A stretch of DNA of 64,000 nucleotides. Source: Nitrososphaera sp. (GTDB lineage Archaea > Thermoproteota > Nitrososphaeria > Nitrososphaerales > Nitrososphaeraceae). A program made the position numbers and the translations under genes. This document shows positions 1 to 64,000 of the stretch, piece by piece. The DNA lies in assembly GCA_029263715.1 (NCBI GenBank), contig JAJUFP010000003.1, positions 62,001 to 126,000 of the forward strand, written 5' to 3'. Below the pieces are notes generated by a model. The model saw nothing but the letters and a program-made list of their open reading frames with translations. It was not told the origin of the DNA and searched no databases. Position 1 is the stretch's first letter. Each line of letters begins with the position of its first letter.

Positions 1-81
1 CCAATTTCTGGCTGTAAAAAGGTTGCGAAGTAAGCACTGGCTTACTGCCGGCTTTATACACCGGAACTGCGAATTAACACC

Positions 82-582
82 GTGCTTACAGAACGGCAGC
101 TGCAGTTCCGTGCCAAAGTCTCCGCGTTTAAGGACTTTAACGAGGCATTCGAGCTGGTAAAATCGGCCGTTTTTACAAAATTCAAGATGCACAGGGCAGG
201 TCTGAGCCTTGTCCTGCAGGTGATGCCCACTCGCCTTGGGGCCTATCACATCCTTGGATCAAACGTCATTGCTGTGAACAGCTACGTTCTGGCTGCCATA
301 AAGAACATGACAGTGCCTGAAGAGTACAACGCCTACCTGTTCATGGTGCTTGCCCATGAATACCTGCACAGCCTTGGTATTGTGGATGAAAACACAGTCC
401 GGCAGATGACTTTTGACCTCTGCCAGACGCTGCTGGGAGATGATCATTCCGCAACCAAGATGGCAAAAGAGGACCCTTCATCGCTGTATCCGCAGCTAAA
501 GGATATGGTAAATACGCAGTTTGGAAGGGAATTTCGGGTGGTCAGGAATTTTGATAAGGCCAACCAGTCCTACATACAGTAG
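82..582 (+). CDS. Small HExxH metallopeptidase-like protein
   Basis: A 166-residue protein with an HEYLH motif at residues 92-96, the HExxH zinc signature of zincin peptidases, inside a predicted helix. A third zinc ligand may be the His in the GDDHS segment or one of the following Glu residues; I cannot decide. There is no signal peptide or membrane segment, so it is probably cytoplasmic. The start is GTG at 82. The same frame is closed by TAA at 31-33 and no better start lies between, although CTG codons occur there. It stands alone, 118 bp before the dehydratase gene. The metal-site assignment is moderately safe; peptidase activity and substrate are unknown. Confidence 0.6.
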   Translation: MLTERQLQFRAKVSAFKDFNEAFELVKSAVFTKFKMHRAGLSLVLQVMPTRLGAYHILGSNVIAVNSYVLAAIKNMTVPEEYNAYLFMVLAHEYLHSLGIVDENTVRQMTFDLCQTLLGDDHSATKMAKEDPSSLYPQLKDMVNTQFGREFRVVRNFDKANQSYIQ

Positions 583-700
583 CCACGGAGACAATTAGTC
601 TGTACTAAATTTTACGCAAGAATCCGTGCAGAAATTGTACTTTTTCCAATGTAAGGGAGTTGAGAATGTATAAATAAGATAGAGGGAAAAGTACAACACC

Positions 701-2221
701 ATGCCAATTAGGAATGGGGCCGAATACATTCAGAGCCTCAGGGGAAGAGACGTAAAGGTATACCTTTTCGGAGAGTTAGTAAAGGAGCCGGTGGATCATC
801 CCATGATCCGGCCATCGATCAATGCTGTTGCAGCAACCTATGATCTTGCTAATGAAGATCCGGAAATTGCATCCGCTCAGTCCTCGCTTTCTGGACTCTC
901 AGTAAACAGATTCCTTCACATAGCGGAAAGCGCAGAGGACCTGGTCAACCAGAACCGCATGCAAAGAAAGCTTGGCCAGCTGACTGGAACATGCTTCCAA
1001 CGCTGCGTGGGAATGGATGCCCTGAACTCGCTTTATTCTACAACGTATGAGATAGACCAGAAGCACGGCACACAGTACCACAAACGGCTGATAGAATTCA
1101 TCAAAAAAGTACAGCAGGAAAACCTGGTCATAGGCGGTGCCATGACCGACGTCAAGGGAGATCGCAGTCTCTCGCCAAGCCAGCAGCCTGACCCGGACAT
1201 GTTTGTCCATATAACAAAGCGCGATGCCAACGGCATCTACGTCACCGGCGCCAAGGCGCACCAGACTGGATGCATCAACTCCCACTGGATTATCATCATG
1301 CCTACCATGAGGCTGAAGGGGGAAGACAAGGATTACGCCATCGTCGGTGCAATCCCGGTGGACGCAAAGGGGATCACCTACATCTATGGAAGGCAATCCT
1401 GCGACACCAGAAGCATGGAGGAAGGCGAAATCGATTCTGGCAATTCCAGGTTCGCCGGACAGGAGGCTATGATAATACTGGACAACGTGTTCATACCAAA
1501 CGAGCTGATATTCATGGACGGCGAGTACGAGTTTGCCGCCATGCTGGTTGAAAGGTTCACCTGCTACCACAGGAGAAGCTACGTCTGCAAGACGGGCCTT
1601 GGAGATGTTCTTATCGGCGCAGCAGCGGCAATAGCAGACTATAACGGCATCAGCAGCGCATCTCATATCAAGGACAAGCTGGTCGAGATGACGCACCTCA
1701 ATGAAACGATCTTTGCGGCTGGAATCGCGTCCTCATTTATGGCCCACAAGACGGCTTCAGGCAACTGGCAGAACGACGACATGCTGGCCAACGTTTGCAA
1801 GCACAACGTTACAAGGTTCCCCTATGAAATAGGCCGCATTGCCCAAGACATAGCCGGCGGCCTTATGGTTACTATGCCGTCAGAAAAGGACTTCCGCAGC
1901 CCCTCAACCGGACCGCTGCTTGAAAAGTATCTTAAGGGCAGAAAGGGCGTATCCACCGAGAACAGGATGCGTGTGCTCCGGCTGATAGAGAACATGACCC
2001 TTGGCCGCAACGCCGTAGGGTACCTGACCGAGTCGATGCACGGTGCAGGCTCTCCGCAGGCCCAGAGGATCCAGATAGCCCGCCAGATGCAGTTGGAGTA
2101 CAAGAAGAAGCTGGCCAAAAACCTTGCCAACGTCACGGAAGGCGAGGCGGCAGAGCTGGCCCAAGAGAACGCAGACTATTTCAACAAGATCTTTGGAAAC
2201 AGCAAGAAGGCAGCCAAGTAA
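701..2221 (+). CDS. abfD: 4-hydroxybutyryl-CoA dehydratase
   Basis: A flavin- and [4Fe-4S]-containing enzyme that dehydrates 4-hydroxybutyryl-CoA to crotonyl-CoA. It is the diagnostic step of the 3-hydroxypropionate/4-hydroxybutyrate CO2-fixation cycle of ammonia-oxidising archaea. The 506-residue length fits the family. Cys98 and Cys102 (TGTCFQRC), His290 (CYHRRSY) and Cys296 line up with the cluster ligands known from the clostridial enzyme; the His-Cys spacing is one residue shorter here. The acyl-CoA dehydrogenase-like fold is evident along the length. A TATA box (tataaata, about 668-675) lies about 28 nt before the ATG, so the mRNA is probably leaderless. It is a single-gene unit. Identification is secure. 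Confidence 0.96.
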   Translation: MPIRNGAEYIQSLRGRDVKVYLFGELVKEPVDHPMIRPSINAVAATYDLANEDPEIASAQSSLSGLSVNRFLHIAESAEDLVNQNRMQRKLGQLTGTCFQRCVGMDALNSLYSTTYEIDQKHGTQYHKRLIEFIKKVQQENLVIGGAMTDVKGDRSLSPSQQPDPDMFVHITKRDANGIYVTGAKAHQTGCINSHWIIIMPTMRLKGEDKDYAIVGAIPVDAKGITYIYGRQSCDTRSMEEGEIDSGNSRFAGQEAMIILDNVFIPNELIFMDGEYEFAAMLVERFTCYHRRSYVCKTGLGDVLIGAAAAIADYNGISSASHIKDKLVEMTHLNETIFAAGIASSFMAHKTASGNWQNDDMLANVCKHNVTRFPYEIGRIAQDIAGGLMVTMPSEKDFRSPSTGPLLEKYLKGRKGVSTENRMRVLRLIENMTLGRNAVGYLTESMHGAGSPQAQRIQIARQMQLEYKKKLAKNLANVTEGEAAELAQENADYFNKIFGNSKKAAK

Positions 2222-2283
2222 GGCTCCTTTCCTGAATTTTTGTAACCAATTTTTAAATAGTCGAATCATGCTTACGATTACGT

Positions 2284-2652
2284 ATGCCGCGACCGATTCA
2301 CTTTGACATTGCTGCAGACGACCCGGACAGAGCCATGAAGTTCTACAAGGGTGTCTTTGGCTGGAAGTTCAACAAGTGGGACGGTCCGCTAGACTACTGG
2401 CTTGTGACCACCGGCGAGAAGGATGAACCTGGCATAGACGGTGGGATCTCACGACGCAATAAGCAGATGCCGGGGGTAATGAACACCATTGGAGTCCCGT
2501 CGGTGGACAGGTACATGAAAAAGATAGAGGCCAAAGGTGGCAAAATACTGATGCCCAAGATGGCAATACCTGGCATTGGATGGTTTGCCACCTGTCAGGA
2601 CACAGAGGGCAACGTCTTTGGCATCATACAGGAGGATACCGAGGCCAAATAA
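2284..2652 (+). CDS. VOC-family (glyoxalase/dioxygenase-like) protein
   Basis: A 122-residue protein of the vicinal oxygen chelate superfamily. The N-terminal IHFDIAADDP strand with His6 is followed by a helix (residues 14-24) and the FYKGVFGW motif typical of glyoxalase/bleomycin-resistance-like proteins. Near the end, DTEGNVFGIIQE carries the usual C-terminal Glu metal ligand (about 117). This is a single-domain protein covering one pair of beta-alpha-beta-beta-beta modules, so it probably acts as a dimer. The reaction is unknown; members include lyases, isomerases and dioxygenases. A TATA-like ttaaata at about 2253-2259 lies about 28 nt from the ATG. It follows abfD by 62 bp but has its own promoter. 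Confidence 0.8.
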   Translation: MPRPIHFDIAADDPDRAMKFYKGVFGWKFNKWDGPLDYWLVTTGEKDEPGIDGGISRRNKQMPGVMNTIGVPSVDRYMKKIEAKGGKILMPKMAIPGIGWFATCQDTEGNVFGIIQEDTEAK

Positions 2653-2736
2653 TGACGCCTGCCTCGATTGCCGCCAAAAAGGATTATTTATCAGTTTAGC
2701 GAAAATTAGTCATCTAACATTAGGGGTTGTTGTAGG

Positions 2737-3147
2737 TTGAAATTGAATGATGCTCAGATTGACGATCTAACGGGGAAGGTCTTTAGAACTATCGTGAACA
2801 ACGGTAAGGACGGCATCCTGCAGTCCGAGCTCTGGAAGGAGCTGGCTCTAACAAGCCGGGACGGCTCCCGAGTTGCCATACGCCTCGAGAAACGATCCCT
2901 GATAAGGAGGGAAAAAATGCTTGAGAACGGTAGATGGACCTACAAGCTTTTCCCCGTAAAACTGCCGGTTGACACTTTTAGCATTGAAAAGGCCCCGTGT
3001 CTTACATGCCCTGTTGAGCACATGTGTTCCCTCGAGGGCTCTTACAGCCCCGTTACGTGCGGCCAGATTGAAGAATGGCTGGTTATGTCGCTTGATATTC
3101 TCAACCATAAAAAGGCCGAGGCTGAACAGCAGCCTAGCCAGACATGA
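2737..3147 (+). CDS. Rpc34/TFE-beta-like winged-helix Fe-S protein
   Basis: A 136-residue protein. The N-terminal half (about 8-72) has a winged-helix pattern. The C-terminal half carries Cys88, Cys91, Cys97 and Cys108 (CLTC, then MC, then TC), matching the cysteine cluster of the archaeal TFE-beta / eukaryotic RNA polymerase III RPC34(RPC39) family, which holds a cubane Fe-S cluster. The family acts in promoter opening together with TFE-alpha. It is shorter than the eukaryotic protein, with one recognisable winged helix. The start is TTG at 2737. The gene ends 10 nt before rlmE, so the two are probably co-transcribed. Family assignment is by cysteine spacing and context. Confidence 0.75.
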   Translation: MKLNDAQIDDLTGKVFRTIVNNGKDGILQSELWKELALTSRDGSRVAIRLEKRSLIRREKMLENGRWTYKLFPVKLPVDTFSIEKAPCLTCPVEHMCSLEGSYSPVTCGQIEEWLVMSLDILNHKKAEAEQQPSQT

Positions 3148-3157
3148 AGCTTTAGAA

Positions 3158-3754
3158 ATGAGGCTAGCAGACGCACGCAGAGATCATTACCGCAAGCTTG
3201 CAAAGGACCAGGGTTACCGTAGCAGGGCTGCGTACAAGCTTTTGCAACTGAACGATTCGTACCATATCCTCAGGAAGGGCGCCAAGGTCGTTGATGTGGG
3301 CTGTGCCCCGGGAGGATGGGTGCAGGTAGCAGCAAAGCAGGTGGGCAGCGGCGGCCGGGTCGTGGGAGTAGACCTAAAAGAGGTCGAGCCGGTGGCCGGC
3401 GCCGCGATATTTCAGGGAGATATTGAAGATCCCATGACCGTTAGCAGGATAGCTGAGGCGTTGCAGGAAAAAGCTGATGTCCTGCTCTCGGACCTTGCGC
3501 CCAATGTCAGTGGGGTCTGGGACATAGACCATGCGAGGCAGATATCGCTCTCAAAAAGCGCCTTCTCTCTTGCCCAGAAGGTGTTGAAGGTCGGCGGAAA
3601 TGCAGTCTTTAAGGTCTTTGAAGGCGAGTTTCTAAACGAGTTTAAAAACGAGTTAAAGAAAAGCTTTGAGAAGGTCCTTCTCAGCAAACCCACCGCCAGC
3701 CGGCAGGAGAGTAGCGAGCTGTACCTCGTCTGCCTCAACTTCAGGGGCAGCTAA
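3158..3754 (+). CDS. rlmE: RlmE/FtsJ-type 2'-O-ribose RNA methyltransferase
   Basis: A SAM-dependent methyltransferase of 198 residues, predicted to methylate a 2'-O ribose in 23S rRNA or tRNA. The catalytic K-D-K-E tetrad is visible: Lys27 (RSRAAYKL), Asp112 (LSDLAPN), Lys152 (FKVFEG) and Glu187 (SSELYLV). The SAM-binding loop is VDVGCAPGGW (about 45-54). The frame is open upstream to 2969, but that part overlaps the preceding gene. ATG 3158, 10 nt after that gene's stop, gives the normal family length, so I place the start there. It is probably translated from the same mRNA as the TFE-beta-like gene. Confidence 0.92.
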   Translation: MRLADARRDHYRKLAKDQGYRSRAAYKLLQLNDSYHILRKGAKVVDVGCAPGGWVQVAAKQVGSGGRVVGVDLKEVEPVAGAAIFQGDIEDPMTVSRIAEALQEKADVLLSDLAPNVSGVWDIDHARQISLSKSAFSLAQKVLKVGGNAVFKVFEGEFLNEFKNELKKSFEKVLLSKPTASRQESSELYLVCLNFRGS

Positions 3755-3845
3755 ACTCGTATTCAGACGAAATAATCCAAACGAACTCAACTAAAGTGCA
3801 TTAAATTAATTAACAAGTTTTGTGCGCTTTACACTACAGTAGGCC

Positions 3846-5012
3846 ATGTCCCGGCAGCCTGCAGACTATCAGCGGAACCACAAGATAGAGGTTCCAAAGG
3901 GCCCGGAGTCCTCCCCCAGTCGACTTCTTGTACTCTGCATAGACCGGGACGATGACATCGGCTCAAAAGGCGGCATTGAAACTCCCGTGGTGGGGCGTGA
4001 TCAGTGCATCAACGCCGGGACCAGACTTGCAATAGAGGACCCGGAAGACGCCGACGCCAACGCCATCTTTGGGGCTGTCAAGACATACGAGGAGCTTGTC
4101 AGCAAGGGCTACGACGTCGAAGTCGCGGTGGTGGCCGGCAAATACAACCGCGGCGTTGAGGCGGACGAAAAGATAAGCCGGGAAGTGCAGGCAATCCTGT
4201 CAAGGTATCAGGCCACCGGGGCAGTGATAGTTTCAGACGGCGAGGACGACGAGACCGTTTTGCCGGTCATACAGTCCAGAGTTCCAGTAGTCTCTGTACA
4301 GCGTATAATCATCAGGCACAGCAGGAGCGTCGAGTACTCTTATGCTGTTTTCGGCCGTTACATCAAGGCATTGATGTACGACCCACAGTACTCCAAATTC
4401 TTTCTTGGAGTGCCAGGAGCCCTGCTCTTGGCCGGCGGTCTAGCGGTAGCCTTTGAACAGACCAAGTGGCTGACGGTCATGATACTGGCCATACTTGGAG
4501 GCGCGTTTATAGTCCGTGCCTTTGACATAGACAGGACGGTAAGTTCACTTGGCAAGCTGTCACCTACGGACTTCATCAAGATATTCTCAGTTATAGGAGG
4601 CATACTGGTCATACTTGCAGCCATCGCAAACGGCATCTCAAGTATACCCCATGACATACCTGTATACAACATGAATGCCCTGGAGATAGTTACCAACAAG
4701 ACCATAGTGGGAAGCTTTGCAAAGGGCACGATAACCCTTCTCTGGATCGGAATTGCCACCGTCCTTGGCGGCGTGTTTCTGGCAAACTGGCTGAAGGGAA
4801 GCTCCCGCGAGGTATCAGAGATACTGAGGCTGGTGGTGCTGGGGCTTTTGTACATACCCGTAGTCCAGTTTGCCTCGGTACTGACCGAGGGCACAAGCCC
4901 GTTCACCCTCATCTCTTCGCTGCTGATAGGCCTTGCAGTCTCGCTTGTGGCTGCCACGATACTGTACCAGCGCTTCAGACACAGGAGAAGCGGCGAGGCG
5001 CTGAAACACTAA
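3846..5012 (+). CDS. DUF373 family membrane protein
   Basis: A 388-residue protein matching the archaeal DUF373 family. A soluble N-terminal domain (about 1-170) contains a conserved RLLVLCIDRDDDIG segment with an acidic cluster, then VVAGKYNRG and VIVSDGEDDE motifs. After it come about six hydrophobic segments from residue 180 to 378, so the protein sits in the cytoplasmic membrane with a large cytosolic head. The acidic motifs suggest metal or nucleotide binding, but no activity is established. The gene starts at ATG 3846, and an AT-rich stretch at about 3800-3815 may hold its promoter. A 49-codon ORF begins 27 bp after it. Confidence 0.85.
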   Translation: MSRQPADYQRNHKIEVPKGPESSPSRLLVLCIDRDDDIGSKGGIETPVVGRDQCINAGTRLAIEDPEDADANAIFGAVKTYEELVSKGYDVEVAVVAGKYNRGVEADEKISREVQAILSRYQATGAVIVSDGEDDETVLPVIQSRVPVVSVQRIIIRHSRSVEYSYAVFGRYIKALMYDPQYSKFFLGVPGALLLAGGLAVAFEQTKWLTVMILAILGGAFIVRAFDIDRTVSSLGKLSPTDFIKIFSVIGGILVILAAIANGISSIPHDIPVYNMNALEIVTNKTIVGSFAKGTITLLWIGIATVLGGVFLANWLKGSSREVSEILRLVVLGLLYIPVVQFASVLTEGTSPFTLISSLLIGLAVSLVAATILYQRFRHRRSGEALKH

Positions 5013-5039
5013 ATAATGCTGCGCCTGCAGTTTTGAGAA

Positions 5040-5189
5040 ATGCCAGAGCACGGCGACTTTGATCCCGGCGCAAAAAAATGGTACTGCAGCTACTGGATGG
5101 ACTTTGAAGAATGGGAAGATGTTCATGACTATAGCCCGCCCGAGATGGCCGGGGCAGACGAAAAACAAGAGCCAGAAGAGGACGAATAG
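5040..5189 (+). CDS. Small acidic aromatic-rich protein (49 aa)
   Basis: ATG at 5040, 27 nt after the DUF373 stop, opens 49 codons ending at TAG 5187-5189. The product begins MPEHGDFDPG, has the aromatic run WYCSYW and WMDFEEWEDVHDY-like acidic/aromatic stretch, and ends in a Glu/Asp-rich tail. No family recognised. The tight spacing after the DUF373 gene and a biased, non-random composition favour a real small gene; it could be a co-transcribed partner of DUF373. There is no homology evidence that I can see. Confidence 0.5.
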   Translation: MPEHGDFDPGAKKWYCSYWMDFEEWEDVHDYSPPEMAGADEKQEPEEDE

Positions 5190-5225
5190 CATAAAATATA
5201 CAAACCACCGCCGCGACCTGATTGT

Positions 5226-5648
5226 GTGGTCGACGAGCGGTCTGCCGGAGCAGTGTTGTTCTATGCTGCCAGCCAAGAACCGGAGTATCTGCTGTTGCAT
5301 TACACTGCCGGCCACTGGGACTTTCCAAAGGGGAATATAGAGCAAGGAGAAAGCGAGATAGAGGCAGCTTCCCGGGAGATCCGAGAAGAGACGGGAATCT
5401 CTGATGTAGAATTTGTGGACGGGTTTCGCCACAAGATCTCCTACAAGTACAGGAAGGGCAGAAAGCTGGTAAACAAGGAAGTCGTGCTGTACCTGGCAAA
5501 GACAAAGACAAAGGAGGTCAAACTCTCCCACGAACACATCGGCTACGCATGGAAAAAATACGATGACGCGATGAACCAGCTGACTTTTAAGAACGCCAAG
5601 AATCTGCTTGCCGCGGCCAGAGACTTTTTGCAGAAATCATCTGCATGA
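5226..5648 (+). CDS. Nudix hydrolase (diadenosine polyphosphatase-like)
   Basis: A 140-residue Nudix protein. The Nudix box is complete: Gly36, Glu42, then REIREETGI at residues 50-58 (G-x5-E-x7-REU-x-EE-x-GU). It is preceded by HWDFPKG, the arrangement seen in small Ap4A hydrolases, which cleave dinucleoside polyphosphates; the exact substrate remains a guess. The start is GTG at 5226. An ATAAAATATA stretch at about 5190-5199 sits about 30 nt upstream and looks like its TATA box. The 3' end overlaps the convergent pyrF gene by 12 bp. Confidence 0.88.
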   Translation: MVDERSAGAVLFYAASQEPEYLLLHYTAGHWDFPKGNIEQGESEIEAASREIREETGISDVEFVDGFRHKISYKYRKGRKLVNKEVVLYLAKTKTKEVKLSHEHIGYAWKKYDDAMNQLTFKNAKNLLAAARDFLQKSSA

Positions 5649-6380
5649 AAGGGCCTTTGCCTGGATCTCCCTTGCAGCCCTCGCAGGATCGTCTGCTTCA
5701 ACTATGGACCTGCCAACTATCAGGTAATCCGATCCGCTCTTGATGGCTTTTGCGATGTCTCCTCCCTGTGCGCCAACGCCAGGCGAGTATACAGGAAGCG
5801 AAAAACCCTGTCTTTTCTTTTTGCGCATGACTTGCTTCATTATCTCAGTCTGGGTAGCGCCGACCACTATGCCGTCAGCGTCGGCGCGCAAAGCTCTGTC
5901 AAGAAAGACATGATACAGCGACTTGCTGTTCAGCTTCAGGCCGTAGCCTTCCTTTGCGCCGGGATGGCTCATGTATACCAGCGCGATGACGCCGGCATCC
6001 ATCTCATGGGCCTTCTGCACAAGCTCGTCAAGTTCGCCAGAACCCATGAACGGGTTGGCAATGACCGCATCAAAACCCATCCTAACAAGGTGGTGCAGCG
6101 CGATCTCGTTGGTATGTTCTATGTCATTAAGCTTGATGTCTGCTATGCACTGCAGGCCGTGCGAGTGTCCAAGCCCCGTGATCTCTGAAGTCTCGCGTGC
6201 AGACAGCGGCAGAAGGAGGTGGAAGTTAATTTTCACGGCGCATACGTGCTCTGCAACTGCCTCGACGGTCTTTACAGCAAACTGTTTCAAGTTTTTCCTG
6301 TCAACCGGCGGGTCAAGCGCTAGAACTACCGGGCTTCTTTCTGCTGCTTTTGCCATCCTTTTGCGGAAGGGCTCAGTCAT
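5637..6380 (-). CDS. pyrF: Orotidine 5'-phosphate decarboxylase
   Basis: Catalyses OMP to UMP, the last step of de novo pyrimidine synthesis. The protein has 247 residues and a TIM-barrel pattern. Asp22/Pro near the N-terminus (VVLALDPP), Lys50 (CAVKINFH) and the catalytic DIKLNDIEHT motif with Asp81, Lys83 and Asp86 are present, followed by GVGAQGGD and a phosphate-binding IVGRSIVEA near the C-terminus. It overlaps the upstream same-strand gene by 8 bp, so the two are probably translationally coupled. It is convergent with the Nudix gene. Confidence 0.94.
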   Translation of the reverse strand: MTEPFRKRMAKAAERSPVVLALDPPVDRKNLKQFAVKTVEAVAEHVCAVKINFHLLLPLSARETSEITGLGHSHGLQCIADIKLNDIEHTNEIALHHLVRMGFDAVIANPFMGSGELDELVQKAHEMDAGVIALVYMSHPGAKEGYGLKLNSKSLYHVFLDRALRADADGIVVGATQTEIMKQVMRKKKRQGFSLPVYSPGVGAQGGDIAKAIKSGSDYLIVGRSIVEADDPARAAREIQAKALSCR

Positions 6381-7071
6381 AGACCTTTACCAGCGGATGG
6401 CTGTCTGCCAGCCTTATCACCTTGAGATAGATGTAGCCGTGTTCTGCAAGGCTGGAGGTAAAAGATGGCTGTTCAACCTTCTGGCTTGCATACCGTAAGA
6501 AAGATCCCGCCGGTTCTGCGTTAAGGAGCACATAGTAAAAGTATGAGAAGGAATCGTTATCGTTCATACTCATATGGGTGCCCAGTACCACTTTTCCTTG
6601 TTCCTTGAACAGGAAGAGCGGCAGCGGCGCCTCCTCGTAGATGGTCTTGTATGCGGCCACCTTTGCCAGACTTGCCAAGTCTCGAAGCCTTATTGCCACG
6701 TACCCTGACTTTTTGTCGATCCTGGCCGCCCTGGCAAGGGACGGGGGCATCTCATCTACCTTGATGATGGGCGCGTACACAAACGTGGGATTGCCGACAG
6801 AATTGGCCAAGATCACCTCTTCAACACCGTTGCTTTCGCGGTAAGCCAGGTACTGCGCGTCTCCAACCTCTGATTCCACGTAGTAAATCACCGGCCGCCC
6901 ATCTATGACGTCCAGCTGGACAGCAAGCACATTCTTGCCACCAAATGTAAGGGAAAATGCTGGTATGGGCGCTCGCTCCAGCGCACAGACCAGCCGGCTA
7001 AAACTCTTGATGTCTGTCAGTGCAATGTAACACGGCGCCTTTATCCTCAATTCGCAGTACGGTTGATACAT
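6373..7071 (-). CDS. Conserved hypothetical protein upstream of pyrF
   Basis: A 232-residue soluble protein with alternating beta-rich and helical segments, no membrane span and no recognised motif. Its C-terminal codons overlap the pyrF start by 8 bp, giving a two-gene operon. The pattern of about 30-residue hydrophobic strands separated by charged turns is compatible with a sliding-clamp-like or other beta-sheet fold, but I cannot support a family. The start ATG at 7069-7071 lies in a short region shared with the divergent gene that starts at 7105, so the two promoters must overlap. Confidence 0.7.
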   Translation of the reverse strand: MYQPYCELRIKAPCYIALTDIKSFSRLVCALERAPIPAFSLTFGGKNVLAVQLDVIDGRPVIYYVESEVGDAQYLAYRESNGVEEVILANSVGNPTFVYAPIIKVDEMPPSLARAARIDKKSGYVAIRLRDLASLAKVAAYKTIYEEAPLPLFLFKEQGKVVLGTHMSMNDNDSFSYFYYVLLNAEPAGSFLRYASQKVEQPSFTSSLAEHGYIYLKVIRLADSHPLVKVYD

Positions 7072-7104
7072 ACAGTATTAAAGTCATCCGCCCTGCTGTA
7101 TGCA

Positions 7105-7407
7105 GTGTTGGACAGGCTGCACGACTTTGTAGAACAGGCCAGAAAGATACTAGAGTCAGAGCAGCCTGACGAATCCTCCATCTGGAGGGCCTACGTTGCG
7201 CTGGAATCAGCCATACTGGATCTGAAATTAGCACACAATCTAGAGCATGAAAAACAGCCTTCCAGTCCAAAGCGGAACGCAAAAAAAGACGAGCTAATTC
7301 TGGCTGCAAGGAAAAAACTTAGAGAAATCGACGTCGAGGGAGATAAAAAAGCCCTGCTTTACAATTTAAGGTCGTGCCGAAACGCGCTGAAGGCTTTGCT
7401 GTCCTAG
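7105..7407 (+). CDS. Small alpha-helical hypothetical protein
   Basis: A mostly helical, charged protein of 100 residues (LHDFVEQARKIL near the start, ending in NALKALLS). I choose GTG 7105 because a TATA-like gtattaaag is centred near 7078, 27 nt upstream. The frame is open to a TTG at 7063, but that would overlap the divergent gene's start codon. Family unknown. The composition, with repeated Leu and charged residues, resembles HEPN-like or tetratricopeptide-sized helical bundles, but there is no diagnostic motif. The end overlaps purA by 4 bp, convergently. Confidence 0.65.
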   Translation: MLDRLHDFVEQARKILESEQPDESSIWRAYVALESAILDLKLAHNLEHEKQPSSPKRNAKKDELILAARKKLREIDVEGDKKALLYNLRSCRNALKALLS

Positions 7408-8405
7408 CGGCGGTCGATGACGTCTTCCAGTTCCGGCCCGGTACCAATCAGCGTGACTTTGACGCCGGTACCAGCCTCGATCTCCTCGATGAATTTTCTG
7501 GCCCTGTCAGGCAGCTTGGCGTATTCGCGCAGCCCTGCGGTTTCCGGGAATACGACATCCAGCTTTGTCACCGCAATCTGGGTCGCGCTGTTTATCCTGA
7601 CGGCCTTTTTGGCAAGGTCCATGTCAAACGGCGCAGCCCTTCTCTGCCTTCCGGTGACGCTACCAAATTCAAGCCAGCCGCGTTTTTTGGCCTCTTCCTC
7701 GTCAAGCTCGTTTTGCAAGGGGCCTCCGCCCACCCTAGTTACGTAGGCCTTGAAAACCACCAGCACTTCGTCTACTTTTTTTGGGCCGATGCCCACATCG
7801 GAGCATATTGCGGATGCCGTAACATCCTTTGACGTGACGTAGGGGTATCCGCCGTGGAAAAGCGAAAGATACGTACCCTGGGTGCCCTCGACTAGGACTT
7901 TTTCTCCGTTTTCCAGCGCGTAGTTGACGGAGTTGCTGACATCCTCTATGTACAGCGATAGTTCGGGGATCTCCTTAGCCAGTTTCAGGGTTCTAAGGGC
8001 CCTATCAGAGTTGGCCGGTCCTGTTCCCGTGCCTGTAGTTCCAACCTTGCCCTTCAAATGGTCCTCGCTTTTGTCCGTGTCGATATGCTGCTGCTCGATT
8101 ATGCCGCACTGGGCGTCAACATAGGTCCGGTCGTCGGCCTGGAACTGAGATACTTCATTTAGCAGCACCTTGGGGTTTACCAGAACCCCTGCCCCTATCA
8201 GGAGCCGTGTAGAAGCGTTAAGTACCGCGCTTGGAAGCATGCGGACCTTGTATTCTTTACCATTGAAGGTAAAGGTGTGGCCGGCATTGGGACCAACTCC
8301 ACCACGCACGGCTATGGAAGGGTTGTCCTTCTTGGCAAGGTACGCGATTATCTTGCCCTTGCCTTCGTCACCGAAAAAGCCTCCAACTGTCACAAGAGAC
8401 GGCAT
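7404..8405 (-). CDS. purA: Adenylosuccinate synthetase
   Basis: Joins IMP and aspartate with GTP to give adenylosuccinate, the first committed step to AMP. It has 333 residues, the short archaeal form (bacterial enzymes are about 430). The N-terminal GGFFGDEGKGK loop supplies the catalytic Asp13 and phosphate-binding Lys; GPNAGHTF carries the catalytic His at about 43. GTTGTGTGPA and VTKLDVVF match the IMP- and GTP-binding segments. The start ATG is 27 nt downstream of a attaaatag TATA box at about 8428-8436, consistent with a leaderless transcript. Confidence 0.95.
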   Translation of the reverse strand: MPSLVTVGGFFGDEGKGKIIAYLAKKDNPSIAVRGGVGPNAGHTFTFNGKEYKVRMLPSAVLNASTRLLIGAGVLVNPKVLLNEVSQFQADDRTYVDAQCGIIEQQHIDTDKSEDHLKGKVGTTGTGTGPANSDRALRTLKLAKEIPELSLYIEDVSNSVNYALENGEKVLVEGTQGTYLSLFHGGYPYVTSKDVTASAICSDVGIGPKKVDEVLVVFKAYVTRVGGGPLQNELDEEEAKKRGWLEFGSVTGRQRRAAPFDMDLAKKAVRINSATQIAVTKLDVVFPETAGLREYAKLPDRARKFIEEIEAGTGVKVTLIGTGPELEDVIDRR

Positions 8406-8482
8406 GAGTTTTCTCCTATCGCGTCGCTATTTAATCCCAGCGGGGACACGGATTAAATTGACCAGGCTGCTTCGCAGTATGC

Positions 8483-8953
8483 ATGAGCAGTCAGGAAAAC
8501 CTGCGCGGTGCAGCTGGCAACATCATTCAGATCCTTGCAAACCTGCCGGACTTTTTGAGAAAGCCAATGCTGCAAAAAAGACTCAAGGAATTCTTTGCCA
8601 TGAGCGAAGCAGACCGGCAGGAGACCATTTCGCTGGCGCTGTCGGCCGCGCCCACCATTGAATCCACCAAGCTTTCAATCCTGGTAAAGACATGGCTTGA
8701 AGTACTTGCCGGGTTTGACGCTGGCCAGCGAGCCATCATTTTTGGAACCTACTGCCAACAAATAGTCCGGCAGCCAGAACGCCTGCAGCAGCTGAACCTT
8801 CAGAGGCTGACAGAAACATTCCTCTCCCTTGACGATAGACAAAGGGAAATCTTGGCAGACTCATTTAAGGAAGTGCTCATCTCCTTCCCAAAGAGGGACC
8901 AGATCCTGCGCTTGATCCCAGATTACTCCAAAAGTGTTATTGGGCTAGTGTGA
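8483..8953 (+). CDS. Conserved alpha-helical hypothetical protein
   Basis: A 156-residue, almost entirely helical soluble protein. It consists of about seven amphipathic helices separated by short turns, with a repeated pattern of a Leu/Phe helix followed by a polar turn (for example DRQETISLAL, DAGQRAIIF, DDRQREILAD). These about 40-residue periodic units suggest a small alpha-solenoid. No enzyme motif and no family recognised. A attaaatt TATA-like element at about 8452-8459 is about 27 nt before the ATG. The 3' end overlaps the convergent YggX-like gene by 9 bp. Confidence 0.7.
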   Translation: MSSQENLRGAAGNIIQILANLPDFLRKPMLQKRLKEFFAMSEADRQETISLALSAAPTIESTKLSILVKTWLEVLAGFDAGQRAIIFGTYCQQIVRQPERLQQLNLQRLTETFLSLDDRQREILADSFKEVLISFPKRDQILRLIPDYSKSVIGLV

Positions 8954-9202
8954 CGGCGGTTTTTCCGGGTTCTTCTGTACCTCGGCGACGCCCTTCTCTA
9001 GGCCAAAGAACGCCCTTTCGTACTTGCGGAGGGCCTTGCGGTGTTCCGGCAGGGACATGTCAAGCCTCATCTCGTTCATGACCATTATCGCGTAGGTAGT
9101 CCATTCTTTCCAGCATGCCGCGCATGCAGGGTACTTGTCTGCAGCCGGGTCTTCCGGTTGCGCCTCAATTGAGTTTCCACACTTTATGCAGGTCTTGGTC
9201 AT
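8945..9202 (-). CDS. Zinc-ribbon protein with YggX (Fe(II)-trafficking)-like C-terminus
   Basis: An 85-residue protein with two CxxC pairs (CIKC near residue 5 and CAAC near 27) forming a probable rubredoxin/zinc-ribbon knuckle. A segment follows that resembles the second half of YggX: WKEW, a helix with MVMNEMRL, then LPEHRKALRKYERAFFG, comparable to the YggX helix pattern ending in F-F/L-x-G. YggX proteins are linked to Fe(II) handling and Fe-S protection. I choose ATG 9200-9202 because the TATA-like ttataata near 9229-9236 predicts transcription from about 9206. An upstream in-frame ATG at 9226 would precede that site. The similarity to YggX is my own pattern match. Confidence 0.7.
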   Translation of the reverse strand: MTKTCIKCGNSIEAQPEDPAADKYPACAACWKEWTTYAIMVMNEMRLDMSLPEHRKALRKYERAFFGLEKGVAEVQKNPEKPPSH

Positions 9203-9247
9203 CTGCCAGCTCTTCGTAACTGCCATTATTATAAGTTGAGGTTCGAG

Positions 9248-9571
9248 CTAGAAAAGCGGCTTTTTCATGTTAGAGCCGCATTTTCCGCATGTGGAGCCCT
9301 TGACTTCGGCACCGCAGGACAGGCAAACATACTTTATCTTGACGCCCTCGTTTGTGTAGCCACCGCCCATCACGGTGTCGCTAAAGCCCAAAGATTTGAG
9401 GGCCTTTATCTGCCGCCATCTGATGTAGAGCATGGCACCTATGAATATGACCATGTTCAGGGCCAAGCCTATGAAGAACCCAAAAAAGTAAGTTAGCAAG
9501 AGACCTGCTGCAAAACTTGCGCCAAGGAATATCATCTGCCTTTTTAATGCCGGTTTTAACCTTCCGTCCAT
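9248..9571 (-). CDS. Two-helix membrane protein with C-terminal zinc ribbon
   Basis: A 107-residue protein with two adjacent hydrophobic helices at about 14-33 and 34-50, a short basic segment (RWRQIKALKSLG), and a C-terminal zinc ribbon CLSCGAEVKGSTCGKCGS (about 82-99). The topology is a membrane hairpin with a metal-binding cytosolic tail, as in many small archaeal stress or regulatory membrane proteins. No function can be named. A TATA-like gttaaatc near 9592-9599 lies about 24 nt upstream of the ATG. Confidence 0.7.
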   Translation of the reverse strand: MDGRLKPALKRQMIFLGASFAAGLLLTYFFGFFIGLALNMVIFIGAMLYIRWRQIKALKSLGFSDTVMGGGYTNEGVKIKYVCLSCGAEVKGSTCGKCGSNMKKPLF

Positions 9572-9676
9572 CCTGAGGATAACTTTGCAGATTTAACTTA
9601 AGAACGTTTTTCCAAAACTAGCCCAAATTGGAACTTAACCCCAAACTTGATATAGTTTTGAAACACTACTAATCTC

Positions 9677-9844
9677 ATGAAGGTGCGCTGTCCTGACTGC
9701 AAGGGCATAGCCGAACTGGCGGACAATTTTTCCTTTGTCAAGTGCACCAGCTGCTCCTTTGACATGACGTACGGTGAGTACGTGAGGTATATCGCGTACA
9801 AGGATGCCAGATACCGAGACATCCTAAGCGACTACAAGCAATAG
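9677..9844 (+). CDS. Small zinc-finger protein (55 aa)
   Basis: The ORF runs from ATG 9677 to TAG 9842-9844. The product starts MKVRCPDCKG, and a second CTSC pair at residues 23-26 completes a four-cysteine zinc knuckle. A Tyr-rich basic/acidic tail follows (YGEYVRYIAYKDARYRD). A TATA box (gatatag, about 9649-9655) is centred about 26 nt before the ATG, which strongly supports a real leaderless gene. It is probably a nucleic-acid- or protein-binding small protein; no specific role is visible. Confidence 0.75.
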   Translation: MKVRCPDCKGIAELADNFSFVKCTSCSFDMTYGEYVRYIAYKDARYRDILSDYKQ

Positions 9845-9881
9845 GATTAATAATTTAGAATGTGCAAGCCTTGCAGAACGT

Positions 9882-10520
9882 TTGGAACTCGAGCTAGCTA
9901 TAAACCTGATTGGTCTGGGAATCTGCGTCCTGATTGGCCGATTTGCCTACACCGGCTACACGGTTGTGGCAAGCCCAAACCTGCTACGGCTTACCCTGGC
10001 GTTCATCTCCATAGCAGCAGGCTTTGTCCTGCTGGCCACTGCTTTGTACATCGACGAAGCCTATTCTAGGATTGTAAACACTTCGGGTCTGGCAGCGCAG
10101 GCCATAGGCTACTTTTTCATAGCCATATCACACGGGCTCAAGTCATCGTTTGACTTTGCACCGAAACCTACGGGAGCATTCCTCCTCGTGCCGCTGGCCG
10201 TGACACCCTTTGTTATACCGGGAAATTCAATAGAACATATCGTTAGGTCAATTTCTTTTATTCTACTAGTATATGTGTCAATTGAAACAATGGCATCCTA
10301 TATGCAGAGCATGAGGAGTAATACCCTCATGATTGGTTCTGGAATGGCCGCGCTAGCCGTAGCGGAGCTTATGGCCTGGTACAACTTCATTTACCCCGGT
10401 TCTTTCTTTTACGCGGCCTTGATCATCAAGGTGGCGGGGTTTGGCCTGATCTTCGTTCCGTTCTCAAAGTTCGGCCTCAGTGGCTTGGGGAGAATGAATC
10501 AAATTGGCAGCGGGATATAG
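9882..10520 (+). CDS. Polytopic membrane protein, seven predicted helices
   Basis: A 212-residue hydrophobic protein with about seven membrane segments (roughly 5-25, 36-56, 66-84, 95-112, 118-138, 146-165, 172-192) and few charged residues. The overall plan resembles small seven-helix sensor-like membrane proteins of thaumarchaea. The start is TTG 9882: a TATA-like attaataatt at about 9847-9857 sits 26-30 nt upstream and no ATG lies near. Its last 17 bp overlap the following winged-helix gene, suggesting a pair made of a membrane component and a DNA-binding regulator. Function unknown. Confidence 0.7.
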   Translation: MELELAINLIGLGICVLIGRFAYTGYTVVASPNLLRLTLAFISIAAGFVLLATALYIDEAYSRIVNTSGLAAQAIGYFFIAISHGLKSSFDFAPKPTGAFLLVPLAVTPFVIPGNSIEHIVRSISFILLVYVSIETMASYMQSMRSNTLMIGSGMAALAVAELMAWYNFIYPGSFFYAALIIKVAGFGLIFVPFSKFGLSGLGRMNQIGSGI

Positions 10521-10794
10521 AACTCACGTCAGCATAATTGCAGACATTCTGAACACTGCAAGAATGTACAGCTACGAAGGTTACGAAGGCGTCAGCGTTA
10601 CACATCTCATCCGCAAGGCCAACGTGCCACATAGAAGGCTAAGCAGCATAGTTTCAGAGCTGACTGCAACGGGGCTGCTTCACGAGATACCAGAAGACTC
10701 GGTAAAATACCGCATCAGCGATAAGGGGATGGAGTTCCTCAAGGCCTATAACCAGTTCAAAGGCTTTGCAGAAGGCTTTGGATTAAAGGTCTGA
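10504..10794 (+). CDS. Winged-helix DNA-binding protein
   Basis: A 96-residue winged-helix protein. The helix-turn-helix spans about residues 24-58 (VSVTHLIRKANVPHRRLSSIVSEL) and is followed by a wing, LLHEIPEDSVKYRISDKG. This is the archaeal pattern of a small homodimeric regulator with a C-terminal helix for dimerisation (EFLKAYNQFKGFAEGF). The start is TTG 10504, inside the 3' end of the upstream membrane-protein gene with a 17-bp overlap, so the two are probably coupled. It may be the regulatory output of that membrane protein. Confidence 0.78.
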   Translation: MAAGYRTHVSIIADILNTARMYSYEGYEGVSVTHLIRKANVPHRRLSSIVSELTATGLLHEIPEDSVKYRISDKGMEFLKAYNQFKGFAEGFGLKV

Positions 10795-10987
10795 ATCCCA
10801 AAAATTATTTACTGTCAAGACTGCAAACTTGTCTTTTTTCTAAAAGATCCACTTCTAGTTTATGCAGCTTATTGGGCACATCATGCATAAATACAAGCTG
10901 GATGGTTTGGCAAAACTTTCCGGGTTTACTTTGCATTACAATGTAAACTATCCGCTTAAATTTTTGAAATGTGCAGTTGATCCTGAC

Positions 10988-11893
10988 ATGACCAATGAAA
11001 AGCCAGCGGCGCTGCACAAAAGAGATGCCGGACTTAACCTTAGGATAGCGCTCAGCTTTGCGGTTCTGACCATGTTGTATCTGGTATTCATCAGCATACT
11101 TGCCTACCTTGGGGTAGGGTTCATACCAATAGCCATAATCGCGTCGTTGATGATACTGGCACAGTGGTACTTTTCAGATAAAATTGTGTTATGGAGCACG
11201 GGTGCCAAGCTGGTCTCAAAAGAGCAGTATCCAAGACTACACGAAATGGTGGAAAGAATAGTGGTAAGAAACGGCCTGACAAAACCAAAGATTGCGGTTA
11301 TCAATACAAAGATGCCAAATGCCTTTGCCACCGGAAAGGGGCCTAAAAGCTCCATTGTGGCAGTCACAACAGGGCTTATGGAAACCCTTGAACCGGAGGA
11401 ACTTGAAGGAGTACTGGCCCACGAGCTGGCTCACGTCAAAAACAGGGACGTGCTCGTCCTGACTCTGGCCAGCTTGTTTTCAATGGTTGCATGGTACCTG
11501 ATGCAGTTTGGATTCTATGGAACGCTGACAGGCTCCTATGGAGGCAGGCAAGACAGGAGCGGCAGCGCTATGATAGTCCTACTCGTGGCTGTCGTGACTT
11601 GGTTTGTCAGCTTCTTGATAATCCGGGCAATATCCAGGTACAGGGAATTCGTGGCCGATAGGGACGGGGCATTGATGACTGGCAGACCTGCCAAGCTGGC
11701 AAACGCACTCATGAAAATAAGCGGCAGCATGAAGAGGGTGCCGGAGCAGCAGGCGCGCCAGATGGAAGGCATGAACGCCTTCTTCATAATACCTGCCGCA
11801 TCCGGAAGCAGCATTGCCAACCTCTTTTCCACGCATCCGCCGGTTGAAAAAAGAATACAAAAGCTCATGGAACTTGAAGCAGCCCTGCACTGA
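10988..11893 (+). CDS. htpX: Membrane zinc metalloprotease HtpX
   Basis: An M48-family integral membrane protease for membrane-protein quality control. The HELAH zinc motif lies in GVLAHELAHVKNRD, with the third ligand Glu in REFVADRDGA. Membrane segments lie near the N-terminus (two) and after the active site (two). I place the start at ATG 10988 (301 residues), because a ttaaattt TATA element at about 10956-10963 is centred 27 nt upstream. The frame is open to 10862, but that extension lacks a promoter and is not typical of the family. The 3' end ends near the IS-free gap holding two micro-ORFs. Confidence 0.92.
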   Translation: MTNEKPAALHKRDAGLNLRIALSFAVLTMLYLVFISILAYLGVGFIPIAIIASLMILAQWYFSDKIVLWSTGAKLVSKEQYPRLHEMVERIVVRNGLTKPKIAVINTKMPNAFATGKGPKSSIVAVTTGLMETLEPEELEGVLAHELAHVKNRDVLVLTLASLFSMVAWYLMQFGFYGTLTGSYGGRQDRSGSAMIVLLVAVVTWFVSFLIIRAISRYREFVADRDGALMTGRPAKLANALMKISGSMKRVPEQQARQMEGMNAFFIIPAASGSSIANLFSTHPPVEKRIQKLMELEAALH

Positions 11894-12080
11894 CCTGCTT
11901 TTAACCCAGTTTTAGCGGAAGGCACCGCGTCGTAGACTTGCACACCAAAATACTCAAGTTTGAACTGGTGCTTCTGGTTCTATGAGATATACATCCAGAC
12001 TGCGTAGCAAAAGATGGAAGAGTCACCGACGGAAGAAACAAGATGGATAGTTAGGACGGCCATGAGAACGATCAGGAAGT

Positions 12081-12161
12081 TTATTCTTCGTCCTCTTCGT
12101 CTTCTGATTCTTCGTCCTCTTCGTCTTCGAAGTCGTCCTCAAAATCATCGTCTTCAGACAT
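12081..12161 (-). CDS. Acidic micro-protein (26 aa, nearly all Asp/Glu)
   Basis: ATG 12159-12161 to TAA 12081-12083 encodes 26 residues: after Met-Ser almost every residue is Glu or Asp, with two Phe and one further Ser. A TATA box (cttataac on the minus strand, about 12185-12192) is centred 27 nt upstream, the same spacing as for other genes here. The composition resembles the acidic tails of histone chaperones or DNA mimics. It could act as a polyanion, or be a repetitive tract with fortuitous start and stop. Too short for homology. Confidence 0.5.
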   Translation of the reverse strand: MSEDDDFEDDFEDEEDEESEDEEDEE

Positions 12162-12263
12162 ATGGCATAACCGACTAAACGTTCGTTATAAGGATTTTGC
12201 CGGCCCTAGAGCTCTAACTCCAACCTATCATTATAATATCATAAACCGTGTCTGCCCATTACC

Positions 12264-12380
12264 ATGTACAGATACAAACAGTCTCAGCCAGTTCAGAAAT
12301 GCTGCTGTCACAATCATCCTGCACGGAAAATGGTCATCAAAACAACTGTACTTTGTGCGCTGGATGAACCATGCATCTAG
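12264..12380 (+). CDS. Cysteine/histidine-rich micro-protein (38 aa)
   Basis: ATG 12264 to TAG 12378-12380. It is a basic 38-residue product with a CCCHNH cluster at residues 13-18 and two further Cys near the C-terminus, so metal binding is possible. A strong TATA-like ttataatatc is centred about 29 nt before the ATG, matching the leaderless spacing of the region. It is divergent from the acidic micro-ORF about 100 bp away. Between 11894 and 12435 I see no other gene; the rest is unassigned. Confidence 0.5.
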   Translation: MYRYKQSQPVQKCCCHNHPARKMVIKTTVLCALDEPCI

Positions 12381-12435
12381 CTATAGATCTTAAGTTAGCA
12401 GAGACTGGATTAAAAAAGGGAAAAAGGGAAGGGAT

Positions 12436-14451
12436 TTAGAACCTTCCAAAGCCCAGCGAGGATCCCCTGAACCTGGCAAAGCCGATCACGGCGACCAGCG
12501 AAGCTGCCAGTATCAGTGCAGCAATGACTCCGAATTCCGGTACTACCTGGGTGCCTTGGATCTCTATCAGGTCAGTGCCTTGTGGATAGTCGATGACCAG
12601 CGTTCTGGAAGTGCTGGTAGTTTGGGCCTCTACGACGGTTATTTCGTCTTCTTCTCCGGATTCCAGGTCGGTGGTGGTTACCATGTACCTGATGTCTTGA
12701 CCGCCTTCAACTGCGTCGATGACGTTTCTTGGAAGGACGACTGTCAGTCTACCGGCCTGCGTACCATCCACAGATACTGCTAACCTGTTGTCGTCAGGTT
12801 TTGCAAAGACGCTCTTGACCGAACCGTTGGTGATCTCGTATTCTATCGGGAATGTGCTACCGTCGACCTTGAGATTGGCAGTCAGTTTTCCAGCCGCTCC
12901 CTTTAATTCGAAGGTGGTCTTTGCCTGCTTCAGGTTGTATGTAGCTGTCACGTCGTACTTGCCGGCTACTCCCAGCTTGCCGCCTACAACCATATCGTAC
13001 GAGTACGATCCATCCGTTGATGGAGTTATCAGGTCGACCCTGTATGCATCACCATTTGGATTGTTGACCTGAATAACCACACTCTGTCCTGCTACCAGCA
13101 GGTCCCTGTTCACCGTCCCGGTTATCTTGATGGTCGAACCTGTACTGTATTCCGTCTTGTCCGTCTTGACGGTTATCGTGCCTGAATTCGCTGACTGGCC
13201 AGTGATGTCAAACTCGATCTCTGCATCGTTGTCACCGTAGCCAACCTTTACTGTGTAATCGTTCTTAACATCAAGGTTTCCTATCAGCCTTATATCAGCA
13301 CTGTAGGTAAGGTCGGCGTTGGGTTCCACGTATGCAGCCAATCCAGCAAAGCTGCCATCTGGCTTGAACACCAAGATGTTGACTGTCTGATCCTTGATTA
13401 TTCTGTCAACCTTGCCGGAGACCTTCATTGTCTCGCCTGTCAGATATCCTGACTTGTCTAGTTTGACGGTCAGTGCAGAAGAGCCAGTAGTGCTTCCAAT
13501 GTTGAAAGAAATCTCTTTGTCTTCATCGTCGTAGGTTATGATAACCCTATATTTTCCATCCTCGGCTTCATCGTCAAGATCAAAGCTGAAGCTGAATTCA
13601 CCGTCACTTTCGACGTCTGCCTCATCGTCTACGACCTCATCATTATCTGGTCCTATGACCTCGATGCCGACTTCATCTTCTCCAGAAACCACGTCAACTT
13701 CGCCAGTTATCCTGACGGTGTCGCCAGCTTCGTAGGTTGTCTTGTCGGTCTTTACAGTTATTGGTTCGCTACTACCATTACCTGCATCCTCGTCTTCCAC
13801 TTCAAAGATGGTAACGGCCTCATCACCGGCATAGGACACTATTACCGCATATCTGCCATGGTCTGCCTCATCGTCAAGGTCGAAGTCATCGTCGCTAAAC
13901 TCGTCACCATCAAGGTCGACAGTGTTGTCATACACACGGCTGTTGTCTGGCCCAATGACCTCAATGTCTATTTCATCTTCTCCCAGTTCAGGATCCTGTA
14001 TGAATCCGGTGATTTCTACCGTGTCGCCGGCAGAGTATAGATCGTCTTCTGTTTCCACAGTAATCGGGTCGTCGTCATCGTCTTCTACTACCTTGAAATA
14101 GCTGAAAACGTCATCGCTACCGAAACTCACCTGTACTACGTATAGGCCTTCATCCGCATTGCTGCCAATCTCATAGGTGAAAGAGTATTCTTCGTCTTCT
14201 ATCTCAATATCCTCCGAATCAGAATCATCCGGACCTTCAATCGTTATCTCGACTTCTTCACCATCATCTGCGCCATCAACAATTCCTTCGATAACAACTT
14301 CGTCCCCTTGATCGTAAACCATGTCTTCAATCTCCACAGTGATATCCTCGTGGGAAGCATATGATTTTGGCACTGCAACAAAGGCTGTAGAAATCAACGA
14401 GCCAACTAGCAGTAGCACTAGAGCGTATGCTCGACTATTTGATGAGAGCAT
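12436..14451 (-). CDS. Surface protein with five Ig-like repeats and PEFG-CTERM signal
   Basis: A 671-residue secreted protein. A signal peptide (residues 1-32, ending about SYASHED) is followed by five roughly 100-residue repeats. Each begins with a variant of ITVKTDKTTYEAGDTVRITG (about 36, 130, 235, 330, 425) and is rich in Asp/Glu in the first three. A C-terminal domain precedes VVPEFGVIAALILAASLVAV and a basic tail, the PEFG-CTERM signal recognised by archaeosortase-type enzymes. The mature protein is therefore probably cell-wall or membrane-linked. The early repeats are strikingly acidic and could bind cations. A TATA-like attaatag near 14476-14484 fits a leaderless start. The gene is followed by a T-rich stretch (minus strand) at about 12412-12434. 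Confidence 0.88.
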   Translation of the reverse strand: MLSSNSRAYALVLLLVGSLISTAFVAVPKSYASHEDITVEIEDMVYDQGDEVVIEGIVDGADDGEEVEITIEGPDDSDSEDIEIEDEEYSFTYEIGSNADEGLYVVQVSFGSDDVFSYFKVVEDDDDDPITVETEDDLYSAGDTVEITGFIQDPELGEDEIDIEVIGPDNSRVYDNTVDLDGDEFSDDDFDLDDEADHGRYAVIVSYAGDEAVTIFEVEDEDAGNGSSEPITVKTDKTTYEAGDTVRITGEVDVVSGEDEVGIEVIGPDNDEVVDDEADVESDGEFSFSFDLDDEAEDGKYRVIITYDDEDKEISFNIGSTTGSSALTVKLDKSGYLTGETMKVSGKVDRIIKDQTVNILVFKPDGSFAGLAAYVEPNADLTYSADIRLIGNLDVKNDYTVKVGYGDNDAEIEFDITGQSANSGTITVKTDKTEYSTGSTIKITGTVNRDLLVAGQSVVIQVNNPNGDAYRVDLITPSTDGSYSYDMVVGGKLGVAGKYDVTATYNLKQAKTTFELKGAAGKLTANLKVDGSTFPIEYEITNGSVKSVFAKPDDNRLAVSVDGTQAGRLTVVLPRNVIDAVEGGQDIRYMVTTTDLESGEEDEITVVEAQTTSTSRTLVIDYPQGTDLIEIQGTQVVPEFGVIAALILAASLVAVIGFARFRGSSLGFGRF

Positions 14452-14584
14452 ACCGCGATTTAATCCTGTAGCACTATTAATTTGTTAGTCTAGTATTGTT
14501 GACACAGGGAAAAAACTTTTTGAGTCAATATATTCCAAGACATGCAGAACAATATTATACGAAGGACAGGATGTAATCTGCGAT

Positions 14585-14929
14585 TTGGACAAGCCCGTAG
14601 TAGAAAAGCGTCCTTGGGGCCATTTTGAGCGTTTTACATTAAACGAGCCGGTCACCGTCAAGCTGGTGTACCTGGATGGTGATAAGCGCCTGAGCCTGCA
14701 GTACCACAACAACCGTTCCGAATTCTGGAAGGTCGTCAAAGGCCCGGTAAGGGTGTTGCTAAACGAAGACTCGAGGCTGCTTCAGACCGGCGAGACGATA
14801 ACGATACCCAGAAAATCGCTGCACCGCCTTGAAGGCGCCGGCATCGATGCCGTGGTACTAGAGATCTCTACTGGCGAGTTTGACGAATCCGACATCGTCA
14901 GGCTTCAGGACGATTACAAAAGAGATTGA
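14585..14929 (+). CDS. Cupin of the mannose-6-phosphate isomerase type II family
   Basis: A 114-residue stand-alone cupin matching the C-terminal isomerase domain of type II PMI/GMP enzymes. RPWGHFERF near the N-terminus, LSLQYHNNRSEFWKVVKG (about 37-54; metal His42, Glu47) and the IPRKSLHRLEG loop with the third His are all in place. It probably interconverts mannose-6-P and fructose-6-P for sugar-nucleotide synthesis; a bare cupin could also be another sugar isomerase. TTG 14585 is the start: a attatac TATA element near 14553-14559 is about 28 nt upstream. It ends directly beside rad50, convergently. Confidence 0.85.
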   Translation: MDKPVVEKRPWGHFERFTLNEPVTVKLVYLDGDKRLSLQYHNNRSEFWKVVKGPVRVLLNEDSRLLQTGETITIPRKSLHRLEGAGIDAVVLEISTGEFDESDIVRLQDDYKRD

Positions 14930-17026
14930 CTACTCGCGGGTAACGTGCGAGCCTTCAGAAGTCATGGCAAATCTGAATATCTGGTCGACTTCCGAGTCTT
15001 CAAAGATCTCCGAGTCATGGGTGATCATTATCATCTGCGATAGCGGGCCGGCACCCTCCCGGAAGGCTTCAGATATTATCTTGACAAGCGCCTTTCTTCT
15101 CTCTTCGTCCAGATGCGTGGTCGGCTCGTCCAGAACAACAAAGTCCAGCCGGTTTGAGCCCATCATGTAGGCTATGCCAAGCCTTATGGCCAGGGCCACG
15201 GCAACCTTTTCGCCGCCGCTCAGCGAGGGCATGTCTATCTCGCCGTGCCTGCCGTAGCAGGTTATGGTTATCTCCCTTGCCTTTTCGGCCAGCTCGATCC
15301 TTGAAACCCCGATGTTGAAAAGCGAGGCGTACTCCGACGCCTTGTCTGAGACCATCTTAAGCGCCCACGACCGGAGGCTGATCCCTACCATGCCGTCCCT
15401 GTTAAAGATAAGCGACCGAACCCTTTCCAGCTGGCCGGCAAACTCGGATGCTGCCTGCAGCTTGCCAATGATCTCGTTTGACGAGTCCACAGTGTTCTTG
15501 GCATCCTCGATGGCCTTCTGGTACGACCCCAGCTTGCGATTGACATCAAGAAGCTTCTGCGAAAGGCTGCTTTTTTCCAGTTTGGCATCGGTATACTGGC
15601 GGTGGCTGAACCCCCGCACCCTTTCCCTGAGAGCCTGTATCTCCTTTGCAAGGGATCTTGACACGTCGTCGATGGCAAGAATCATCGGATCCTCGATCTT
15701 TGATATCTCCTTTGGCAGCTTGGCCAGATCCGATCTCCAGCTTTCAAGCTCCTGCTCCAGCTTCAGAACTTCGTCTGGCGAGCTGATGGAGTTATCGGCC
15801 AGAAACTTTTCTGCAGAGGCAATCCTTTTGTCCTGCTCGGCCAGCTGCCGCTGTTCCTTGGTAAGGTTGAGCTTTGATTTCTGCAGCTTTGATTTTTCCA
15901 CCTCTTTTTCCGTTATCTCGGCTCGGATATGCGAGGTGTCAAACATGTCGTTTATCTTTTGTACCGGCGAGTTGCAGACCGGGCACCTGCCGTTCTGGAC
16001 TTGGAGCCTGCCGGCGCATTCCAGAAACCCCCTCAGCTGGCCGGATGCGCCCTCGATCTCTACAAGCCTAGACTGGATGTCTTCCATCTCTGAATTGACC
16101 ATCTGGAGCCGGATGCTTACTTCCTCCTTGCCTTCAAGCAGCTTTAGCGAGTTTCTTGCCTCCCTTGCGATCCGATCCGTCCTGGCAGCCTCGGCCTCGA
16201 TGGAGTTGCGTTTATCGTTAACGTGCCGGACCAGCATCGATTCTTTGGTCTGAAGTTCGTGCACCTGCAGGATGGCCGGCTCCATCCCTTCTATCTTGGA
16301 TTCCAGCTGGCTGACCCTTTCCTCAAGCATCCTCTTTTCGTCTTCAAACTCGGCATAGGCAGACTGCAGCTGCACCATCTCCTTGGCCTTTTGCTCGGCA
16401 AGGGCCAGCACCTTGGGTATGTCTTCATCGGTATAGCCGGTTTCGTCGCGCAGCCTGTCCCGAAAGCCCCGGATAACTTCAAGCATCGTCTGGTAGGCAG
16501 AGTCCAGCCTGTCGATCCCGATAAGGCCGTTTATGAGCTCCTTGAACTCCTTGGGCTGCGCCTCTATTATCCGCACAAGCTCGCCCTGCTGAACCACGGC
16601 CGCAACGCGCAGCTTTTCATAGTCAAGGCCGATTGCCTTGGCCACCTCCGCGCTCATGGACTCGCCGTACTGCCGGCGCTCGCCACCGGCAATCTTTTTG
16701 TTGACAGCCTTGCCGGATTCAGAAACAAGCTCAAACTGCGAGAAGGCCGGCATCCCCGATTCGGTGGTGGTCCGGGTTACCTGGAATTCCTTTGAGTTAA
16801 GCGTAAACCGCATCCTGACCATCGCGGAATGGGCGCCAGCAGCCCTCCTGATGAGGTTCTTGTTGGATTTTCTGGTGTGCTTGCCAAACAAGGCGTAGGT
16901 TATGGCGTCTATGACCGACGACTTGCCGGACCCGTTGTGGCCGACAAATATGGTAAGGCCACGTCCAAATTCAAGGTGTGTGTCCTTGTGCGAGATAAAG
17001 TCGTTCAGCTGTATGTCCTTTATCAT
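14930..17026 (-). CDS. rad50: DNA double-strand break repair ATPase Rad50
   Basis: A 698-residue SMC-like ATPase of the Mre11-Rad50 complex that tethers and processes DNA ends. Walker A is GHNGSGKSS near residue 30; two long coiled-coil arms flank the CPVC zinc hook (about residue 349). The signature motif is SLSGGEKVAVALA, followed by Walker B VVLDEPTTHLD and the His switch in MITHDSE. It is shorter than typical archaeal Rad50 (about 850-900), so the arms are short. The start overlaps the mre11 stop by 4 bp (ATGA). It forms an operon nurA-herA-mre11-rad50 on the minus strand. Confidence 0.95.
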   Translation of the reverse strand: MIKDIQLNDFISHKDTHLEFGRGLTIFVGHNGSGKSSVIDAITYALFGKHTRKSNKNLIRRAAGAHSAMVRMRFTLNSKEFQVTRTTTESGMPAFSQFELVSESGKAVNKKIAGGERRQYGESMSAEVAKAIGLDYEKLRVAAVVQQGELVRIIEAQPKEFKELINGLIGIDRLDSAYQTMLEVIRGFRDRLRDETGYTDEDIPKVLALAEQKAKEMVQLQSAYAEFEDEKRMLEERVSQLESKIEGMEPAILQVHELQTKESMLVRHVNDKRNSIEAEAARTDRIAREARNSLKLLEGKEEVSIRLQMVNSEMEDIQSRLVEIEGASGQLRGFLECAGRLQVQNGRCPVCNSPVQKINDMFDTSHIRAEITEKEVEKSKLQKSKLNLTKEQRQLAEQDKRIASAEKFLADNSISSPDEVLKLEQELESWRSDLAKLPKEISKIEDPMILAIDDVSRSLAKEIQALRERVRGFSHRQYTDAKLEKSSLSQKLLDVNRKLGSYQKAIEDAKNTVDSSNEIIGKLQAASEFAGQLERVRSLIFNRDGMVGISLRSWALKMVSDKASEYASLFNIGVSRIELAEKAREITITCYGRHGEIDMPSLSGGEKVAVALAIRLGIAYMMGSNRLDFVVLDEPTTHLDEERRKALVKIISEAFREGAGPLSQMIMITHDSEIFEDSEVDQIFRFAMTSEGSHVTRE

Positions 17027-18150
17027 TTGGTCACACTCTTGTACCTATCCCAGACAATGTCAAGGGCCGCCCTAGCTTCGCCGGCTGCTGCAAGCGGCAG
17101 CAGGTCGTGGATGGCAAAGCTTGCCAGTTCTTCTGAGCCCAGCGCCTCCTTGGACAGCCGGAACAACTCGCTGTCCATGTCGGCCGGCCTGTTGTCGTAG
17201 ACGACGCCGGGTTTTTCTTCTTCCAGCGGCTGCCAGACGTAGTGAAGGCATGCTTCCTGCAGCCGGGCAAGGTTTCCTGCTATCACTCTTGAGTCTATGT
17301 CAGTTCCGGCAACCTCGATCCTGGCGACAGGCTTTCTTTCATAACCCTTTGCCTTCTGGAGTAATTTTTCGACCTCGTTTTCAATTTCGCTGTAACTTAT
17401 CCTTGCTGAGAATTGCGGCCGGCGGTTGAGCGCCACCCAGTGGGTTGAAGGCTCTTGTCCGGACATGTCGACAAGGAGAAAGCCCTTTTCGACTTCCTTG
17501 ATGCCCTCGCTGGGGGTAAGGTCTATCGAGCCGGGGTACGCCAGCGGCCCGCCAAGGTTGCTAAACCTTTTCTCCATGTGATCGTGGTAATGCCCCATGG
17601 CATAGTAATCAAAGCCGCCGGGAAGGTCTGTTGAATTGATCTCGCCGGCATACTTGTTCAGGTCGGTCAGCCCCTGGTGCAACACCAGTATCTTTTTGCC
17701 GCTGTACCTGGCGGCTACCTTGTCTGAAGCCTTCAGGCTGTCTATCAGCGAGTCGATGTTTCCCTTCCTTTCCTTGTTGGCGCCCATCACCACGCAGTCC
17801 TGCACTTCAAAGCCCTCGTCAAGCCTGAGCCTTTTTGCCAGCCCCAGGTTGCTAAAGATATAAGCAAAGGGGACATCGCTTACCCTGCTTATATCGTGCT
17901 CTCCAAGCACAAAGGCCACGGGTATCTGCTTTTCCTTCAGCTTCTTTAGCGCATTTGCAAGGGTTATGATCGCCTTGCCGGGGGGACGCGGCGTGTGAAA
18001 GATGTCTCCGGCCAGTATGACCAGTTTAGCGCCTTCCCTTACCGAGACGTCGATGGCTTCGTTAAAAGTATCGTAGACATCCTTTTCCCTTTCTTCTAGG
18101 TTGAACTGGGAGTAGCCAAGGTGCAGGTCAGAGATATGCGCTACAAGCAT
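17023..18150 (-). CDS. mre11: DNA double-strand break repair nuclease Mre11
   Basis: A 375-residue phosphoesterase of the Mre11-Rad50 nuclease. DLHLG (Asp8, His10) and GDIFH (Asp49) match motifs I and II; GHYHDH gives the last metal-ligand pair and LHQG an earlier His. The usual GNHD motif reads GEHD here (Glu84, His85), replacing the Asn metal ligand. A capping domain and the Rad50-binding helix follow. It starts 6 nt after herA and overlaps rad50 by 4 bp. With HerA-NurA it generates 3' overhangs for RadA-dependent recombination. Confidence 0.94.
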   Translation of the reverse strand: MLVAHISDLHLGYSQFNLEEREKDVYDTFNEAIDVSVREGAKLVILAGDIFHTPRPPGKAIITLANALKKLKEKQIPVAFVLGEHDISRVSDVPFAYIFSNLGLAKRLRLDEGFEVQDCVVMGANKERKGNIDSLIDSLKASDKVAARYSGKKILVLHQGLTDLNKYAGEINSTDLPGGFDYYAMGHYHDHMEKRFSNLGGPLAYPGSIDLTPSEGIKEVEKGFLLVDMSGQEPSTHWVALNRRPQFSARISYSEIENEVEKLLQKAKGYERKPVARIEVAGTDIDSRVIAGNLARLQEACLHYVWQPLEEEKPGVVYDNRPADMDSELFRLSKEALGSEELASFAIHDLLPLAAAGEARAALDIVWDRYKSVTK

Positions 18151-18156
18151 CGCCGG

Positions 18157-19710
18157 TCAGTCCTGCAAGTACCCGGATGGGATGTATGATTCGGCGGCTT
18201 CTTTGGATGCTTCCCGGATCTGTGAAAGCTGCTTCCACTGCTCGACGGCCTTTTGGTCTCCGCCTATCTTGCGCTCCTTGACCTCGTCGACCTTGACAAA
18301 AGTCGGCAGGTTCACCCACTGGCCGGTGAAAACCGCTTCGCCAGGATTCAGCGACGGCAGCTGCTCTATCAGGTCCCTGCTTAATGACTCGCTTGCGGCA
18401 GAGATCTGCATCTGGTCGTCTTGCTGGATTATGCGCATGACGGCAAGGGAGCCCATCTGGCTGAGGATGTTGGCATCTATGCCCCTTGGCCTTTGCGAGA
18501 CTATGACTAGCCCCAGGCCAAATTTCCTTCCCTCCCTGGCGACCTTGCCAGCAAAATACTTGGTTTCCGTGTCCTCTTCCTTTGGGATAAAGATGTGGGC
18601 CTCCTCTACCACCACCAGCACGGGCGCGGTAAACCGCACCGGCACCCGTGGCTCGGATGAATTCTGCGAAGTTTTGTTCCTGGTGGCCCGCTTCCTGTCG
18701 TCCAGCATCTCTTCAAGGTAGTAAGACACGGCGATGTTGGCCTGCCGCTCGGTCAGCTCTACAAGGTTGATGACGTTTATCTTGCCGTTTTTTATCATGG
18801 CCAGCGGGTCTGACAGACCGGGGTCCAGAATATTGCTAAACTTTCTGCGGGCGTCTTCTATCTTGTCTTCGACCTTGGCCGCAGTTTCGCGGTACATCTT
18901 TTGTTCTGCGCCAACAGCCCGGACCCCCTCTATGAGGGCGTTCCAGAAATCATCCCCTTTCCGCTGGCGGACGTCTTGAGTAAAGGCCTCTCTAAGCACA
19001 TGCATCTGGTTTGAAGCGTTCTCCTGAATCTCTATTACGGCTGCAAGTTTTTCAGGCGCAAGCATTCGCGGGTTTATTCTTGCGTCCATCAGGTTGCTGT
19101 TCCGGCCCATGTCCAGAGTCGAGTAATCGTCGTGGTAATCGAATATCACCATAGTACCGTTTATTCTGGCCACTTCCTTTGCCAGAAGCGAGACAAGGTT
19201 GCTCTTGCCCATTCCTGTCATGGCAAGGATGGCCAGGTGTCTTGAAACCACCTTGTCAATGTTCACCTTTGCTGCCACCTCGGAATTGCGAAGCAGCCTG
19301 CCCACGCCAAGCCATTGCTGGCCTTCCGGTGCAAAGACCTTGGCAAGGTCTTCCAGGGTTGCCTCGTAAACCTCGGTCCCCGGCTCAGGCGGCAGGGATG
19401 GGATTATGCCCCTGCCCCTCTTCAGGTCTTCCAGAAGTCCGAGAATGCGCACGTGGCCCTTGTAGCTCTTGTCGCGTTTGTTGGCTTCTGCCACCTGTCG
19501 GCTTTCAAACGCCTCTTCATAGTTCCGTATGGCCGGGCCAAGGGCATCGCTGGTTATCGACGAGCGCTCTATCAGCCCCAGAACTCTGCCGCCGCCATAC
19601 TGCAGAATCACGTACTCTCCTAGGCTGATGGGCCTTTTTGATTCAAAGGTAACCTGGTCCGGCTTGGCAACGCCGATCACGATCCCAAGGCCTGTTCTTG
19701 CTTCACTCAT
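18157..19710 (-). CDS. herA: DNA double-strand break translocase HerA
   Basis: A 517-residue hexameric ATPase of the FtsK-HerA family that translocates DNA and works with NurA in end resection. An N-terminal HAS-barrel (about 1-60) precedes Walker A AMTGMGKSN (about 163-171; Lys169), Walker B VLVVVEEAH and the arginine-rich SQRPRGI sensor region. The length is normal. Its start overlaps the nurA stop by 8 bp and mre11 follows 6 nt later, so the four repair genes are one transcript. Confident from motifs and context together. Confidence 0.95.
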   Translation of the reverse strand: MSEARTGLGIVIGVAKPDQVTFESKRPISLGEYVILQYGGGRVLGLIERSSITSDALGPAIRNYEEAFESRQVAEANKRDKSYKGHVRILGLLEDLKRGRGIIPSLPPEPGTEVYEATLEDLAKVFAPEGQQWLGVGRLLRNSEVAAKVNIDKVVSRHLAILAMTGMGKSNLVSLLAKEVARINGTMVIFDYHDDYSTLDMGRNSNLMDARINPRMLAPEKLAAVIEIQENASNQMHVLREAFTQDVRQRKGDDFWNALIEGVRAVGAEQKMYRETAAKVEDKIEDARRKFSNILDPGLSDPLAMIKNGKINVINLVELTERQANIAVSYYLEEMLDDRKRATRNKTSQNSSEPRVPVRFTAPVLVVVEEAHIFIPKEEDTETKYFAGKVAREGRKFGLGLVIVSQRPRGIDANILSQMGSLAVMRIIQQDDQMQISAASESLSRDLIEQLPSLNPGEAVFTGQWVNLPTFVKVDEVKERKIGGDQKAVEQWKQLSQIREASKEAAESYIPSGYLQD

Positions 19711-20542
19711 TTAGCGCGTCCCTTGCTCCCTGTTCATTCTGCAAGCTGAATATGCTTGCCAGTCTGTCTATATCTTCATTGCTTACCTTGCAGTTGTTGT
19801 GTGCCAGCTTCAGGCAGTACGGGTAGCCGGAGACGCTGTGGTAGCGCAGCATACTCAGCAGTCTTTTGATGTCGTTTTCCCGCGTGTCCCATTTAGTGCC
19901 CACAAGCTCTATGCGGACCAAAGGAGTATAGTCGCGCAGCCTTGCATAAGTTTCAAAGACAGGCATGTGTCGGAATTCCGTCCGCACCGGCATGCTGAAG
20001 CCAGCCGCCTTGCTGACGTGGCTGTAATAGTATATGTCGCCAGCCTTGGAGCCAAGGTTTTTGAATTGCAGCCTGCTGTTGGAGGTCTTGGCGATAAATA
20101 CGGCATCGCCGTATTTGCGTATCATATCGGTAGCATCGGGCCTGCCGTTTTCCATCCTGGCGACCAAAGATCCGTCAACGCAGACAATGTCCGGCTTGCT
20201 TTCCAATGCCTTTTGCGTCACGCTTGCCTCCATGCCCATGGCCTTGGTCTCTAGAAGGTCCTTTCCGGCAAGGACCGCGATGTCAAAATCATGCTCGGAA
20301 GCCAGTATCCTGTTGGTGCTGGTAATCGCAATGGCCGTCACCACATACAGGTGCAGGCCCTGAAACGCCCGCTTGTTCCAGCTGCTGTCCACCCCGGCAG
20401 ACTCGCATTTTTCTGGCAGCGGGTCATAATTTACCCAGCGTGACGAGGCTTCCTTCAAGACGTCGTTGTAGCGGTCGTCCTTTAGCTTGGCAAGTTTGCT
20501 ATCCCGTTCCCTTATGGCTTCAAGGAGTATCTCGTTAAACAA
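19703..20542 (-). CDS. nurA: 5'-3' nuclease NurA
   Basis: A 279-residue NurA-domain nuclease, the partner of HerA. The conserved acidic residues of the Mn-dependent RNase H-like fold are visible: AGVDSSWNKR (about residue 51) and VCVDGSLVARM (about 122). The C-terminal region carries LAHNN and the last acidic motif. It is first in the nurA-herA-mre11-rad50 operon with an 8-bp overlap into herA. The start ATG at 20540-20542 lies 35 bp from the lhgO stop on the same strand, so some read-through from lhgO is possible. Confidence 0.93.
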   Translation of the reverse strand: MFNEILLEAIRERDSKLAKLKDDRYNDVLKEASSRWVNYDPLPEKCESAGVDSSWNKRAFQGLHLYVVTAIAITSTNRILASEHDFDIAVLAGKDLLETKAMGMEASVTQKALESKPDIVCVDGSLVARMENGRPDATDMIRKYGDAVFIAKTSNSRLQFKNLGSKAGDIYYYSHVSKAAGFSMPVRTEFRHMPVFETYARLRDYTPLVRIELVGTKWDTRENDIKRLLSMLRYHSVSGYPYCLKLAHNNCKVSNEDIDRLASIFSLQNEQGARDALNE

Positions 20543-20577
20543 TTACAATTATCGCCACCATGCTCATTAAAAAGTAA

Positions 20578-21870
20578 TCAGGCCATCCTGGCCGCCACAG
20601 CAGAAGCTTCCCACAGAGTTCTGGGCCTTTCTGCCACCGGCAGAAATCCTGCCTCCATTATCTGGCTTGCCATCATGGCTGCCATTGGCAGTGCGCCTGT
20701 TGCCCCCGGAGAGTTGTAGTTGAGTATGTGCGTAGATGAGTCTTTCTTGAGTATCATGGTGTCTGAAACGAACCGGCCTTCCTTGTCTATTACCGAAGAC
20801 CGGATGCCGGAGGTCCCCCGCTTGGTAAAGTATGATGCCCTTATCTGCGGCAAAAACTCGCGGACGCGGTTTATCATAGCCGTCTTGGACAGCGAGCTTT
20901 TAAGCTCCACGCTGGCAAGGGACAGGAACTTTTTGTCAAAGAATACCTTACGCGCGCCGGTTCGTGAAGATTCCAGTATCTTGGGGATCATGTCTGAAAG
21001 GTTCTTGCCCCAAGAATAGGCATGCGGTCCAAAGACAGGGACGGCGTTTGGCCCCACCTCCCTCCTTCCATCGACTCTGACTATCCAGTGCGGGTCAAGG
21101 AACGGGTATTCAGGATGTTTTGGTACCGAGTAGATGGACAGTTTGGTGAGATCGCGGTACTGTGCCGGCGCTTGCCAGTACTCGCCGCGGAAATGCATGT
21201 CCGTGTAGTCCTTGGCCACGCCCATGCCATGGGCTATGTCCATGGCATTTCCGCCGGCGGCGTTCACAATGTACTGGGCATCAATCTGCCGGCCCTGCTC
21301 TGTCGTTATTCTGTAAATACCGTCGTAGGATATACTGTTGGCCCTGTGCCCGAGAAGGACGTTGCATCCAAACGACTTCAGGTCCTGCAGCAGCGCCTTT
21401 GTAAGCAGCCCATAGTCCACAGAGCCGTCCTTTGAGCAATAGATTGCTGCCTCGCAGCGGACGTTTGGCTCCATGGCTGCTACCTCGCCTTTATCAAGAA
21501 GCCTTAGTTCTTCTTTTGCAAGGCCGTTTTTCTGCCCCCACTCCATGTATTTGTCCAGCCGGTCTATGCCGCGTTCATCGGTTGCCACTTCCAGAACGCC
21601 GTCCTGCTCGAATGGAAGGCTCTTTTCTTTTGCATACTTTTCCCACATTTCAAAGCCGAGTGCTGCGGCCTTTGCGAACAGCTTCTTTTTTACTGGATCG
21701 TAAAGGAACGGCGCGTGCACCTTGCCGGTGTTCCTGCTGCTGGTGTGTTTAGAGACATCCTGCTCCTGTTCAACAAGCACGATCGAGCCGGGGTCGCGTG
21801 CATGGCCGGCAAGAAAGTAGGCTATCGAAGTCCCTATTATTCCACCGCCGATTATTGCAATGCGGAACAA
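20578..21870 (-). CDS. lhgO: L-2-hydroxyglutarate oxidase-like FAD enzyme
   Basis: A 430-residue FAD-dependent oxidoreductase of the DAO/GlpD superfamily. The Rossmann FAD-binding IGGGIIGTSIAYFLA is at residues 6-20, followed by SSRNTGKVHAPF, a motif shared with L-2-hydroxyglutarate dehydrogenases/oxidases. GTSGIRSSVID and NYNSPGATGALPMA near the C-terminus close the FAD site. It presumably oxidises L-2-hydroxyglutarate, a damage product of malate dehydrogenase, to 2-oxoglutarate; related 2-hydroxyacids are possible. The minus-strand cataaataat near 21895-21903 is a TATA box 29 nt upstream. Confidence 0.85.
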   Translation of the reverse strand: MFRIAIIGGGIIGTSIAYFLAGHARDPGSIVLVEQEQDVSKHTSSRNTGKVHAPFLYDPVKKKLFAKAAALGFEMWEKYAKEKSLPFEQDGVLEVATDERGIDRLDKYMEWGQKNGLAKEELRLLDKGEVAAMEPNVRCEAAIYCSKDGSVDYGLLTKALLQDLKSFGCNVLLGHRANSISYDGIYRITTEQGRQIDAQYIVNAAGGNAMDIAHGMGVAKDYTDMHFRGEYWQAPAQYRDLTKLSIYSVPKHPEYPFLDPHWIVRVDGRREVGPNAVPVFGPHAYSWGKNLSDMIPKILESSRTGARKVFFDKKFLSLASVELKSSLSKTAMINRVREFLPQIRASYFTKRGTSGIRSSVIDKEGRFVSDTMILKKDSSTHILNYNSPGATGALPMAAMMASQIMEAGFLPVAERPRTLWEASAVAARMA

Positions 21871-22076
21871 GCGATCAGAATTCGTTGGCCAGATTATTTA
21901 TGCTTGGGTTTTGCTGAGCCTTTCTTTGGTCGACAGATAGCACTGTCCGATTTCGTTTTATGACCTTGGCTGCATCTACTCTATGGTTCTTCTGACATAC
22001 GCCGCCCTAACGGAGTGGAGCTTTCCACATGCCTTGTAAAACGTTTAATATGATACGCGGTCAATCAAAGTAAAGT

Positions 22077-24767
22077 TTGGCCCAGCAGGAGAATCAGGTG
22101 TTTGAGAGAAGAAAGCGGTACGATGATCTTCCAGAGCTTCCGGAGGACAGGCCGGCCCTTCTTCTTTCTGCAGTTTATTCCGGTGAAGAAAAGAAAGTTT
22201 ACCTAAAGTTTTACGACCCCAAAGACAACGTGGTCTACCACTGGCGGGACAGGACCGATCACAAGCCGTACTGCTACACCAAAACCGAGTATTCCGACCT
22301 TGTTGGCCAGATTGTTGCCAAAGAACAGAAATACATCAAGACGATCTCAAAAAAGCGAGACGTCATCGCAGATATGGAGATCGATGTCATCAAGATAACT
22401 GCCCCCGATCCACTGTCCATAGGCGGCACGGACAACAGCATACGAGAGAAGGTCAGATGCTGGGAAGCAGACATCAAGTACCATGAGAATTACCTTTATG
22501 ATAACGGCCTGATACCCGGAGTCTATTACGTCCGTCGTGACGAAAAGATAGAACGGCACACATACCAGATCTCTGAAAAGGTCGAGTCGGAGCTAAAGGA
22601 CCTGCTCTGGGACAAGATAAAAGAGGAAGGCGAGGCCGGCAAGGAGTACCGCGAGTATGTCACCACGTGGGCAAACCTGCTCAACCAGCCGATACCGGAG
22701 CTGCGTCGGGTTGCAGTGGACATAGAAGTCGAGTCAGAGGAAGGCAGGATGCCAAATCCCCGCGACCATGACCGGCGCGTATCGGCAGTCGGGTTTGCCG
22801 GCTCAGACGGCTTGAGAAAGGTCCTGGTTTTGGGCGATAACGTGAACGACGATGGAACCCCCCTTATCCCAGAGGCGGAGGTCTGCAAAACCGAGAAGGA
22901 GCTTTTGGAAAAGGCCTTTCAGATCATTAACTCGTACCCCATAATAGTCACGTTTAACGGCGACGATTTTGACCTGCCGTACCTGTATGCGCGCTCGCAG
23001 GATCCAAGGATCGACACTAGGGGAGGTGTGGCAATCCCAAAAGACGCTGTACCAATAGTAGTCAAGAAAGAGTCCTTCATCAAGCGCGGAATGCAGGCCG
23101 AACCGGTGGGAATACGCCACGGAGTGCACATAGACCTTTTCAGGACGTTTCAAAACAGATCCATCCAGATATACGCCTTCAGCCGCAAGTACACCGAATA
23201 CACGCTCAACGCCATCTGCGAGGCCCTGATCGAGGATTCAAAGCTAGAGTTTGAAGGCGACATAAGCGAGCTTACCATGCAGAAGCTGGCCGAGTACTGT
23301 TTGAAGGATGCAGACCTAACCTACAGACTGACCAGCTTTAACGACAATCTGCTGATGAAGCTTCTGGTCGTCATTGCCAGAATAGGCAGGCTGTCCGTGG
23401 ATGATATCGCGCGGTTTGGCGTGAACCAGTGGATAAGGGGGATACTGTACTACGAGCACAGGCAGCGAAACGAGCTTATCCCAAGGGGCGACGAGCTTGA
23501 AAGTAAAGGAACGGCATCCACGGCGGCTGTGATAAAGGAGAAAAAGTACCGTGGCGGCGAGGTGGTAGAGCCAACACCCGGCATCCACTTTAGCGTGGTG
23601 GTGCTGGACTTTGCCAGCCTGTACCCAAGCATAATCAAGGTCCACAACCTCTCCTATGAAACGATAAACTGTGTTCATCCCCAGTGCAAGGAGAAAGGCA
23701 AGATAGAAGGCACCACCCACTGGGTCTGCCAGCAGAGAAAGGGCCTGTCCTCGCTGCTCATAGGATCTCTGCGCGACCTGCGTGTCAACTATTACAAGCA
23801 CCTGGCCAAGGACAAGACGCTGCCGCCGCAGGAACGCCAGCTGTACAACGTCGTAAGCCAGGCTATCAAGGTCATTTTAAACGCCAGCTACGGTGTGATG
23901 GGAGCCGAGATATTCCCGCTTTACTGCCTGCCGGTGGCCGACGCGACGGCAGCCATTGGCAGAAATACCATCCACAGCACCATCAACAAGTGCAAAGAGT
24001 ATGGGATCGAGGTAGTGTATGGAGATACTGACTCTTTATTCCTCAAGAATCCATCGCAGGAAGCCATCGACAGGGTGGTCGCCTGGGCAAAAGAACACCT
24101 TGGAGTCGACCTTGAAATTGACAAGCAGTACCGGTATGTGGTATTCAGCGAACTCAAAAAGAACTACCTTGGAGTCCTTCCAGACGGCGCCGTGGATGTC
24201 AAGGGCCTTACAGGCAAGAAATCTCATACGCCGCCATTCATCCGGAATGCCTTTTACGAGATTCTGGCCATCCTCGGCAAGGTAAACTCCCAGAAGGACT
24301 TTGAGACTGCCAAGGAGAACATCAAAAACATCATACAGCGCGATGCCAAGAACCTTGAAGCCTACAAGATCCCTCTCCAAGACCTCAGCTTTAACGTCAT
24401 GATAAACAAGTCCATCGGAGCGTACGGCAAGAAGGTTAATTCTGCCAGGACCATGGACGGCAGGGAATCGCAGGTCGAGACGTACAAGGGCCTTCCGCAG
24501 CACATCAAGGCAGCCAAGCTGCTGGCGGACAGGGGCCGGGAGATCAAGGCCGGAGACATCATCTCATACGTCAAGACCAAGACAGGAGACGGAGTCAAGC
24601 CGGTAGAGCTGGCAAGGCCTGAAGAAATAGACACGGAGAAATACATGGAGACTATGGAATCCACATTTGACCAGGTACTTGCGGCGCTGAACTTTGAATT
24701 CAAGTCTATGCTGGGCAAGCCGCGGCAGCAAAGCCTAGACGAGCTGTTCTGGGGCAAGGCTGTGTAG
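22077..24767 (+). CDS. polB: Family B DNA polymerase
   Basis: An 896-residue replicative polymerase. The 3'-5' exonuclease motifs are VAVDIEVES and VTFNGDDFDLPYL. Polymerase region II is DFASLYPSI, region III is VILNASYGVMG, and region I is YGDTDSLF with the catalytic Asp pair. It falls in the B-type clade typical of thaumarchaea, with a C-terminal thumb ending in SLDELFWGKAV, which may resemble a PCNA-interacting tail. TTG 22077 is the start; a TATA-like gtttaata at about 22043-22050 is about 30 nt upstream. Divergent from lhgO, with 206 bp between. Confidence 0.95.
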   Translation: MAQQENQVFERRKRYDDLPELPEDRPALLLSAVYSGEEKKVYLKFYDPKDNVVYHWRDRTDHKPYCYTKTEYSDLVGQIVAKEQKYIKTISKKRDVIADMEIDVIKITAPDPLSIGGTDNSIREKVRCWEADIKYHENYLYDNGLIPGVYYVRRDEKIERHTYQISEKVESELKDLLWDKIKEEGEAGKEYREYVTTWANLLNQPIPELRRVAVDIEVESEEGRMPNPRDHDRRVSAVGFAGSDGLRKVLVLGDNVNDDGTPLIPEAEVCKTEKELLEKAFQIINSYPIIVTFNGDDFDLPYLYARSQDPRIDTRGGVAIPKDAVPIVVKKESFIKRGMQAEPVGIRHGVHIDLFRTFQNRSIQIYAFSRKYTEYTLNAICEALIEDSKLEFEGDISELTMQKLAEYCLKDADLTYRLTSFNDNLLMKLLVVIARIGRLSVDDIARFGVNQWIRGILYYEHRQRNELIPRGDELESKGTASTAAVIKEKKYRGGEVVEPTPGIHFSVVVLDFASLYPSIIKVHNLSYETINCVHPQCKEKGKIEGTTHWVCQQRKGLSSLLIGSLRDLRVNYYKHLAKDKTLPPQERQLYNVVSQAIKVILNASYGVMGAEIFPLYCLPVADATAAIGRNTIHSTINKCKEYGIEVVYGDTDSLFLKNPSQEAIDRVVAWAKEHLGVDLEIDKQYRYVVFSELKKNYLGVLPDGAVDVKGLTGKKSHTPPFIRNAFYEILAILGKVNSQKDFETAKENIKNIIQRDAKNLEAYKIPLQDLSFNVMINKSIGAYGKKVNSARTMDGRESQVETYKGLPQHIKAAKLLADRGREIKAGDIISYVKTKTGDGVKPVELARPEEIDTEKYMETMESTFDQVLAALNFEFKSMLGKPRQQSLDELFWGKAV

Positions 24768-24799
24768 GTTTATTATCTGTACAGGTGAGCAATTGCTAC

Positions 24800-25729
24800 A
24801 TGGATTTTTTTAACCTGTTCATTGTCCCGGAAAAGACAAAGGCAGGCTACAGCTTTGCCGACACGCCGGTAAAGATTTCATTTAAAGAATCAAAAGTGGT
24901 TTTTTACGGCGTCCCGCTAGATGCCACAACTAGTTTTGGCAAGGGAACCGCAAGGGGCCCGGAGGCCATAAGGCTGACGTCGGCGCGCCAGATAGAGACA
25001 TTCGTGCTGGACGAAAAGGCTGACATCTACGATCTGAGCAAGATCTACGACCTTGGCGACCTCCGAATCCCAAGGACAAAAAGCGTCAACAGGATGCTTT
25101 CGTTCCTTGATGATACCATCCCGGGGGCGGTTGAAACCCTGCGGCAGGAAGGCAAGATTCCTGTGATGATGGGCGGGGAGCATACCCTATCGTACTACCA
25201 GCTAAAAGCCCTTGCAAAAGAACGGCCATTAGTGATACATTTTGATGCGCACCGCGATATGAAGCCGGAATACGAGGGCATGAAGATGTGCCATACCACC
25301 CCCTTTTACCATCTGCTGGAGTACATACCGGGCGAGAATTTTGTTCAGATCGGTATCCGGCAGACAGACAGAGAAGAAAATGAAATTGCGGCCAAAAACG
25401 GCGTTACAACCTTTGATGCATGGCAGGTTCATGAGGATATCGAATCTGTTGCGGACTATTTGAATAGGGCCACCGCGGGCAAAAAGATCTACATTTCTTT
25501 TGACATTGATGTGTATGACCTGCCGTACGTGCCATGCACTGGCACGCCAGAGCCTTTTGGTCTGGACCCCTTCCAGGTCCTGCATCTGGTAAAGGCGATC
25601 AGCCCATCTGCGCAGCTGATTGGCATGGACATGGTAGAAGTCGGCCTGAAAAACGATGACTACCGTGAAGGCGCCCTTGCCACACAAACGCTGCTGAGGA
25701 TCTTGTCAAGGGAGTATGCCCGGAAATAA
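24800..25729 (+). CDS. Ureohydrolase (agmatinase/arginase family)
   Basis: A 309-residue Mn-dependent ureohydrolase. Metal ligands are present: GGEHT (His), DAHRD (Asp, His, Asp), then SFDIDVYD (Asp pair) and a Glu in GMDMVEV. The loop usually reading SHGT is CHTT, and the PGTGTPEPGG stretch reads PCTGTPEPFG, so the substrate pocket differs from standard agmatinase; substrate could be agmatine, arginine, guanidino acids or another guanidine. The start is ATG 24800: a tttatta TATA element near 24768-24775 is about 28 nt upstream. A GTG at 24785 in frame is less likely. Adjacent to polB by 32 bp. Confidence 0.85.
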   Translation: MDFFNLFIVPEKTKAGYSFADTPVKISFKESKVVFYGVPLDATTSFGKGTARGPEAIRLTSARQIETFVLDEKADIYDLSKIYDLGDLRIPRTKSVNRMLSFLDDTIPGAVETLRQEGKIPVMMGGEHTLSYYQLKALAKERPLVIHFDAHRDMKPEYEGMKMCHTTPFYHLLEYIPGENFVQIGIRQTDREENEIAAKNGVTTFDAWQVHEDIESVADYLNRATAGKKIYISFDIDVYDLPYVPCTGTPEPFGLDPFQVLHLVKAISPSAQLIGMDMVEVGLKNDDYREGALATQTLLRILSREYARK

Positions 25730-25800
25730 GTCTCATTTTTAGCAAACTCGCCATGTCGTGGCAATGAAAAAGAAATGGATTGCCATGGTACAATGGCAGC

Positions 25801-27690
25801 TTATACCATTATCTGCGGCCTGACTGACAGGTATTTTGGCAGGTTCAGTGGCAGATACGGCCTGTCCTTGGTCTGCGCCCTGACCTCGTCTACAAGTTCC
25901 TGCAGCGTCATTTCACGCTGCTTGCCCTCAAGCCTGTCACGCACCATCAGCTTGCCGGAGGCGATCTCCTTGTCTCCGGCCACTATTGTGTAGCGGATCC
26001 ATTCTGTCTCCGATTCGCGGATCTTTTTGCCAACTGACTCGTCCCTGTCGTCTATATCGGCCCGGATCTGGTTTGCCGACAGTTCTGCGTGTATTTTATC
26101 ACAGAATTGCTGGTGTTCCTTTCCTACAGGGATTATACGTACTTGCGTGTGCGACAGCCACAGGGGGAACGACGGCACCCCGCCGGTCTTTGACACCTTG
26201 GCGGCCTTTTCCATCAGCGCATACAGCACCCTTTCAACGGCGCCGCTGGGAGAATTGTGAAGTATTATGGGGTTCTTCTTGGTCCCGTCTTCGTCCACAT
26301 ACTCGATGTTGTAACGCTTGCCGTTTTCCACGTCTATCTGGTCCGTGGACAGTGCCGAGGCCTTGCCCAGTCCGTCGATGTAGTTGAACTCCCATTTCAG
26401 GGTGAAGTAAAAGAAGCGTTCCTTCCAGACCTCTGCCAGCACTGGCCGGCCGAACCTGTTGATGAGCTCGGTGATGAACTCCTTGTTTTCATTCCAGAAA
26501 TCCTCGGTGAACCGGATGGCCATCTCGACATCCTCGTTTGACAGGCCGATGGCGTTTATCACGCTGATGGAAAGCTCAAAGCGCTTGCGGAATTCTTCCC
26601 TTGCCTGGTTCATGTCCTTGCAGAAGGCATGGCAGTCCGGCATTGTGAATGCCCGTAAACGGCGCAGGCCGACCAGCTCGCCGCTCTTTTCACGGCGGAA
26701 TGAATATCTTGTAAGCTCGTACAGCTTGAAGGGCATGTGCTTGTACGAAATGTTCATGTCCTTGGCTATCAGAAACTGCCCAAAACAGGCCGCAAAGCGC
26801 AGAAACAGCTGTTTGTTGTCAGAAGCAATGTTGTACTGCCTTGCAGGAAAGCGGTTGAAGTAACTTTCCATCGACGGGTGCTTTGAGTCGTACATTATTG
26901 GGGTCTCGACTTCTATGCCGCCGTACTCCATGACGCGTTTTGTCACGTACTGCTCAATGAGGGACTTCATCAGCCGGCCCTTGGGATAGAAGCGCATGTT
27001 GCCAACGTCTGACGCCGGCTCATAATCCGCGATGGCCATCTTCTTCATCAGCCGCACATGCGCCGGCTGCTCGTTGACTGCCCGGTTCTTGGTTATCTCG
27101 TAATTGGCAAGCACCTGAAGGTTCTGGTCCTGCTTTTTGAACTTGTATTCCTGGACTGGAGTCAGAACACCTCCTGGCTGCAGGATGTACCAAAATGACT
27201 TGAGCTTTTCTTCGTCTTTGAGTGCCGCGGAGACCTTTTCTGCAGGCTCGTGTTCGTGCACGTGAAGCTCTTCTGACTGTTTTGTTATCGTCTTGGCGTT
27301 TTCTGCCAGCGGATGGCCCTTCACCTTGATCTGGAACGACTTTGTCCAGCCAAAGGGAGCCCGGTGAACCTCTTTTATCGACTGTTTTGCCAAGCCCTCT
27401 ACAGATTTTATAATACCGGCCGCAGCGTCAGGCGCGGCCAGGTCTGAACTCAAGTGGGCGTACGGGTATACCAGCAGCCTGTCGCACTTGACCGTTTCTA
27501 GATATTTGCTGATCTCACTTACGGCCGAGATGGCGACGGTTTCGTCGTCGCCATCCTCCACGGCGATGAAGGCCACCACAAGGTCTTCTAGGCGCACTTT
27601 GGACTTTGATTCCAGATCCTCGGCGCTTTTGATCTCCTTGTCTATCGGCTCGTACTCGATAAAATCTGAATGTAATAGCAGAAGACGCAT
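25801..27690 (-). CDS. thrS: Threonyl-tRNA synthetase (archaeal type)
   Basis: A 629-residue class II synthetase. The first about 140 residues form the archaeal DTD-like editing domain (MRLLLLHSDFIEYEP start, with VFIAVEDGD-like core) rather than the bacterial TGS/editing pair. The catalytic core holds NMRFYPKG, the ELTRYSFRREKSGEL motif 2 loop and zinc ligands in AACFGQ, PDCHAF and IILHNSP. The C-terminal anticodon-binding domain begins near VRIIPVGKEH. It aminoacylates tRNA-Thr and clears Ser-tRNA-Thr. The neighbouring small zinc gene is on the same strand 35 bp upstream. Confidence 0.95.
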   Translation of the reverse strand: MRLLLLHSDFIEYEPIDKEIKSAEDLESKSKVRLEDLVVAFIAVEDGDDETVAISAVSEISKYLETVKCDRLLVYPYAHLSSDLAAPDAAAGIIKSVEGLAKQSIKEVHRAPFGWTKSFQIKVKGHPLAENAKTITKQSEELHVHEHEPAEKVSAALKDEEKLKSFWYILQPGGVLTPVQEYKFKKQDQNLQVLANYEITKNRAVNEQPAHVRLMKKMAIADYEPASDVGNMRFYPKGRLMKSLIEQYVTKRVMEYGGIEVETPIMYDSKHPSMESYFNRFPARQYNIASDNKQLFLRFAACFGQFLIAKDMNISYKHMPFKLYELTRYSFRREKSGELVGLRRLRAFTMPDCHAFCKDMNQAREEFRKRFELSISVINAIGLSNEDVEMAIRFTEDFWNENKEFITELINRFGRPVLAEVWKERFFYFTLKWEFNYIDGLGKASALSTDQIDVENGKRYNIEYVDEDGTKKNPIILHNSPSGAVERVLYALMEKAAKVSKTGGVPSFPLWLSHTQVRIIPVGKEHQQFCDKIHAELSANQIRADIDDRDESVGKKIRESETEWIRYTIVAGDKEIASGKLMVRDRLEGKQREMTLQELVDEVRAQTKDRPYLPLNLPKYLSVRPQIMV

Positions 27691-27725
27691 ACTACAGAAT
27701 CACAATTTTCCTGCTAATTTATTGA

Positions 27726-27932
27726 TTAACCCCATCTTGCCCTTTCGTTTTCCCTGTCGTCCTTGGTTTGCTTCTTCCATTCCTTGTAGTGTTCGCGGCA
27801 TAGGTAGACGCGCTTGCTGCCTCCAAGCCCCATATCAGGAGCCATGGCTGCCTTGTCGCCGCTCAAAGAACGTTCGGCGGTATTCTCGCAGCCACCCACG
27901 CTGCAGTTGACGCCCTTGTCCACACGGCCCAT
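27726..27932 (-). CDS. Small conserved Cys/His protein (68 aa)
   Basis: A 68-residue basic protein. Cys10 and Cys15 (CSVGGC) plus Cys45 and His48 (YLCREHYKEW) could form a treble-clef-like zinc site. The rest is polar, ending in a charged helix. A TATA box (ttttatatc on the minus strand, about 27957-27965) is 29 nt upstream of the ATG, supporting a real leaderless gene. It lies 35 bp upstream of thrS on the same strand, so co-transcription is possible. No function can be assigned. Confidence 0.65.
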   Translation of the reverse strand: MGRVDKGVNCSVGGCENTAERSLSGDKAAMAPDMGLGGSKRVYLCREHYKEWKKQTKDDRENERARWG

Positions 27933-28015
27933 AACTGGATTGAACTCCTTTTACTTGATATAAAAAGCTGACTGGACAGCTATTTTATTAGCTTGCGTGG
28001 GATGATAATCGGTTA

Positions 28016-28171
28016 TTGCTCTACAACGAGCCGCTGTGCGAGAAATGCCTTCATCCGCTGGAGCTGCATTCCCTTACTTTAAAGAATCTTCCAGACGGAA
28101 AAGAGATAAAGCAATGTGCGGTAGGTGTCTGCCACTGCTTGATCACTTTTACAAAAAAGCCTCGCAGCTAG
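28016..28171 (+). CDS. Possible small four-cysteine protein (51 aa)
   Basis: A TTG at 28016 opens 51 codons to TAG 28169-28171. CEKC at about residues 8-11 and a later cluster around CAVGVCHC could chelate zinc. A tattttatta TATA-like element at about 27981-27990 lies about 30 nt upstream. Another reading frame across the same stretch (28036-28308) is longer, but its N-terminal part has no coding character. The ORF may equally be a decayed remnant, as the flanking region 28181-28267 is. Low confidence. Confidence 0.3.
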   Translation: MLYNEPLCEKCLHPLELHSLTLKNLPDGKEIKQCAVGVCHCLITFTKKPRS

Positions 28172-28180
28172 GCTCTGTTG

Positions 28181-28267
28181 GATCTATGGCCAGGTGCATC
28201 CTGTTTGTCCATGAGAACCAGAACAAACCCTGCTATGGACAGATACGGCCTGCACTAGTTCTAGAAC
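28181..28267 (+). repeat. Decayed coding remnant, copy A of a diverged duplicate
   Basis: About 86 bp that match 32673-32760 at about 62 of 86 aligned positions by hand count. The match holds in one reading frame with a single extra codon in the other copy and mostly conservative codon changes (shared pattern ...QN.P.Y.QI...LVL...). Both copies therefore derive from a common protein-coding sequence, not from a structural RNA. Neither belongs to a complete gene. It marks the left part of the accessory region. Confidence 0.55.
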
Positions 28268-28393
28268 CAGCGCCTCTTTTCAATCTTGACTTCACGCCCG
28301 AGTTTTAATGCGCAATGGACACTTTCAGCCCGGCTGGCCGATGGCAAAGGCTATATGGAGAAATATAAATAGCTATAACAGCCTATAACTAGT

Positions 28394-28624
28394 GTGGGCA
28401 CGACGATACAGCTTGACAAGAAAGTAAGGGACAAATTAAAAGAACTCAAGCTGCATCCCAGAGAATCTTACAACAAGGTTGTTGAGAGGTTAATAGCGAT
28501 TAGGACCGATGAAGGGGAACTGAGCGACGAGACCATAAGAGAGATAGAACAAAGTCTGGAGGACGTCAAGTCTGGCAGGACGCTGTCGATGAAGGAAGTC
28601 AAGCAAAGATTGAAGATCAAATGA
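28394..28624 (+). CDS. Antitoxin-like protein of the RelB/DUF7557 type
   Basis: A 76-residue protein: an N-terminal RHH-like strand-helix-helix (GTTIQLDKKVRDKLKELK) for DNA binding, then a helical toxin-binding tail ending MKEVKQRLKIK. The start is GTG 28394: a tataaatag TATA element near 28362-28370 lies 28 nt upstream. The last codons overlap the RelE-like gene by 4 bp (28621-28624), the classical antitoxin-toxin order. It would repress its own promoter together with the toxin. The paired toxin looks frame-disrupted. Confidence 0.8.
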   Translation: MGTTIQLDKKVRDKLKELKLHPRESYNKVVERLIAIRTDEGELSDETIREIEQSLEDVKSGRTLSMKEVKQRLKIK

Positions 28625-28938
28625 CTTTTGAAGTAAGATGGACAGAAACCTCGTTTAGAAAGCTTCAGAAACTTGATCCTAATATTCAAAAAAGAATAGT
28701 TGCAGAATTGGATGAAGCGGCGGCTGCCGACGACATATTTGCCATAGCAAAAAGGCTGACTGGGGTGAACCTTTACTCGATAAGGGTTGGCGATTACCGG
28801 GCAATCACAGGCATCGAGAAGAACAAGATGGTCATTCTTGTGGTCGAGGTCATCGAAGCAAGATCTACAAGAAACTGTAAGGTGCGTGGCCACATACGGA
28901 TTACCGGAGCAAGCCTGTTCGGGAGCCGGCGCCCTTAG
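28621..28938 (+). pseudogene. relE: RelE/ParE-type toxin, frameshifted near its C-terminus
   Basis: The first 75 residues follow the RelE/ParE ribonuclease fold, including LYSIRVGDYRAI and the VILVVEV strand. The family's normal ending, a His-Arg-Ser-Lys-Ile-Tyr-Lys-Lys-Leu tail that carries catalytic Arg and Tyr residues, is encoded in a different frame at 28851-28880 (CAT to TAA). In the open frame it is replaced by an unrelated Arg-rich tail reaching 28938. The simplest reading is a small deletion near 28849-28850. The toxin is therefore probably inactive, unless the base run is a sequencing error. The start overlaps the antitoxin by 4 bp. Confidence 0.75.
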
Positions 28939-28992
28939 TGATTGGTAGGTTACAATGACAGGAAGCAGGCAACTAATTCGGGGCAGCACAAG

Positions 28993-29375
28993 TTACCATC
29001 CTTCCGTCTTGAAACCCGGCACCCTTTCAAAGTGCTTGGTATTCCTAGTGATGAGTTTGCTTGTTTGCCAAGGCGATGCCTGCAATCAACAGGTCAGATT
29101 CGCCAATTGGATTTGATCTTGTTATCAATCTCTCCTACAAGCCTAGCAGACTCGTGATCCAAGGTTAGTATTAAAAATGCCTTGATAAGGTTCTTTACTC
29201 GTACAACCTCTGCCTGAGCGTCTTTTGCTCTGAAGGCCCCTTTGTAAAGTTCAACGGCGCTTATAGTTGTCATATGCAGAGGTTCTCCTTGCGATTCGAA
29301 CTCCAATAGTCTCTCCTTTACGCCATGGTTATTTCTCAAGTAGTCTACAAGGAAATCCGTATCAAGACATGCCAT
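28993..29375 (-). pseudogene. vapC: VapC PIN-domain toxin, two frameshifts
   Basis: The N-terminal 90 residues (MACLDTDFLVDYL, active-site Asp5 and Asp7 plus Glu in AVELYKG) read normally and end early at 29094. Past that, two other frames of the same strand encode the missing parts: IGESDLLIAGIALANKQT, then ITRNTKHFERVPGFKTEGW ending at 28993. All of this aligns to the intact paralogue at 41077-41466. Two small indels, near 29105 and near 29047, have broken the gene. The paired antitoxin gene upstream is intact. Confidence 0.85.
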
Positions 29376-29380
29376 CTAGA

Positions 29381-29620
29381 TCAGAGCTCTACGTCACGAA
29401 GTTTGAAGTTCTTTCTAAATTCTTTACTTGCCTGTTCTACTTTGTCTGCCAGTTCCGGTGAATGGAATTCGCCTGTTTCCATCATTTCAAGCAATCGACG
29501 TGCACTTCCTTTCTTTGAAGTAAGCCTGAGTATCACGTCTGTAAATGATTCGCCCTCTTTCTTCTCAGACTTTAGTGCTTGATATGCCTCTTCCTTTATT
29601 GTCAACGTCCTGGTTGGCAC
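29381..29620 (-). CDS. vapB: VapB antitoxin (CopG/COG1753-like)
   Basis: About 79 residues, starting at GTG 29618-29620 (VPTRTLTIKEEAYQALK), the position that aligns with the start of its paralogue at 41466-41699. ESFTDVILRL and SARRLLEMM are shared family features of the DNA-binding and toxin-neck parts. A longer reading from ATG 29641 is possible, but its leader overlaps the TATA-like attatatt. It lies 5 nt upstream of the broken vapC. It may now act only as an orphan repressor. Confidence 0.75.
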   Translation of the reverse strand: MPTRTLTIKEEAYQALKSEKKEGESFTDVILRLTSKKGSARRLLEMMETGEFHSPELADKVEQASKEFRKNFKLRDVEL

Positions 29621-29878
29621 TGCAATATAATACACATACACGTATTTCAGCCTTCTAATGTTGAGTTTGGTTAATGCGCTTCGTCACGATTACATGCAGC
29701 AGAAGGGCTTGCTTTTGCTACCGGTAAGACGCCGCCACCCTTCTGCAGTTGACATGTCCCCAGAACATGTGCAATCGACATCTCCGTTTACCAGCGTGTC
29801 TTGCAGAAAAGACCGTGCAACTACAATAACCGTCGTAAAGGCTTAATACTACTCTGTCGAAGTCATACTAGACAAAAG

Positions 29879-30100
29879 TTGTACAAAGTCAGGGTAAAAC
29901 GCAAGGGACAAGTCACAGTGCCTGCGAATATCCGGAAGAAGCTAAAGATAGATGAAGGCGCGCTACTGGAGGTGGAGGAACTTCCAGAAGGGATATTGCT
30001 AAAGCCCATGCCAGAGATCAAGGCTGGGAAGGTTGTGGGCAAAGAAGAGTACAAAAAGATAATCGGCGAGTTAGACGAACTTCGCAGTGAATGGCGATGA
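29879..30100 (+). CDS. AbrB/MazE-type antitoxin
   Basis: A 73-residue SpoVT-AbrB swapped-hairpin DNA-binding protein. VRVKRKGQVTVPANIRKKL at about residues 4-22 and the GALLEVEELPEGILLKPM beta region are typical. The C-terminal GKVVGKEEYKKIIGEL tail would block the partner PIN toxin. The start is TTG 29879; a cttaatac element near 29842-29850 is about 32 nt upstream. Its last codons overlap the PIN gene by 4 bp (ATGA at 30097-30100). Confidence 0.85.
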   Translation: MYKVRVKRKGQVTVPANIRKKLKIDEGALLEVEELPEGILLKPMPEIKAGKVVGKEEYKKIIGELDELRSEWR

Positions 30101-30492
30101 CGTCGGTAGCTGACACGAGGCTCCTACTAACTCTACAGTTTCCTCCCGACGAAGTAACAGGAGAAAAGGTCAGGTCATTTGTTCAGAAGGAGGTTGGGCG
30201 CGGAGTTATACTTCCAAGTATAGTGCTGAGCGAATTTTTAAAAATAGCAGGTTCAAAGATTGGTGTTCAGGCAGCGGTCAGAACCTTGAACCTCTTGAAG
30301 GAACGAGGAATGAAGGTGAGGTTCATCGATGAGGAAGTTGCCCTGGAAGCAGGCAAGCTCCTCGTTAAGCACAGAAACGTACCTTTTGCAGATTCATTGA
30401 TAGCCGCATTTACGTCAATCAAAATTGCGGAATACGTCCTGAGCGATGACCCGCATTTTCAGATAATTGGCATCAAGACAAGATGGTTCTGA
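30097..30492 (+). CDS. PIN-domain toxin (VapC-like)
   Basis: A 131-residue PIN ribonuclease. Acidic residues: the Asp in VADTRLLL near the N-terminus, Glu in VLSEFLKIAG, Asp in PFADSLIAAF and the late SDDPHF, giving the four-acid metal site. ATG 30097 overlaps the antitoxin stop by 4 bp; ATG 30091, two codons earlier, is also possible. It is complete and paired with the AbrB antitoxin, so this is the intact module of the left accessory region. The target RNA is unknown. Confidence 0.85.
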   Translation: MTSVADTRLLLTLQFPPDEVTGEKVRSFVQKEVGRGVILPSIVLSEFLKIAGSKIGVQAAVRTLNLLKERGMKVRFIDEEVALEAGKLLVKHRNVPFADSLIAAFTSIKIAEYVLSDDPHFQIIGIKTRWF

Positions 30493-30604
30493 ATCCGGCC
30501 AGTTCTGTTGTTGCTGATCCGATGAGCTTGAATCTCCGGAACCATTGGCTTAACAGATCTACATAAATAGTTGGAAAGTAAAGTTATACTACTGGTAAGA
30601 CAAC

Positions 30605-30886
30605 ATGACGCAAGAAACCGAAATTACAACTATTAGCAAAAAGGGTCAGGTAGTCATACCACAGAAAATACGCAAGAATTTGAAAATTAAACCAAGAACC
30701 AAATTGCTGGTATCTAGTAAAGATAACGTCATAATAATGAAGGTGTTCGAGCTTCCTGATATGGGAAAAGAATGGTCAGAAATATTCAAAACAATGGATA
30801 AGAAAAATCTAAAGATAACTGAAAAAGAGATTGATCATGAAATTAGTGAATATAGAAAGGGAAAACGAAGTCAGGTAAAAAGTTGA
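30605..30886 (+). CDS. AbrB-family antitoxin
   Basis: A 93-residue protein with an N-terminal AbrB swapped-hairpin domain (ITTISKKGQVVIPQKIRKNL at about 7-26) and a long charged helical tail. A tacataaatag element near 30561-30570 may be its TATA box, giving a leader of about 10 nt. It stands 5 nt before the frameshifted PIN gene at 30891 and would be its antitoxin. Its AT-richer codon use than the neighbours suggests separate origin. Confidence 0.8.
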   Translation: MTQETEITTISKKGQVVIPQKIRKNLKIKPRTKLLVSSKDNVIIMKVFELPDMGKEWSEIFKTMDKKNLKITEKEIDHEISEYRKGKRSQVKS

Positions 30887-30890
30887 TGCG

Positions 30891-31276
30891 ATGATAAAGG
30901 TGGTATTGGACACCAATGTACTTGTTAGTGGAATTATCACGCAAGGAAAACCAAGGGACCTTTTACAGCTAGGCTAAGAAAACGATTCTTGATAATTACA
31001 TCTGATCGTGCTTTAGAAGAATTCCTAAATGTTCTAACTAGACCAAAATTTAATATCACTAAGGCAGAGGTTCGGAAAGTTAAACAAGGAATGGCTATCT
31101 CGTGCAAGAAAGTCAAGGTAAGATCAACATTTAAGGTGGTTCAAGATGATCCCGACGATGATATTATAATAAATACGGCCATAGATGGCAAGGCCGACTA
31201 CATCGTGTCAGGTGATAGCCACTTGTTAAGTCTGGGCAGATTTAAAGGCATACGAATCGTGACAGTCGAAGATATG
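30891..31276 (+). pseudogene. PIN-domain toxin (COG1569-like), frameshifted and truncated by IS right end
   Basis: ATG 30891 begins MIKVVLDTNVLVSGII and GKPRDLLQL, then stops at TAA near 30975. The rest of the domain resumes in another frame: RLRKRFLIITSDRALEE, on to DDPDDDIIINTAIDGKADYIVSGD and IRIVTVEDM, covering the remaining acidic residues. One small indel near 30970 explains the break. At 31277 the sequence enters the right end of a TnpB element, which replaces the last few residues. The paired AbrB antitoxin lies just upstream. Probably a dead toxin. Confidence 0.8.
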
Positions 31277-31308
31277 GTGAACTACCCACCAATAAATCCG
31301 CGGGCTTC
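31277..31308 (-). repeat. IS200/IS605-type right end of the first TnpB element
   Basis: On the minus strand the tnpB stop TAG sits inside a GTAGTTCAC terminus, preceded by a hairpin with the loop GGATTTATT and G/C-rich arms. The same terminus and loop recur at 34646-34671 and at 34966-34998, so this is the conserved element end. In such elements the right end is the 3' part of the omega/reRNA whose guide lies just beyond it. Here the guide region lies inside the broken PIN gene. Confidence 0.7.
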
Positions 31309-32427
31309 TTGCTTCCTTGAAGCGAACTTGCTTACCCGTCTGACAAGTAGAGGCCGCTTCTCCACATGGGCCTGTTCCAGACCCAATTTCAATATGTTCA
31401 AAGCTGCGTTATGGTCTCTATGCAAGACCCGTCCACAGCTTGGACAGTCATGCGTACGTACAGGCAGATCTTTTAGAACAGCCGCTCCGCACCCAGAGCA
31501 TTTCTGCGATGTTCCGCTTGGATTGACGAGTATTAACCGTCCACCGCTACGCTCTACCTTGTAGGCAGAAAATCGTCGCAGCTTCCCCCAAGCGGCATCC
31601 ATTATTGCTTGTGCGAGACTGTGGTTTTTGATCATGTTGTTTATCTTCAGATCTTCAAACACTACTGTATCATATGTTGAAGCTAGTTTTGTCGATACCT
31701 TGTGAGCATAATCCAGACGCTGGTTCCTTACCTTTCGCCATACCTTTGCCAGATGAATCTTCGCTTTCTCTCTGTTGCCGGATCCCTTCTCCTTTCTTGA
31801 CAATGACCGTTGCAGTTCCTTTATTCTCTTTATCGACTGCTTCAAATGTCTAGGATTCTCTATCATCTCACCAGTGCTCAGAACAAGAACGTTCTCGATG
31901 CCAACATCAACTCCCACCGCATTTTTAATCGACTTTGACTCAATCGAGTCTATCCCATCATCAGATGTTATGCAGCAATACCACTGGTCAACATCACGAA
32001 TGACAGTACATCTTTTCAGTGTCCCGACTGGAATTCGATGCATCTCTATGTCAATGGCACCGATGCATGATAGCAACAGCTTGCCTTGTTTGAATTGAAA
32101 GCCGCCGTACTGCGGATATGTGAAAGAAGTGTACTTCTCTCTCCGCTTGAACTTTGGATACTTCATTATCTTTTTGAAAAATGCCTGATATGCCTTGTCG
32201 AGCCTCAAGAGAACATCCTGCAACACTTGGCTATACACTTGCTTGAGATACTTGTCATCTTGCCTTCTCAGTGTCAGCAGCTGCTTTTGCTTCCAAAACC
32301 CAACGTCCCAATCGCAACTCCTTTCACCTAATGAATCGTTGTAAAGGTGCCTGCAAGTCTCGATAGTATCATTCAGAATCTTCACTTGCTGTCGTGTAGG
32401 ATATAGACGGAACTTGTAGGTCAGCAC
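31282..32427 (-). CDS. tnpB: TnpB RNA-guided nuclease of an IS200/IS605-family element
   Basis: A 381-residue TnpB (ancestor group of Cas12). The RuvC acids are intact: Asp in AVGVDVGIEN, Glu in VVFEDLKINNM and Asp in LHRDHNAALNIL. The zinc finger CSGCG ... CPSCG lies between the last two. The N-terminal MLTYKFRLYP and C-terminal RKQEARGFIGG are typical. The start is GTG at 32427; a taaatag element near 32450-32457 may drive it, shared with the second copy. No tnpA transposase gene is present beside it, so it is probably non-autonomous. Confidence 0.92.
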   Translation of the reverse strand: MLTYKFRLYPTRQQVKILNDTIETCRHLYNDSLGERSCDWDVGFWKQKQLLTLRRQDDKYLKQVYSQVLQDVLLRLDKAYQAFFKKIMKYPKFKRREKYTSFTYPQYGGFQFKQGKLLLSCIGAIDIEMHRIPVGTLKRCTVIRDVDQWYCCITSDDGIDSIESKSIKNAVGVDVGIENVLVLSTGEMIENPRHLKQSIKRIKELQRSLSRKEKGSGNREKAKIHLAKVWRKVRNQRLDYAHKVSTKLASTYDTVVFEDLKINNMIKNHSLAQAIMDAAWGKLRRFSAYKVERSGGRLILVNPSGTSQKCSGCGAAVLKDLPVRTHDCPSCGRVLHRDHNAALNILKLGLEQAHVEKRPLLVRRVSKFASRKQEARGFIGG

Positions 32428-32447
32428 GTAAGTGTTTGTTTAGGGAA

Positions 32448-32882
32448 TTTGCTATTTAGCATCTGCAGCACCTTGATGGGAGTGGGAGGGGCATCATGTG
32501 ATGGGAAACAAATTCATCCCACCCTTGAACGGTGTGAAGTTTCTTTGTTCCCCGTACCTTCAAAATGCTAAATGAGCTGGAACATTAGTGTGTTGTTGAG
32601 ATGGAAAGACTTGCAAAACAAGCCAAAATCCCGTATAATTCATTTAGAAGGATCGGATTTCGGACTTTAGCCGATCTATAGCTAGCGCATTCCGTTTCAT
32701 TGTCAATAAGGACCAGAATATACCCAGCTATAATCAGATATGGCGTGTACTAGTTCTGAAAGCTTGACAACGGCAGCCGTCTTGCCTGTCGATCTGGAAA
32801 AGTCACACTGCATCAAAGGAACTCCAGAGCAAGCCTCTATCTATGTAGTTTGTGAATCGCTATTAACAACTCATGTCTAAAA
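32448..32882. other. Gap between tnpB and regulator: IS left end and remnants
   Basis: It has no complete gene. The right-hand TAAATAGCAAA (minus strand, 32448-32458) is shared with the region before the second tnpB and may be part of the left end. A GATGGGAAACAAATTCATCCC-type short stem-loop lies near 32500-32520. The segment 32673-32760 is the diverged duplicate listed separately. Nothing else is recognised. Confidence 0.4.
32673..32760 (+). repeat. Decayed coding remnant, copy B
   Basis: The diverged partner of 28181-28267. Its frame reads SIASAFRF then DQN, P, YNQI and LVL, ending in a TGA at about 32764, with an in-frame continuation upstream to a TAG. It carries one extra codon compared with copy A. 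It appears to be the C-terminal end of a small protein gene whose start is lost. Confidence 0.5.
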
Positions 32883-33461
32883 TTAGAACTGTTCTTTACC
32901 GGGTTTTTGCTGCTTCAGAAATGGATATAGTTCCAGCGCTCCTTCTGCAATGGTGGTTCCTTCTTCGGACAAGTAAAAGCCAGCTTTGGATCTTACAATT
33001 TGCCCATGTCTTACAAGCCTTTCTACAACTTCATTTTCTTCTAGTTTAACAGCTTTTTTTTCTGATTTTGCGTCCCATAGATACAAATTCACTATCACAT
33101 AAATTTCGTTTGATGGCATTGGGAAATGCCGAGCCCGGAGTATTAGTTTCTGTATCTCCGGTGGATAAGATAGCAATCCCGTCCGTCTTTCAAGGGTTAT
33201 GATTTTTCTGTTATCTACTGTATGCAATGCCAGCCGGTAATCGTCAAGCCACTTTGATTCCAGATTTGACAATAGTTCAATGCATTTCTCGACTGTTTTC
33301 CTGTGGAGCCTGGATTCTCTTGCTATGCCGCTTATGGAGAAGGGCTTTTGCTGTTCTGCCAACACTTTCATTACAGTTTCGCAGGCTCGTGCAAATGACG
33401 TGCGGCCAGCCTCGGTGGAATTACCATCCCTTTCTGAGCGGTTAACCAATTTTTGTTTCAA
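32883..33461 (-). CDS. Putative helix-turn-helix regulator
   Basis: A 192-residue protein. A helix-turn-helix lies at about residues 42-70 (KPFSISGIARESRLHRKTVEKCIELL), then a beta-containing region and a helical C-terminus. The start is TTG 33459-33461, supported by a TATA box (tgataaata on the minus strand, about 33487-33495) 30 nt upstream. It sits between the two tnpB genes and may be a passenger of the accessory region rather than part of an IS. Family not identified. Confidence 0.65.
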   Translation of the reverse strand: MKQKLVNRSERDGNSTEAGRTSFARACETVMKVLAEQQKPFSISGIARESRLHRKTVEKCIELLSNLESKWLDDYRLALHTVDNRKIITLERRTGLLSYPPEIQKLILRARHFPMPSNEIYVIVNLYLWDAKSEKKAVKLEENEVVERLVRHGQIVRSKAGFYLSEEGTTIAEGALELYPFLKQQKPGKEQF

Positions 33462-33559
33462 AGCTATACACCTTTCCCACTACAATTATTTATCAAATTG
33501 GTCACAATTGTGCTACCTGTCCTTAAATAGCAAACATGTCTTCGTAAAGTGACGCTGTC

Positions 33560-34666
33560 GTGCTCAACTACAAGCTCCGCCTCTATCCTACAAAAGAGCA
33601 GGAGCTGGTATTAGAGCAGGCACTTGATGGCTGCCGGTGGGTGTACAACTACTTTCTCTCAATCCCGCCAATGTCAGAGTACGACATGAACTATGCCCTG
33701 ACCGAATTGAAAGAAGAGCATCCATGGCTATACAATTACCACTCAAAGATGCTGCAAATGGTGTCAAAACAGGTTGCAGCAGCAAGAAAGACTGTCAAGG
33801 GCAGGCTGTCGTACAGGAAGAATGATGATTTCAATGCTTTTACCTACAACCAGTCTGGCTTTAGGATAGAGAATGACGGGCTCCATCTATCCAAAATAGG
33901 TAGCATCAAGATCGTTCTTCATAGACAGCCCGTCAACATCAAGCAGGTGACGGTATGCAGGAAGAATGGAAAGTGGTACGCCATAGTAGGATGTGAAATA
34001 CTGCGCAAACGATACTCCACAATTGTATATCACAGGCCAGTCGGGATAGACGTTGGAATAGCCAAGTTTGCCCACGACTCTGACAACCATGTTGTGGAAA
34101 ATCCACAGTTTCTCACAAAGATGTTAAGACCAGTCAAGAGGGCTCATCGCAGAGTGTCAAGAAGGCAGGTAGGCAGTAACAACCACAGGAAGGCAAAACA
34201 TATGCTGGCCAGGCTATACGAGCGTATAAACAACAAGCGACGCGACTTTCTTCACAAGACATCGGCATACTACTGCAGCCACTACGACCTGATATTTCTG
34301 GAACGGTTGCGGGTAGCAAACCTGACTAGGAACCACAAACTTGCGCGCAAGATACTGGATGCAAGCTGGTCAACATTCAAGGTCATGCTGCAGTACAAGG
34401 CCAACCGTGTCGCGGAAGTAGAACCTGCATATTCGTCAATTGAGTGCTCCTGTTGTGGTCACCCAGTCCCAAAGTCGCTTGCAGTACGTACACATAGATG
34501 CAACAGTTGTGGCCTTGTAATTGACCGCGACTACAACTCTGCCATGAATCATTTGCAGAACGGTCTAAAACTGTTACGCCTACCGGTGGAACGCCGGGAA
34601 GTTACGCCTGTGGAGATTGCAAGGCAGTCAAGGAAGCAGGAAGCCCACGGATTTATTCGTGCGTAG
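33560..34666 (+). CDS. tnpB: TnpB RNA-guided nuclease, second copy
   Basis: A 368-residue TnpB with intact RuvC acids: Asp in VGIDVGIAKFA, Glu in IFLERLRVANL and Asp in IDRDYNSAMN. The zinc finger is CSCCG ... CNSCG. The start is GTG 33560; cttaaatag near 33522-33530 lies about 34 nt upstream. Its amino-acid sequence differs widely from the first copy, so the two are not a recent duplication, but both end in a RKQEA.GFI tail and the same right-end sequence. No adjacent tnpA. Confidence 0.92.
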   Translation: MLNYKLRLYPTKEQELVLEQALDGCRWVYNYFLSIPPMSEYDMNYALTELKEEHPWLYNYHSKMLQMVSKQVAAARKTVKGRLSYRKNDDFNAFTYNQSGFRIENDGLHLSKIGSIKIVLHRQPVNIKQVTVCRKNGKWYAIVGCEILRKRYSTIVYHRPVGIDVGIAKFAHDSDNHVVENPQFLTKMLRPVKRAHRRVSRRQVGSNNHRKAKHMLARLYERINNKRRDFLHKTSAYYCSHYDLIFLERLRVANLTRNHKLARKILDASWSTFKVMLQYKANRVAEVEPAYSSIECSCCGHPVPKSLAVRTHRCNSCGLVIDRDYNSAMNHLQNGLKLLRLPVERREVTPVEIARQSRKQEAHGFIRA

Positions 34667-34671
34667 TTCAC
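34646..34671 (+). repeat. Right-end hairpin of the second TnpB element
   Basis: CACG GATTTATT CGTG forms a short hairpin that overlaps the tnpB stop (TAG 34664-34666) and ends in GTAGTTCAC. The sequence following it, starting at 34672, would be the guide region if the omega RNA is made from this end. It agrees with the other two copies at the loop and terminus. Confidence 0.7.
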
Positions 34672-34675
34672 TGGC

Positions 34676-34900
34676 ATGGATTATAGACCTATTCAAATTG
34701 TAAGAGCAAAAATAAATTGGTTAGAGCTGTCCCAACGATATGGGCTGAAAAAGGGTTTTCACTCCATCATGAAAAGACTGGAGAATAAAGGGTACATAAG
34801 CTCCCATGGAAAAAGCGGCGATGTGTGCTCTTTGACCCAGATTGGTGTTTTGTATGTATTGGGAAAGATAGGCAAGAACAAGGGAGAGAGGCAAGATTAA
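34676..34900 (+). CDS. Winged-helix fragment or small protein after the IS end
   Basis: A 74-residue ORF starting 5 nt after the TnpB right end. KGFHSIMKRLENKGYISSHGKSGDVCSLTQIGVLYVLGK matches a helix-turn-wing with recognition helix, the pattern of small archaeal wHTH proteins. The closeness to the IS end and the lack of a TATA element of its own suggest the 3' part of a gene cut by the insertion, with an accidental ATG. It may still be expressed from the tnpB transcript. Confidence 0.5.
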   Translation: MDYRPIQIVRAKINWLELSQRYGLKKGFHSIMKRLENKGYISSHGKSGDVCSLTQIGVLYVLGKIGKNKGERQD

Positions 34901-34965
34901 CGGCTTTACAACCATCCATCTTATTATTCAAATTACAACGCTATAGTAATACAAATATCGTTACT

Positions 34966-34998
34966 GTGAACTACCGGATTTATTCATGGGTAGTTCAC
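34966..34998 (+). repeat. Solo palindromic right-end-like hairpin
   Basis: GTGAACTACC, then GGATTTATTCAT, then GGGTAGTTCAC: a 10-bp perfect inverted repeat whose loop and right arm match the TnpB right ends (GGATTTATT ... GTAGTTCAC). No tnpB lies next to it. Around it, 34901-35170 has no gene; a short diverged direct repeat (GGACTTA.A.ACCAGCA, near 35020 and 35090) is the only other pattern. Confidence 0.65.
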
Positions 34999-35170
34999 TG
35001 GACATTGCCAAAACTTGCAGGACTTACACACCAGCAGAAAAAGCGTAACGACCATCCACCAAGTGTGTTCAGCTTGTGAGATTCTGACAGGACTTAAAAA
35101 CCAGCAAAGCATATTATTCGCTATATGTCGAATGTATCTGACAATAGAGTTTCAACTTTTTCCATACAAG

Positions 35171-35185
35171 TGAACAATTTGTTCA
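35171..35185. promoter_or_regulatory. Palindrome just upstream of the S-layer gene TATA box
   Basis: TGAACAATTTGTTCA is a perfect 7+1+7 inverted repeat. It ends about 6 nt before the ttttaaata TATA element (about 35190-35198), overlapping where the BRE would lie. The position is right for a transcription factor that helps or blocks TBP/TFB binding. Confidence 0.5.
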
Positions 35186-35223
35186 TAAGTTTTAAATACT
35201 GACTTTCATTCACTCCAAGCAAC

Positions 35224-38200
35224 GTGGTTCATAGTATGAACACAAAGCAACTGACAAGCATGTTTGTAGCGGCAATATTGGTTGTCGGTGCTGTCTATTC
35301 CGTTGGGTTACAGACCCAGATGGCAGCAGCACAGGCCAATGATGTCACTATAAGTACGTCAGCTGACAGACATGGAGGAACATTTTTTGGCGAAGGCGTC
35401 CTTCAGGTAGTCATAACTGACGATGATACAAGCGACTCATCAGATGATGAGAGTACAACAATTGATGTAGACGTAGAAGTAGAGAATGAAACAGGTGAAT
35501 CAATATCAACCACTGTAAATGACATACCCGACACAAGCAATGGTTCACAAAAATTCGAATTCTTCCTCACTCACGATGCTTCATCATGGGCTGATGGTTT
35601 GGGACCAGATGGTCTAGCAGGCACCGATGACGATATAGATCCAATTGCTGATGCAGCATTAATCGAAACATTCGGTGATGGTTCAGATCTCGACCCAAGT
35701 GGTGACGTTGATGGCCTTTATGAAGACTACACAATTACAATCACATACAAAAATGAAGAAATCACAATAGAATACGACAGTGTTTCAGGAGAACTCATCC
35801 TTGCTCCTAACGGAATTGCAGCCAACGAGCGGGAAGTCTATGGTGCAGACAGCTTGGTATACATGGTTATCATGGATCAAGATGCCAACCTTAACCCGAC
35901 ACAACCAGATGAATTCGATCTAGACGACACTGCTGCAGAACTTAACACTCTATTTGATGTTGAAGGCGCAGATTTTGATACTGATGGCGGTGATATAACA
36001 TTCCGGGAGACCGGTGACAACACCGCGTTGTTCGAAGCAGTCTTCACACTAGGTCCAGAAGGAGATCTTGTACAAACAAGTGAATCAGTAGAAGTTACAA
36101 TGAATGACCAGTCTGCCTATAATACAAGTCTGTTCGAAGAAGGTGATGGCGGTGCTACTCCAATCACACTCAGTGATGGTGACATCAACGACTCCAACGA
36201 CACAGACGACGTTAGCTTCTCAATTGAAACTGATGATGGTGAAATAGAGGAAGTTGGCGACATTACATTCGGAACCGAACTGAAGGTAATGATGAACGAC
36301 CAAGACCAGAACGTAGACGGTGACGACGCAGACACATTAGACGAAGTCCTTAGAGTCACTGTAGACGTAGGCGATGCTGACGGTGACGAAGTCTTTGATG
36401 CTGGAGAGGCTGACGAAGAATTAATGGATATGGAAGAAACAGACGACAATACGGGCATATTCACTATAGATGCAGCCAACGGTGAACTGAAGATAGAAAT
36501 TCTGGAAGACGGTGCAGATCCAACTCCATTTGACGGTACACTTCAATTAAGACAGGAAGACATGGATGAAGACATTGTTATCGAGTATGAAGACAGACTT
36601 TCAGATGATGAAGACCCAGTCGACCTTGATGGAGCTGATCTGGATGACTTTGACACAGTAGTCACCTTGACAAGAGGTCTCACCTTGACATCCGGTACCG
36701 TAGAACTGCCGGAAACAGTTGGAATCAACGATGACTTTGATCTTACAATCAACGACCCAGATCTCAACGACAATCCAAGAACTAGGGACTCGTACACATT
36801 CACACTTGACGGAGCAGGTCCAGAGTTCGCTCTGATGAGAGGCGGACTTTCGATAGGTGAAGCTGCCTCAGTCGAGGTAGAGATAGAAGGCGATTCTCCA
36901 ACATTCGATGACGCTATCACATACACACTCAGAGAAACAGGAGCTAACACAGGCATCTTCGTTGCAGAGCTTGATATGGAAGAGATTCTGACCAGCACAG
37001 GCGCAGATGTTGACGATGGCGATACACTAGAAGTAACCTACAACGATGACCAAGACACTCCGGGTCGTTCAAACTCTGACAGTCTAGCAATCGGAAGAGC
37101 AGCCTCAAACATTGACTTCTCAAGAACAGTCCTGCCAATCCCGCCTGGAACAGATCTAACTGAGGACACATCAGAATTTCTCGATGAAGCCACAACTGTT
37201 AGCACAACGCTGATGGTAACAGATTCTGAGCAGAATGAAGCAACCAACACCGAAGATGATCTACCTCTCACACTAGGTACAGATCCAGGTGAATTCACCA
37301 TCGAAGTCAGGGGCGCAGATGGATCCGATGTCGACGCATCCGTGGTGATAGACGATGTTGCTGAAATAGACGATGATCTAGGACCAGGCGTAGCATTAGA
37401 GGACATACTCCCAGACATTGTTGGTGGCATAACCCTTACAGAGACAGCAAATGCAAGTGGCGTCTTTGAAGAAACACTCGACTTCGATGAGGGAGGCCTT
37501 AGTGCAGAAGACTGGCACAACCTGGAAATCATCTTCACATACACAGACCTTAACGGCGAGGAAGAAAGCCAAGGTATTACCTTTAGAGGAAACGACGGAT
37601 TTGTCACTGTTGACAAGAACGTTGTCAAATCAGGTGATGTCGTAACCGTAACAGTACAGGACGAAGACCTTAACATCGACGATGGTGAAATCGAGGAATT
37701 CGATTCTGAGACTGCAGGCGCTGGCACATTCCTTGTTATAGTAGAGACCGAAGACGATGAAATTCCAGCTCCAGATCTTCCAACAATTGAAACCTTCACC
37801 GAAACAGGACCTGACACAGGTATATTCACAGCAACTTGGACAATCGGTACCGACATCCAAGTAGTATCAGACGACAGCGAAGACCAGGCATCCAACATAC
37901 TCGTCACATACAACGATGAAGTAGACTCAACAGGTGGCAGTGGCGAAGAGCTCGAAGTGAACGTTCCAGTATCGTCCGCAACAGGCGCGATACAGGTAGA
38001 GCCGGACCTTGTTGGACCAGGCACTGAAATCACAGTACGCATAATCGACTCAGACCTCAACCTTGATGCACTGTCGACTGACGAATATGACGAAGACGAC
38101 GAACTAGTAGAGTTCAGGACCGACAGGAACGAAGCAGGTGAAGCTAACCCAGACCTTGATGAAACAGGACCCAACACTGGAGTATTCGAATTCACCATAC

Positions 38201-39090
38201 AGCTTGTCCCAGAAGAAGAGGGCGATGATGGTGACTTTGGAGATGCAGTAGGTGGCAATGATCCAGAAATCACAGTGCTGCCAGGCGACTTGCTATCCAT
38301 CAGGTACGAAGATGAACATGATGCAAGTGGTCGCTCGACAACAGTATCAAGAGTGATTGAGATCAGAAGCTTTGACCCAGAATTCATTGCTGACAAGGAC
38401 ACATACATGAGCAAAGACAGAGTTAGAATCACAATCAACGACCCAGACGCCAACCTTGACGCGGACATTGCTGACACGTTGACTGACATCAGAGTATTCT
38501 CCGACAGCGACGCAGTAGGAGAAGAATTCTCGGCAATCGAGACAGGCAGGGACACAGGTGTCTTCACACTGACCTTCTCTGTTACTGACGAAACACAGAG
38601 TGGTGCAGTAACTGTAACTCAGGGAGACAATGTGACTGTCGAATACAACGATGCATACCCAGCTGACTACGCTGAGAGAATCGAAGATGTCAACGACCCA
38701 GACAAAGAATTCCAGTTCAACATCACAATCGGTGGCGCAACAGGCACAACCACAACAACACCATCTGCACCAAAGCTGCAGGACATTCGCGGCCAGGACC
38801 TGACTGAAATCACAGCAGGCTCACAGGCAATCATAACCACAACAGTCACCAACAACAACGCACAAGCACAGCCATTCGTAGCACTCGTTGAAGTCAGAGA
38901 CGCTGATGGAATCACTGTATACTTGCAGTGGCAGACAGGTACGCTCAACCCGAACGGCTCGGCTAACATAGGTCTGTCATGGACACCAGATGCCCCAGGC
39001 ACCTACGAGCTTAGGACGTTCGTCATAAGCAACCTGCTCAACCCATCCGCACTCTCCCCAGTAGTAACATCGAGTGTAACTGTGAGTTAA
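35224..39090 (+). CDS. Giant acidic S-layer-type surface protein
   Basis: A 1288-residue secreted protein. A signal peptide (ending about AAAQAND) is followed by about seven beta-sandwich repeats of 130-155 residues. Each is marked by a D-x-D-x-N type turn (DANLNP, DQNVDG, DLNDNP, SEQNEA, DLNIDD, DLNLDA, DANLDA, near residues 217, 359, 511, 667, 813, 941, 1072) followed later by a ETG-NTG-F motif. A Thr/Pro linker and a CARDB/Ig-like C-terminal domain close it; there is no PEFG tail. It is very rich in Asp/Glu/Thr/Ser. The size, repeats and acidic nature fit the main thaumarchaeal S-layer protein. The start is GTG 35224 (29 nt after the TATA box); ATG 35236 is an alternative. Confidence 0.85.
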   Translation: MVHSMNTKQLTSMFVAAILVVGAVYSVGLQTQMAAAQANDVTISTSADRHGGTFFGEGVLQVVITDDDTSDSSDDESTTIDVDVEVENETGESISTTVNDIPDTSNGSQKFEFFLTHDASSWADGLGPDGLAGTDDDIDPIADAALIETFGDGSDLDPSGDVDGLYEDYTITITYKNEEITIEYDSVSGELILAPNGIAANEREVYGADSLVYMVIMDQDANLNPTQPDEFDLDDTAAELNTLFDVEGADFDTDGGDITFRETGDNTALFEAVFTLGPEGDLVQTSESVEVTMNDQSAYNTSLFEEGDGGATPITLSDGDINDSNDTDDVSFSIETDDGEIEEVGDITFGTELKVMMNDQDQNVDGDDADTLDEVLRVTVDVGDADGDEVFDAGEADEELMDMEETDDNTGIFTIDAANGELKIEILEDGADPTPFDGTLQLRQEDMDEDIVIEYEDRLSDDEDPVDLDGADLDDFDTVVTLTRGLTLTSGTVELPETVGINDDFDLTINDPDLNDNPRTRDSYTFTLDGAGPEFALMRGGLSIGEAASVEVEIEGDSPTFDDAITYTLRETGANTGIFVAELDMEEILTSTGADVDDGDTLEVTYNDDQDTPGRSNSDSLAIGRAASNIDFSRTVLPIPPGTDLTEDTSEFLDEATTVSTTLMVTDSEQNEATNTEDDLPLTLGTDPGEFTIEVRGADGSDVDASVVIDDVAEIDDDLGPGVALEDILPDIVGGITLTETANASGVFEETLDFDEGGLSAEDWHNLEIIFTYTDLNGEEESQGITFRGNDGFVTVDKNVVKSGDVVTVTVQDEDLNIDDGEIEEFDSETAGAGTFLVIVETEDDEIPAPDLPTIETFTETGPDTGIFTATWTIGTDIQVVSDDSEDQASNILVTYNDEVDSTGGSGEELEVNVPVSSATGAIQVEPDLVGPGTEITVRIIDSDLNLDALSTDEYDEDDELVEFRTDRNEAGEANPDLDETGPNTGVFEFTIQLVPEEEGDDGDFGDAVGGNDPEITVLPGDLLSIRYEDEHDASGRSTTVSRVIEIRSFDPEFIADKDTYMSKDRVRITINDPDANLDADIADTLTDIRVFSDSDAVGEEFSAIETGRDTGVFTLTFSVTDETQSGAVTVTQGDNVTVEYNDAYPADYAERIEDVNDPDKEFQFNITIGGATGTTTTTPSAPKLQDIRGQDLTEITAGSQAIITTTVTNNNAQAQPFVALVEVRDADGITVYLQWQTGTLNPNGSANIGLSWTPDAPGTYELRTFVISNLLNPSALSPVVTSSVTVS

Positions 39091-39130
39091 ATGGGTGCAT
39101 AGCCCATCCCTAACTTTTTCTCTTTTTTTT
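39091..39130 (+). terminator. Hairpin and T-tract after the S-layer gene
   Basis: Right after the stop, ATGGG ... CCCAT forms a 5-bp hairpin, followed by TTTTTCTC and eight Ts. This fits a strong archaeal terminator after a highly expressed gene. Confidence 0.7.
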
Positions 39131-40161
39131 GTTCAAAACGAAAAATCTGGTTTTTAACTGCATTCATTCTGATAATTCCATTCTCAACGTTATCTCAAGC
39201 TGCTTATGCTCAGAACCTTATAGTAAGAGTCAACGAGTTAGTTTTTGTTCCCGGCGATGAGCTGGTCCTGTTTGGGAGGGGGCAGCCAAATGCAATACTT
39301 GTGGTAAGACTGTACGACCCTTCCGACAATGTCATTAGGATTGATAGCATACAGACCGACAGGGCCGGCTACTTTAACACAAAGCTGTTTACCTGGCCGG
39401 ACCCGTCTCGAAATCTGGTGTTTGGCAAGTATACCGTTGAAGTTTTATCAAGCGACGGCGATGTACAGCAAATCAGCGTTGATTACACCAGCACAAGGGA
39501 GAGGGTGTTTTCAATTACACCGGCAAACATTCTTTCAGTAAAGCTGGACTCGCCGGACCAAGCCGTTGTCGGAGAGCCGTTTAGAATATTCGTCCAGGTA
39601 ACGTTTGAGGGCGCCCTTGTCAATTCCGATGAAGCGCAGTTGCTTGAACTGCTTGGGTCCTCGCACGTGCATTCCGGTGATGTGACCGTAAACCTTTCTG
39701 GAGAGTTCAAGAAGCTTCATGAAGGGCTTTATTATGCCGACGTGATTTTGAAAGAAGAAGGAACCTACATAGTCCATGCCATCGGCTTTTACAAGGGGTT
39801 TGAGGCCCACGACTCGCGGGTGATACCGGTCAGCAGTAGCAGCATCCAATCTATTCAAGAGTCTGTTGACGACCTGAACCAGGAGCTCAAGGTCGCAAAC
39901 CAGGAGCTGGCCAGGCTTCAGGAGGACCTGGACAGGACTGCGGCAGAGCTGAACAGCACAAGAACTTCATTAACATCCTCTGTGCAGGAAGCACGAAACT
40001 CCATCGGACAAGACGTCCGGTCTGCCGAGGGGGCGGTAAACCAGCTGGTCGATGCTTCGGGGCAGCTAAACTCCATAATCCTGCCGGTGCTGGCGCTGAT
40101 CTCAGTCATCCTTGCTTTGCAGATATCGCTTTTTGCCAGGATCCGCGCGTCGTACAAGTAA
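39129..40161 (+). CDS. Secreted coiled-coil protein with C-terminal anchor, candidate S-layer stalk
   Basis: The mature part has beta-rich domains (residues about 60-210 of the corrected product), then a long coiled coil (DDLNQELKVANQELARLQED...) and a C-terminal hydrophobic helix LPVLALISVILALQISLFA before a basic tail. This is the layout of an S-layer anchor such as Sulfolobus SlaB. A TTG at 39129 would give a normal signal peptide (MFKTK, then a hydrophobic run ending SQAAYAQ) only if one A of the five-A run at 39141-39145 were absent. As written, the frame that covers the mature protein lacks an ATG/GTG/TTG before GTG 39301. The clear signal peptide in two frames indicates a real +1 break or a sequence error. 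It lies directly downstream of the S-layer gene. Confidence 0.7.
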
Positions 40162-40268
40162 TCCGGGAAAAACTTTTCATTGCAACTATTTCCCCTGAAA
40201 TCCTCGGAAAGACTTCGAGCCCATAGCTTGTAGGCTTACAAGATGATGCCGGTATCAGAAACACAGAA

Positions 40269-40673
40269 TCAAGAATTGCCGACCCTTTCAATCTGAATGT
40301 CGTCAATGTTGCCAAATTCAGGGTCAGCACCAGTAACTAGCTTCGACTTTAGATCTTTGGCTGTTGCAGCTGCAAAGGCATCGGCAAGAGAAAGTGAATG
40401 GCTGGCCTTCAGCAGGGCTGCCTCTTTCCACAAGGCGTTATCCCTTACAGGGGCTATCTTGACGCCAAAACTTCTGAGGTTTCTTTCCTTTTCATCCGCC
40501 ATCTTGCGGTCTTTTCTGCCAAGGATGTAGTACAATTCAGCCAGGTTGACCACACTGATGTATCCCTTTATCTTTCGATCAAGGACCTGCCTGAGCAACT
40601 CTGCGACACGTTCTGCACCTTTCTCGCCCATATAGAGGACAAGTAATGCCTGGGTATCAAATACAACGCTCAT
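40269..40673 (-). CDS. vapC: VapC PIN-domain toxin
   Basis: A 134-residue PIN ribonuclease starting at ATG 40671-40673 (MSVVFDTQALLVLY). Acidic residues: Asp6, Glu in VNLAELYYIL, Asp in LADAFAAA and the late TGADPEFG. The longer frame to 40748 is not used, since it would overlap the antitoxin. The stop-to-start distance from the AbrB antitoxin is 10 nt. It pairs with the antitoxin at 40684-40944. Apparently intact. Confidence 0.88.
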   Translation of the reverse strand: MSVVFDTQALLVLYMGEKGAERVAELLRQVLDRKIKGYISVVNLAELYYILGRKDRKMADEKERNLRSFGVKIAPVRDNALWKEAALLKASHSLSLADAFAAATAKDLKSKLVTGADPEFGNIDDIQIERVGNS

Positions 40674-40683
40674 CGTTGATAAT

Positions 40684-40944
40684 TCAGCTCTCCTTTGACA
40701 GCCGCTTCTTTTCCTGCCTTGTTTCCTCTGATCTGGCCTCTTTGACAAGCTGCTTGGATGTCTTGGCCTCGAAGAGTTCTCTTAGGGAGCCTTTCTCCAT
40801 CATAGGATCTGGGACTGGTTTTAAAAGTACGCCTTCCTCCGTGTCTACAGCAAGGACTTTCTTTCCTATCTTGTGTTTTTCCCTTAACTCCTTGGGTATC
40901 GTGGCCTGCCCCTTCTTTGTAACTGTGACAACCGTATCTGTCAT
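40684..40944 (-). CDS. AbrB-family antitoxin of the PIN toxin
   Basis: An 86-residue AbrB swapped-hairpin protein: VTVTKKGQATIPKELREKH (about 5-23), then VLAVDTEEGVLLKPVPD, and a toxin-binding tail MEKGSLRELFEAKTSKQ. A TATA element (atttatg on the minus strand, about 40970) is 28 nt upstream of the ATG. It is upstream of the PIN toxin in the same operon. It probably autoregulates the promoter. Confidence 0.85.
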   Translation of the reverse strand: MTDTVVTVTKKGQATIPKELREKHKIGKKVLAVDTEEGVLLKPVPDPMMEKGSLRELFEAKTSKQLVKEARSEETRQEKKRLSKES

Positions 40945-41076
40945 GGGCAGTAATATCTGCCTATTTGTAATACATAAATTTTGTGTATTACTATTAGTGT
41001 AACCTATTTTGAGAATTTAGAATTTCAGAGTCGCATCATAGCGTGACCCGAATAAACAAGTGTTAATGATTACGAA

Positions 41077-41466
41077 CTACCATCCTTCTACCTCTAGTCC
41101 AGGCACCCTTTCAAAGTGCTTTTTGTTCTTTGTAACAAGGGTCTGCTTGTTTGCAAGAGCTATGCTGGCAATAAAGAGGTCAAGTTCGCTAACAGGATTC
41201 GATTTTAATTTCTCTGCAAGCGCGCCCCGTATCTTTCCAGAATCGTAATCTAGGCTCAAAATATGGAATTTATCCAGTATTGCAGTAATGTCTGCTACAG
41301 CGCGCTCGCTGTTCCGCGCATTGTGCGCCCCGTGGAAAAGCTCTGCCACATTAATAGCTGTGGTAAAGATGGTCTCGTTCCTACTTTCCAGTTCGTCGAG
41401 TTTTGCGATGGCGTCTGTCTTACCCCTGTCTAGGTCGGCAATAAAGTCTGTGTCCAGACACACCAT
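41077..41466 (-). CDS. vapC: VapC PIN-domain toxin (intact paralogue)
   Basis: A 129-residue PIN ribonuclease. Acidic positions: CLDTDF at 3-8, Glu in NVAELFHGAH, Asp in VSELDLFIASIAL and KNKKHFERV before the end. It overlaps its antitoxin by ATGA at 41464-41468. The degraded homologue at 28993-29375 aligns over the whole length and shows what this module looks like when broken. Targets are unknown; PIN toxins usually cut tRNA or rRNA. Confidence 0.88.
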   Translation of the reverse strand: MVCLDTDFIADLDRGKTDAIAKLDELESRNETIFTTAINVAELFHGAHNARNSERAVADITAILDKFHILSLDYDSGKIRGALAEKLKSNPVSELDLFIASIALANKQTLVTKNKKHFERVPGLEVEGW

Positions 41467-41699
41467 CAGAGCTTGACCTTCCTTGTCCTAAAATTCCGTC
41501 GGAGGTCGCGGCTGGCCTTTTCGATAGCATCCGCAAGATCAGGATTGGCACCACGTTCTTTGAGAATTGCCTTGATTGCAGCAGGATTCCCCTTTTGGAA
41601 CTTGCGCAGTATAACATCGGAAAAGGATTCCCCTTCCTTCTTTTCGGCTTTTAGTGCCCTGTACGCCTCGTCTGTTATGGTGATCGTAGTCGTCGCCAT
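41466..41699 (-). CDS. vapB: VapB antitoxin of the intact VapBC pair
   Basis: A 77-residue antitoxin starting at ATG 41697-41699 (MATTTITITDEAYRALK). The pattern ESFSDVILRKF and AIEKASRDLRRNF matches its paralogue at 29381-29620. A TATA element (gtttaaatgc, minus strand, about 41727-41735) is about 32 nt upstream. The longer frame to 41717 adds six residues that precede the likely transcription start. Confidence 0.83.
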   Translation of the reverse strand: MATTTITITDEAYRALKAEKKEGESFSDVILRKFQKGNPAAIKAILKERGANPDLADAIEKASRDLRRNFRTRKVKL

Positions 41700-41810
41700 G
41701 TCGAGAATACAATGCATGTAGATGCATTTAAACTTTGAAACTAAGTATAAATCTTTAACGCGACACTATCATTGTATTTTGAAATATGTTTATATGTCCT
41801 GGAAAGCATA

Positions 41811-41836
41811 CATATGTCCATGATATCGGACATATG
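41811..41836. promoter_or_regulatory. Inverted repeat over the MNT promoter and start codon
   Basis: CATATGTCC ... GGACATATG, perfect 9-bp arms with an 8-nt spacer. The right arm contains the start codon of the MNT gene, and a further half-site, ATATGTCC, lies at 41792-41799. The site would block TBP or the start, as expected for an autorepressed toxin-antitoxin operon; the MNT protein's own N-terminal wHTH is the natural candidate binder. Confidence 0.6.
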
Positions 41837-42445
41837 AAGTTCCATAATTATCTGGAGCAATTGTTTGGTAGCAGAGTGTCCATCAGCCTAGTCAGAGCTC
41901 TGATTAATTATAAAGGCAAAATCTTTACCATACGAAAGCTTGCTGAAGTGGCAAATGTTTCTCCAAGCGAAGCTGCGGTGGTGATCCAACAGCTTGAAAA
42001 GCATGGGATAGTAAAGCTGCAACCCGTAGGCAGATCGTATCTGGTATCACCTAATGACAGAAGCTATGTTCTAAACAAGATCTTGAAACCTATAGTAAAG
42101 GCAGAAGAAGAAACCCTCGATGAACTTGTCTCTGTATTAAAGAAACATTTGAGCAGCGAAAATATTATTTCAGCGGTTCTTTTCGGGAGTGTGCCTGGAA
42201 AGTATGAACGCGAAGATAGCGACGTAGACATGCTCCTTATTTCCAATGACTTTGATGCCGCTAGTATACAGGCATCTAAAGCACAGGAAGAGGTCTCTCT
42301 AATCTTTCACAGCCGCTTATCTCCGCTGATATTAGGTGAAAAAGAACTAAAAGCAAAGAAAACTGACCGTCTTATACGTTTGATTCTTGAGAAACATGTA
42401 ACCATCAGCGGCAAAGATCTAAAGGATCTGGTTGGAGAAGGATGA
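41834..42445 (+). CDS. MNT antitoxin with N-terminal winged helix
   Basis: A 203-residue protein. An N-terminal winged helix (about 15-75) is fused to a minimal nucleotidyltransferase domain: LFGSVPGKYEREDSDVD at 117-132 gives Gly118-Ser119 and the Asp130/Asp132 pair. It is the antitoxin of MNT-HEPN systems (type VII), which AMPylates the HEPN toxin. ATG 41834 lies in the inverted repeat and about 26 nt after an AT-rich atacata element, so a leaderless transcript fits; ATG 41786 is an upstream alternative. It overlaps the HEPN gene by 4 bp (ATGA). Confidence 0.85.
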   Translation: MKFHNYLEQLFGSRVSISLVRALINYKGKIFTIRKLAEVANVSPSEAAVVIQQLEKHGIVKLQPVGRSYLVSPNDRSYVLNKILKPIVKAEEETLDELVSVLKKHLSSENIISAVLFGSVPGKYEREDSDVDMLLISNDFDAASIQASKAQEEVSLIFHSRLSPLILGEKELKAKKTDRLIRLILEKHVTISGKDLKDLVGEG

Positions 42446-42843
42446 CTCGGGCTGTAGACACAAAGAAGGCAATGAACTATCTTGCAAAGGCCGACAACTC
42501 GCTTCATATGGCCAAGATTGCAATTGAGGAAAGGGCGTATGACAATGCTGCAATGAGTGCAGTTCACAGTGCCATAAATGCACTAGATGCTTTGACTGTA
42601 TCGTACCTTGGCAAACGAGCATCAGGAGCTCATACGGACGTACTATCTCTGATTAAGGGAATTTTCAGCACCGCTGAATATCAAGAAATTCAAAAACAGT
42701 ATACATCGCTTTTGAGTATGAAGAATGCGTCAGAATACCAACCCGACTTGATGGACGAAAGTGATGCGCAAAAGGCCGTAAAGTGGTCTGAACGCATCGT
42801 CAGCAAAGTAAAGGAAAAACTGAAAGGGTTAGAAACAAAATAG
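42442..42843 (+). CDS. HEPN-domain toxin of the MNT-HEPN pair
   Basis: A 133-residue alpha-helical HEPN protein. Helices include NYLAKADNSLHMAKIAIEE, then DNAAMSAVHSAINALDAL, and the NASEYQPDLM segment near the C-terminus typical of HEPN-like proteins. The catalytic R-x4-6-H motif of active HEPN RNases is not clear to me, so activity is uncertain. It is translated from the MNT mRNA with ATGA overlap. Confidence 0.8.
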   Translation: MTRAVDTKKAMNYLAKADNSLHMAKIAIEERAYDNAAMSAVHSAINALDALTVSYLGKRASGAHTDVLSLIKGIFSTAEYQEIQKQYTSLLSMKNASEYQPDLMDESDAQKAVKWSERIVSKVKEKLKGLETK

Positions 42844-42890
42844 AAAAACTGTTCATGAAAATACCCTCTAATAGGCCCAATATCCCGACT

Positions 42891-42939
42891 TCAATCATCC
42901 TGGCGTTGCAGATATCCGTCAGGAATCCGCGTACAAGAT
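42891..42939 (+). pseudogene. Remnant matching the 3' end of the S-layer anchor gene
   Basis: TCAATCATCCTGGCGTTGCAGATATC and then AGGA(A)TCCGCG ... TACAAG aligns to 40102-40158 (the last 19 codons of the coiled-coil gene). Two of the three early mismatches are at third codon positions, so it looks like a diverged coding relic rather than a recent att duplication. It lies between the HEPN gene and rpl1 and suggests a lost second anchor paralogue. Confidence 0.5.
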
Positions 42940-42986
42940 CCTAAAGGATTTTAAATGGCTTGCCATGCTCTGAGCCTGTATTAAAG

Positions 42987-43655
42987 ATGGTAAGCAACAG
43001 CCAACTGTTAGAGCTGGTAAAAAGGGCTCGCGAAGGGGCCGGCAAGCGCAACTTTAACCAGTCTGCAGAATTGACACTTGTTTTGAAGGATATCGACGTA
43101 AAGAAGGGTTTTAACCTTAACGAAGTGGTGGCCCTGCCGCACAAGCCTAGCAGGCAGCCCACTATCTGCGTGATTGCGTCCGGAGACATGGGCACGAGGG
43201 CCAAAAAAGCCGGCGTCGAGCGGGTCATGGAGCCAGAGGAGCTGGACAGGCTTGGAACCAACAAGCGCGAGGCTCGCAAGATAGTCAGAGGTCATGACTT
43301 TTTCCTGTCAGACACGACGCAGATGGCGTCGGTCGGTCGTTCATTGGGGCAGTTCCTTGGTCCCAAGGGCAAGATGCCTACCCCATTACCATACGGCGCT
43401 CCTGTCGAAGCTATTGCCACGCGTTTTCGTGGCTCCGTCCGAGTCAAGGCCAAGAACCAGCTGAACGTCTCCGCCAAGATTGGCGACGAAAAGCTGACCG
43501 ATGACCAACTGGCAGATAACGCCAGCGCGATTATAGCGGCAGTAGAAAAAAAGCTTCCGCAGGGTGACAAGAACATCCGCAATGCGCTAGTCAAGTTCAC
43601 CATGGGCAAGAGCGCCAAGCTCTCTGCGCTAAAGGGTGAGGAAAAGGAGGAGTAA
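42987..43655 (+). CDS. rpl1: Ribosomal protein L1
   Basis: A large-subunit protein of the L1 stalk, 222 residues. LELVKRAREGAGKRNFNQSAELT at the start, GFNLNEVVALPH, then SLGQFLGPKGKMPTPLP and FRGSVRVKAKNQ are diagnostic. A ttttaaat TATA element near 42949-42956 gives a leader of about 8 nt from ATG 42987; an in-frame upstream ATG at 42960 would lie within the promoter. It is followed 3 nt later by rplP0. Archaeal L1 often autoregulates its operon by binding the mRNA leader, but no structure can be judged here. Confidence 0.95.
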   Translation: MVSNSQLLELVKRAREGAGKRNFNQSAELTLVLKDIDVKKGFNLNEVVALPHKPSRQPTICVIASGDMGTRAKKAGVERVMEPEELDRLGTNKREARKIVRGHDFFLSDTTQMASVGRSLGQFLGPKGKMPTPLPYGAPVEAIATRFRGSVRVKAKNQLNVSAKIGDEKLTDDQLADNASAIIAAVEKKLPQGDKNIRNALVKFTMGKSAKLSALKGEEKEE

Positions 43656-43658
43656 GAA

Positions 43659-44543
43659 ATGTCGACCCAGGTTGTTCAGAGAAAAAGCTATCCAAAGAAG
43701 AAGCGGATGATGTACCAGGAGCTGCAGGAGCTCCCCAAGGCTTACAACGTGATAGCGCTGTCCAAGATGACCAAGGTGCGCGCGTCACAGCTGATGCTTT
43801 TACGCAAGAAATTCCGAAACGAGATCAGGATAAGGATAATCAAGAACAAGATCGCCAAGCGGGCCTTTGAGCATGTCAAGAACGTGGCCGGAATTGAAAA
43901 CCTGAGCAATGAGCTGGAAGGCCAGTGCGCCTTGATGTTCACAAACATCAGCCCCTTCAAGCTGAACCTGATATTCTCGCAGAACAAGGTGCTTCTGCCG
44001 GCAAAGGGCGGCGACATTGCACCCAGGGAAATCACCGTGCCAGCCGGCAATACCGGTATTGCACCGGGGCCCGTCTTGTCTGAATTCAAGGTTGCCAACG
44101 TCGCAACCAGAATCGACCAAGGGACCATCTGGGTTAACAAGGACACCGTGGTGGCAAAGCCCGGCGATGTCATATCCCAGCAGCTGGCCTCGCTCTTAAG
44201 CAAGCTTAACATCAAGCCCATTGAAGCAGGCATAGCCGTCAACTTTGCCATAGCAGAAGGGCTGCTGTTCAAAGAGCAGGACCTGAAACTCGATGTCCAA
44301 GCCTATAGAGACGAGCTGGTGAGGTCGTTCCAAGAAGCTCTTGCTCTGGCTACAGAGGCCGGCTACATGACACCAGAAACAGTCAAGCCGTTGCTGGTCA
44401 AGGCAGAGCAGCACGCCCGGTCTCTTGCAGCAGAAGCCGGCTACATTGCTCCGGACACGGCAGAGTTTGTCCTGCCCAAGGCGCAGGCCAAGGCCCAGGC
44501 GGTCGCAAACGAAGCCAAGAAGAAGGGCTACGAGGCCCAGTAA
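43659..44543 (+). CDS. rplP0: Ribosomal protein P0 (L10)
   Basis: The stalk-base protein that binds 23S rRNA and P1 (L12) dimers, 294 residues. The N-terminal RNA-binding domain (KKKRMMYQELQELPKAYNVIALS) and the insertion domain are followed by two helical P1-binding repeats (about 225-265: ALATEAGYMTPETVKPLL and AAEAGYIAPDTAEF). The usual archaeal/eukaryal acidic C-terminal factor-binding tail is missing; the protein ends KKKGYEAQ. It is co-transcribed with rpl1 (3-nt gap), but rpl12 is not adjacent. Confidence 0.94.
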   Translation: MSTQVVQRKSYPKKKRMMYQELQELPKAYNVIALSKMTKVRASQLMLLRKKFRNEIRIRIIKNKIAKRAFEHVKNVAGIENLSNELEGQCALMFTNISPFKLNLIFSQNKVLLPAKGGDIAPREITVPAGNTGIAPGPVLSEFKVANVATRIDQGTIWVNKDTVVAKPGDVISQQLASLLSKLNIKPIEAGIAVNFAIAEGLLFKEQDLKLDVQAYRDELVRSFQEALALATEAGYMTPETVKPLLVKAEQHARSLAAEAGYIAPDTAEFVLPKAQAKAQAVANEAKKKGYEAQ

Positions 44544-44721
44544 TCTTCTTTTTTTAAAACTCGCATCTTACAGCAACTTTTTTCTGGTTGGATGTCTAAA
44601 AATCCTGAGACTATGCAACGAAATAGCAAGTCTTGTATATGCGGTTGCGATGAAACTAGAATAAAACACAGGTAAGTATGGACGACGCCAAATCCATACC
44701 TACCTTGGGAATGTTGGTCCG

Positions 44722-45345
44722 TTAAAATTGTCCTGACTGCATTTCTGCTCTCTTGAATTTACCCAATTCGGCGTAATCGGAATCTCCGAGACTATCATCA
44801 TTTATTGATCCTGTTGCCGTAGCCTGTCTGAAAGAAGTCGTTTCGCTGAATCTTACTTTAAAGTCGTCGGTTGTGAAACTGCTTTTGTATCTAGTTTTCT
44901 GGATGTCGCCTACACCGGTCCAATCAGCTTGCACTGTTATTGTATCAAAGTCACAGTAGTAATCAACGCCGTCATATGTACACACATATACTTCTATGTC
45001 AGTGGGGGAGAGTGATGCGGTCTTGAGTTTTGCCGAGATATTAAAGACATCGTCTTTGGTGAATGCGTAGCCAAATGTGTCCGTGTACGTGCCGTCTGGG
45101 TTTGATACGAACTTGCTCACGTAGATGTCTGTGCCTTTGCTAGTCTCTGCTACAAACAGTGATGTGTAAGTTGCAACACCCTCTGGGGTTTCATCGTACC
45201 AGGATGCATCTGCAAAGGATCCGTTGTCCCTTAAGATTATCTTGTCTTTTGGTTCTGCGTATGCGGCTTGCAGGTTTGTCATTGCTGGCAGCGCTGCCAG
45301 TAGGGCAAACGCAACAAGCATAGTTGCAATATTTAATTTCCTCAT
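44722..45345 (-). CDS. Secreted protein of unknown function
   Basis: A 207-residue protein. The signal peptide (MRKLNIATMLVAFALLAALPAM, cleavage about AAYAEP) is clear. The mature part is a beta-rich domain of about 180 residues with several aromatic residues and a CTYDGVDYYCDFD stretch that could form a disulfide. No membrane anchor or PEFG tail. It interrupts the ribosomal stalk genes (P0 on one side, L12 on the other), which is unusual. A TATA-like gataaatag lies about 32 nt upstream on the minus strand. Confidence 0.75.
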   Translation of the reverse strand: MRKLNIATMLVAFALLAALPAMTNLQAAYAEPKDKIILRDNGSFADASWYDETPEGVATYTSLFVAETSKGTDIYVSKFVSNPDGTYTDTFGYAFTKDDVFNISAKLKTASLSPTDIEVYVCTYDGVDYYCDFDTITVQADWTGVGDIQKTRYKSSFTTDDFKVRFSETTSFRQATATGSINDDSLGDSDYAELGKFKRAEMQSGQF

Positions 45346-45679
45346 CAGGGTAATTATTATCTGTAATACTATTTATCAATACTTGTCAATATATTGTCCG
45401 CAGCCCTGACATGCTTTGACGAACGCCATTTCTGGTTACCGCCCTGACGTTTGTCTTGCCACTTTTGGCGAAAAGTCGTCGATCAGATTTCTCTTCCACG
45501 ACGAAGGCCGTACACTTAAGATTGTGTAGTAGAATATTCCAGAGAAGATTGGAGTTTACTACTTGTGATTTTGTTACAGAATCAACTCTCCAACAATACA
45601 TCCGATCTAAAAAATAGATAATAAAACAACCGATGAAATTCTGGTAGAAAATTGAAAGATGTGAAAAGAAAGGGAGTTT
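45346..45679. other. Non-coding stretch between secreted-protein gene and rpl12
   Basis: A gap of 334 bp. It holds the promoter of the secreted-protein gene near 45355-45380 and the 3' end of rpl12 with an A/T-rich tract (aaaaaatagataataaaac, about 45608-45626). Small ORFs here have no start with promoter support and no coding character. I see no RNA gene. Confidence 0.5.
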
Positions 45680-45985
45680 TTAGCCGAACAGAGAAGACAA
45701 CCCTTCGAGAGCTTCTTCCTCTTTCTTCTCTTCCTTCTTTTCTTCTTTGGCTGGAGCCGCTCCGCCTGCTGGGGCCGCCGCTGCAGCTGGAGCTGCTGCC
45801 GCCACCGCGACTGGAGCCGCCTTCAGGGCCTCTTCGATGTTTACCTCGCTGAGAGCCGCCACCAGGGCCTTGACCCTCACATCATCCGGTGTAACACCCG
45901 CAGCTTTGACAACACCCTTTACATTATCTTCAGTGATATTCTGCTTTAGCTTGTGAAGAAGTAAAGCAGCGTATACATATTCCAT
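45680..45985 (-). CDS. rpl12: Ribosomal protein L12 (P1)
   Basis: A 101-residue P1-type stalk protein. Helical N-terminus [14 protein letters not shown], then [20 protein letters not shown], an Ala/Pro-rich hinge and the conserved acidic [12 protein letters not shown] tail that recruits translation factors. It is usually last in an L1-P0-P1 operon; here it is on the opposite strand about 1.1 kb away, with a secreted-protein gene between. A TATA element (caaatatgg, minus strand, about 46012) is 27 nt upstream of the ATG. Confidence 0.95.
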
Positions 45986-46184
45986 TGCAGACTGGTGTCT
46001 TGCCTACACCATATTTGAACCTAACGCCATGTCTTTGGCCTTGCATACAGTCCACCCCTTCAATCCGAGCGGTCAGACTTGCGGTTGGCGTGGAATTCTG
46101 AAGGCAACTAGCCGGGTAAGCTTATCTGAGCAAAGTGCCGGCCGGTCTGTAAATTGTGGCAAGCTTGTCCGTTAAAAGTTGTAA

Positions 46185-46278
46185 TGGACCGGGTGGGATT
46201 CGAACCCACGACCACCTACGTATCCTCTGCCGTTGCGGCATGCAAGGCAGGTATTCTACCGGACTAAACTACCGGCCC
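46185..46278 (-). tRNA. tRNA-Ala(TGC) with an intron in the anticodon loop
   Basis: Reading the minus strand: acceptor GGGCCGG pairs with CCGGTCC, including the G3-U70 wobble that identifies alanine tRNA, and A73 follows. Anticodon stem CCTGC pairs with GTAGG; loop bases CT-TGC-A put TGC as the anticodon. About 20 nt after A37 (TGCCGCAACGGCAGAGGATA) fall between the exons and contain a TGCCG/CGGCA hairpin, as in archaeal bulge-helix-bulge introns. A TATA-like attttag / tcaaatttta stretch is about 25 nt upstream. Confidence 0.9.
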
Positions 46279-46316
46279 ACGAGGATTAAAGCCTAAAATT
46301 TGATAATTTAAGTGTA

Positions 46317-46583
46317 TTATTCAAGGCCTTCTAGCAGGCCGTCGGCCTTCATCTTTTCTGCATGGGCTGAAATGTATCTCCAGATTATGTCTGCCCTGTC
46401 TGACTGAAAGTCCCATGGGGCGACAAGAACGAGATCGTTGTCTCTGATCCACATCCTGCGTTTTATCTTGCCTCTTATCCTGCATGTCCTGACCTTGCCG
46501 TCGGTGCACTTGACGATAATGTTGTCGCCGCCAACGAGCTTGATGACTCTACCCAGTAGCTCGCCTTGCTGCGGCATCACCAT
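46317..46583 (-). CDS. Translation initiation factor aIF1A
   Basis: An 88-residue OB-fold protein with GRVIKLVGGDNIIVKCTDGK, CRIRGKIKRRMWIRDNDLVLV and WDFQSDRADIIWRY, the conserved eIF1A core. In the same frame the codons before the first ATG (46583) spell the conserved family N-terminus GKKKVLSESELKEM up to about 46622, preceded by ATA at 46623-46625 rather than ATG. The TATA element (cttttaacc, minus strand, about 46662) predicts transcription from about 46636, upstream of that ATA. The true product is therefore possibly 102 residues starting at a non-ATG codon; the coordinates given are the safe ATG start. Confidence 0.9.
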   Translation of the reverse strand: MVMPQQGELLGRVIKLVGGDNIIVKCTDGKVRTCRIRGKIKRRMWIRDNDLVLVAPWDFQSDRADIIWRYISAHAEKMKADGLLEGLE

Positions 46584-46718
46584 CTCCTTTAACTCTGATT
46601 CAGAAAGTACCTTTTTCTTGCCTATTTCTGATCCCGAATTTCATGGGCGCAAATCGGGTTAAAAGTGTACCGCTAGGGTCACCACGATTAAATATAGCCA
46701 ATCCCTCCAAGGATGAAC

Positions 46719-46792
46719 GGGCCGATAGCTCAGCTTGGTGGAGCGTTCGACTGATAATCGAAAGGTCGAGGGTTCAAATCCCTTTCGGCCCA
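46719..46792 (+). tRNA. tRNA-Ile(GAT)
   Basis: A 74-nt cloverleaf: acceptor GGGCCGA/TCGGCCC, D-arm GCTCAGCTTGGTGGAGC, anticodon stem TTCGA/TCGAA with loop CTGATAA, so the anticodon is GAT; T-arm GAGGGTTCAAATCCCT-type. CCA is not encoded. A ttaaatata TATA element lies about 27 nt upstream. Confidence 0.95.
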
Positions 46793-46802
46793 CCTGATCT
46801 TT

Positions 46803-47036
46803 CTACCTTGCCACCAGATTCTTTACTACTAGTCTCTGGTCACGGGCCCGAAGCTTTGCTTTGTACTTCAGGTTCCTTGGCTTTGTCCTTAACCTGTATC
46901 CGCAACAAGGGCACCACAGACCGTCCCACTTGATAAAAATCTCGCATATCTGGCATCTTTTCTGGCCGCTTGCATAACGACCAGAACCAACTGGTTTCAT
47001 CGCCTTATGTCGCACACATATTCCCTTACACGTCAC
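46803..47036 (-). CDS. Small zinc-ribbon protein (77 aa)
   Basis: A basic 77-residue protein with CKGIC near the N-terminus, then RCQICE and LWCPCCGYRLR, giving at least a four-cysteine zinc ribbon, followed by a basic tail KPRNLKYKAKLRARDQ. The start is GTG 47034-47036; a tttatagt TATA element (minus strand, about 47067-47074) gives a leader of about 9 nt. A nucleic-acid-binding role is likely, but no partner or family is identified. Confidence 0.75.
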   Translation of the reverse strand: MTCKGICVRHKAMKPVGSGRYASGQKRCQICEIFIKWDGLWCPCCGYRLRTKPRNLKYKAKLRARDQRLVVKNLVAR

Positions 47037-47166
47037 TGCCGTTCAACATGCATAGGTAGTTGTTAAACTATAAACAAGAAGACTACGGTGCAATGCAGTG
47101 CAAGATCCACTAACAAAGTGATAGACTCTGCCAGCAAAACTTCGACTGATCGACAGACCTGTCAGG

Positions 47167-47397
47167 TCAACTTGGAGAGCCGGAAACGTAATCTATCTTT
47201 CCGTCCTTCTTTCGTGACTTGCCGTAATAGACCATCAATCCAAGGCAGATAAATCCAATGATCTCTGGGACCATGAACATCCAAAACCTCTTTTCTGGAT
47301 CGGCATAATAGTCCACCAAACTAGCAACGGGTCCGCCGACAAGCCCGCCAAACAGGCCTGCTATGATGGCGGCCGTGATCACCTTTTCACGGTCCAA
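47167..47397 (-). CDS. Small membrane protein, two transmembrane helices
   Basis: A 76-residue protein from TTG 47395-47397. AAIIAGLFGGLVGGPVASLV and a second helix around MFMVPEIIGFICLGLMVYY surround a short DYYADPEKRF loop, with a basic end KSRKKDGK. The start rests on the TATA element (atttaatag, minus strand, about 47421-47429) 28 nt upstream; the longer frame to 47544 has no promoter. Function unknown. Confidence 0.65.
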   Translation of the reverse strand: MDREKVITAAIIAGLFGGLVGGPVASLVDYYADPEKRFWMFMVPEIIGFICLGLMVYYGKSRKKDGKIDYVSGSPS

Positions 47398-47617
47398 TAT
47401 ACAATATACTTCAAACTTTACTATTAAATTCGACTGTTTTCCAGTACCTTGGAGGATTTCTGTATGGGATGAGTTGACGGTGCGACAGAATGCGTTGCTT
47501 CCTGTTAAGGGTGTCACTGATAACTTAGATAAGATGAATGACATATTTCTAAAACATTGGAACTAATAACATCTATTTAGACAAGTTTTTAGCGATACAT
47601 CTTTTATATAGGTTAGT

Positions 47618-47983
47618 ATGAGTGGTGACACGCCGAAACAGAAATCGTTGATGGAACAATTCATAGAATTTCTAAAGACCTTTGGTGTAATTGGCCTTGC
47701 CATTGCCTTCGTCATAGGTGCAGCAGCTTCAAAACTGGTAACAGCCTTTGTCAATGACATAATCAACCCGATTGTTGGCCTTGCTTTGCCGTCAGGCGAT
47801 CTGAAGAAGCTGGCTTACAACGTGACAAACACAGAGACCGGGGTAACATCCTCCTTCGCGTATGGTGACCTGATATCCAACATCATTGACTTCATAATCA
47901 TCGCCTTCATAGTGTTCCTGATGTACAAGATACTGTCTAGGTCCAAGATATTTGGGGTGGAGGACAAGACGGTCAAAAAATAG
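47618..47983 (+). CDS. mscL: Large-conductance mechanosensitive channel
   Basis: A 121-residue MscL homologue. MEQFIEFLKTFGVIGLAIAFVIGAAASKLVTAFVNDIINPIVG is the N-terminal helix and TM1 with the pore constriction; a periplasmic loop of about 25 residues and TM2 (FIIIAFIVFLMYKIL) follow. It opens on hypo-osmotic shock to release small solutes. A ttttatatag TATA element lies about 26 nt before the ATG. The 3' end abuts the convergent hydantoinase gene. Confidence 0.92.
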   Translation: MSGDTPKQKSLMEQFIEFLKTFGVIGLAIAFVIGAAASKLVTAFVNDIINPIVGLALPSGDLKKLAYNVTNTETGVTSSFAYGDLISNIIDFIIIAFIVFLMYKILSRSKIFGVEDKTVKK

Positions 47984-49390
47984 CTACGGTGCAACGGGCC
48001 TTGGTACAAACTGGCCATGGCCCAGAGCCCCGGTTATCTGGCCATCTTTCATGACTATCTTTCCCCTAACCATGGTCAGGGTAGGCCATCCTTTCAGTTT
48101 CCATCCATCGTATATCGTGTAATCGGAATAGGACTGCAAAAGTTCAGGGGTAACCTTCTTTTCAAGTTCAAGGTCTACTATGGTAAGGTCTGCATCGGAG
48201 CCTTCCTGTATGGTGCCTTTCCTGGGGTACATTCCAAATATCCTAGCAGTGTTGTAGCTTGTGACCTCTGCTACCCTCTCTATGCTGATCCTGTCTTGAT
48301 TCACTCCCTCACTCAGCAGGACAGGGAGCATGGTGGCGATGCCCGGAAATCCGGCCAAAGACGACCAGAGGTCTTTACCCATTTTCTTTTCCAGCCTATT
48401 GGCGACATGGTCTGTACCGATGGTATCGATAATGCCATTTCGAAGAGCGGACCATATGCTCTGGACATCGCCCTTGGACCTTATCGGTGGGACCACCTTG
48501 CCGGTTAGACTCTCAAAATCCGTGGTATGGGTAAGGTAGTGCGGGCAGGTCTCGATGTAATATCTGGACCTGCCTTTCTCCTTTTCAGCCAGTATCGCGT
48601 CCAATGCTGCTGAAGAACCGATATGCACAAAGTAGAGGCTTGAACCAAACCTTCTGCCCATCTCAGAGATCTTGGCTATGCTTTCTGCCTCCGAGGATGC
48701 CGGCCGGCAGTCCGACCATGCCTTTAGACTGTTCAAGCCGGCCTCTTTTGCCTTCTTGATATGCTCAGAACAGGCCAACGGGTTTTCAGCATGTACAAGT
48801 AGCGTGGAATTGGCCTTTGCCCCTGCTTCGACTATGGATGAGAGAAGGTTACCGTCCATGTCCACCTTGCCGTCCTGAATTTCGTGCGTTCCCGGATCGA
48901 GGTCCATGTAGATGTGATTCAGGTCAGCTCCCAAGTTCATGTAGATTTTCAGTGAATTGATGCCTTTTTCCTTGAGGTACTGTACGTCTCCAACCTGCTG
49001 CGGTTTTAGTATCGATGCATGGATTGCATAGTCTATGTAGTGGTTGCCCCTGCTTGCATCAAGGTGCTTGGTGATGCTGTGGTAACTGTCATCGTACATC
49101 CGTAGCATCCGCATCATGGTGGTGACACCACCCACCGCTGCAGACCTTGATTCGGTTCTGGCCGCTTCTTCTATGGGAGTAAAAACGCCGTAATGGACAT
49201 GGGGATCTATCGCGCCTGGCAGGACGTATCTGCCGTTGGCGTTTATGGTTCTTGAAGCCTGTACGTTTCCTGACGACCTGACGACGGATTTGATCTTGCC
49301 GTCTTCTACCATGATATCTGCTTCAGTTACCCCTATCTTTGGAATCACCACTGAAGCGTTGGTTATCAGGATATCACAAGAATTCTGCAT
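47984..49390 (-). CDS. Dihydroorotase/hydantoinase-like amidohydrolase
   Basis: A 468-residue cyclic amidohydrolase. Metal ligands: DPHVHYG (His64, His66), carbamylated Lys148 in SLKIYMN, the His in LVHAEN, the His in FVHIGSS and the Asp in GTDHVA. C-terminal DADLTIVDL is typical of the family. The pyr genes are nearby only in part (pyrF is at 5.6 kb), so dihydroorotase is one option; hydantoinase or allantoinase are others, because the sequence alone cannot separate them. Ends 1 bp from mscL, convergently. Confidence 0.85.
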   Translation of the reverse strand: MQNSCDILITNASVVIPKIGVTEADIMVEDGKIKSVVRSSGNVQASRTINANGRYVLPGAIDPHVHYGVFTPIEEAARTESRSAAVGGVTTMMRMLRMYDDSYHSITKHLDASRGNHYIDYAIHASILKPQQVGDVQYLKEKGINSLKIYMNLGADLNHIYMDLDPGTHEIQDGKVDMDGNLLSSIVEAGAKANSTLLVHAENPLACSEHIKKAKEAGLNSLKAWSDCRPASSEAESIAKISEMGRRFGSSLYFVHIGSSAALDAILAEKEKGRSRYYIETCPHYLTHTTDFESLTGKVVPPIRSKGDVQSIWSALRNGIIDTIGTDHVANRLEKKMGKDLWSSLAGFPGIATMLPVLLSEGVNQDRISIERVAEVTSYNTARIFGMYPRKGTIQEGSDADLTIVDLELEKKVTPELLQSYSDYTIYDGWKLKGWPTLTMVRGKIVMKDGQITGALGHGQFVPRPVAP

Positions 49391-49501
49391 CTATCCGCTG
49401 CTAGACAACTGGCCCTATGTTTATGCTTTGCCACATCGGCGAGTCTTGACGTCAACGTTGTACTGTGATGCAGTGGATAGCCGCAAGGCTTGCCGGTGGC
49501 C

Positions 49502-51265
49502 TTATCTTACCGTGACAGACTTGGCCAGGTTGCGCGGATAATCCGGGTCGACGTTCTTGCCAACTGCCAAGTAGTAGGCAAGCAGCTGCAGCGGAATAAC
49601 CTCGACAATCGGGTAGAGCGCCTCTTCGCTAAGGGCCGGTATTGGGATCCAGTAGTCATACACATCTTCCTTGGAGTCAGAAATTCCTACCACTGTGGCC
49701 CCTCTTGCCTTTATTTCATGCGCATTTGAAATTGTATCATTGAATGTAGAGTCATGGGGGTTTAGGATCATCACCACCGTGTTCTTTTCCATCAGTGCCA
49801 GAGGGCCATGCTTCAGCTCACCGGCTGCGATGCCCTCTGCGTGGACGTATGCCAGTTCCTTTACCTTGAGTGCGCCCTCTAGGGCAATCGGGTAGTGCAG
49901 AAATCTCCCAAGTATATACAGGTCCTTGTGGTTCTTGAGCTCCTGCGCCAGCCTCTCTACTGTAGACTTGTTTGATAGCATTCTGTCTACCGCATGGATC
50001 AGCTTTTCCTTGTCTAACCCAAGCTTGCCTTCACTTAACTTGTCAGCTATGGAGTAGATAATGATCAGCTGGGCCGTGAAGCTCTTTGTTGCCGCAACCC
50101 CTATCTCCGGACCGCTGTTTGTACCCAGAAAAGAGTCGCTCATCCTTGCTAGCGAAGACGTTGTAACGTTTACAATGGACAGGATCTTGGTTCCCTGGTT
50201 CTTGGCAAGCCTTACAGAGTCCAGCACGTCAGCAGTCTCGCCGCTCTGCGAGATGGCAATCACGACCGAATCCTTATCCAAAGAGGACAGGATATACTTT
50301 GACTCGCTTGACATTATCGCCTCTACCCTGATCTTGGCATACCTTCCCAGCACATGCTTGGCAACCAGCGCAGAATGGTAGCTGGTTCCGCTTCCCACAA
50401 TGTAAACGTTCTTTGCGGCGGACAGAATCTTGCAGAATTCGTCTATCTTTTCTTCCTCTTGATTGTATGCCCTTATGATGCTGAGTTTTTGCTCGTCGAT
50501 CTCTTTCAGGGTGTGGTGAGCATACTTGCCTTTATCAATGTCCCCAAGCTCCCAGGCAACTTGGGTAATAGGGCGATTGACAGGGTTGCCTTCAAAGTCA
50601 AAGATCTCTACTTTATCATTATCAACAATTGTGATATCGCCGTTGTCCAGAAAGATTGCCTTGTCTGTATGCTCCAGGAATCCAAGTACATCGCTTGAAA
50701 CAAAGTACCCCTCCTTTGCTACGCCGATGATCAGAGGTTCTTCATACCTTGCTCCACCAATAGTTCCGTCCTGGAAGACCGCCACAAACGCATAAGCCCC
50801 CTGCAGCCTCTTGCATGTCTTGATCAAGGACTGCTTGATGCTCTCTGTCTCTATATAATAGCGGTGAAGCAGATGGGCTATGACTTCACTGTCCGTCTCG
50901 CTGGCAAAAATATAGCCCTCCTTGATAAGCTCTGCCTTCAACTCCTTGTAATTTTCAATAATTCCGTTGTGAACTACTGCAATTTTGTTATCACCGGCAG
51001 CATGTGGGTGAGCATTTTTGTCGGTAACACCACCGTGAGTGGCCCACCTCGTGTGACCTATCCCTATGTGACCTGACATATGGCTCATGTCAAGCTTGTT
51101 GTTAACTTCGGCAACCTTTCCTGTCCCCTTGCGAACCAGAAGCTTTCCCTCATCTAAGGTAGCTACACCAACGCTATCATAACCGCGGTACTCCATCCGT
51201 TTTAAGCTGTTAACGAGAATAGGCGCGGCAAAATCCTTGCCTTTGTAACCAATTATGGAACACAT
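49502..51265 (-). CDS. glmS: Glutamine-fructose-6-phosphate aminotransferase
   Basis: Makes glucosamine-6-phosphate from fructose-6-phosphate and glutamine, feeding UDP-GlcNAc and surface glycan synthesis. A 587-residue enzyme with Cys2 as the N-terminal nucleophile (MCSIIGYKG), then GHTRWATHGG, two SIS sugar-binding domains (VGSGTSYHSALVAKHV and SQSGETADVL) and the C-terminal PRNLAKSVTVR. The product pool links to the glycosyltransferase at 58 kb. TATA-like gctttaaatag is about 36 nt upstream, so a short leader is likely. Confidence 0.95.
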   Translation of the reverse strand: MCSIIGYKGKDFAAPILVNSLKRMEYRGYDSVGVATLDEGKLLVRKGTGKVAEVNNKLDMSHMSGHIGIGHTRWATHGGVTDKNAHPHAAGDNKIAVVHNGIIENYKELKAELIKEGYIFASETDSEVIAHLLHRYYIETESIKQSLIKTCKRLQGAYAFVAVFQDGTIGGARYEEPLIIGVAKEGYFVSSDVLGFLEHTDKAIFLDNGDITIVDNDKVEIFDFEGNPVNRPITQVAWELGDIDKGKYAHHTLKEIDEQKLSIIRAYNQEEEKIDEFCKILSAAKNVYIVGSGTSYHSALVAKHVLGRYAKIRVEAIMSSESKYILSSLDKDSVVIAISQSGETADVLDSVRLAKNQGTKILSIVNVTTSSLARMSDSFLGTNSGPEIGVAATKSFTAQLIIIYSIADKLSEGKLGLDKEKLIHAVDRMLSNKSTVERLAQELKNHKDLYILGRFLHYPIALEGALKVKELAYVHAEGIAAGELKHGPLALMEKNTVVMILNPHDSTFNDTISNAHEIKARGATVVGISDSKEDVYDYWIPIPALSEEALYPIVEVIPLQLLAYYLAVGKNVDPDYPRNLAKSVTVR

Positions 51266-51296
51266 TCCCTACTTCCCCATGTGTATGAAAGCGGCA

Positions 51297-51743
51297 CTAT
51301 TTAAAGCTAGGTACATTTTTAGCATCATCCATAATGATTATGTCAGTTTTTGTATAATAGCATTCTCGTTGGACATCAGCGTTTAATCTACCCATCAATA
51401 TGATTACGCCAACACCTCTGACAATTACAGCCAGGACGCTGAATTCCGGTGTTGTTATAGGAGTAATGGGCAGCTTTACCTCTCCCTTCTCTATCTGACC
51501 GGCTCTATCTTTTTTAATCATGTTTCCTTTATCGTCTACCAAGATTTTGGTTCCTCTTAATGGTTGCGGAGGCGGTGGATAATTGATGATCTTGGTCAAT
51601 GCATACGTAGCGTTTGGGCGCATCTTTGACAATCCTAGGTCTCCAAAAAAAGTTATCTGTGGCAAGGTGTTGGAGACCATAAAAAATAGGATCGCTCCGA
51701 TTGTTACTGGTGTCACAAACTTGAACATTAGTGTGAGTTTCAT
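51297..51743 (-). CDS. Membrane/secreted protein with a PEF-CTERM-like segment
   Basis: A 148-residue protein starting at ATG 51741-51743, with an N-terminal hydrophobic segment FVTPVTIGAILFFMVSNTL. Near the C-terminus TTPEFSVLAVIVRGVGVIILMGR resembles a PEF(G)-CTERM anchor with an Arg in the membrane part, but a further 26 residues follow, which is unusual for this tail. A TATA element (caaatattc, minus strand, about 51771) is 28 nt upstream. It is divergent from the radical SAM gene. Function unknown; the odd tail could reflect a frame slip near its end. Confidence 0.6.
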   Translation of the reverse strand: MKLTLMFKFVTPVTIGAILFFMVSNTLPQITFFGDLGLSKMRPNATYALTKIINYPPPPQPLRGTKILVDDKGNMIKKDRAGQIEKGEVKLPITPITTPEFSVLAVIVRGVGVIILMGRLNADVQRECYYTKTDIIIMDDAKNVPSFK

Positions 51744-51868
51744 GAAAGAAGTATTTATCTGTGCGATATTTGTTAGAATATTTGATAGCAAGCACTATCA
51801 GTTGCTATCGATTTTTTTGATGTTAGAGATTAGGCATAAAAGTACAAAACACACTCACAAGTCTGGAT

Positions 51869-53005
51869 ATGCCAAAGTCAAGCGAAATTTACAACGATGA
51901 AAAGGCGTTTTTTCATCTCGATCGCTTGGCAAGATTAAGGGAAAAAAAACCAATTGCCCCTACATGCATTCAAGTCGACCTTGAGGCTTTTTGTAATGAC
52001 AACTGTGGTTTTTGCACCACTAGAAAAGAAGATGGATTCAATATCGGAATGCTAAAATTAATTCAGATTAATGACAACCAAATCAAAAGAACGGAGGATA
52101 AATTCAAGCCTATTGGGATACCAAATCCCAATTCGGGTTTGCCATTTGAGATGGCGTATAGGCTACCGGAGATGATGAAGGATGCTGGCATTCCAGCAAT
52201 AGAATTAACGGGCGGTGGTGAACCTACCTTGTGGCGAAGATTTGATACATTAATTGAAAATCTTGTAAGAAATAACATAGAGATAGGTTTGGTTACAAAT
52301 GGCTCAAACATATCCGAAGAAAGAGCAAAGCTTCTGGGCGCGTCGTGTACTTGGATTCGATTTTCGATGGATACCTCAAACAAAACATTGCACAGAAAGA
52401 TCCATAGGACTCCAGGATATGATTTCGAGCGAAGGATCGGTAACATAAAACGGATAATCAAATTCAGAAATAGAGACCTGATAATCGGAGTGTCTTTTAT
52501 TATTCACCCCGATAACGCACATGACATTGAAAAAGCCTGTAAATTTTATAAAAAAATTGGAGTAGATAACATCAGATTTTCATGGATGTACGACAAGACA
52601 GGAAACGCCGGCCTTGAAGAAGAGAGAATAATGACAATAAAACAGACAATCTTGAAATGCAAGCAAAAATATGAAGATGAAAATTTCGCTGTACTGCATA
52701 AAGACAGCAGGATTGACCTGTATTCCCAACCAAATGATGATTTTACGACATGCTACTTGCAGAGATTTGTCTGGGCAATTGGCGCGGATTGCAAGGTCTA
52801 TCCATGCTGTATCAGGAAGTATGTTTCAGGCAGCGAGATCGGAGATATCATAAAGAAAACTCTGAAAGAAATAATCTACGATGAGAACACGATAAATAAA
52901 ATGGATTCCTTAAAACCACTAACCTGCTCGCCATGCTGGATGCGAGACAAGAATAAATTGATCGCAAAAGCAGTTGAAAAACCGCCGCATGTTAATTTTT
53001 TATGA
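51869..53005 (+). CDS. Radical SAM/SPASM-type enzyme
   Basis: A 378-residue radical SAM enzyme. The [4Fe-4S] motif is CNDNCGFC (C-x3-C-x2-C, in LEAFCNDNCGFCTTRKED); the SAM region has TGGGEPTLW. The C-terminal part has TTC, then ADCKVYPCCIRK and LTCSPCW, a cysteine set like SPASM auxiliary-cluster domains. Such enzymes modify peptides or make cofactors; no precursor peptide or partner is evident nearby. The AT-rich codon usage differs from core genes, a sign of possible transfer. Next to it is a possible RHH protein (140 bp downstream). Confidence 0.85.
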   Translation: MPKSSEIYNDEKAFFHLDRLARLREKKPIAPTCIQVDLEAFCNDNCGFCTTRKEDGFNIGMLKLIQINDNQIKRTEDKFKPIGIPNPNSGLPFEMAYRLPEMMKDAGIPAIELTGGGEPTLWRRFDTLIENLVRNNIEIGLVTNGSNISEERAKLLGASCTWIRFSMDTSNKTLHRKIHRTPGYDFERRIGNIKRIIKFRNRDLIIGVSFIIHPDNAHDIEKACKFYKKIGVDNIRFSWMYDKTGNAGLEEERIMTIKQTILKCKQKYEDENFAVLHKDSRIDLYSQPNDDFTTCYLQRFVWAIGADCKVYPCCIRKYVSGSEIGDIIKKTLKEIIYDENTINKMDSLKPLTCSPCWMRDKNKLIAKAVEKPPHVNFL

Positions 53006-53145
53006 TGTAGATTAAATCCTAAAACTAGTCTAAAGCCGCCAAGCTGGATAGGCTCATTATACGGCATTAATATCATGAAAATGCTACTATCTGCCGCTAT
53101 CTTTTGCTACAAAATGTTAATTACAGGAAGAAATAGACTAATCCT

Positions 53146-53799
53146 ATGAGAAAAAAGGAAAATTATGATGGTAATATACAGGATAGCGCATCAGACGAAT
53201 CCCAAGGAAAACAGATTAACATTAGATTGACCGATGAAGAATACGCAAAGTTGCTTAGTTTTGCTAAGGAAAGGGGAACGGAAAAAAATGAAACTGCAAC
53301 TGAAGTGGGAAGAGAAATAATTATTCATGCGATCAATTTCTGGGAAAAGAAACTAAGGAGAGGGGATGTTACTCAATCAAGATATGTAATTAGAAAGCAA
53401 ATGGAGATAATTGAACCCTCAAAGATAACAGATGAATTCATCGATTCGCTATCTAACGACATTCTGGACGAGATGGAGATTCAGGTAAATGAAAACCTTG
53501 ATTTTGGTGAGGTAGAAAGGAGGCTCCTTCTCTGGAACAGAGAAAACCATATGTCTGTAAAAAAGAAGGAATTTGATAACAAGATAATTTACTGCATAAA
53601 ACATGATCTTGGGACAAACTGGTCAAGTATTCATTGCAGGGTTTATACCAACATGTTCAAGAAATTGAATGTGATCTTTTCACTCGATAAAGCTGATGTA
53701 CAAGAGTATTTCGATGAGAACATGATCAGAATAGTCATACAAAAGACAGAAAATTTGATGAATTATGAAAGAGGCGTCAAGGAAGTGAAGACTCAATAA
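53146..53799 (+). CDS. Possible RHH-type DNA-binding protein
   Basis: A 217-residue charged protein. After a disordered N-terminus, GKQINIRLTDEEYAKLLSF and a following helix resemble a ribbon-helix-helix (about 24-65); the rest is helical and beta with no motif. It may regulate or partner the radical SAM enzyme, given the shared AT-rich composition and orientation. Its C-terminal half may bind a ligand or partner. No family recognised. Confidence 0.5.
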   Translation: MRKKENYDGNIQDSASDESQGKQINIRLTDEEYAKLLSFAKERGTEKNETATEVGREIIIHAINFWEKKLRRGDVTQSRYVIRKQMEIIEPSKITDEFIDSLSNDILDEMEIQVNENLDFGEVERRLLLWNRENHMSVKKKEFDNKIIYCIKHDLGTNWSSIHCRVYTNMFKKLNVIFSLDKADVQEYFDENMIRIVIQKTENLMNYERGVKEVKTQ

Positions 53800-53849
53800 A
53801 GCGACGGGGTAAAAATTCCTAAAAGAACCAAGCATGAATAGTTCAATTG

Positions 53850-53880
53850 TTCCTTGCAAGGAATCAGATATAATTATCTG
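53850..53880. promoter_or_regulatory. Two adjacent palindromes in the gap after the RHH-like gene
   Basis: TTCCTTGCAAGGAA (53850-53863, perfect 7+7) is followed after one nt by CAGATA-TAAT-TATCTG (53865-53880, 6-bp arms). They lie 50 bp after the preceding stop and 184 bp before the wHTH gene; both could be operators or a hairpin terminator. The rest of 53800-54063 has no recognisable gene. Confidence 0.4.
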
Positions 53881-54063
53881 AAATTTTAAAGTCTGTAGTT
53901 CACGTAGGGGTGATATTGGCTTTATATCGAATCAGTTGAATTGCATTAACATATAGGTCTTAATGATATAAATGAATATCACGAAAAATTATCCCTTATT
54001 GAAATGGGGATTTTTATAATTGCTCTTGTTATCTAGGGTAGAGCTGTAGGAAACCATCTGCCC

Positions 54064-54354
54064 ATGTCCCACGAATACCGAGACCGTATATACATTAGGA
54101 AGGACATTATCCTCAAACTCACGGAATACGGCGAGTTGAACCAGACCTCGCTTCTGAGCTACTGCGGTCTGAACCTGATCAGACACAAGGACATTCTGGA
54201 GGACATGGAAGCCAAAGGCATAATAACCAAAACGGAAGAACCGTGGGGTAACAAGAAGATAATAAAATACCGTGTCACGGAGAAGGGAAAACAATTTTGC
54301 AGGCATATTCTGGAACCGTACGAAGAAATGTTTCCAAGGAGGGATTCCAAATAG
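54064..54354 (+). CDS. Small winged-helix protein
   Basis: A 96-residue wHTH: IYIRKDIILKLTEYGELNQTSLLSYCGLNLIRHKDILEDMEAKGII and the KYRVTEKGKQF wing, the pattern of single-domain archaeal PadR/MarR-like regulators. It lies alone in the AT-rich stretch, with no clear TATA element at the usual spacing. A target cannot be named; the palindromes at 53850-53880 are possible sites. Confidence 0.75.
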   Translation: MSHEYRDRIYIRKDIILKLTEYGELNQTSLLSYCGLNLIRHKDILEDMEAKGIITKTEEPWGNKKIIKYRVTEKGKQFCRHILEPYEEMFPRRDSK

Positions 54355-54408
54355 ACCAGAAGGTAACAAAGTTAGTGAAGTGTTTTAAGAACAGAGACCC
54401 AAGGAGAG

Positions 54409-54783
54409 ATGACAATGTCTGAAGATGAGGAGAAGAAAGAAAAACGCGACAATATCTTTGAAGTACTGGACGATCTAATCTACCATCTGAATACAACCAG
54501 AAATATGTTTACATTTCTTATCATCTCATCCTTCATTCTTGCTCCGCTCTCCTTCATCGTGGCGGCGGTGTTTGTGCTCTATCCACGCTTTCTGAATATC
54601 TTGCTTCAGCGGGAGCCCGAACTTGGCGCGATAGTAATCTTGTTCATCGGAATTTCTGTAGTCCTCGCCGGAGTCTGGCTTGCTATTGGCATCAAAGAAA
54701 GATCCTTCTTCTCGAAATGGAACAAGAGATTCAATCGATTCATGTCGCTTAAAGAAAGGATGGATAGGGAGCTGGGCGACTAA
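54409..54783 (+). CDS. Small membrane protein, two transmembrane helices
   Basis: A 124-residue protein with an acidic N-terminus (MSEDEEKKEKRDN), helices at about 38-62 (FLIISSFILAPLSFIVAAVFVL) and 74-95 (GAIVILFIGISVVLAGVWLAIG), and a basic tail with MDRELGD. A gttttaag element near 54382-54389 is about 24 nt before ATG 54409; a second ATG at 54415 is also possible. Function unknown. Confidence 0.65.
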   Translation: MTMSEDEEKKEKRDNIFEVLDDLIYHLNTTRNMFTFLIISSFILAPLSFIVAAVFVLYPRFLNILLQREPELGAIVILFIGISVVLAGVWLAIGIKERSFFSKWNKRFNRFMSLKERMDRELGD

Positions 54784-54796
54784 ATCTTCAGTAACC

Positions 54797-54810
54797 TTGT
54801 TAATTAACAA
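54797..54810. promoter_or_regulatory. Perfect 14-bp palindrome upstream of a secreted-protein promoter
   Basis: TTGTTAATTAACAA lies about 15 nt upstream of the tttataaata TATA element of the gene at 54853. The placement just upstream of BRE/TATA suggests an operator. A similar short palindrome precedes the S-layer gene. Confidence 0.45.
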
Positions 54811-54852
54811 AGTCCCGTAACTCTTTTTATAAATACATTCCATGTACTGCTG

Positions 54853-55383
54853 ATGTCTATAGGAGCCTCAAAAAGAAAAGTGACTGCTGTGATGGCTGGA
54901 ATCATCCTAGTTGCTGCACTTTCAGCAACCGCTTGGTTCCCATCTTATGCAGCAGCGCAGAACGAAGACGGCCAAAGAAGGGTCGGAATAGTACACGGAT
55001 TTGGTGTAGCAGCTAACAGCGACACTGAACAAGGTACAAAAACTATATTTCACATGCTGATTCAACCAGATGATGACGAAGACACTGAAGAGACAGAGTA
55101 CAGTTTAGTTCGTGGAGTGGTTGGGATCGTAGACGATGGTGAGAAAGTAAGGTACACCATGGTCCCTGACACATGGGATATAGCAGTATCAGAAGAGGAC
55201 GAAACCTTTGAAGCATCTGGCCAAGTCGAGAACGAAGACGGAGATGAATTCGACGTACAACTAACTGGTACACACGGCATCGACATAGAGAATGGAGCTA
55301 TATGGGTGATAGAAGGTAGCTTGGAAGGTGAAGATCTAGAATACCAGCTATTCTACATCGCTCTTTCCAGGACGCCCAGTTAA
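54853..55383 (+). CDS. Secreted protein, acidic
   Basis: A 176-residue protein with a signal peptide (residues 1-36, ending YAAAQNED). The mature domain is beta-rich and acidic (DDDEDTEETEY). A ttataaata TATA element near 54826-54834 lies 24-26 nt from the ATG, so the transcript is leaderless. No homology to a known domain. It may be a small surface protein, with a T-rich run after the stop (55403-55411) as terminator. Confidence 0.75.
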   Translation: MSIGASKRKVTAVMAGIILVAALSATAWFPSYAAAQNEDGQRRVGIVHGFGVAANSDTEQGTKTIFHMLIQPDDDEDTEETEYSLVRGVVGIVDDGEKVRYTMVPDTWDIAVSEEDETFEASGQVENEDGDEFDVQLTGTHGIDIENGAIWVIEGSLEGEDLEYQLFYIALSRTPS

Positions 55384-55568
55384 GGATCACCCAGAACCTC
55401 TCTCTTTTTTTTGAAATAGATGATTGGGATACTGAACCAAGTTTCTGCCAAACACGAACATCCAAAATCCGAGATTGACATTAAATGTGGAAACATGTTT
55501 GGCGTATCATGGCAATTCACCAATCTCTAGTTTAATCATATTTCTCTATTAGGATATTTAATGATATA

Positions 55569-55588
55569 AATCTCTTAGATGAGAGATT
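55569..55588. promoter_or_regulatory. Inverted repeat upstream of the second secreted-protein promoter
   Basis: AATCTCT ... AGAGATT, 7-bp arms with a 6-nt spacer, about 35 nt upstream of the gctaaatac TATA-like element at about 55623-55632. Nothing else is recognised in 55384-55653. Confidence 0.35.
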
Positions 55589-55653
55589 GATAGTGAAATT
55601 AGCCAATGCAGTAAACCTAGTTGCTAAATACATGCTATCACTCTATTGACGTT

Positions 55654-56297
55654 ATGAACGACAAACAGCTCTTTTTGCAATGGCTGCCGCGTCTCTGGTC
55701 ACAGCGTTAGTGCTTGCGCCAGTGTTCGCTTCGGCCACAAATGGATTTCTACATGTAATACGATCGAAAATAGTGGTCGACAACGCAGAAGAGGAACTGG
55801 AAGCCAAGTTCATAACAGAAGCTAACATACCAAAAGACGGAAGTGGCGGAGCATTTGGGTACGGCGTCGTAACTTCTCAGACTGATGTGGATGGTACAGT
55901 GCTCGTGACCACAACTCATGCCGGTGTTCTTGACAGCGAGGATCAATCGGACGCCAATGACCCTGAATGGCACAACCACTATGTGAGGGTAGCGGAAGAT
56001 ACCGATGGTCACTGTGATGGCTTGGAAGTGGTTGACATCACGTGGGAATCTCCCGGCAGAGATTTTGAGAGAGACAACAGGGCCTTAATGGGCGACGTCC
56101 CGATGTCCTTTACAGGAACCCACAGTCTTGACAGAGATCGTGAAATATCCTTCGAGGCCGGTGCGCCTGCAGCTGGCATATCATTCACTTTAGAGCCTAT
56201 ATTTGAGGACGATACACTTGTTGCCGTCTGCGTAAACGACGTGACCGTGGCTGACAAGACAGTGATAAAGGAAGCAAGCGACAACGAGTCTGAATAA
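55654..56297 (+). CDS. Secreted protein with a split signal peptide
   Basis: The mature frame starts at ATG 55680 with MAAASLVTALVLAPVFASATNG, lacking the usual basic N-region. A TATA-like gctaaatac centred near 55628 is 26 nt before ATG 55654, whose frame begins MNDKQLF and then stops. The two fragments together would give a normal signal peptide if one base were added near the five-T run at 55672-55676. The mature domain (about 180 residues) is acidic with several Asp/Asn-rich turns. A terminator follows. Coordinates cover both fragments; the true start remains open. Confidence 0.6.
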
Positions 56298-56305
56298 GCG
56301 CAAAG

Positions 56306-56336
56306 GAAGAGTAAAATCTTCCACTCTTCTTTTTTT
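56306..56336 (+). terminator. Hairpin and T-tract after the secreted-protein gene
   Basis: GAAGAGT ... ACTCTTC (7-bp stem) followed by seven Ts, just after the stop at 56297. It fits a bacterial-like intrinsic terminator. Confidence 0.7.
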
Positions 56337-56578
56337 GGACCAAAATACTGATGCAGACTTGCTGTCTGTAAAATTTGCTTTTGCACTTAACAACTATCAA
56401 GTCTCGGAAACTGCTCTAATAAAATGACGCAGAATAAAAGCTGCCTCAATCAAACATTATAGAAAGTATACCGGAGTTACTAAATACAATAAACTGATAA
56501 CACAAGAGTTAAAAATTATTGATGCCATAATACTTATAAGCAATAGGTCAGGAGCTTTACGCAGAGGATATTAGGATC

Positions 56579-58063
56579 ATGAACAACAACGACAAGTCGT
56601 CCTACATGGGCGATATTGAAGATGTCAAACAGGTCATCAAATCATTAAATGATCCTAATAGCGTCGTTAGCGATGAAATTAACCCTTCCATGCAGGTCTC
56701 GTCTGATTACTCTTCAACTGAAAGCCCCCCGCTTGCTGAAAGCATAACTGTGCTCTACGTGGATGCTGATACCAGCTCGCACCTAGAGATGATAAGAAAG
56801 GTTGGAGACCGGTTCATACAGCTTCGGTCCTGCTTTACTGGCAAGGAAGCCTTGGAGTTGCTTACACGTCAAAAGTTCGATGTCATACTTTGTGAGTTAT
56901 CTCTGCCAGACGTTGATACTTTCTATATTATTGAACAATACGCACCAAGAATGCCAATTGTCATAACTTCTGCATTTGAGGATGCAGAGCGCATAAAGAT
57001 GGCTGAAAAGGCCGGCGCTGTAGGATTTATTGCGAAGAATTATTCTGGATTAAGAATTATCATCTCACTTTATACCGCCATCGACAAATGGAAGAAGTAC
57101 GATGATTACGCTTACAAGAAGCGGCTAATCAACAATCCTCATGTAAAAGAAGTACTGCAGACCGTTATGAATAATCCGGCAAAACAACAAGTAAAGCATG
57201 AAATATGGTATGACAACCTGACTCTCGAAACAACGGCGACCAATACAAAGATCTTGGAATCGCTCGTTGACGCCGGCTACATCGGCAAAGAACAAACCGA
57301 GATGACTTTGTCGTGTCCGCATTGCAATTCCATGAACCTCACTCCAAAATACGGTTGTCCAAATTGCGGAGAAAGCAATTTCTCAAGAGGCACCGTACTT
57401 GAGCACAAGTGTGGATTTACTGAATTTGAAAATCGATTCATAAAACCAGATGATGGCAAGCTGGTCTGCCCCAAATGCAACAAAGAATTGAAAACGCTGG
57501 GCGTTGATTACTTTAAGATGGATTCTGCTTTCCGGTGCCAGAAATGCAGTAACGTTTCCATCACGCCAGACACCAGATACAGGTGTAATGATTGTGACCA
57601 CCAAGACTTCAGAATCTCCGAAGGAAACTGGGCTCCATTATACGGCTATTCTCTAAAACCTGAAATGTTTGCAGAGATAAAGCAGAATACAATATCATTA
57701 GATCAGATCAAAGAGTTTCTATCCTCCAAAAGTTTCCAGCTTGACTATGACAACAAGATTGGGATTACACAACCTGAATTGCTGTCATTCGATCTGGTGG
57801 CCCAGAAACCAGGAATTTACGTTGTTGGCGTCATAATGGGCTCTTACATAGAAGAAAACTTCATGAGACTGGTTAAACTGGGAACATTGCCGGGACCTAT
57901 AGATACCAAGATATTCCGATTCGCACTGATGTTCTCCAAACCAACTGATGTCACAAAGTATCTGCTGAAAAAATTTGATATCTACCCGATAGTTACTGAA
58001 GATGAAACAGACATGCTGCTAAAGTTCAAGGGATATTACTCGAACGTTGTAAAAGGTATGTAG
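56579..58063 (+). CDS. Receiver-like regulator with zinc-ribbon TackOD1-type output domain
   Basis: A 494-residue protein. A REC-like fold (about 56-170) has the acidic pocket VDAD (62-64), the Thr/Ser switch (about 130) and Lys153, but the phospho-accepting Asp is Glu106 (VILCELSLPD). After a linker comes a cysteine-rich region with CPHC, CPNC, CPKC, CQKC and CNDC pairs (about 240-345), typical of the thaumarchaeal output domain TackOD1, and a C-terminal domain of about 150 residues. It lies 10 nt upstream of a processive glycosyltransferase, so they are co-transcribed. A cttataag TATA element near 56532-56539 gives a leader of about 18 nt. Confidence 0.85.
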   Translation: MNNNDKSSYMGDIEDVKQVIKSLNDPNSVVSDEINPSMQVSSDYSSTESPPLAESITVLYVDADTSSHLEMIRKVGDRFIQLRSCFTGKEALELLTRQKFDVILCELSLPDVDTFYIIEQYAPRMPIVITSAFEDAERIKMAEKAGAVGFIAKNYSGLRIIISLYTAIDKWKKYDDYAYKKRLINNPHVKEVLQTVMNNPAKQQVKHEIWYDNLTLETTATNTKILESLVDAGYIGKEQTEMTLSCPHCNSMNLTPKYGCPNCGESNFSRGTVLEHKCGFTEFENRFIKPDDGKLVCPKCNKELKTLGVDYFKMDSAFRCQKCSNVSITPDTRYRCNDCDHQDFRISEGNWAPLYGYSLKPEMFAEIKQNTISLDQIKEFLSSKSFQLDYDNKIGITQPELLSFDLVAQKPGIYVVGVIMGSYIEENFMRLVKLGTLPGPIDTKIFRFALMFSKPTDVTKYLLKKFDIYPIVTEDETDMLLKFKGYYSNVVKGM

Positions 58064-58073
58064 AAGCCAAGTC

Positions 58074-59324
58074 ATGGATATTATATCAGATATAGGCATC
58101 TTTTTTCAAGGATTTCTTGTATGGTTAAGTACACTAGATATAGTCAGCCTTTCTCTTCTTGCTATTCTTGTTATCTTCGTTGACCTGTTCAGAAGCATTT
58201 CCAAGACAGTTGTTTTAGCTGCTCACAGCCTGTACAGGCGTCAAAGACCCTTGATACCACGCACTTTGTCTTATCCAAAAATCTCGATATTGATTCCCGC
58301 ACACAACGAGTCGGCGGCCATCAGAAAAACTATACAATCGATACTTGACAACCCTTATCCAAACAAGGAGATTATTGTAATAGATGATCATTCCACAGAT
58401 GACACATATCAGATTGCATCTTCCTTTTCTGGCAGCGGCCTTATCAAATTGGTAAAACGCACCGAAGGCAAAGGATCAAAGTCCGGCGCGGTCAACTATG
58501 GAGCCATTTTCGCTACAGGTGATTATCTGATAGTGATTGATGGGGATACGGTAATTGAAAGAACTGCCTTGATGGAAATGGCAAAATATCTTTCAGAACC
58601 GGGAGTCATAGCCGGCCTTGGAGTGGTCAGGGTGTTAGGGGGGGACGGCGGTGTCAACAATCTACTTACAAAATTACAGGAGTTTGAGTATCTGATCGCC
58701 TTTGAGGTAGGAAGGCGCTTCAATGCGTTGTTCAACCTCCTTATCATTATTCCAGGGGCATTCAGCATATTTTCAAGGGAAGGCGCGCACAGGGTAGGGC
58801 TTTTCGACAAGGATACCATTACCGAGGATTTTGACATTGCCATCAAGCTGCATAAAATAAAAGGCAATATCGCATTCATTCCTAACGCCAGAGCCTGGAC
58901 CTATTGTCCTAACAACCTGCATGCTTGGATAAGGCAGAGGATAAGATGGGCACACGGACAGCTGGCCGTGCTTGCCAAACACAAGGATGCCGGAAGGCAG
59001 ACTTACCAGCATCATCTAAGACTGTCATTCTATGATATGGTGGGCATAGATGTCATTCTCTTGTTCCTGAGGCTGGGCGGCTTTGTCATACTCTTATTCT
59101 CAAATGCGCAACATATCCTCTACACGATAATGCTCATCTTGATATTATACCACTTTAACGAGGTATTGGCATTCCTGACTTCGGTGGCTTTCGCCAAAGA
59201 TAAGGCAAGGTTGAAGTACATCTATCTGGTGCCTGTAATGGTTCTGTTCTACCGGCCGCTGTATTCTGCGGTGCGGCTTTACGCCTACGTGAAATGGATC
59301 TTTGGAACAGAGATCAAGTGGTAA
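58074..59324 (+). CDS. Processive family 2 glycosyltransferase
   Basis: A 416-residue membrane glycosyltransferase of the cellulose/hyaluronan/PgaC type. After an N-terminal helix the GT-A domain has IVIDDHSTDD, the IDGDT metal motif, ITEDFD and QRIRW (Q-x-x-R-W). Three or so membrane segments follow at the C-terminus (YDMVGIDVILLFLRLGGFV and others). It should polymerise a beta-linked polysaccharide while moving it across the membrane. The direct upstream partner is the receiver/zinc-ribbon regulator. No synthase co-factor gene of bacterial type is present. Confidence 0.9.
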   Translation: MDIISDIGIFFQGFLVWLSTLDIVSLSLLAILVIFVDLFRSISKTVVLAAHSLYRRQRPLIPRTLSYPKISILIPAHNESAAIRKTIQSILDNPYPNKEIIVIDDHSTDDTYQIASSFSGSGLIKLVKRTEGKGSKSGAVNYGAIFATGDYLIVIDGDTVIERTALMEMAKYLSEPGVIAGLGVVRVLGGDGGVNNLLTKLQEFEYLIAFEVGRRFNALFNLLIIIPGAFSIFSREGAHRVGLFDKDTITEDFDIAIKLHKIKGNIAFIPNARAWTYCPNNLHAWIRQRIRWAHGQLAVLAKHKDAGRQTYQHHLRLSFYDMVGIDVILLFLRLGGFVILLFSNAQHILYTIMLILILYHFNEVLAFLTSVAFAKDKARLKYIYLVPVMVLFYRPLYSAVRLYAYVKWIFGTEIKW

Positions 59325-59390
59325 AACATTCCAGACATACGGCAGCTTATTCCAAAACATACATTAAACAGACGCGTCGTGAATTCACAT

Positions 59391-59825
59391 GTGAGCAGCG
59401 CCCAAAAGACGGAAGATTATGAGACTATGTTGAAGCGGTTACAAGAGAAGCTGGGCAACACTGCTGGCAAGGCAAAATCCAGGCTTGAGATTCCGACCCC
59501 CCAGATCATTTGGGTGGGCAAGAACACTATTTTCCGCAACTTTATGGACTTTCCAAAAGCCCTCCGGCGCGATCCAGAAAAACTGCTGCTCTACCTCAAC
59601 AAGGAGCTGGCCTCGGCTGGATACATCCAGGGCGAACGTGTCATCTTTCTTGGACGTAAGACGCCCTCGTCATTCTCTGCACTGATTGACCGGTACGTCA
59701 AGGACTATGTGCAGTGCCCCGTGTGTGGAAGCCCTGATACCCGGACTGAAAAGAGCAAGAAGCTGGGATTCCTGCTATGTGAGGCATGCGGTGCCAGATC
59801 GTCTATCAAGGGTAATTACGCCTAG
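59391..59825 (+). CDS. Translation initiation factor aIF2 beta
   Basis: A 144-residue beta subunit that binds the gamma subunit and initiator tRNA. The N-terminal gamma-binding helix ETMLKRLQEKLG is followed by a central alpha-beta domain and a CPVC ... CEAC zinc finger at the C-terminus. The start is GTG 59391: a acattaaac TATA element near 59361-59369 is 26 nt upstream. The GTG at 59379, in frame, would lie upstream of the transcript start. It overlaps the following convergent gene by 4 bp. Confidence 0.94.
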   Translation: MSSAQKTEDYETMLKRLQEKLGNTAGKAKSRLEIPTPQIIWVGKNTIFRNFMDFPKALRRDPEKLLLYLNKELASAGYIQGERVIFLGRKTPSSFSALIDRYVKDYVQCPVCGSPDTRTEKSKKLGFLLCEACGARSSIKGNYA

Positions 59826-60106
59826 GCCTGTCCAGACGACAAGAAATCAACTTTGTGCAGGTTCCTTATCCACGCATTGATGACTGAAATGTCTTCCTCC
59901 TGCTGTTGTCTGACCCCTACCTGGACATTCATGAGGCGGAACTCTGCCACCCTCTTTTTGATGCCGTGACTCTTTCCCGCTACGTGCTGAGACACTTCCA
60001 TGGAATTTATCATTTCATCACAGCAGTTACACCGTAGTTCCGCTGAATCCATGCTGGATGGATACGAAATGGAATTATCTGCCACAGAATCAAGCCAGCT
60101 TTGCAA
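59822..60106 (-). CDS. Zinc-finger protein (CxxC...H...H)
   Basis: A 94-residue protein. CNCCDEMINSMEVSQHVAGKSH at about 26-47 forms a C2H2-like zinc finger with the U1/matrin spacing (RNA-binding in eukaryotes). A basic helix follows (GIKKRVAEFRL). The start is TTG 60104-60106, 9 nt after the stop of the upstream same-strand gene, so the two are co-transcribed. It overlaps aIF2-beta convergently by 4 bp. A role in RNA binding is possible but not shown. Confidence 0.65.
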   Translation of the reverse strand: MQSWLDSVADNSISYPSSMDSAELRCNCCDEMINSMEVSQHVAGKSHGIKKRVAEFRLMNVQVGVRQQQEEDISVINAWIRNLHKVDFLSSGQA

Positions 60107-60115
60107 TTTCGTAAG

Positions 60116-60616
60116 CTATTTTTGATCAGATGTAGGCGGCTGGCGTATGGTGTCCAAGACGTACTTTAGATCCGGGTCGCTGGCCAGTTTATCCAGAAAG
60201 CCCCTGACTATCTGCCTGGTGGTTCTCTCTGCCGTGCCCTCGCCCCTGTGCTGAACGTTAACAATGTAATCATAGACAAACGGGTTGATGTATATCGTGC
60301 AGACATCGGCTATCCAGCTAAAAAGCGAGGCAGTCGTCTCATCCTTCAGCATACGCTCGCGTTTTTCCTCAAACATCCTGCCTATGATGCGCACGTTGTA
60401 CAGGTACGTCTTCTTCCCTGTCTGCTTGTCCTTGCCTGTGAACAGCACGGCGTCCCTGTCATCGTAAACCAGTCCAAAGGACACGTTGTTTGGTATCTTG
60501 ACGTGTTTTAATTTTGGCGCGTATTCAAACAGCTCGTTCATGAGCGCCGTGAGGAGCAGGTAAAACCGCTGGACGTTCTTTTGCTTCTCCTCATCGTCTT
60601 TCTTTAGTATTCCCAC
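60116..60616 (-). CDS. Conserved hypothetical protein
   Basis: A 166-residue soluble protein with charged helices, a YKYR/YLYNVRIIGRMFEEKRE segment and a mostly helical C-terminus. The start is GTG 60614-60616; a gttttaatt TATA element (minus strand, about 60641-60649) is 29 nt upstream. It is first in a two-gene unit with the zinc-finger gene. No domain recognised. Confidence 0.65.
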   Translation of the reverse strand: MGILKKDDEEKQKNVQRFYLLLTALMNELFEYAPKLKHVKIPNNVSFGLVYDDRDAVLFTGKDKQTGKKTYLYNVRIIGRMFEEKRERMLKDETTASLFSWIADVCTIYINPFVYDYIVNVQHRGEGTAERTTRQIVRGFLDKLASDPDLKYVLDTIRQPPTSDQK

Positions 60617-60773
60617 TGCACACTGAACAAAGGCGGGCGAATTAAAACGTTAACTGCTGCAAGCTGACAAAAATTAAGGAAACCGCGCTTCTTGTATCTA
60701 AAATTTAACGACATTTTGCTTCAACATACACCTCATATCAACTGTTTTCACTACTAAATTGGATAAAGTTGAC

Positions 60774-60794
60774 TATTGGTCCTAAGTACCAATA
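60774..60794. promoter_or_regulatory. Inverted repeat in the leader of a small-protein gene
   Basis: TATTGGT ... ACCAATA (7-bp arms, 7-nt loop) lies 15 nt before ATG 60810. The AT-rich ctaaattggataaa upstream is the likely promoter, which would put the repeat in the RNA leader or at its start. It may be an operator or a leader hairpin. Confidence 0.4.
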
Positions 60795-60809
60795 AGGAAT
60801 TACCTCATC

Positions 60810-61025
60810 ATGACAGCCATAATGTCGCTTCATCATGAAGCTCCGACAAGCAACTTTACAACCGGCCAGAGCTGGGGCGCGCTGAGAAAGGCATGGAAGG
60901 GATACAGGATCGCCAAGGTACAGGGCGATGCCAACAGGATGAGGGAATACGCAGGCAAGATCCGCAAGATCCAAGGCGAGCTGGGCGTAAGCGTTGCATC
61001 CTTCCCGCACCTAGGAATCAACTAA
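60810..61025 (+). CDS. Small basic protein (71 aa)
   Basis: A 71-residue basic, helical protein: SWGALRKAWKGYRIAKVQGDANRMREYAGKIRKIQGELG, with many Lys/Arg. It could bind nucleic acids. A second in-frame ATG at 60822 is possible. It is convergent with trxA, with a T-rich stretch (61036-61043) between. No known family. Confidence 0.6.
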   Translation: MTAIMSLHHEAPTSNFTTGQSWGALRKAWKGYRIAKVQGDANRMREYAGKIRKIQGELGVSVASFPHLGIN

Positions 61026-61046
61026 GTGCGGAATTTCCTTTTTTCT

Positions 61047-61478
61047 CTACCCGTAGATTTCTGTATTTCCAGATAGCTGCTGTTTTATCTTCATCTCGAT
61101 CTGCGCCTTTGGCATTGCACCTATTATAACATCGACGACCTTGCCGGCCTTGAAAATCATCATGGTGGGGATGCTCTGGATCCCAAAGGAGCCGGCCACG
61201 ACTTGGTTCTCATCGACATTTAGTTTGCCAAACACGACCCTGCCGGAATATTCTCTGGCCAGCTGGTCGATGACGGGCGCGACCATCCTGCAGGGGCCGC
61301 ACCATGGTGCCCAGAAATCAACCAACATCACCGGGTATTTGGAGACCTCGCTGTTGAAGTTGGAATCCGTCAGCACAACCGGCTGGTTTATTGCAGACAT
61401 GGCCGCCTTTGCAGCTGCCGCCTTTTGCAGTTCGGCCATCTTTCGCTGCTTTATCATCTCAAGCTCGTCATCGGACAT
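61047..61478 (-). CDS. trxA: Thioredoxin
   Basis: A 143-residue thioredoxin with an extra N-terminal helical extension (about 1-35). The catalytic WCGPC follows VDFWAP; the cis-Pro is in SIPTMMIFK. It reduces disulfides in cytoplasmic targets. The start is ATG 61476-61478; a gaataatag TATA element (minus strand, about 61502-61510) is 28 nt upstream, in the short region shared with the divergent grpE. Confidence 0.93.
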   Translation of the reverse strand: MSDDELEMIKQRKMAELQKAAAAKAAMSAINQPVVLTDSNFNSEVSKYPVMLVDFWAPWCGPCRMVAPVIDQLAREYSGRVVFGKLNVDENQVVAGSFGIQSIPTMMIFKAGKVVDVIIGAMPKAQIEMKIKQQLSGNTEIYG

Positions 61479-61568
61479 GGAAAGACATCAGGCAAATTGC
61501 GCTATTATTCTTTTGGACGATATGTAATTATTATCTGTCCGAAGGATAATTCCTGCAGGTGATCTGCC

Positions 61569-62126
61569 TTGACAGAAAAAGTCGATGAGACGCTGACAAA
61601 GGAAGCCACGGTCGAAGACAAGGATGCGCAAATAGCTACCCTTAGAAAGGAGCTTCAGACTGCCAAGGAAGCGGCAGAAGGCTACCTTAACAAGCTCAAG
61701 TATCTCATGGCAGACTTTGATAATTACCGCAAGCAGGTGGACAAGCAGGCAGCCATAAAGATCGAGTCCATCAAAGCGGAGCTTCTCCTCAAGTTCCTCA
61801 ACATCCGTGATGAATACCAGCGGGCCGTCGAGACGGCCAAGCAGAAGGACCGCAATTCCGTGGTCGTTGAAGGCCTTGAAGGCATTCTCAAGAACATAGA
61901 CTCGCTTCTCTCTGCTGAAGGGGTGCGGCCCATCGAAGCAGTGGGGACACCGTTTGACCCCAACGTTCATGATGCCATCGCCTTCTCACCAAGGGACGAC
62001 GTGCCGGAGAACAGCGTCACCGCAGAGATAAGGCGTGGGTACATGCTCAACGGCAAGGTCCTCAGACCCAGCATGGTAGAAATCTCAAGGAAGATAATTA
62101 AAAATAGCGATAGCTCCGATGAGTAG
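61569..62126 (+). CDS. grpE: Nucleotide exchange factor GrpE
   Basis: A 185-residue GrpE. The N-terminal coiled coil (DAQIATLRKELQTAKEAAEGYLNKLKYLMADFDNYRKQ) and the C-terminal beta domain (VGTPFDPNVHDAI, then RRGYMLNGKVLRPSMVEI) are typical. It swaps ADP for ATP on DnaK. The start is TTG 61569. A attattatc element near 61529-61537 would give a leader of about 8-12 nt. It lies 23 bp before dnaK in the same operon. Confidence 0.94.
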   Translation: MTEKVDETLTKEATVEDKDAQIATLRKELQTAKEAAEGYLNKLKYLMADFDNYRKQVDKQAAIKIESIKAELLLKFLNIRDEYQRAVETAKQKDRNSVVVEGLEGILKNIDSLLSAEGVRPIEAVGTPFDPNVHDAIAFSPRDDVPENSVTAEIRRGYMLNGKVLRPSMVEISRKIIKNSDSSDE

Positions 62127-62149
62127 ACAGTAACAGAGGCTGAAACATC

Positions 62150-63961
62150 ATGGGAAAAATAATTGGCATTGATCTTGGAACAAGCAATTCTGCCGCAGCT
62201 GCAATGATTGGCGGCAAACCGACAATTATTCAGGCTGCAGAGGGCACATCGGTAGGCGGCAAGGCATTTCCTTCGGTTGTTGCATTCACAAAAGACGGGC
62301 AGCTGATCGTTGGCGAACCGGCAAGACGCCAGATGATCTCAAACCCGGAAGGAACCGTCATTGCTGCAAAGCGCAAGATGGGAACCGACTTCAAATTCAG
62401 AGCGCACAACAAGGAATACACCCCGCAGCAGATCTCGTCTTTCATCCTGCAAAAGATCAAGCGTGATGCCGAGGCCTTCCTAGGCGAGGTGGTAGACCGG
62501 GCCGTCATCACCGTCCCGGCTTACTTTAACGATAACCAGCGCCAGGCCACAAAGGACGCCGGCGAGATTGCCGGCCTGCAGGTTGTAAGGATAATCAACG
62601 AGCCCACCGCCGCGTCGCTTGCATACGGACTGGACAAGGCCAACAAGGACCTGAAAATAATGGTCTTTGACCTTGGCGGCGGAACGCTTGATGTCACCAT
62701 AATGGAGATGGGAGGCGGCGTATTTCAGGTCAAGAGCACTTCTGGCGACACCCAGCTTGGTGGAACAGACATGGACAATATTCTGGTCGAGTTCGTTGTT
62801 CAAGAGTTCCGCAAGCAGTCGGGACTTGACATCCACAACGACAAAGCCGCGATGATGCGGGTCAGAGAAGCTGCAGAGAAGGCCAAGATAGAGCTTTCCA
62901 ACGTTGTCACCACGGAGATCAACCTGCCGTTCCTTGCCTACGATCCATCGGCAGGGCCAAAGAACCTTGTCATCCAGCTGACGAGGGCCAAGCTGGAAGA
63001 ACTCCTCCGGCCGATCGTTGAAAGGTGCAGGGCACCCATGCTGCAGGCCCTGCAGGACACCAAGATGACTCCACAGGAAGTGGACAAGATAATCCTGATC
63101 GGCGGTCCAACGCGCATGCCGATGGTACGGCAGTTCGTGGCCAACGTCATGGGCAAAGAACCAGAGCGGGGTGTTGATCCGATGGAAGCCGTGGCAATGG
63201 GAGCAGCCATACAGGGCGCAATTATCTCCGGGGACGTGTCAACCGACATCCTGCTTGTAGACGTTACTCCGCTTACACTTGGAGTCGAAGTTCTTGGCGG
63301 CCTCAAAGAGCCCCTCATTGAGAGGAACACCACGATACCCACCAAAAAGGGCAAGGTCTTTACAACAGCAGCAGACTACCAGACTGCTGTAACCATCCAC
63401 ATAGTGCAGGGAGAGCGCCCCATGGCCTCAGACTGCGTCTCGCTGGGCATGTTCAACCTTTCCGGCATCCCGCCCGCACCCAGAGGCGTGCCACAGATCG
63501 AAGTCACCTTTGACATAGATGCAAACGGCATCCTCAACGTCTCTGCAAAGGACCTGGCCACGTCAAAGGAAGCCAGAATCACCATAACTGCAAACAACAA
63601 GCTATCCAAAGATGAGATCGAGAGGCTGAAGAAAGAGTCAGAGCAGTTCTCCGATGCAGACAGGAAGAAGAAGGAAGAGGCAGAGACAAGGAACGAGGCG
63701 GACAACCTTGTCTACGCTTCAGACAAGCTGGTCAAGCAGGACCTCAAGGACAAGATCAAGCCAGAACAGGCCGAAAAGGTCAACAAGGCAGCCCAGGAGC
63801 TGCGCGATGCAATTGCCAGCAACAACATCGAAAGCATCAAGGCAAAGATTCAGGAGCTCAAGAACATACTTGCTGACGTAAGTGCCGAGGCTTACAGGAG
63901 CGCCAGTACAGCATCTGCTAGCTCGACAGAACCGTCTGCGGGCCCGGCCGGATCTCAATGA
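62150..63961 (+). CDS. dnaK: Molecular chaperone DnaK (Hsp70)
   Basis: A 603-residue Hsp70. The ATPase domain has [30 protein letters not shown] and [10 protein letters not shown]; the substrate-binding domain follows ([11 protein letters not shown] ... IPTKKGKVF) and a lid with a Ser/Ala-rich tail without the EEVD motif. It folds proteins together with GrpE and DnaJ. A partial ORF overlaps its stop codon by 4 bp (ATGA), so further genes belong to the operon. Confidence 0.96.
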
Positions 63962-64000
63962 AAGTGATCGATAACATCAGCCGCTGGGGTGATCCCAGAT
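63958..64000 (+). CDS. Partial gene coupled to dnaK
   Basis: ATG 63958 overlaps the dnaK stop by 4 bp (ATGA) and the frame runs open to the window end ([14 protein letters not shown]). Translational coupling suggests a chaperone-operon member; the 14 visible residues cannot identify it, although dnaJ would be the usual neighbour. Confidence 0.4.

Follow-up and report, generated by a model that had tools for sequence, protein, structure and literature searches.

In membrane synthases such as PgaC with PgaD, BcsA with its PilZ domain, Alg8 with Alg44, and the PelD system, a regulatory domain in the cytosol or a partner subunit controls the enzyme. These systems use c-di-GMP, whereas the constant partner of the synthase described in the present work is a zinc-ribbon domain, TackOD1. 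Closest to it are the TackOD1 response regulators described by Galperin et al. (2018; PMC5847659), which have in common with the protein studied here the PF18551 domain, five CxxC pairs together with an H/C motif, and fusions to receivers. The function of TackOD1 was considered obscure in that work, its presence in some bacteria was noted, and a link of TackOD1 to type IV pilus loci has already been published (PMC4858521, PMC5847659). In the main text of Galperin et al., no GT2 neighbour is named for TackOD1 and the term 'glycosyl' occurs once, for another fusion. The same paper reports REC-GT2 fusions of Methanobacteriaceae (MTH_548), in which a receiver is likewise coupled to a BcsA-like GT2; unlike the proteins studied here, these are single chains, and the passages describing them do not mention TackOD1 (PMC5847659).

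Receivers without the phosphoacceptor Asp, such as ChxR and RitR, form another group for comparison, as in them, too, the acceptor Asp is replaced and a further catalytic residue is missing (PMC4395418, PMC12632262). In contrast to the role proposed below, ChxR acts on DNA (PMC4395418, PMC12632262). Glu is the commonest substitute in Asp-less receivers (26%; Maule et al., PMC4395418) and, of the common replacements, Gly is named there as the one lacking a characterised structure. Glu activates some receivers, often being insufficient on its own, and exchange of the Glu of ChxR for Asp or Ala does not abolish constitutive DNA binding (PMC4395418). Bourret et al., who define pseudo-receivers, state that they know of no published functional study of archaeal ones (PMC12632262).

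Here we analyse a window, that is, a stretch of 64,000 nucleotides from the archaeon Nitrososphaera sp., in which the gene for a TackOD1 protein (P0001) is followed by a GT2 synthase gene (P0002). In the open-licence literature we found no report of a link between TackOD1 and GT2. By our counts, TackOD1 and GT2 form a genuine unit of wide occurrence.

A TackOD1 protein and a membrane GT2 synthase encoded side by side

The host genome (1.92 Mb in 14 contigs) contains P0001 as its sole TackOD1 match. A preliminary description of this locus had noted a Glu at residue 106 of a receiver, five CxxC pairs and a GT2 gene 10 nt downstream, and all three observations agree with the open reading frames, the codon (GAG at 56894-56896) and Pfam, the 10 nt being the distance from the stop of P0001 to the GT2 ATG (Table 1).

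Table 1. Positions of the features discussed, in window coordinates unless a locus is named.
Feature	Position	Strand	Basis
Pseudo-receiver/TackOD1/PD-(D/E)XK-like protein P0001, 494 aa	56579..58063	+	ORF, translation, Pfam
Receiver-fold domain, residues 52-172	56732..57094	+	Pfam, AlphaFold2, Foldseek, alignments
TackOD1 zinc-ribbon domain, residues 210-342	57206..57604	+	Pfam PF18551, column conservation (142 sequences)
C-terminal PD-(D/E)XK-fold domain, residues ~366-494, without catalytic E-x-K	57674..58060	+	
Membrane GT2 synthase P0002, 416 aa, PgaC/cellulose-synthase-like	58074..59324	+	Pfam, NCBIfam, PDB match
SIS + glutamine-amidotransferase protein (GlmS-like)	49502..51265	-	ORF; Pfam SIS, GATase_6
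Giant GT2-ended proteins	L133:2052-7931; L134:8499-14405; L141:8494-14592; also L223		

Processive GT2 enzymes of the cellulose, hyaluronan or PgaC type are recognised by the motifs D, DxD, TED and Q(Q/R)xRW and by membrane segments. P0002 has both, with DD at 104, DGD at 156, TED at 250, QRIRW at 288 and hydrophobic segments towards both termini, which confirms the catalytic motifs of the preliminary description. It matches the Pfam GT2 family (E = 8e-31) and, in the PDB, cellulose synthase (E = 8.8e-15), and is, judged from its sequence, probably a processive synthase. The best NCBIfam model for P0002 was PgaC_IcaA (TIGR03937) with 158.8 bits, which is below the cut-off of 422.3, and the same model was the best one for both bacterial partner GT2s scanned. 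PF13641 has only four matches in the host genome. A gene for a SIS and GATase_6 protein, to which we give the presumed name GlmS, is located 5.3 kb upstream in the window, and its product shows 59% identity over 396 aa to that of a gene (L224) of genome G263, where a related GT2 gene lies about 0.3 kb from this SIS-domain (GlmS-like) gene. It is possible that the GlmS-like protein of the window supplies amino-sugar precursors, and our guess would be a poly-GlcNAc-like polymer as the product of P0002.

The TackOD1 domain of P0001 scores 92.6 bits against a PF18551 cut-off of 32 (E = 3e-26). Besides the CxxC pairs, which start at 246, 260, 297, 320 and 336, it has an H276xC278 and a GVDY motif (308-311), and would be expected to bind zinc. 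Both H276 and C278 are invariant in the clade of five proteins defined below, the window protein showing HxC and its four relatives HXXC, as PMC5847659 writes it. The best 50 Foldseek matches to the model of complete P0001 were receiver-containing chains; residues 199-494 were then modelled separately, and within them residues ~366-494 showed fold similarity to solved PD-(D/E)XK members among the chains that Foldseek ranked. An ExK following FDLVA (404) was found neither in P0001 nor in the 9 sequences of alignment A3.

Domains flanking TackOD1 vary by lineage. The N-terminus may be a pseudo-receiver, a true receiver or little at all, and the C-terminus is PD-(D/E)XK-like in archaea and GGDEF-like in 4 of 15 bacterial proteins. 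A single C-terminal domain common to archaea and bacteria was rejected, as hhalign gave a probability of 1% and no profile similarity was seen. When the N-terminal region of bacterial TackOD1 proteins lacking a clear receiver was compared with the receiver, hhalign gave a probability of 21.8% (E = 0.001) over 39 columns only. A restriction of TackOD1 to thaumarchaea, as the preliminary description had it, is too narrow and was rejected, the domain being found in other archaea and in bacteria, which is already stated in PMC5847659.

The receiver domain of P0001 lacks its phosphoacceptor

In P0001, Pfam Response_reg matched residues 78-156 (E = 4.4e-11), the AlphaFold2 pLDDT of the receiver region was mostly above 90 and its Foldseek matches were receivers. 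P0001 was aligned with receiver-TackOD1 proteins of bacteria and of search family f2, which we take to be Nitrosopumilaceae. When compared to canonical receivers, P0001 is devoid of the phosphoacceptor Asp and of the acidic pair DD, and possesses the Thr/Ser and the Lys. It had been proposed that the pocket is intact apart from Glu106, and this is correct for VDAD at 61-64 as a motif, for Lys153 and for the presence of a switch residue. However, the acid pair at positions 62-63 is Asp62-Ala63 where canonical receivers have Glu/Asp-Asp, Ser131 holds the place of the switch residue rather than T130, which is Ile in the other four clade members, and Lys153 is followed by Asn154 instead of Pro. 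P0001 falls under the definition of a pseudo-receiver in PMC12632262, according to which one or more of five key residues are missing from a receiver fold; in P0001 the Asp is missing.

In the clade formed by the window protein, L066, L090, L091 and L061, the acceptor position is occupied by E, E, N, D and D, respectively, and position 63 by A, A, D, E and E, with D64, S131, K153 and N154 invariant in all five. Ala63 accompanies Glu106 in 2 of 2 proteins, which are too few for statistics. These two come from one genus, yet neither the tree of TackOD1 nor that of GT2 places them as sisters. A sequencing error is an unlikely source of Glu106, since this Glu and the GT2 downstream of it both recur in L066 (genome G136). 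Among 44 archaeal TackOD1 proteins with a long N-terminus, five (L049, L051, L071, L103, L119) were judged by eye to be non-receivers, and a Pfam scan detected no receiver in L049, L051 and L103. In the 39 remaining receiver-like proteins the acceptor, read by eye from the table, was Asp in 31, Asn in 3, Gly in 3 and Glu in 2 cases. Five of the 31 with Asp (L079, L082, L084, L086, L087) have lost acid pair and Lys, and five bacterial receivers (L161, L162, L167, L172, L173) have Asp, acids, Thr and Lys-Pro all in place. The Gly acceptor belongs to three f2 receiver-TackOD1 proteins (L116, L125, L138) that keep Thr and Lys-Pro and, in two of the three, both acids. Glu106 is an ordinary, minor variation for a protein of its kind.

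Three receiver and three HATPase_c matches are present in the host genome. One of the latter is topoisomerase VI B and two are HisKA kinases, each adjoining one of the other two receivers. An orphan kinase for the P0001 receiver was not found among the receiver and HATPase_c matches of this genome, which is only 93.57% complete, so that a kinase could be missing from it. Because of the Glu, the loss of the second acid and the location of both kinases beside their own receivers, phosphorylation at 106 is unlikely, and to this extent the phosphorylation-independent switch of the preliminary description stands. Some residual pocket chemistry is possible, as Ser131, Lys153 and one acid are retained. 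In the alphaproteobacterial operons of Roseibium and Palleronia, which encode true receivers, Hpt and kinase-like genes occur within a few genes, and one gene family adjoins 7 receiver-TackOD1 loci of f2, its single member scanned being an Hpt.

GT2 genes next to TackOD1 in archaea

We fetched 100 regions around TackOD1 matches, comprising most matches from the family of the window, other non-f2 matches and 40 regions mostly from f2. With the window added and L092 left out, which is only a C-terminal regulator remnant at a contig edge, this gave 100 archaeal TackOD1 genes. For 29 of them the next gene is a same-strand GT2, at gaps of -53 to 110 nt, and for 71 it is not. Among the other genes of the same loci (at least 100 aa, with a called neighbour), a same-strand GT2 is next in 6 of 1,117 (Fisher p = 6e-28). 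By group, the pairing is seen in 16/28 genes of the family of the window, 1/37 of f2 and 12/35 of the others; a convergent GT2 neighbour exists in 5 further loci. Pilus genes mark a second set: within six genes of TackOD1, 22 loci have a gene resembling TadC or TadA, the members of the pilus-locus clusters that were scanned being T2SSF and T2SSE, and none of these 22 is GT2-paired. The archaeal loci split into 34 that are GT2-adjacent, 22 of the pilus class and 44 others, without overlap between the first two. As 22 loci adjoin type IV pilus genes, archaeal TackOD1 is not specific for GT2. In the present survey, unlike in PMC5847659, no gene adjoins TackOD1 more often than GT2 once the pilus class is set aside.

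When the window GT2 was used as query in 70 genomes of the family, 15 matches with E < 1e-40 were obtained, of which 11 lie directly after TackOD1 on the same strand (the window and a G259 remnant included). One match is frame-broken and convergent to TackOD1 in G329, and the remaining three are a second G329 copy ~6 kb from TackOD1, one on G263 contig 294 and one on G244 contig 320, which ends at the GT2 gene. In a search of 300 Thermoproteota genomes, the best 30 loci, read by eye with ~1.5 kb of flank, included five with an adjacent GT2, on the same strand in L183, L190 and L205 (the last from the family of the window) and convergent in L206 and L208.

The Glu had been presented as the defining feature of the pair and as a constitutive 'on' switch, and neither idea is supported, since the acceptor drifts between D, E and N. 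In L091, which has Asp, a GT2 follows after 35 nt; L061, which has Asp too, lies 293 nt from a GT2 that is frame-broken and ~6 kb from an intact one. Because Asp-bearing members of the clade also have GT2 beside or near them, the Glu does not explain the pairing. Furthermore, in 21 of the 29 same-strand GT2-paired genes fewer than 150 residues precede the TackOD1 match, so that a layout like that of the window protein is not possible in them, and 3 more (L049, L051, L103) have no Pfam receiver. Asp-bearing relatives without a GT2 neighbour, which the preliminary description regarded as evidence against its proposal, are absent from the closest clade and exist further off (L079, L082, L084, L086, L087). 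These five, together with L089 and L097, are close family relatives with a receiver for which no GT2 was found within the flanks examined, and among the f2 receiver-TackOD1 proteins, too, there are many in which the Asp is retained and those flanks contain no GT2.

GT2 genes next to TackOD1 in bacteria and on plasmids

The bacterial sample consisted of 793 genomes (398 Pseudomonadota and 395 Bacteroidota), and TackOD1 was above the cut-off in 15 and 12 of them, respectively; the two phylum names are those of records L160 and L164, to which the centre genomes of the samples correspond. At every one of the 29 above-cut-off loci the TackOD1 stop is followed, 44-156 nt on, by the start of a GT2 domain on the same strand, and 27 of 27 are paired if the two centre genomes are left aside. 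Ten below-cut-off loci showed neither a GT2 nor a TackOD1 match above 40 bits. In the scan of genome contigs, 9 of 9 bacterial loci whose contig continues beyond TackOD1 (L159-L167) have GT2 as the next gene, in most cases with an overlap of a few bases; a further locus, L169, reaches the contig edge. That regulator and GT2 belong together was claimed for the window, and the counts of 29/100 in archaea and 29/29 in bacteria make the case stronger than it had been put; co-occurrence of the two genes, on which that claim had been staked, held up.

In a plasmid collection with 17 TackOD1 records, a GT2, recognised with a profile of our own, directly follows TackOD1 in 14 (H1-H9, H11-H15), although record H14 ends within it. 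In H10, one short annotated ORF lies between TackOD1 and GT2, and in the two haloarchaeal records a DUF2334 gene precedes GT2 (H17) or GT2 is absent (H16). The annotation of the gene after GT2 is HlyD-type adaptor in 8 records (H1-H5, H10, H11, H13), TolC with HlyD next in H15, and hypothetical protein in H6-H9. The HlyD and TolC genes point to export of a polymer.

Correlated divergence of TackOD1 and its partner GT2

Tree distances of TackOD1 and of the partner GT2 were correlated with r = 0.79 (43 pairs), a value reached in 0 of 5,000 permutations, and with r = 0.746 in archaea alone (28 pairs). This mirror-tree test leaves shared species history in. L057, L061, L094, L133, L134 and L141, which are fragments or giant fusions, had been omitted. 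Within the flanks examined, the TackOD1-GT2 pair is all that L061, L066, L090 and L091 have in common with the window, and G259 shares with it seven genes downstream of the pair.

Discussion

We read the two genes as one unit, with a probability of roughly 0.62, in which the TackOD1 protein docks on the GT2 and regulates it, the flanking domains being exchangeable inputs. The membrane GT2 would make and extrude a surface polysaccharide, and the upstream TackOD1 protein would be its cytosolic partner, with the zinc-ribbon docking on the synthase and the domains attached to it acting as swappable input modules that set synthase activity. In the window protein these inputs would be the N-terminal pseudo-receiver, without phosphate at 106, and the nuclease-fold C-terminal domain without catalytic residues, and the signal might be read through protein or ligand binding or through dimerisation, not through phosphotransfer. 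It is from sequence comparisons that we infer a direct TackOD1-GT2 contact, control of activity and the nature of the product.

Chance adjacency of TackOD1 and GT2 is rejected by the counts (29/100 versus 6/1,117 in archaea, 29/29 in bacteria), and the adjacency may reflect co-expression only. P0001 could then be a transcriptional or general regulator that is merely co-transcribed, one in which TackOD1 binds some other protein or nucleic acid and whose regulon includes the GT2. The nuclease fold of the C-terminal domain and the presence of TackOD1 in pilus loci as well (PMC4858521, PMC5847659) would fit such a regulator, and so would the weak zinc-ribbon resemblances (best E = 0.005), largely to nucleic-acid proteins, that a TackOD1/C-terminal profile gave among PDB sequences. 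However, GT2 lies directly downstream in all of the sampled bacterial loci, Pfam gives no DNA-binding domain in P0001, and relatives that do not have the flanks of the window still have the pair, and we regard a general regulator as rather unlikely.

The other two alternatives concern the receiver. That Glu106 locks it 'on' and that this constitutive state drives polysaccharide synthesis appears very improbable to us: Glu at this position does activate some receivers (PMC4395418) and recurs in L066, but both proteins with Glu have lost the second acid (Ala63), the rest of the clade has N, D and D with GT2 adjoining or near, and Glu is often insufficient alone, ChxR keeping constitutive DNA binding with Asp or Ala in its place (PMC4395418). 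A receiver that is a decaying relic, a spacer or a dimerisation piece in a constitutive or expression-controlled system would account for the D/E/N drift among five relatives, for the loss of acids and Lys in five relatives without GT2 in reach and for the many GT2-paired archaeal TackOD1 proteins, the majority, that have no receiver. Invariance of D64, S131, K153 and N154 among the five clade members suggests constraint instead, five sequences being no proof, and we think a relic improbable.

Hitherto an orphan among output domains, with no known target, TackOD1 is given one by the GT2 found in 29 of 29 bacterial loci. It is, in our judgement, an even question whether TackOD1 is a general cross-domain adaptor, a regulatory subunit that plugs arbitrary signal domains (true receivers, pseudo-receivers, GGDEF-like and nuclease-fold domains) into membrane GT2 synthases of archaea and bacteria. 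Since Aminobacter, Phyllobacterium and Mesorhizobium carry the operon, soil bacteria that can be cultured are available for testing the role of TackOD1. If the docking of TackOD1 on GT2 is true, it would offer a way into the possible control of surface polysaccharide in these archaea. The window protein would also serve as a natural example of the archaeal pseudo-receivers, on whose function the authors of PMC12632262 are aware of no study.

Further observations on neighbouring genes

Two proteins encoded just upstream of the pair, at 54853-55383 and 55680-56297 of the window, are hydrophobic at the N-terminus and may be secreted; Pfam gave no match for either up to E = 1. On a haloarchaeal plasmid (L217), a short TackOD1-like gene, a DUF2334 gene and GT2 stand in a row, and on an Aeromonas caviae plasmid (L216) a TackOD1 protein annotated as 'diguanylate cyclase' is followed by GT2, TolC and HlyD. 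Giant proteins (~2000 aa) with a GT2 domain at the C-terminus are encoded convergently, at 13-18 nt, to f2 receiver-TackOD1 genes; the one scanned, L133, has NHL/Vgb repeats and DM13 ahead of GT2, and on G244 contig 320 GT2 stands behind apparent propeller repeats. In other Thermoproteota (L180, L182, L186, L187), stand-alone TackOD1 genes are arranged tail-to-tail with GH114_assoc genes (E from 7.6e-5 to 3.9e-8, matches that rest on the part of the gene within the flanks examined), and these neighbours are perhaps polysaccharide-related too.
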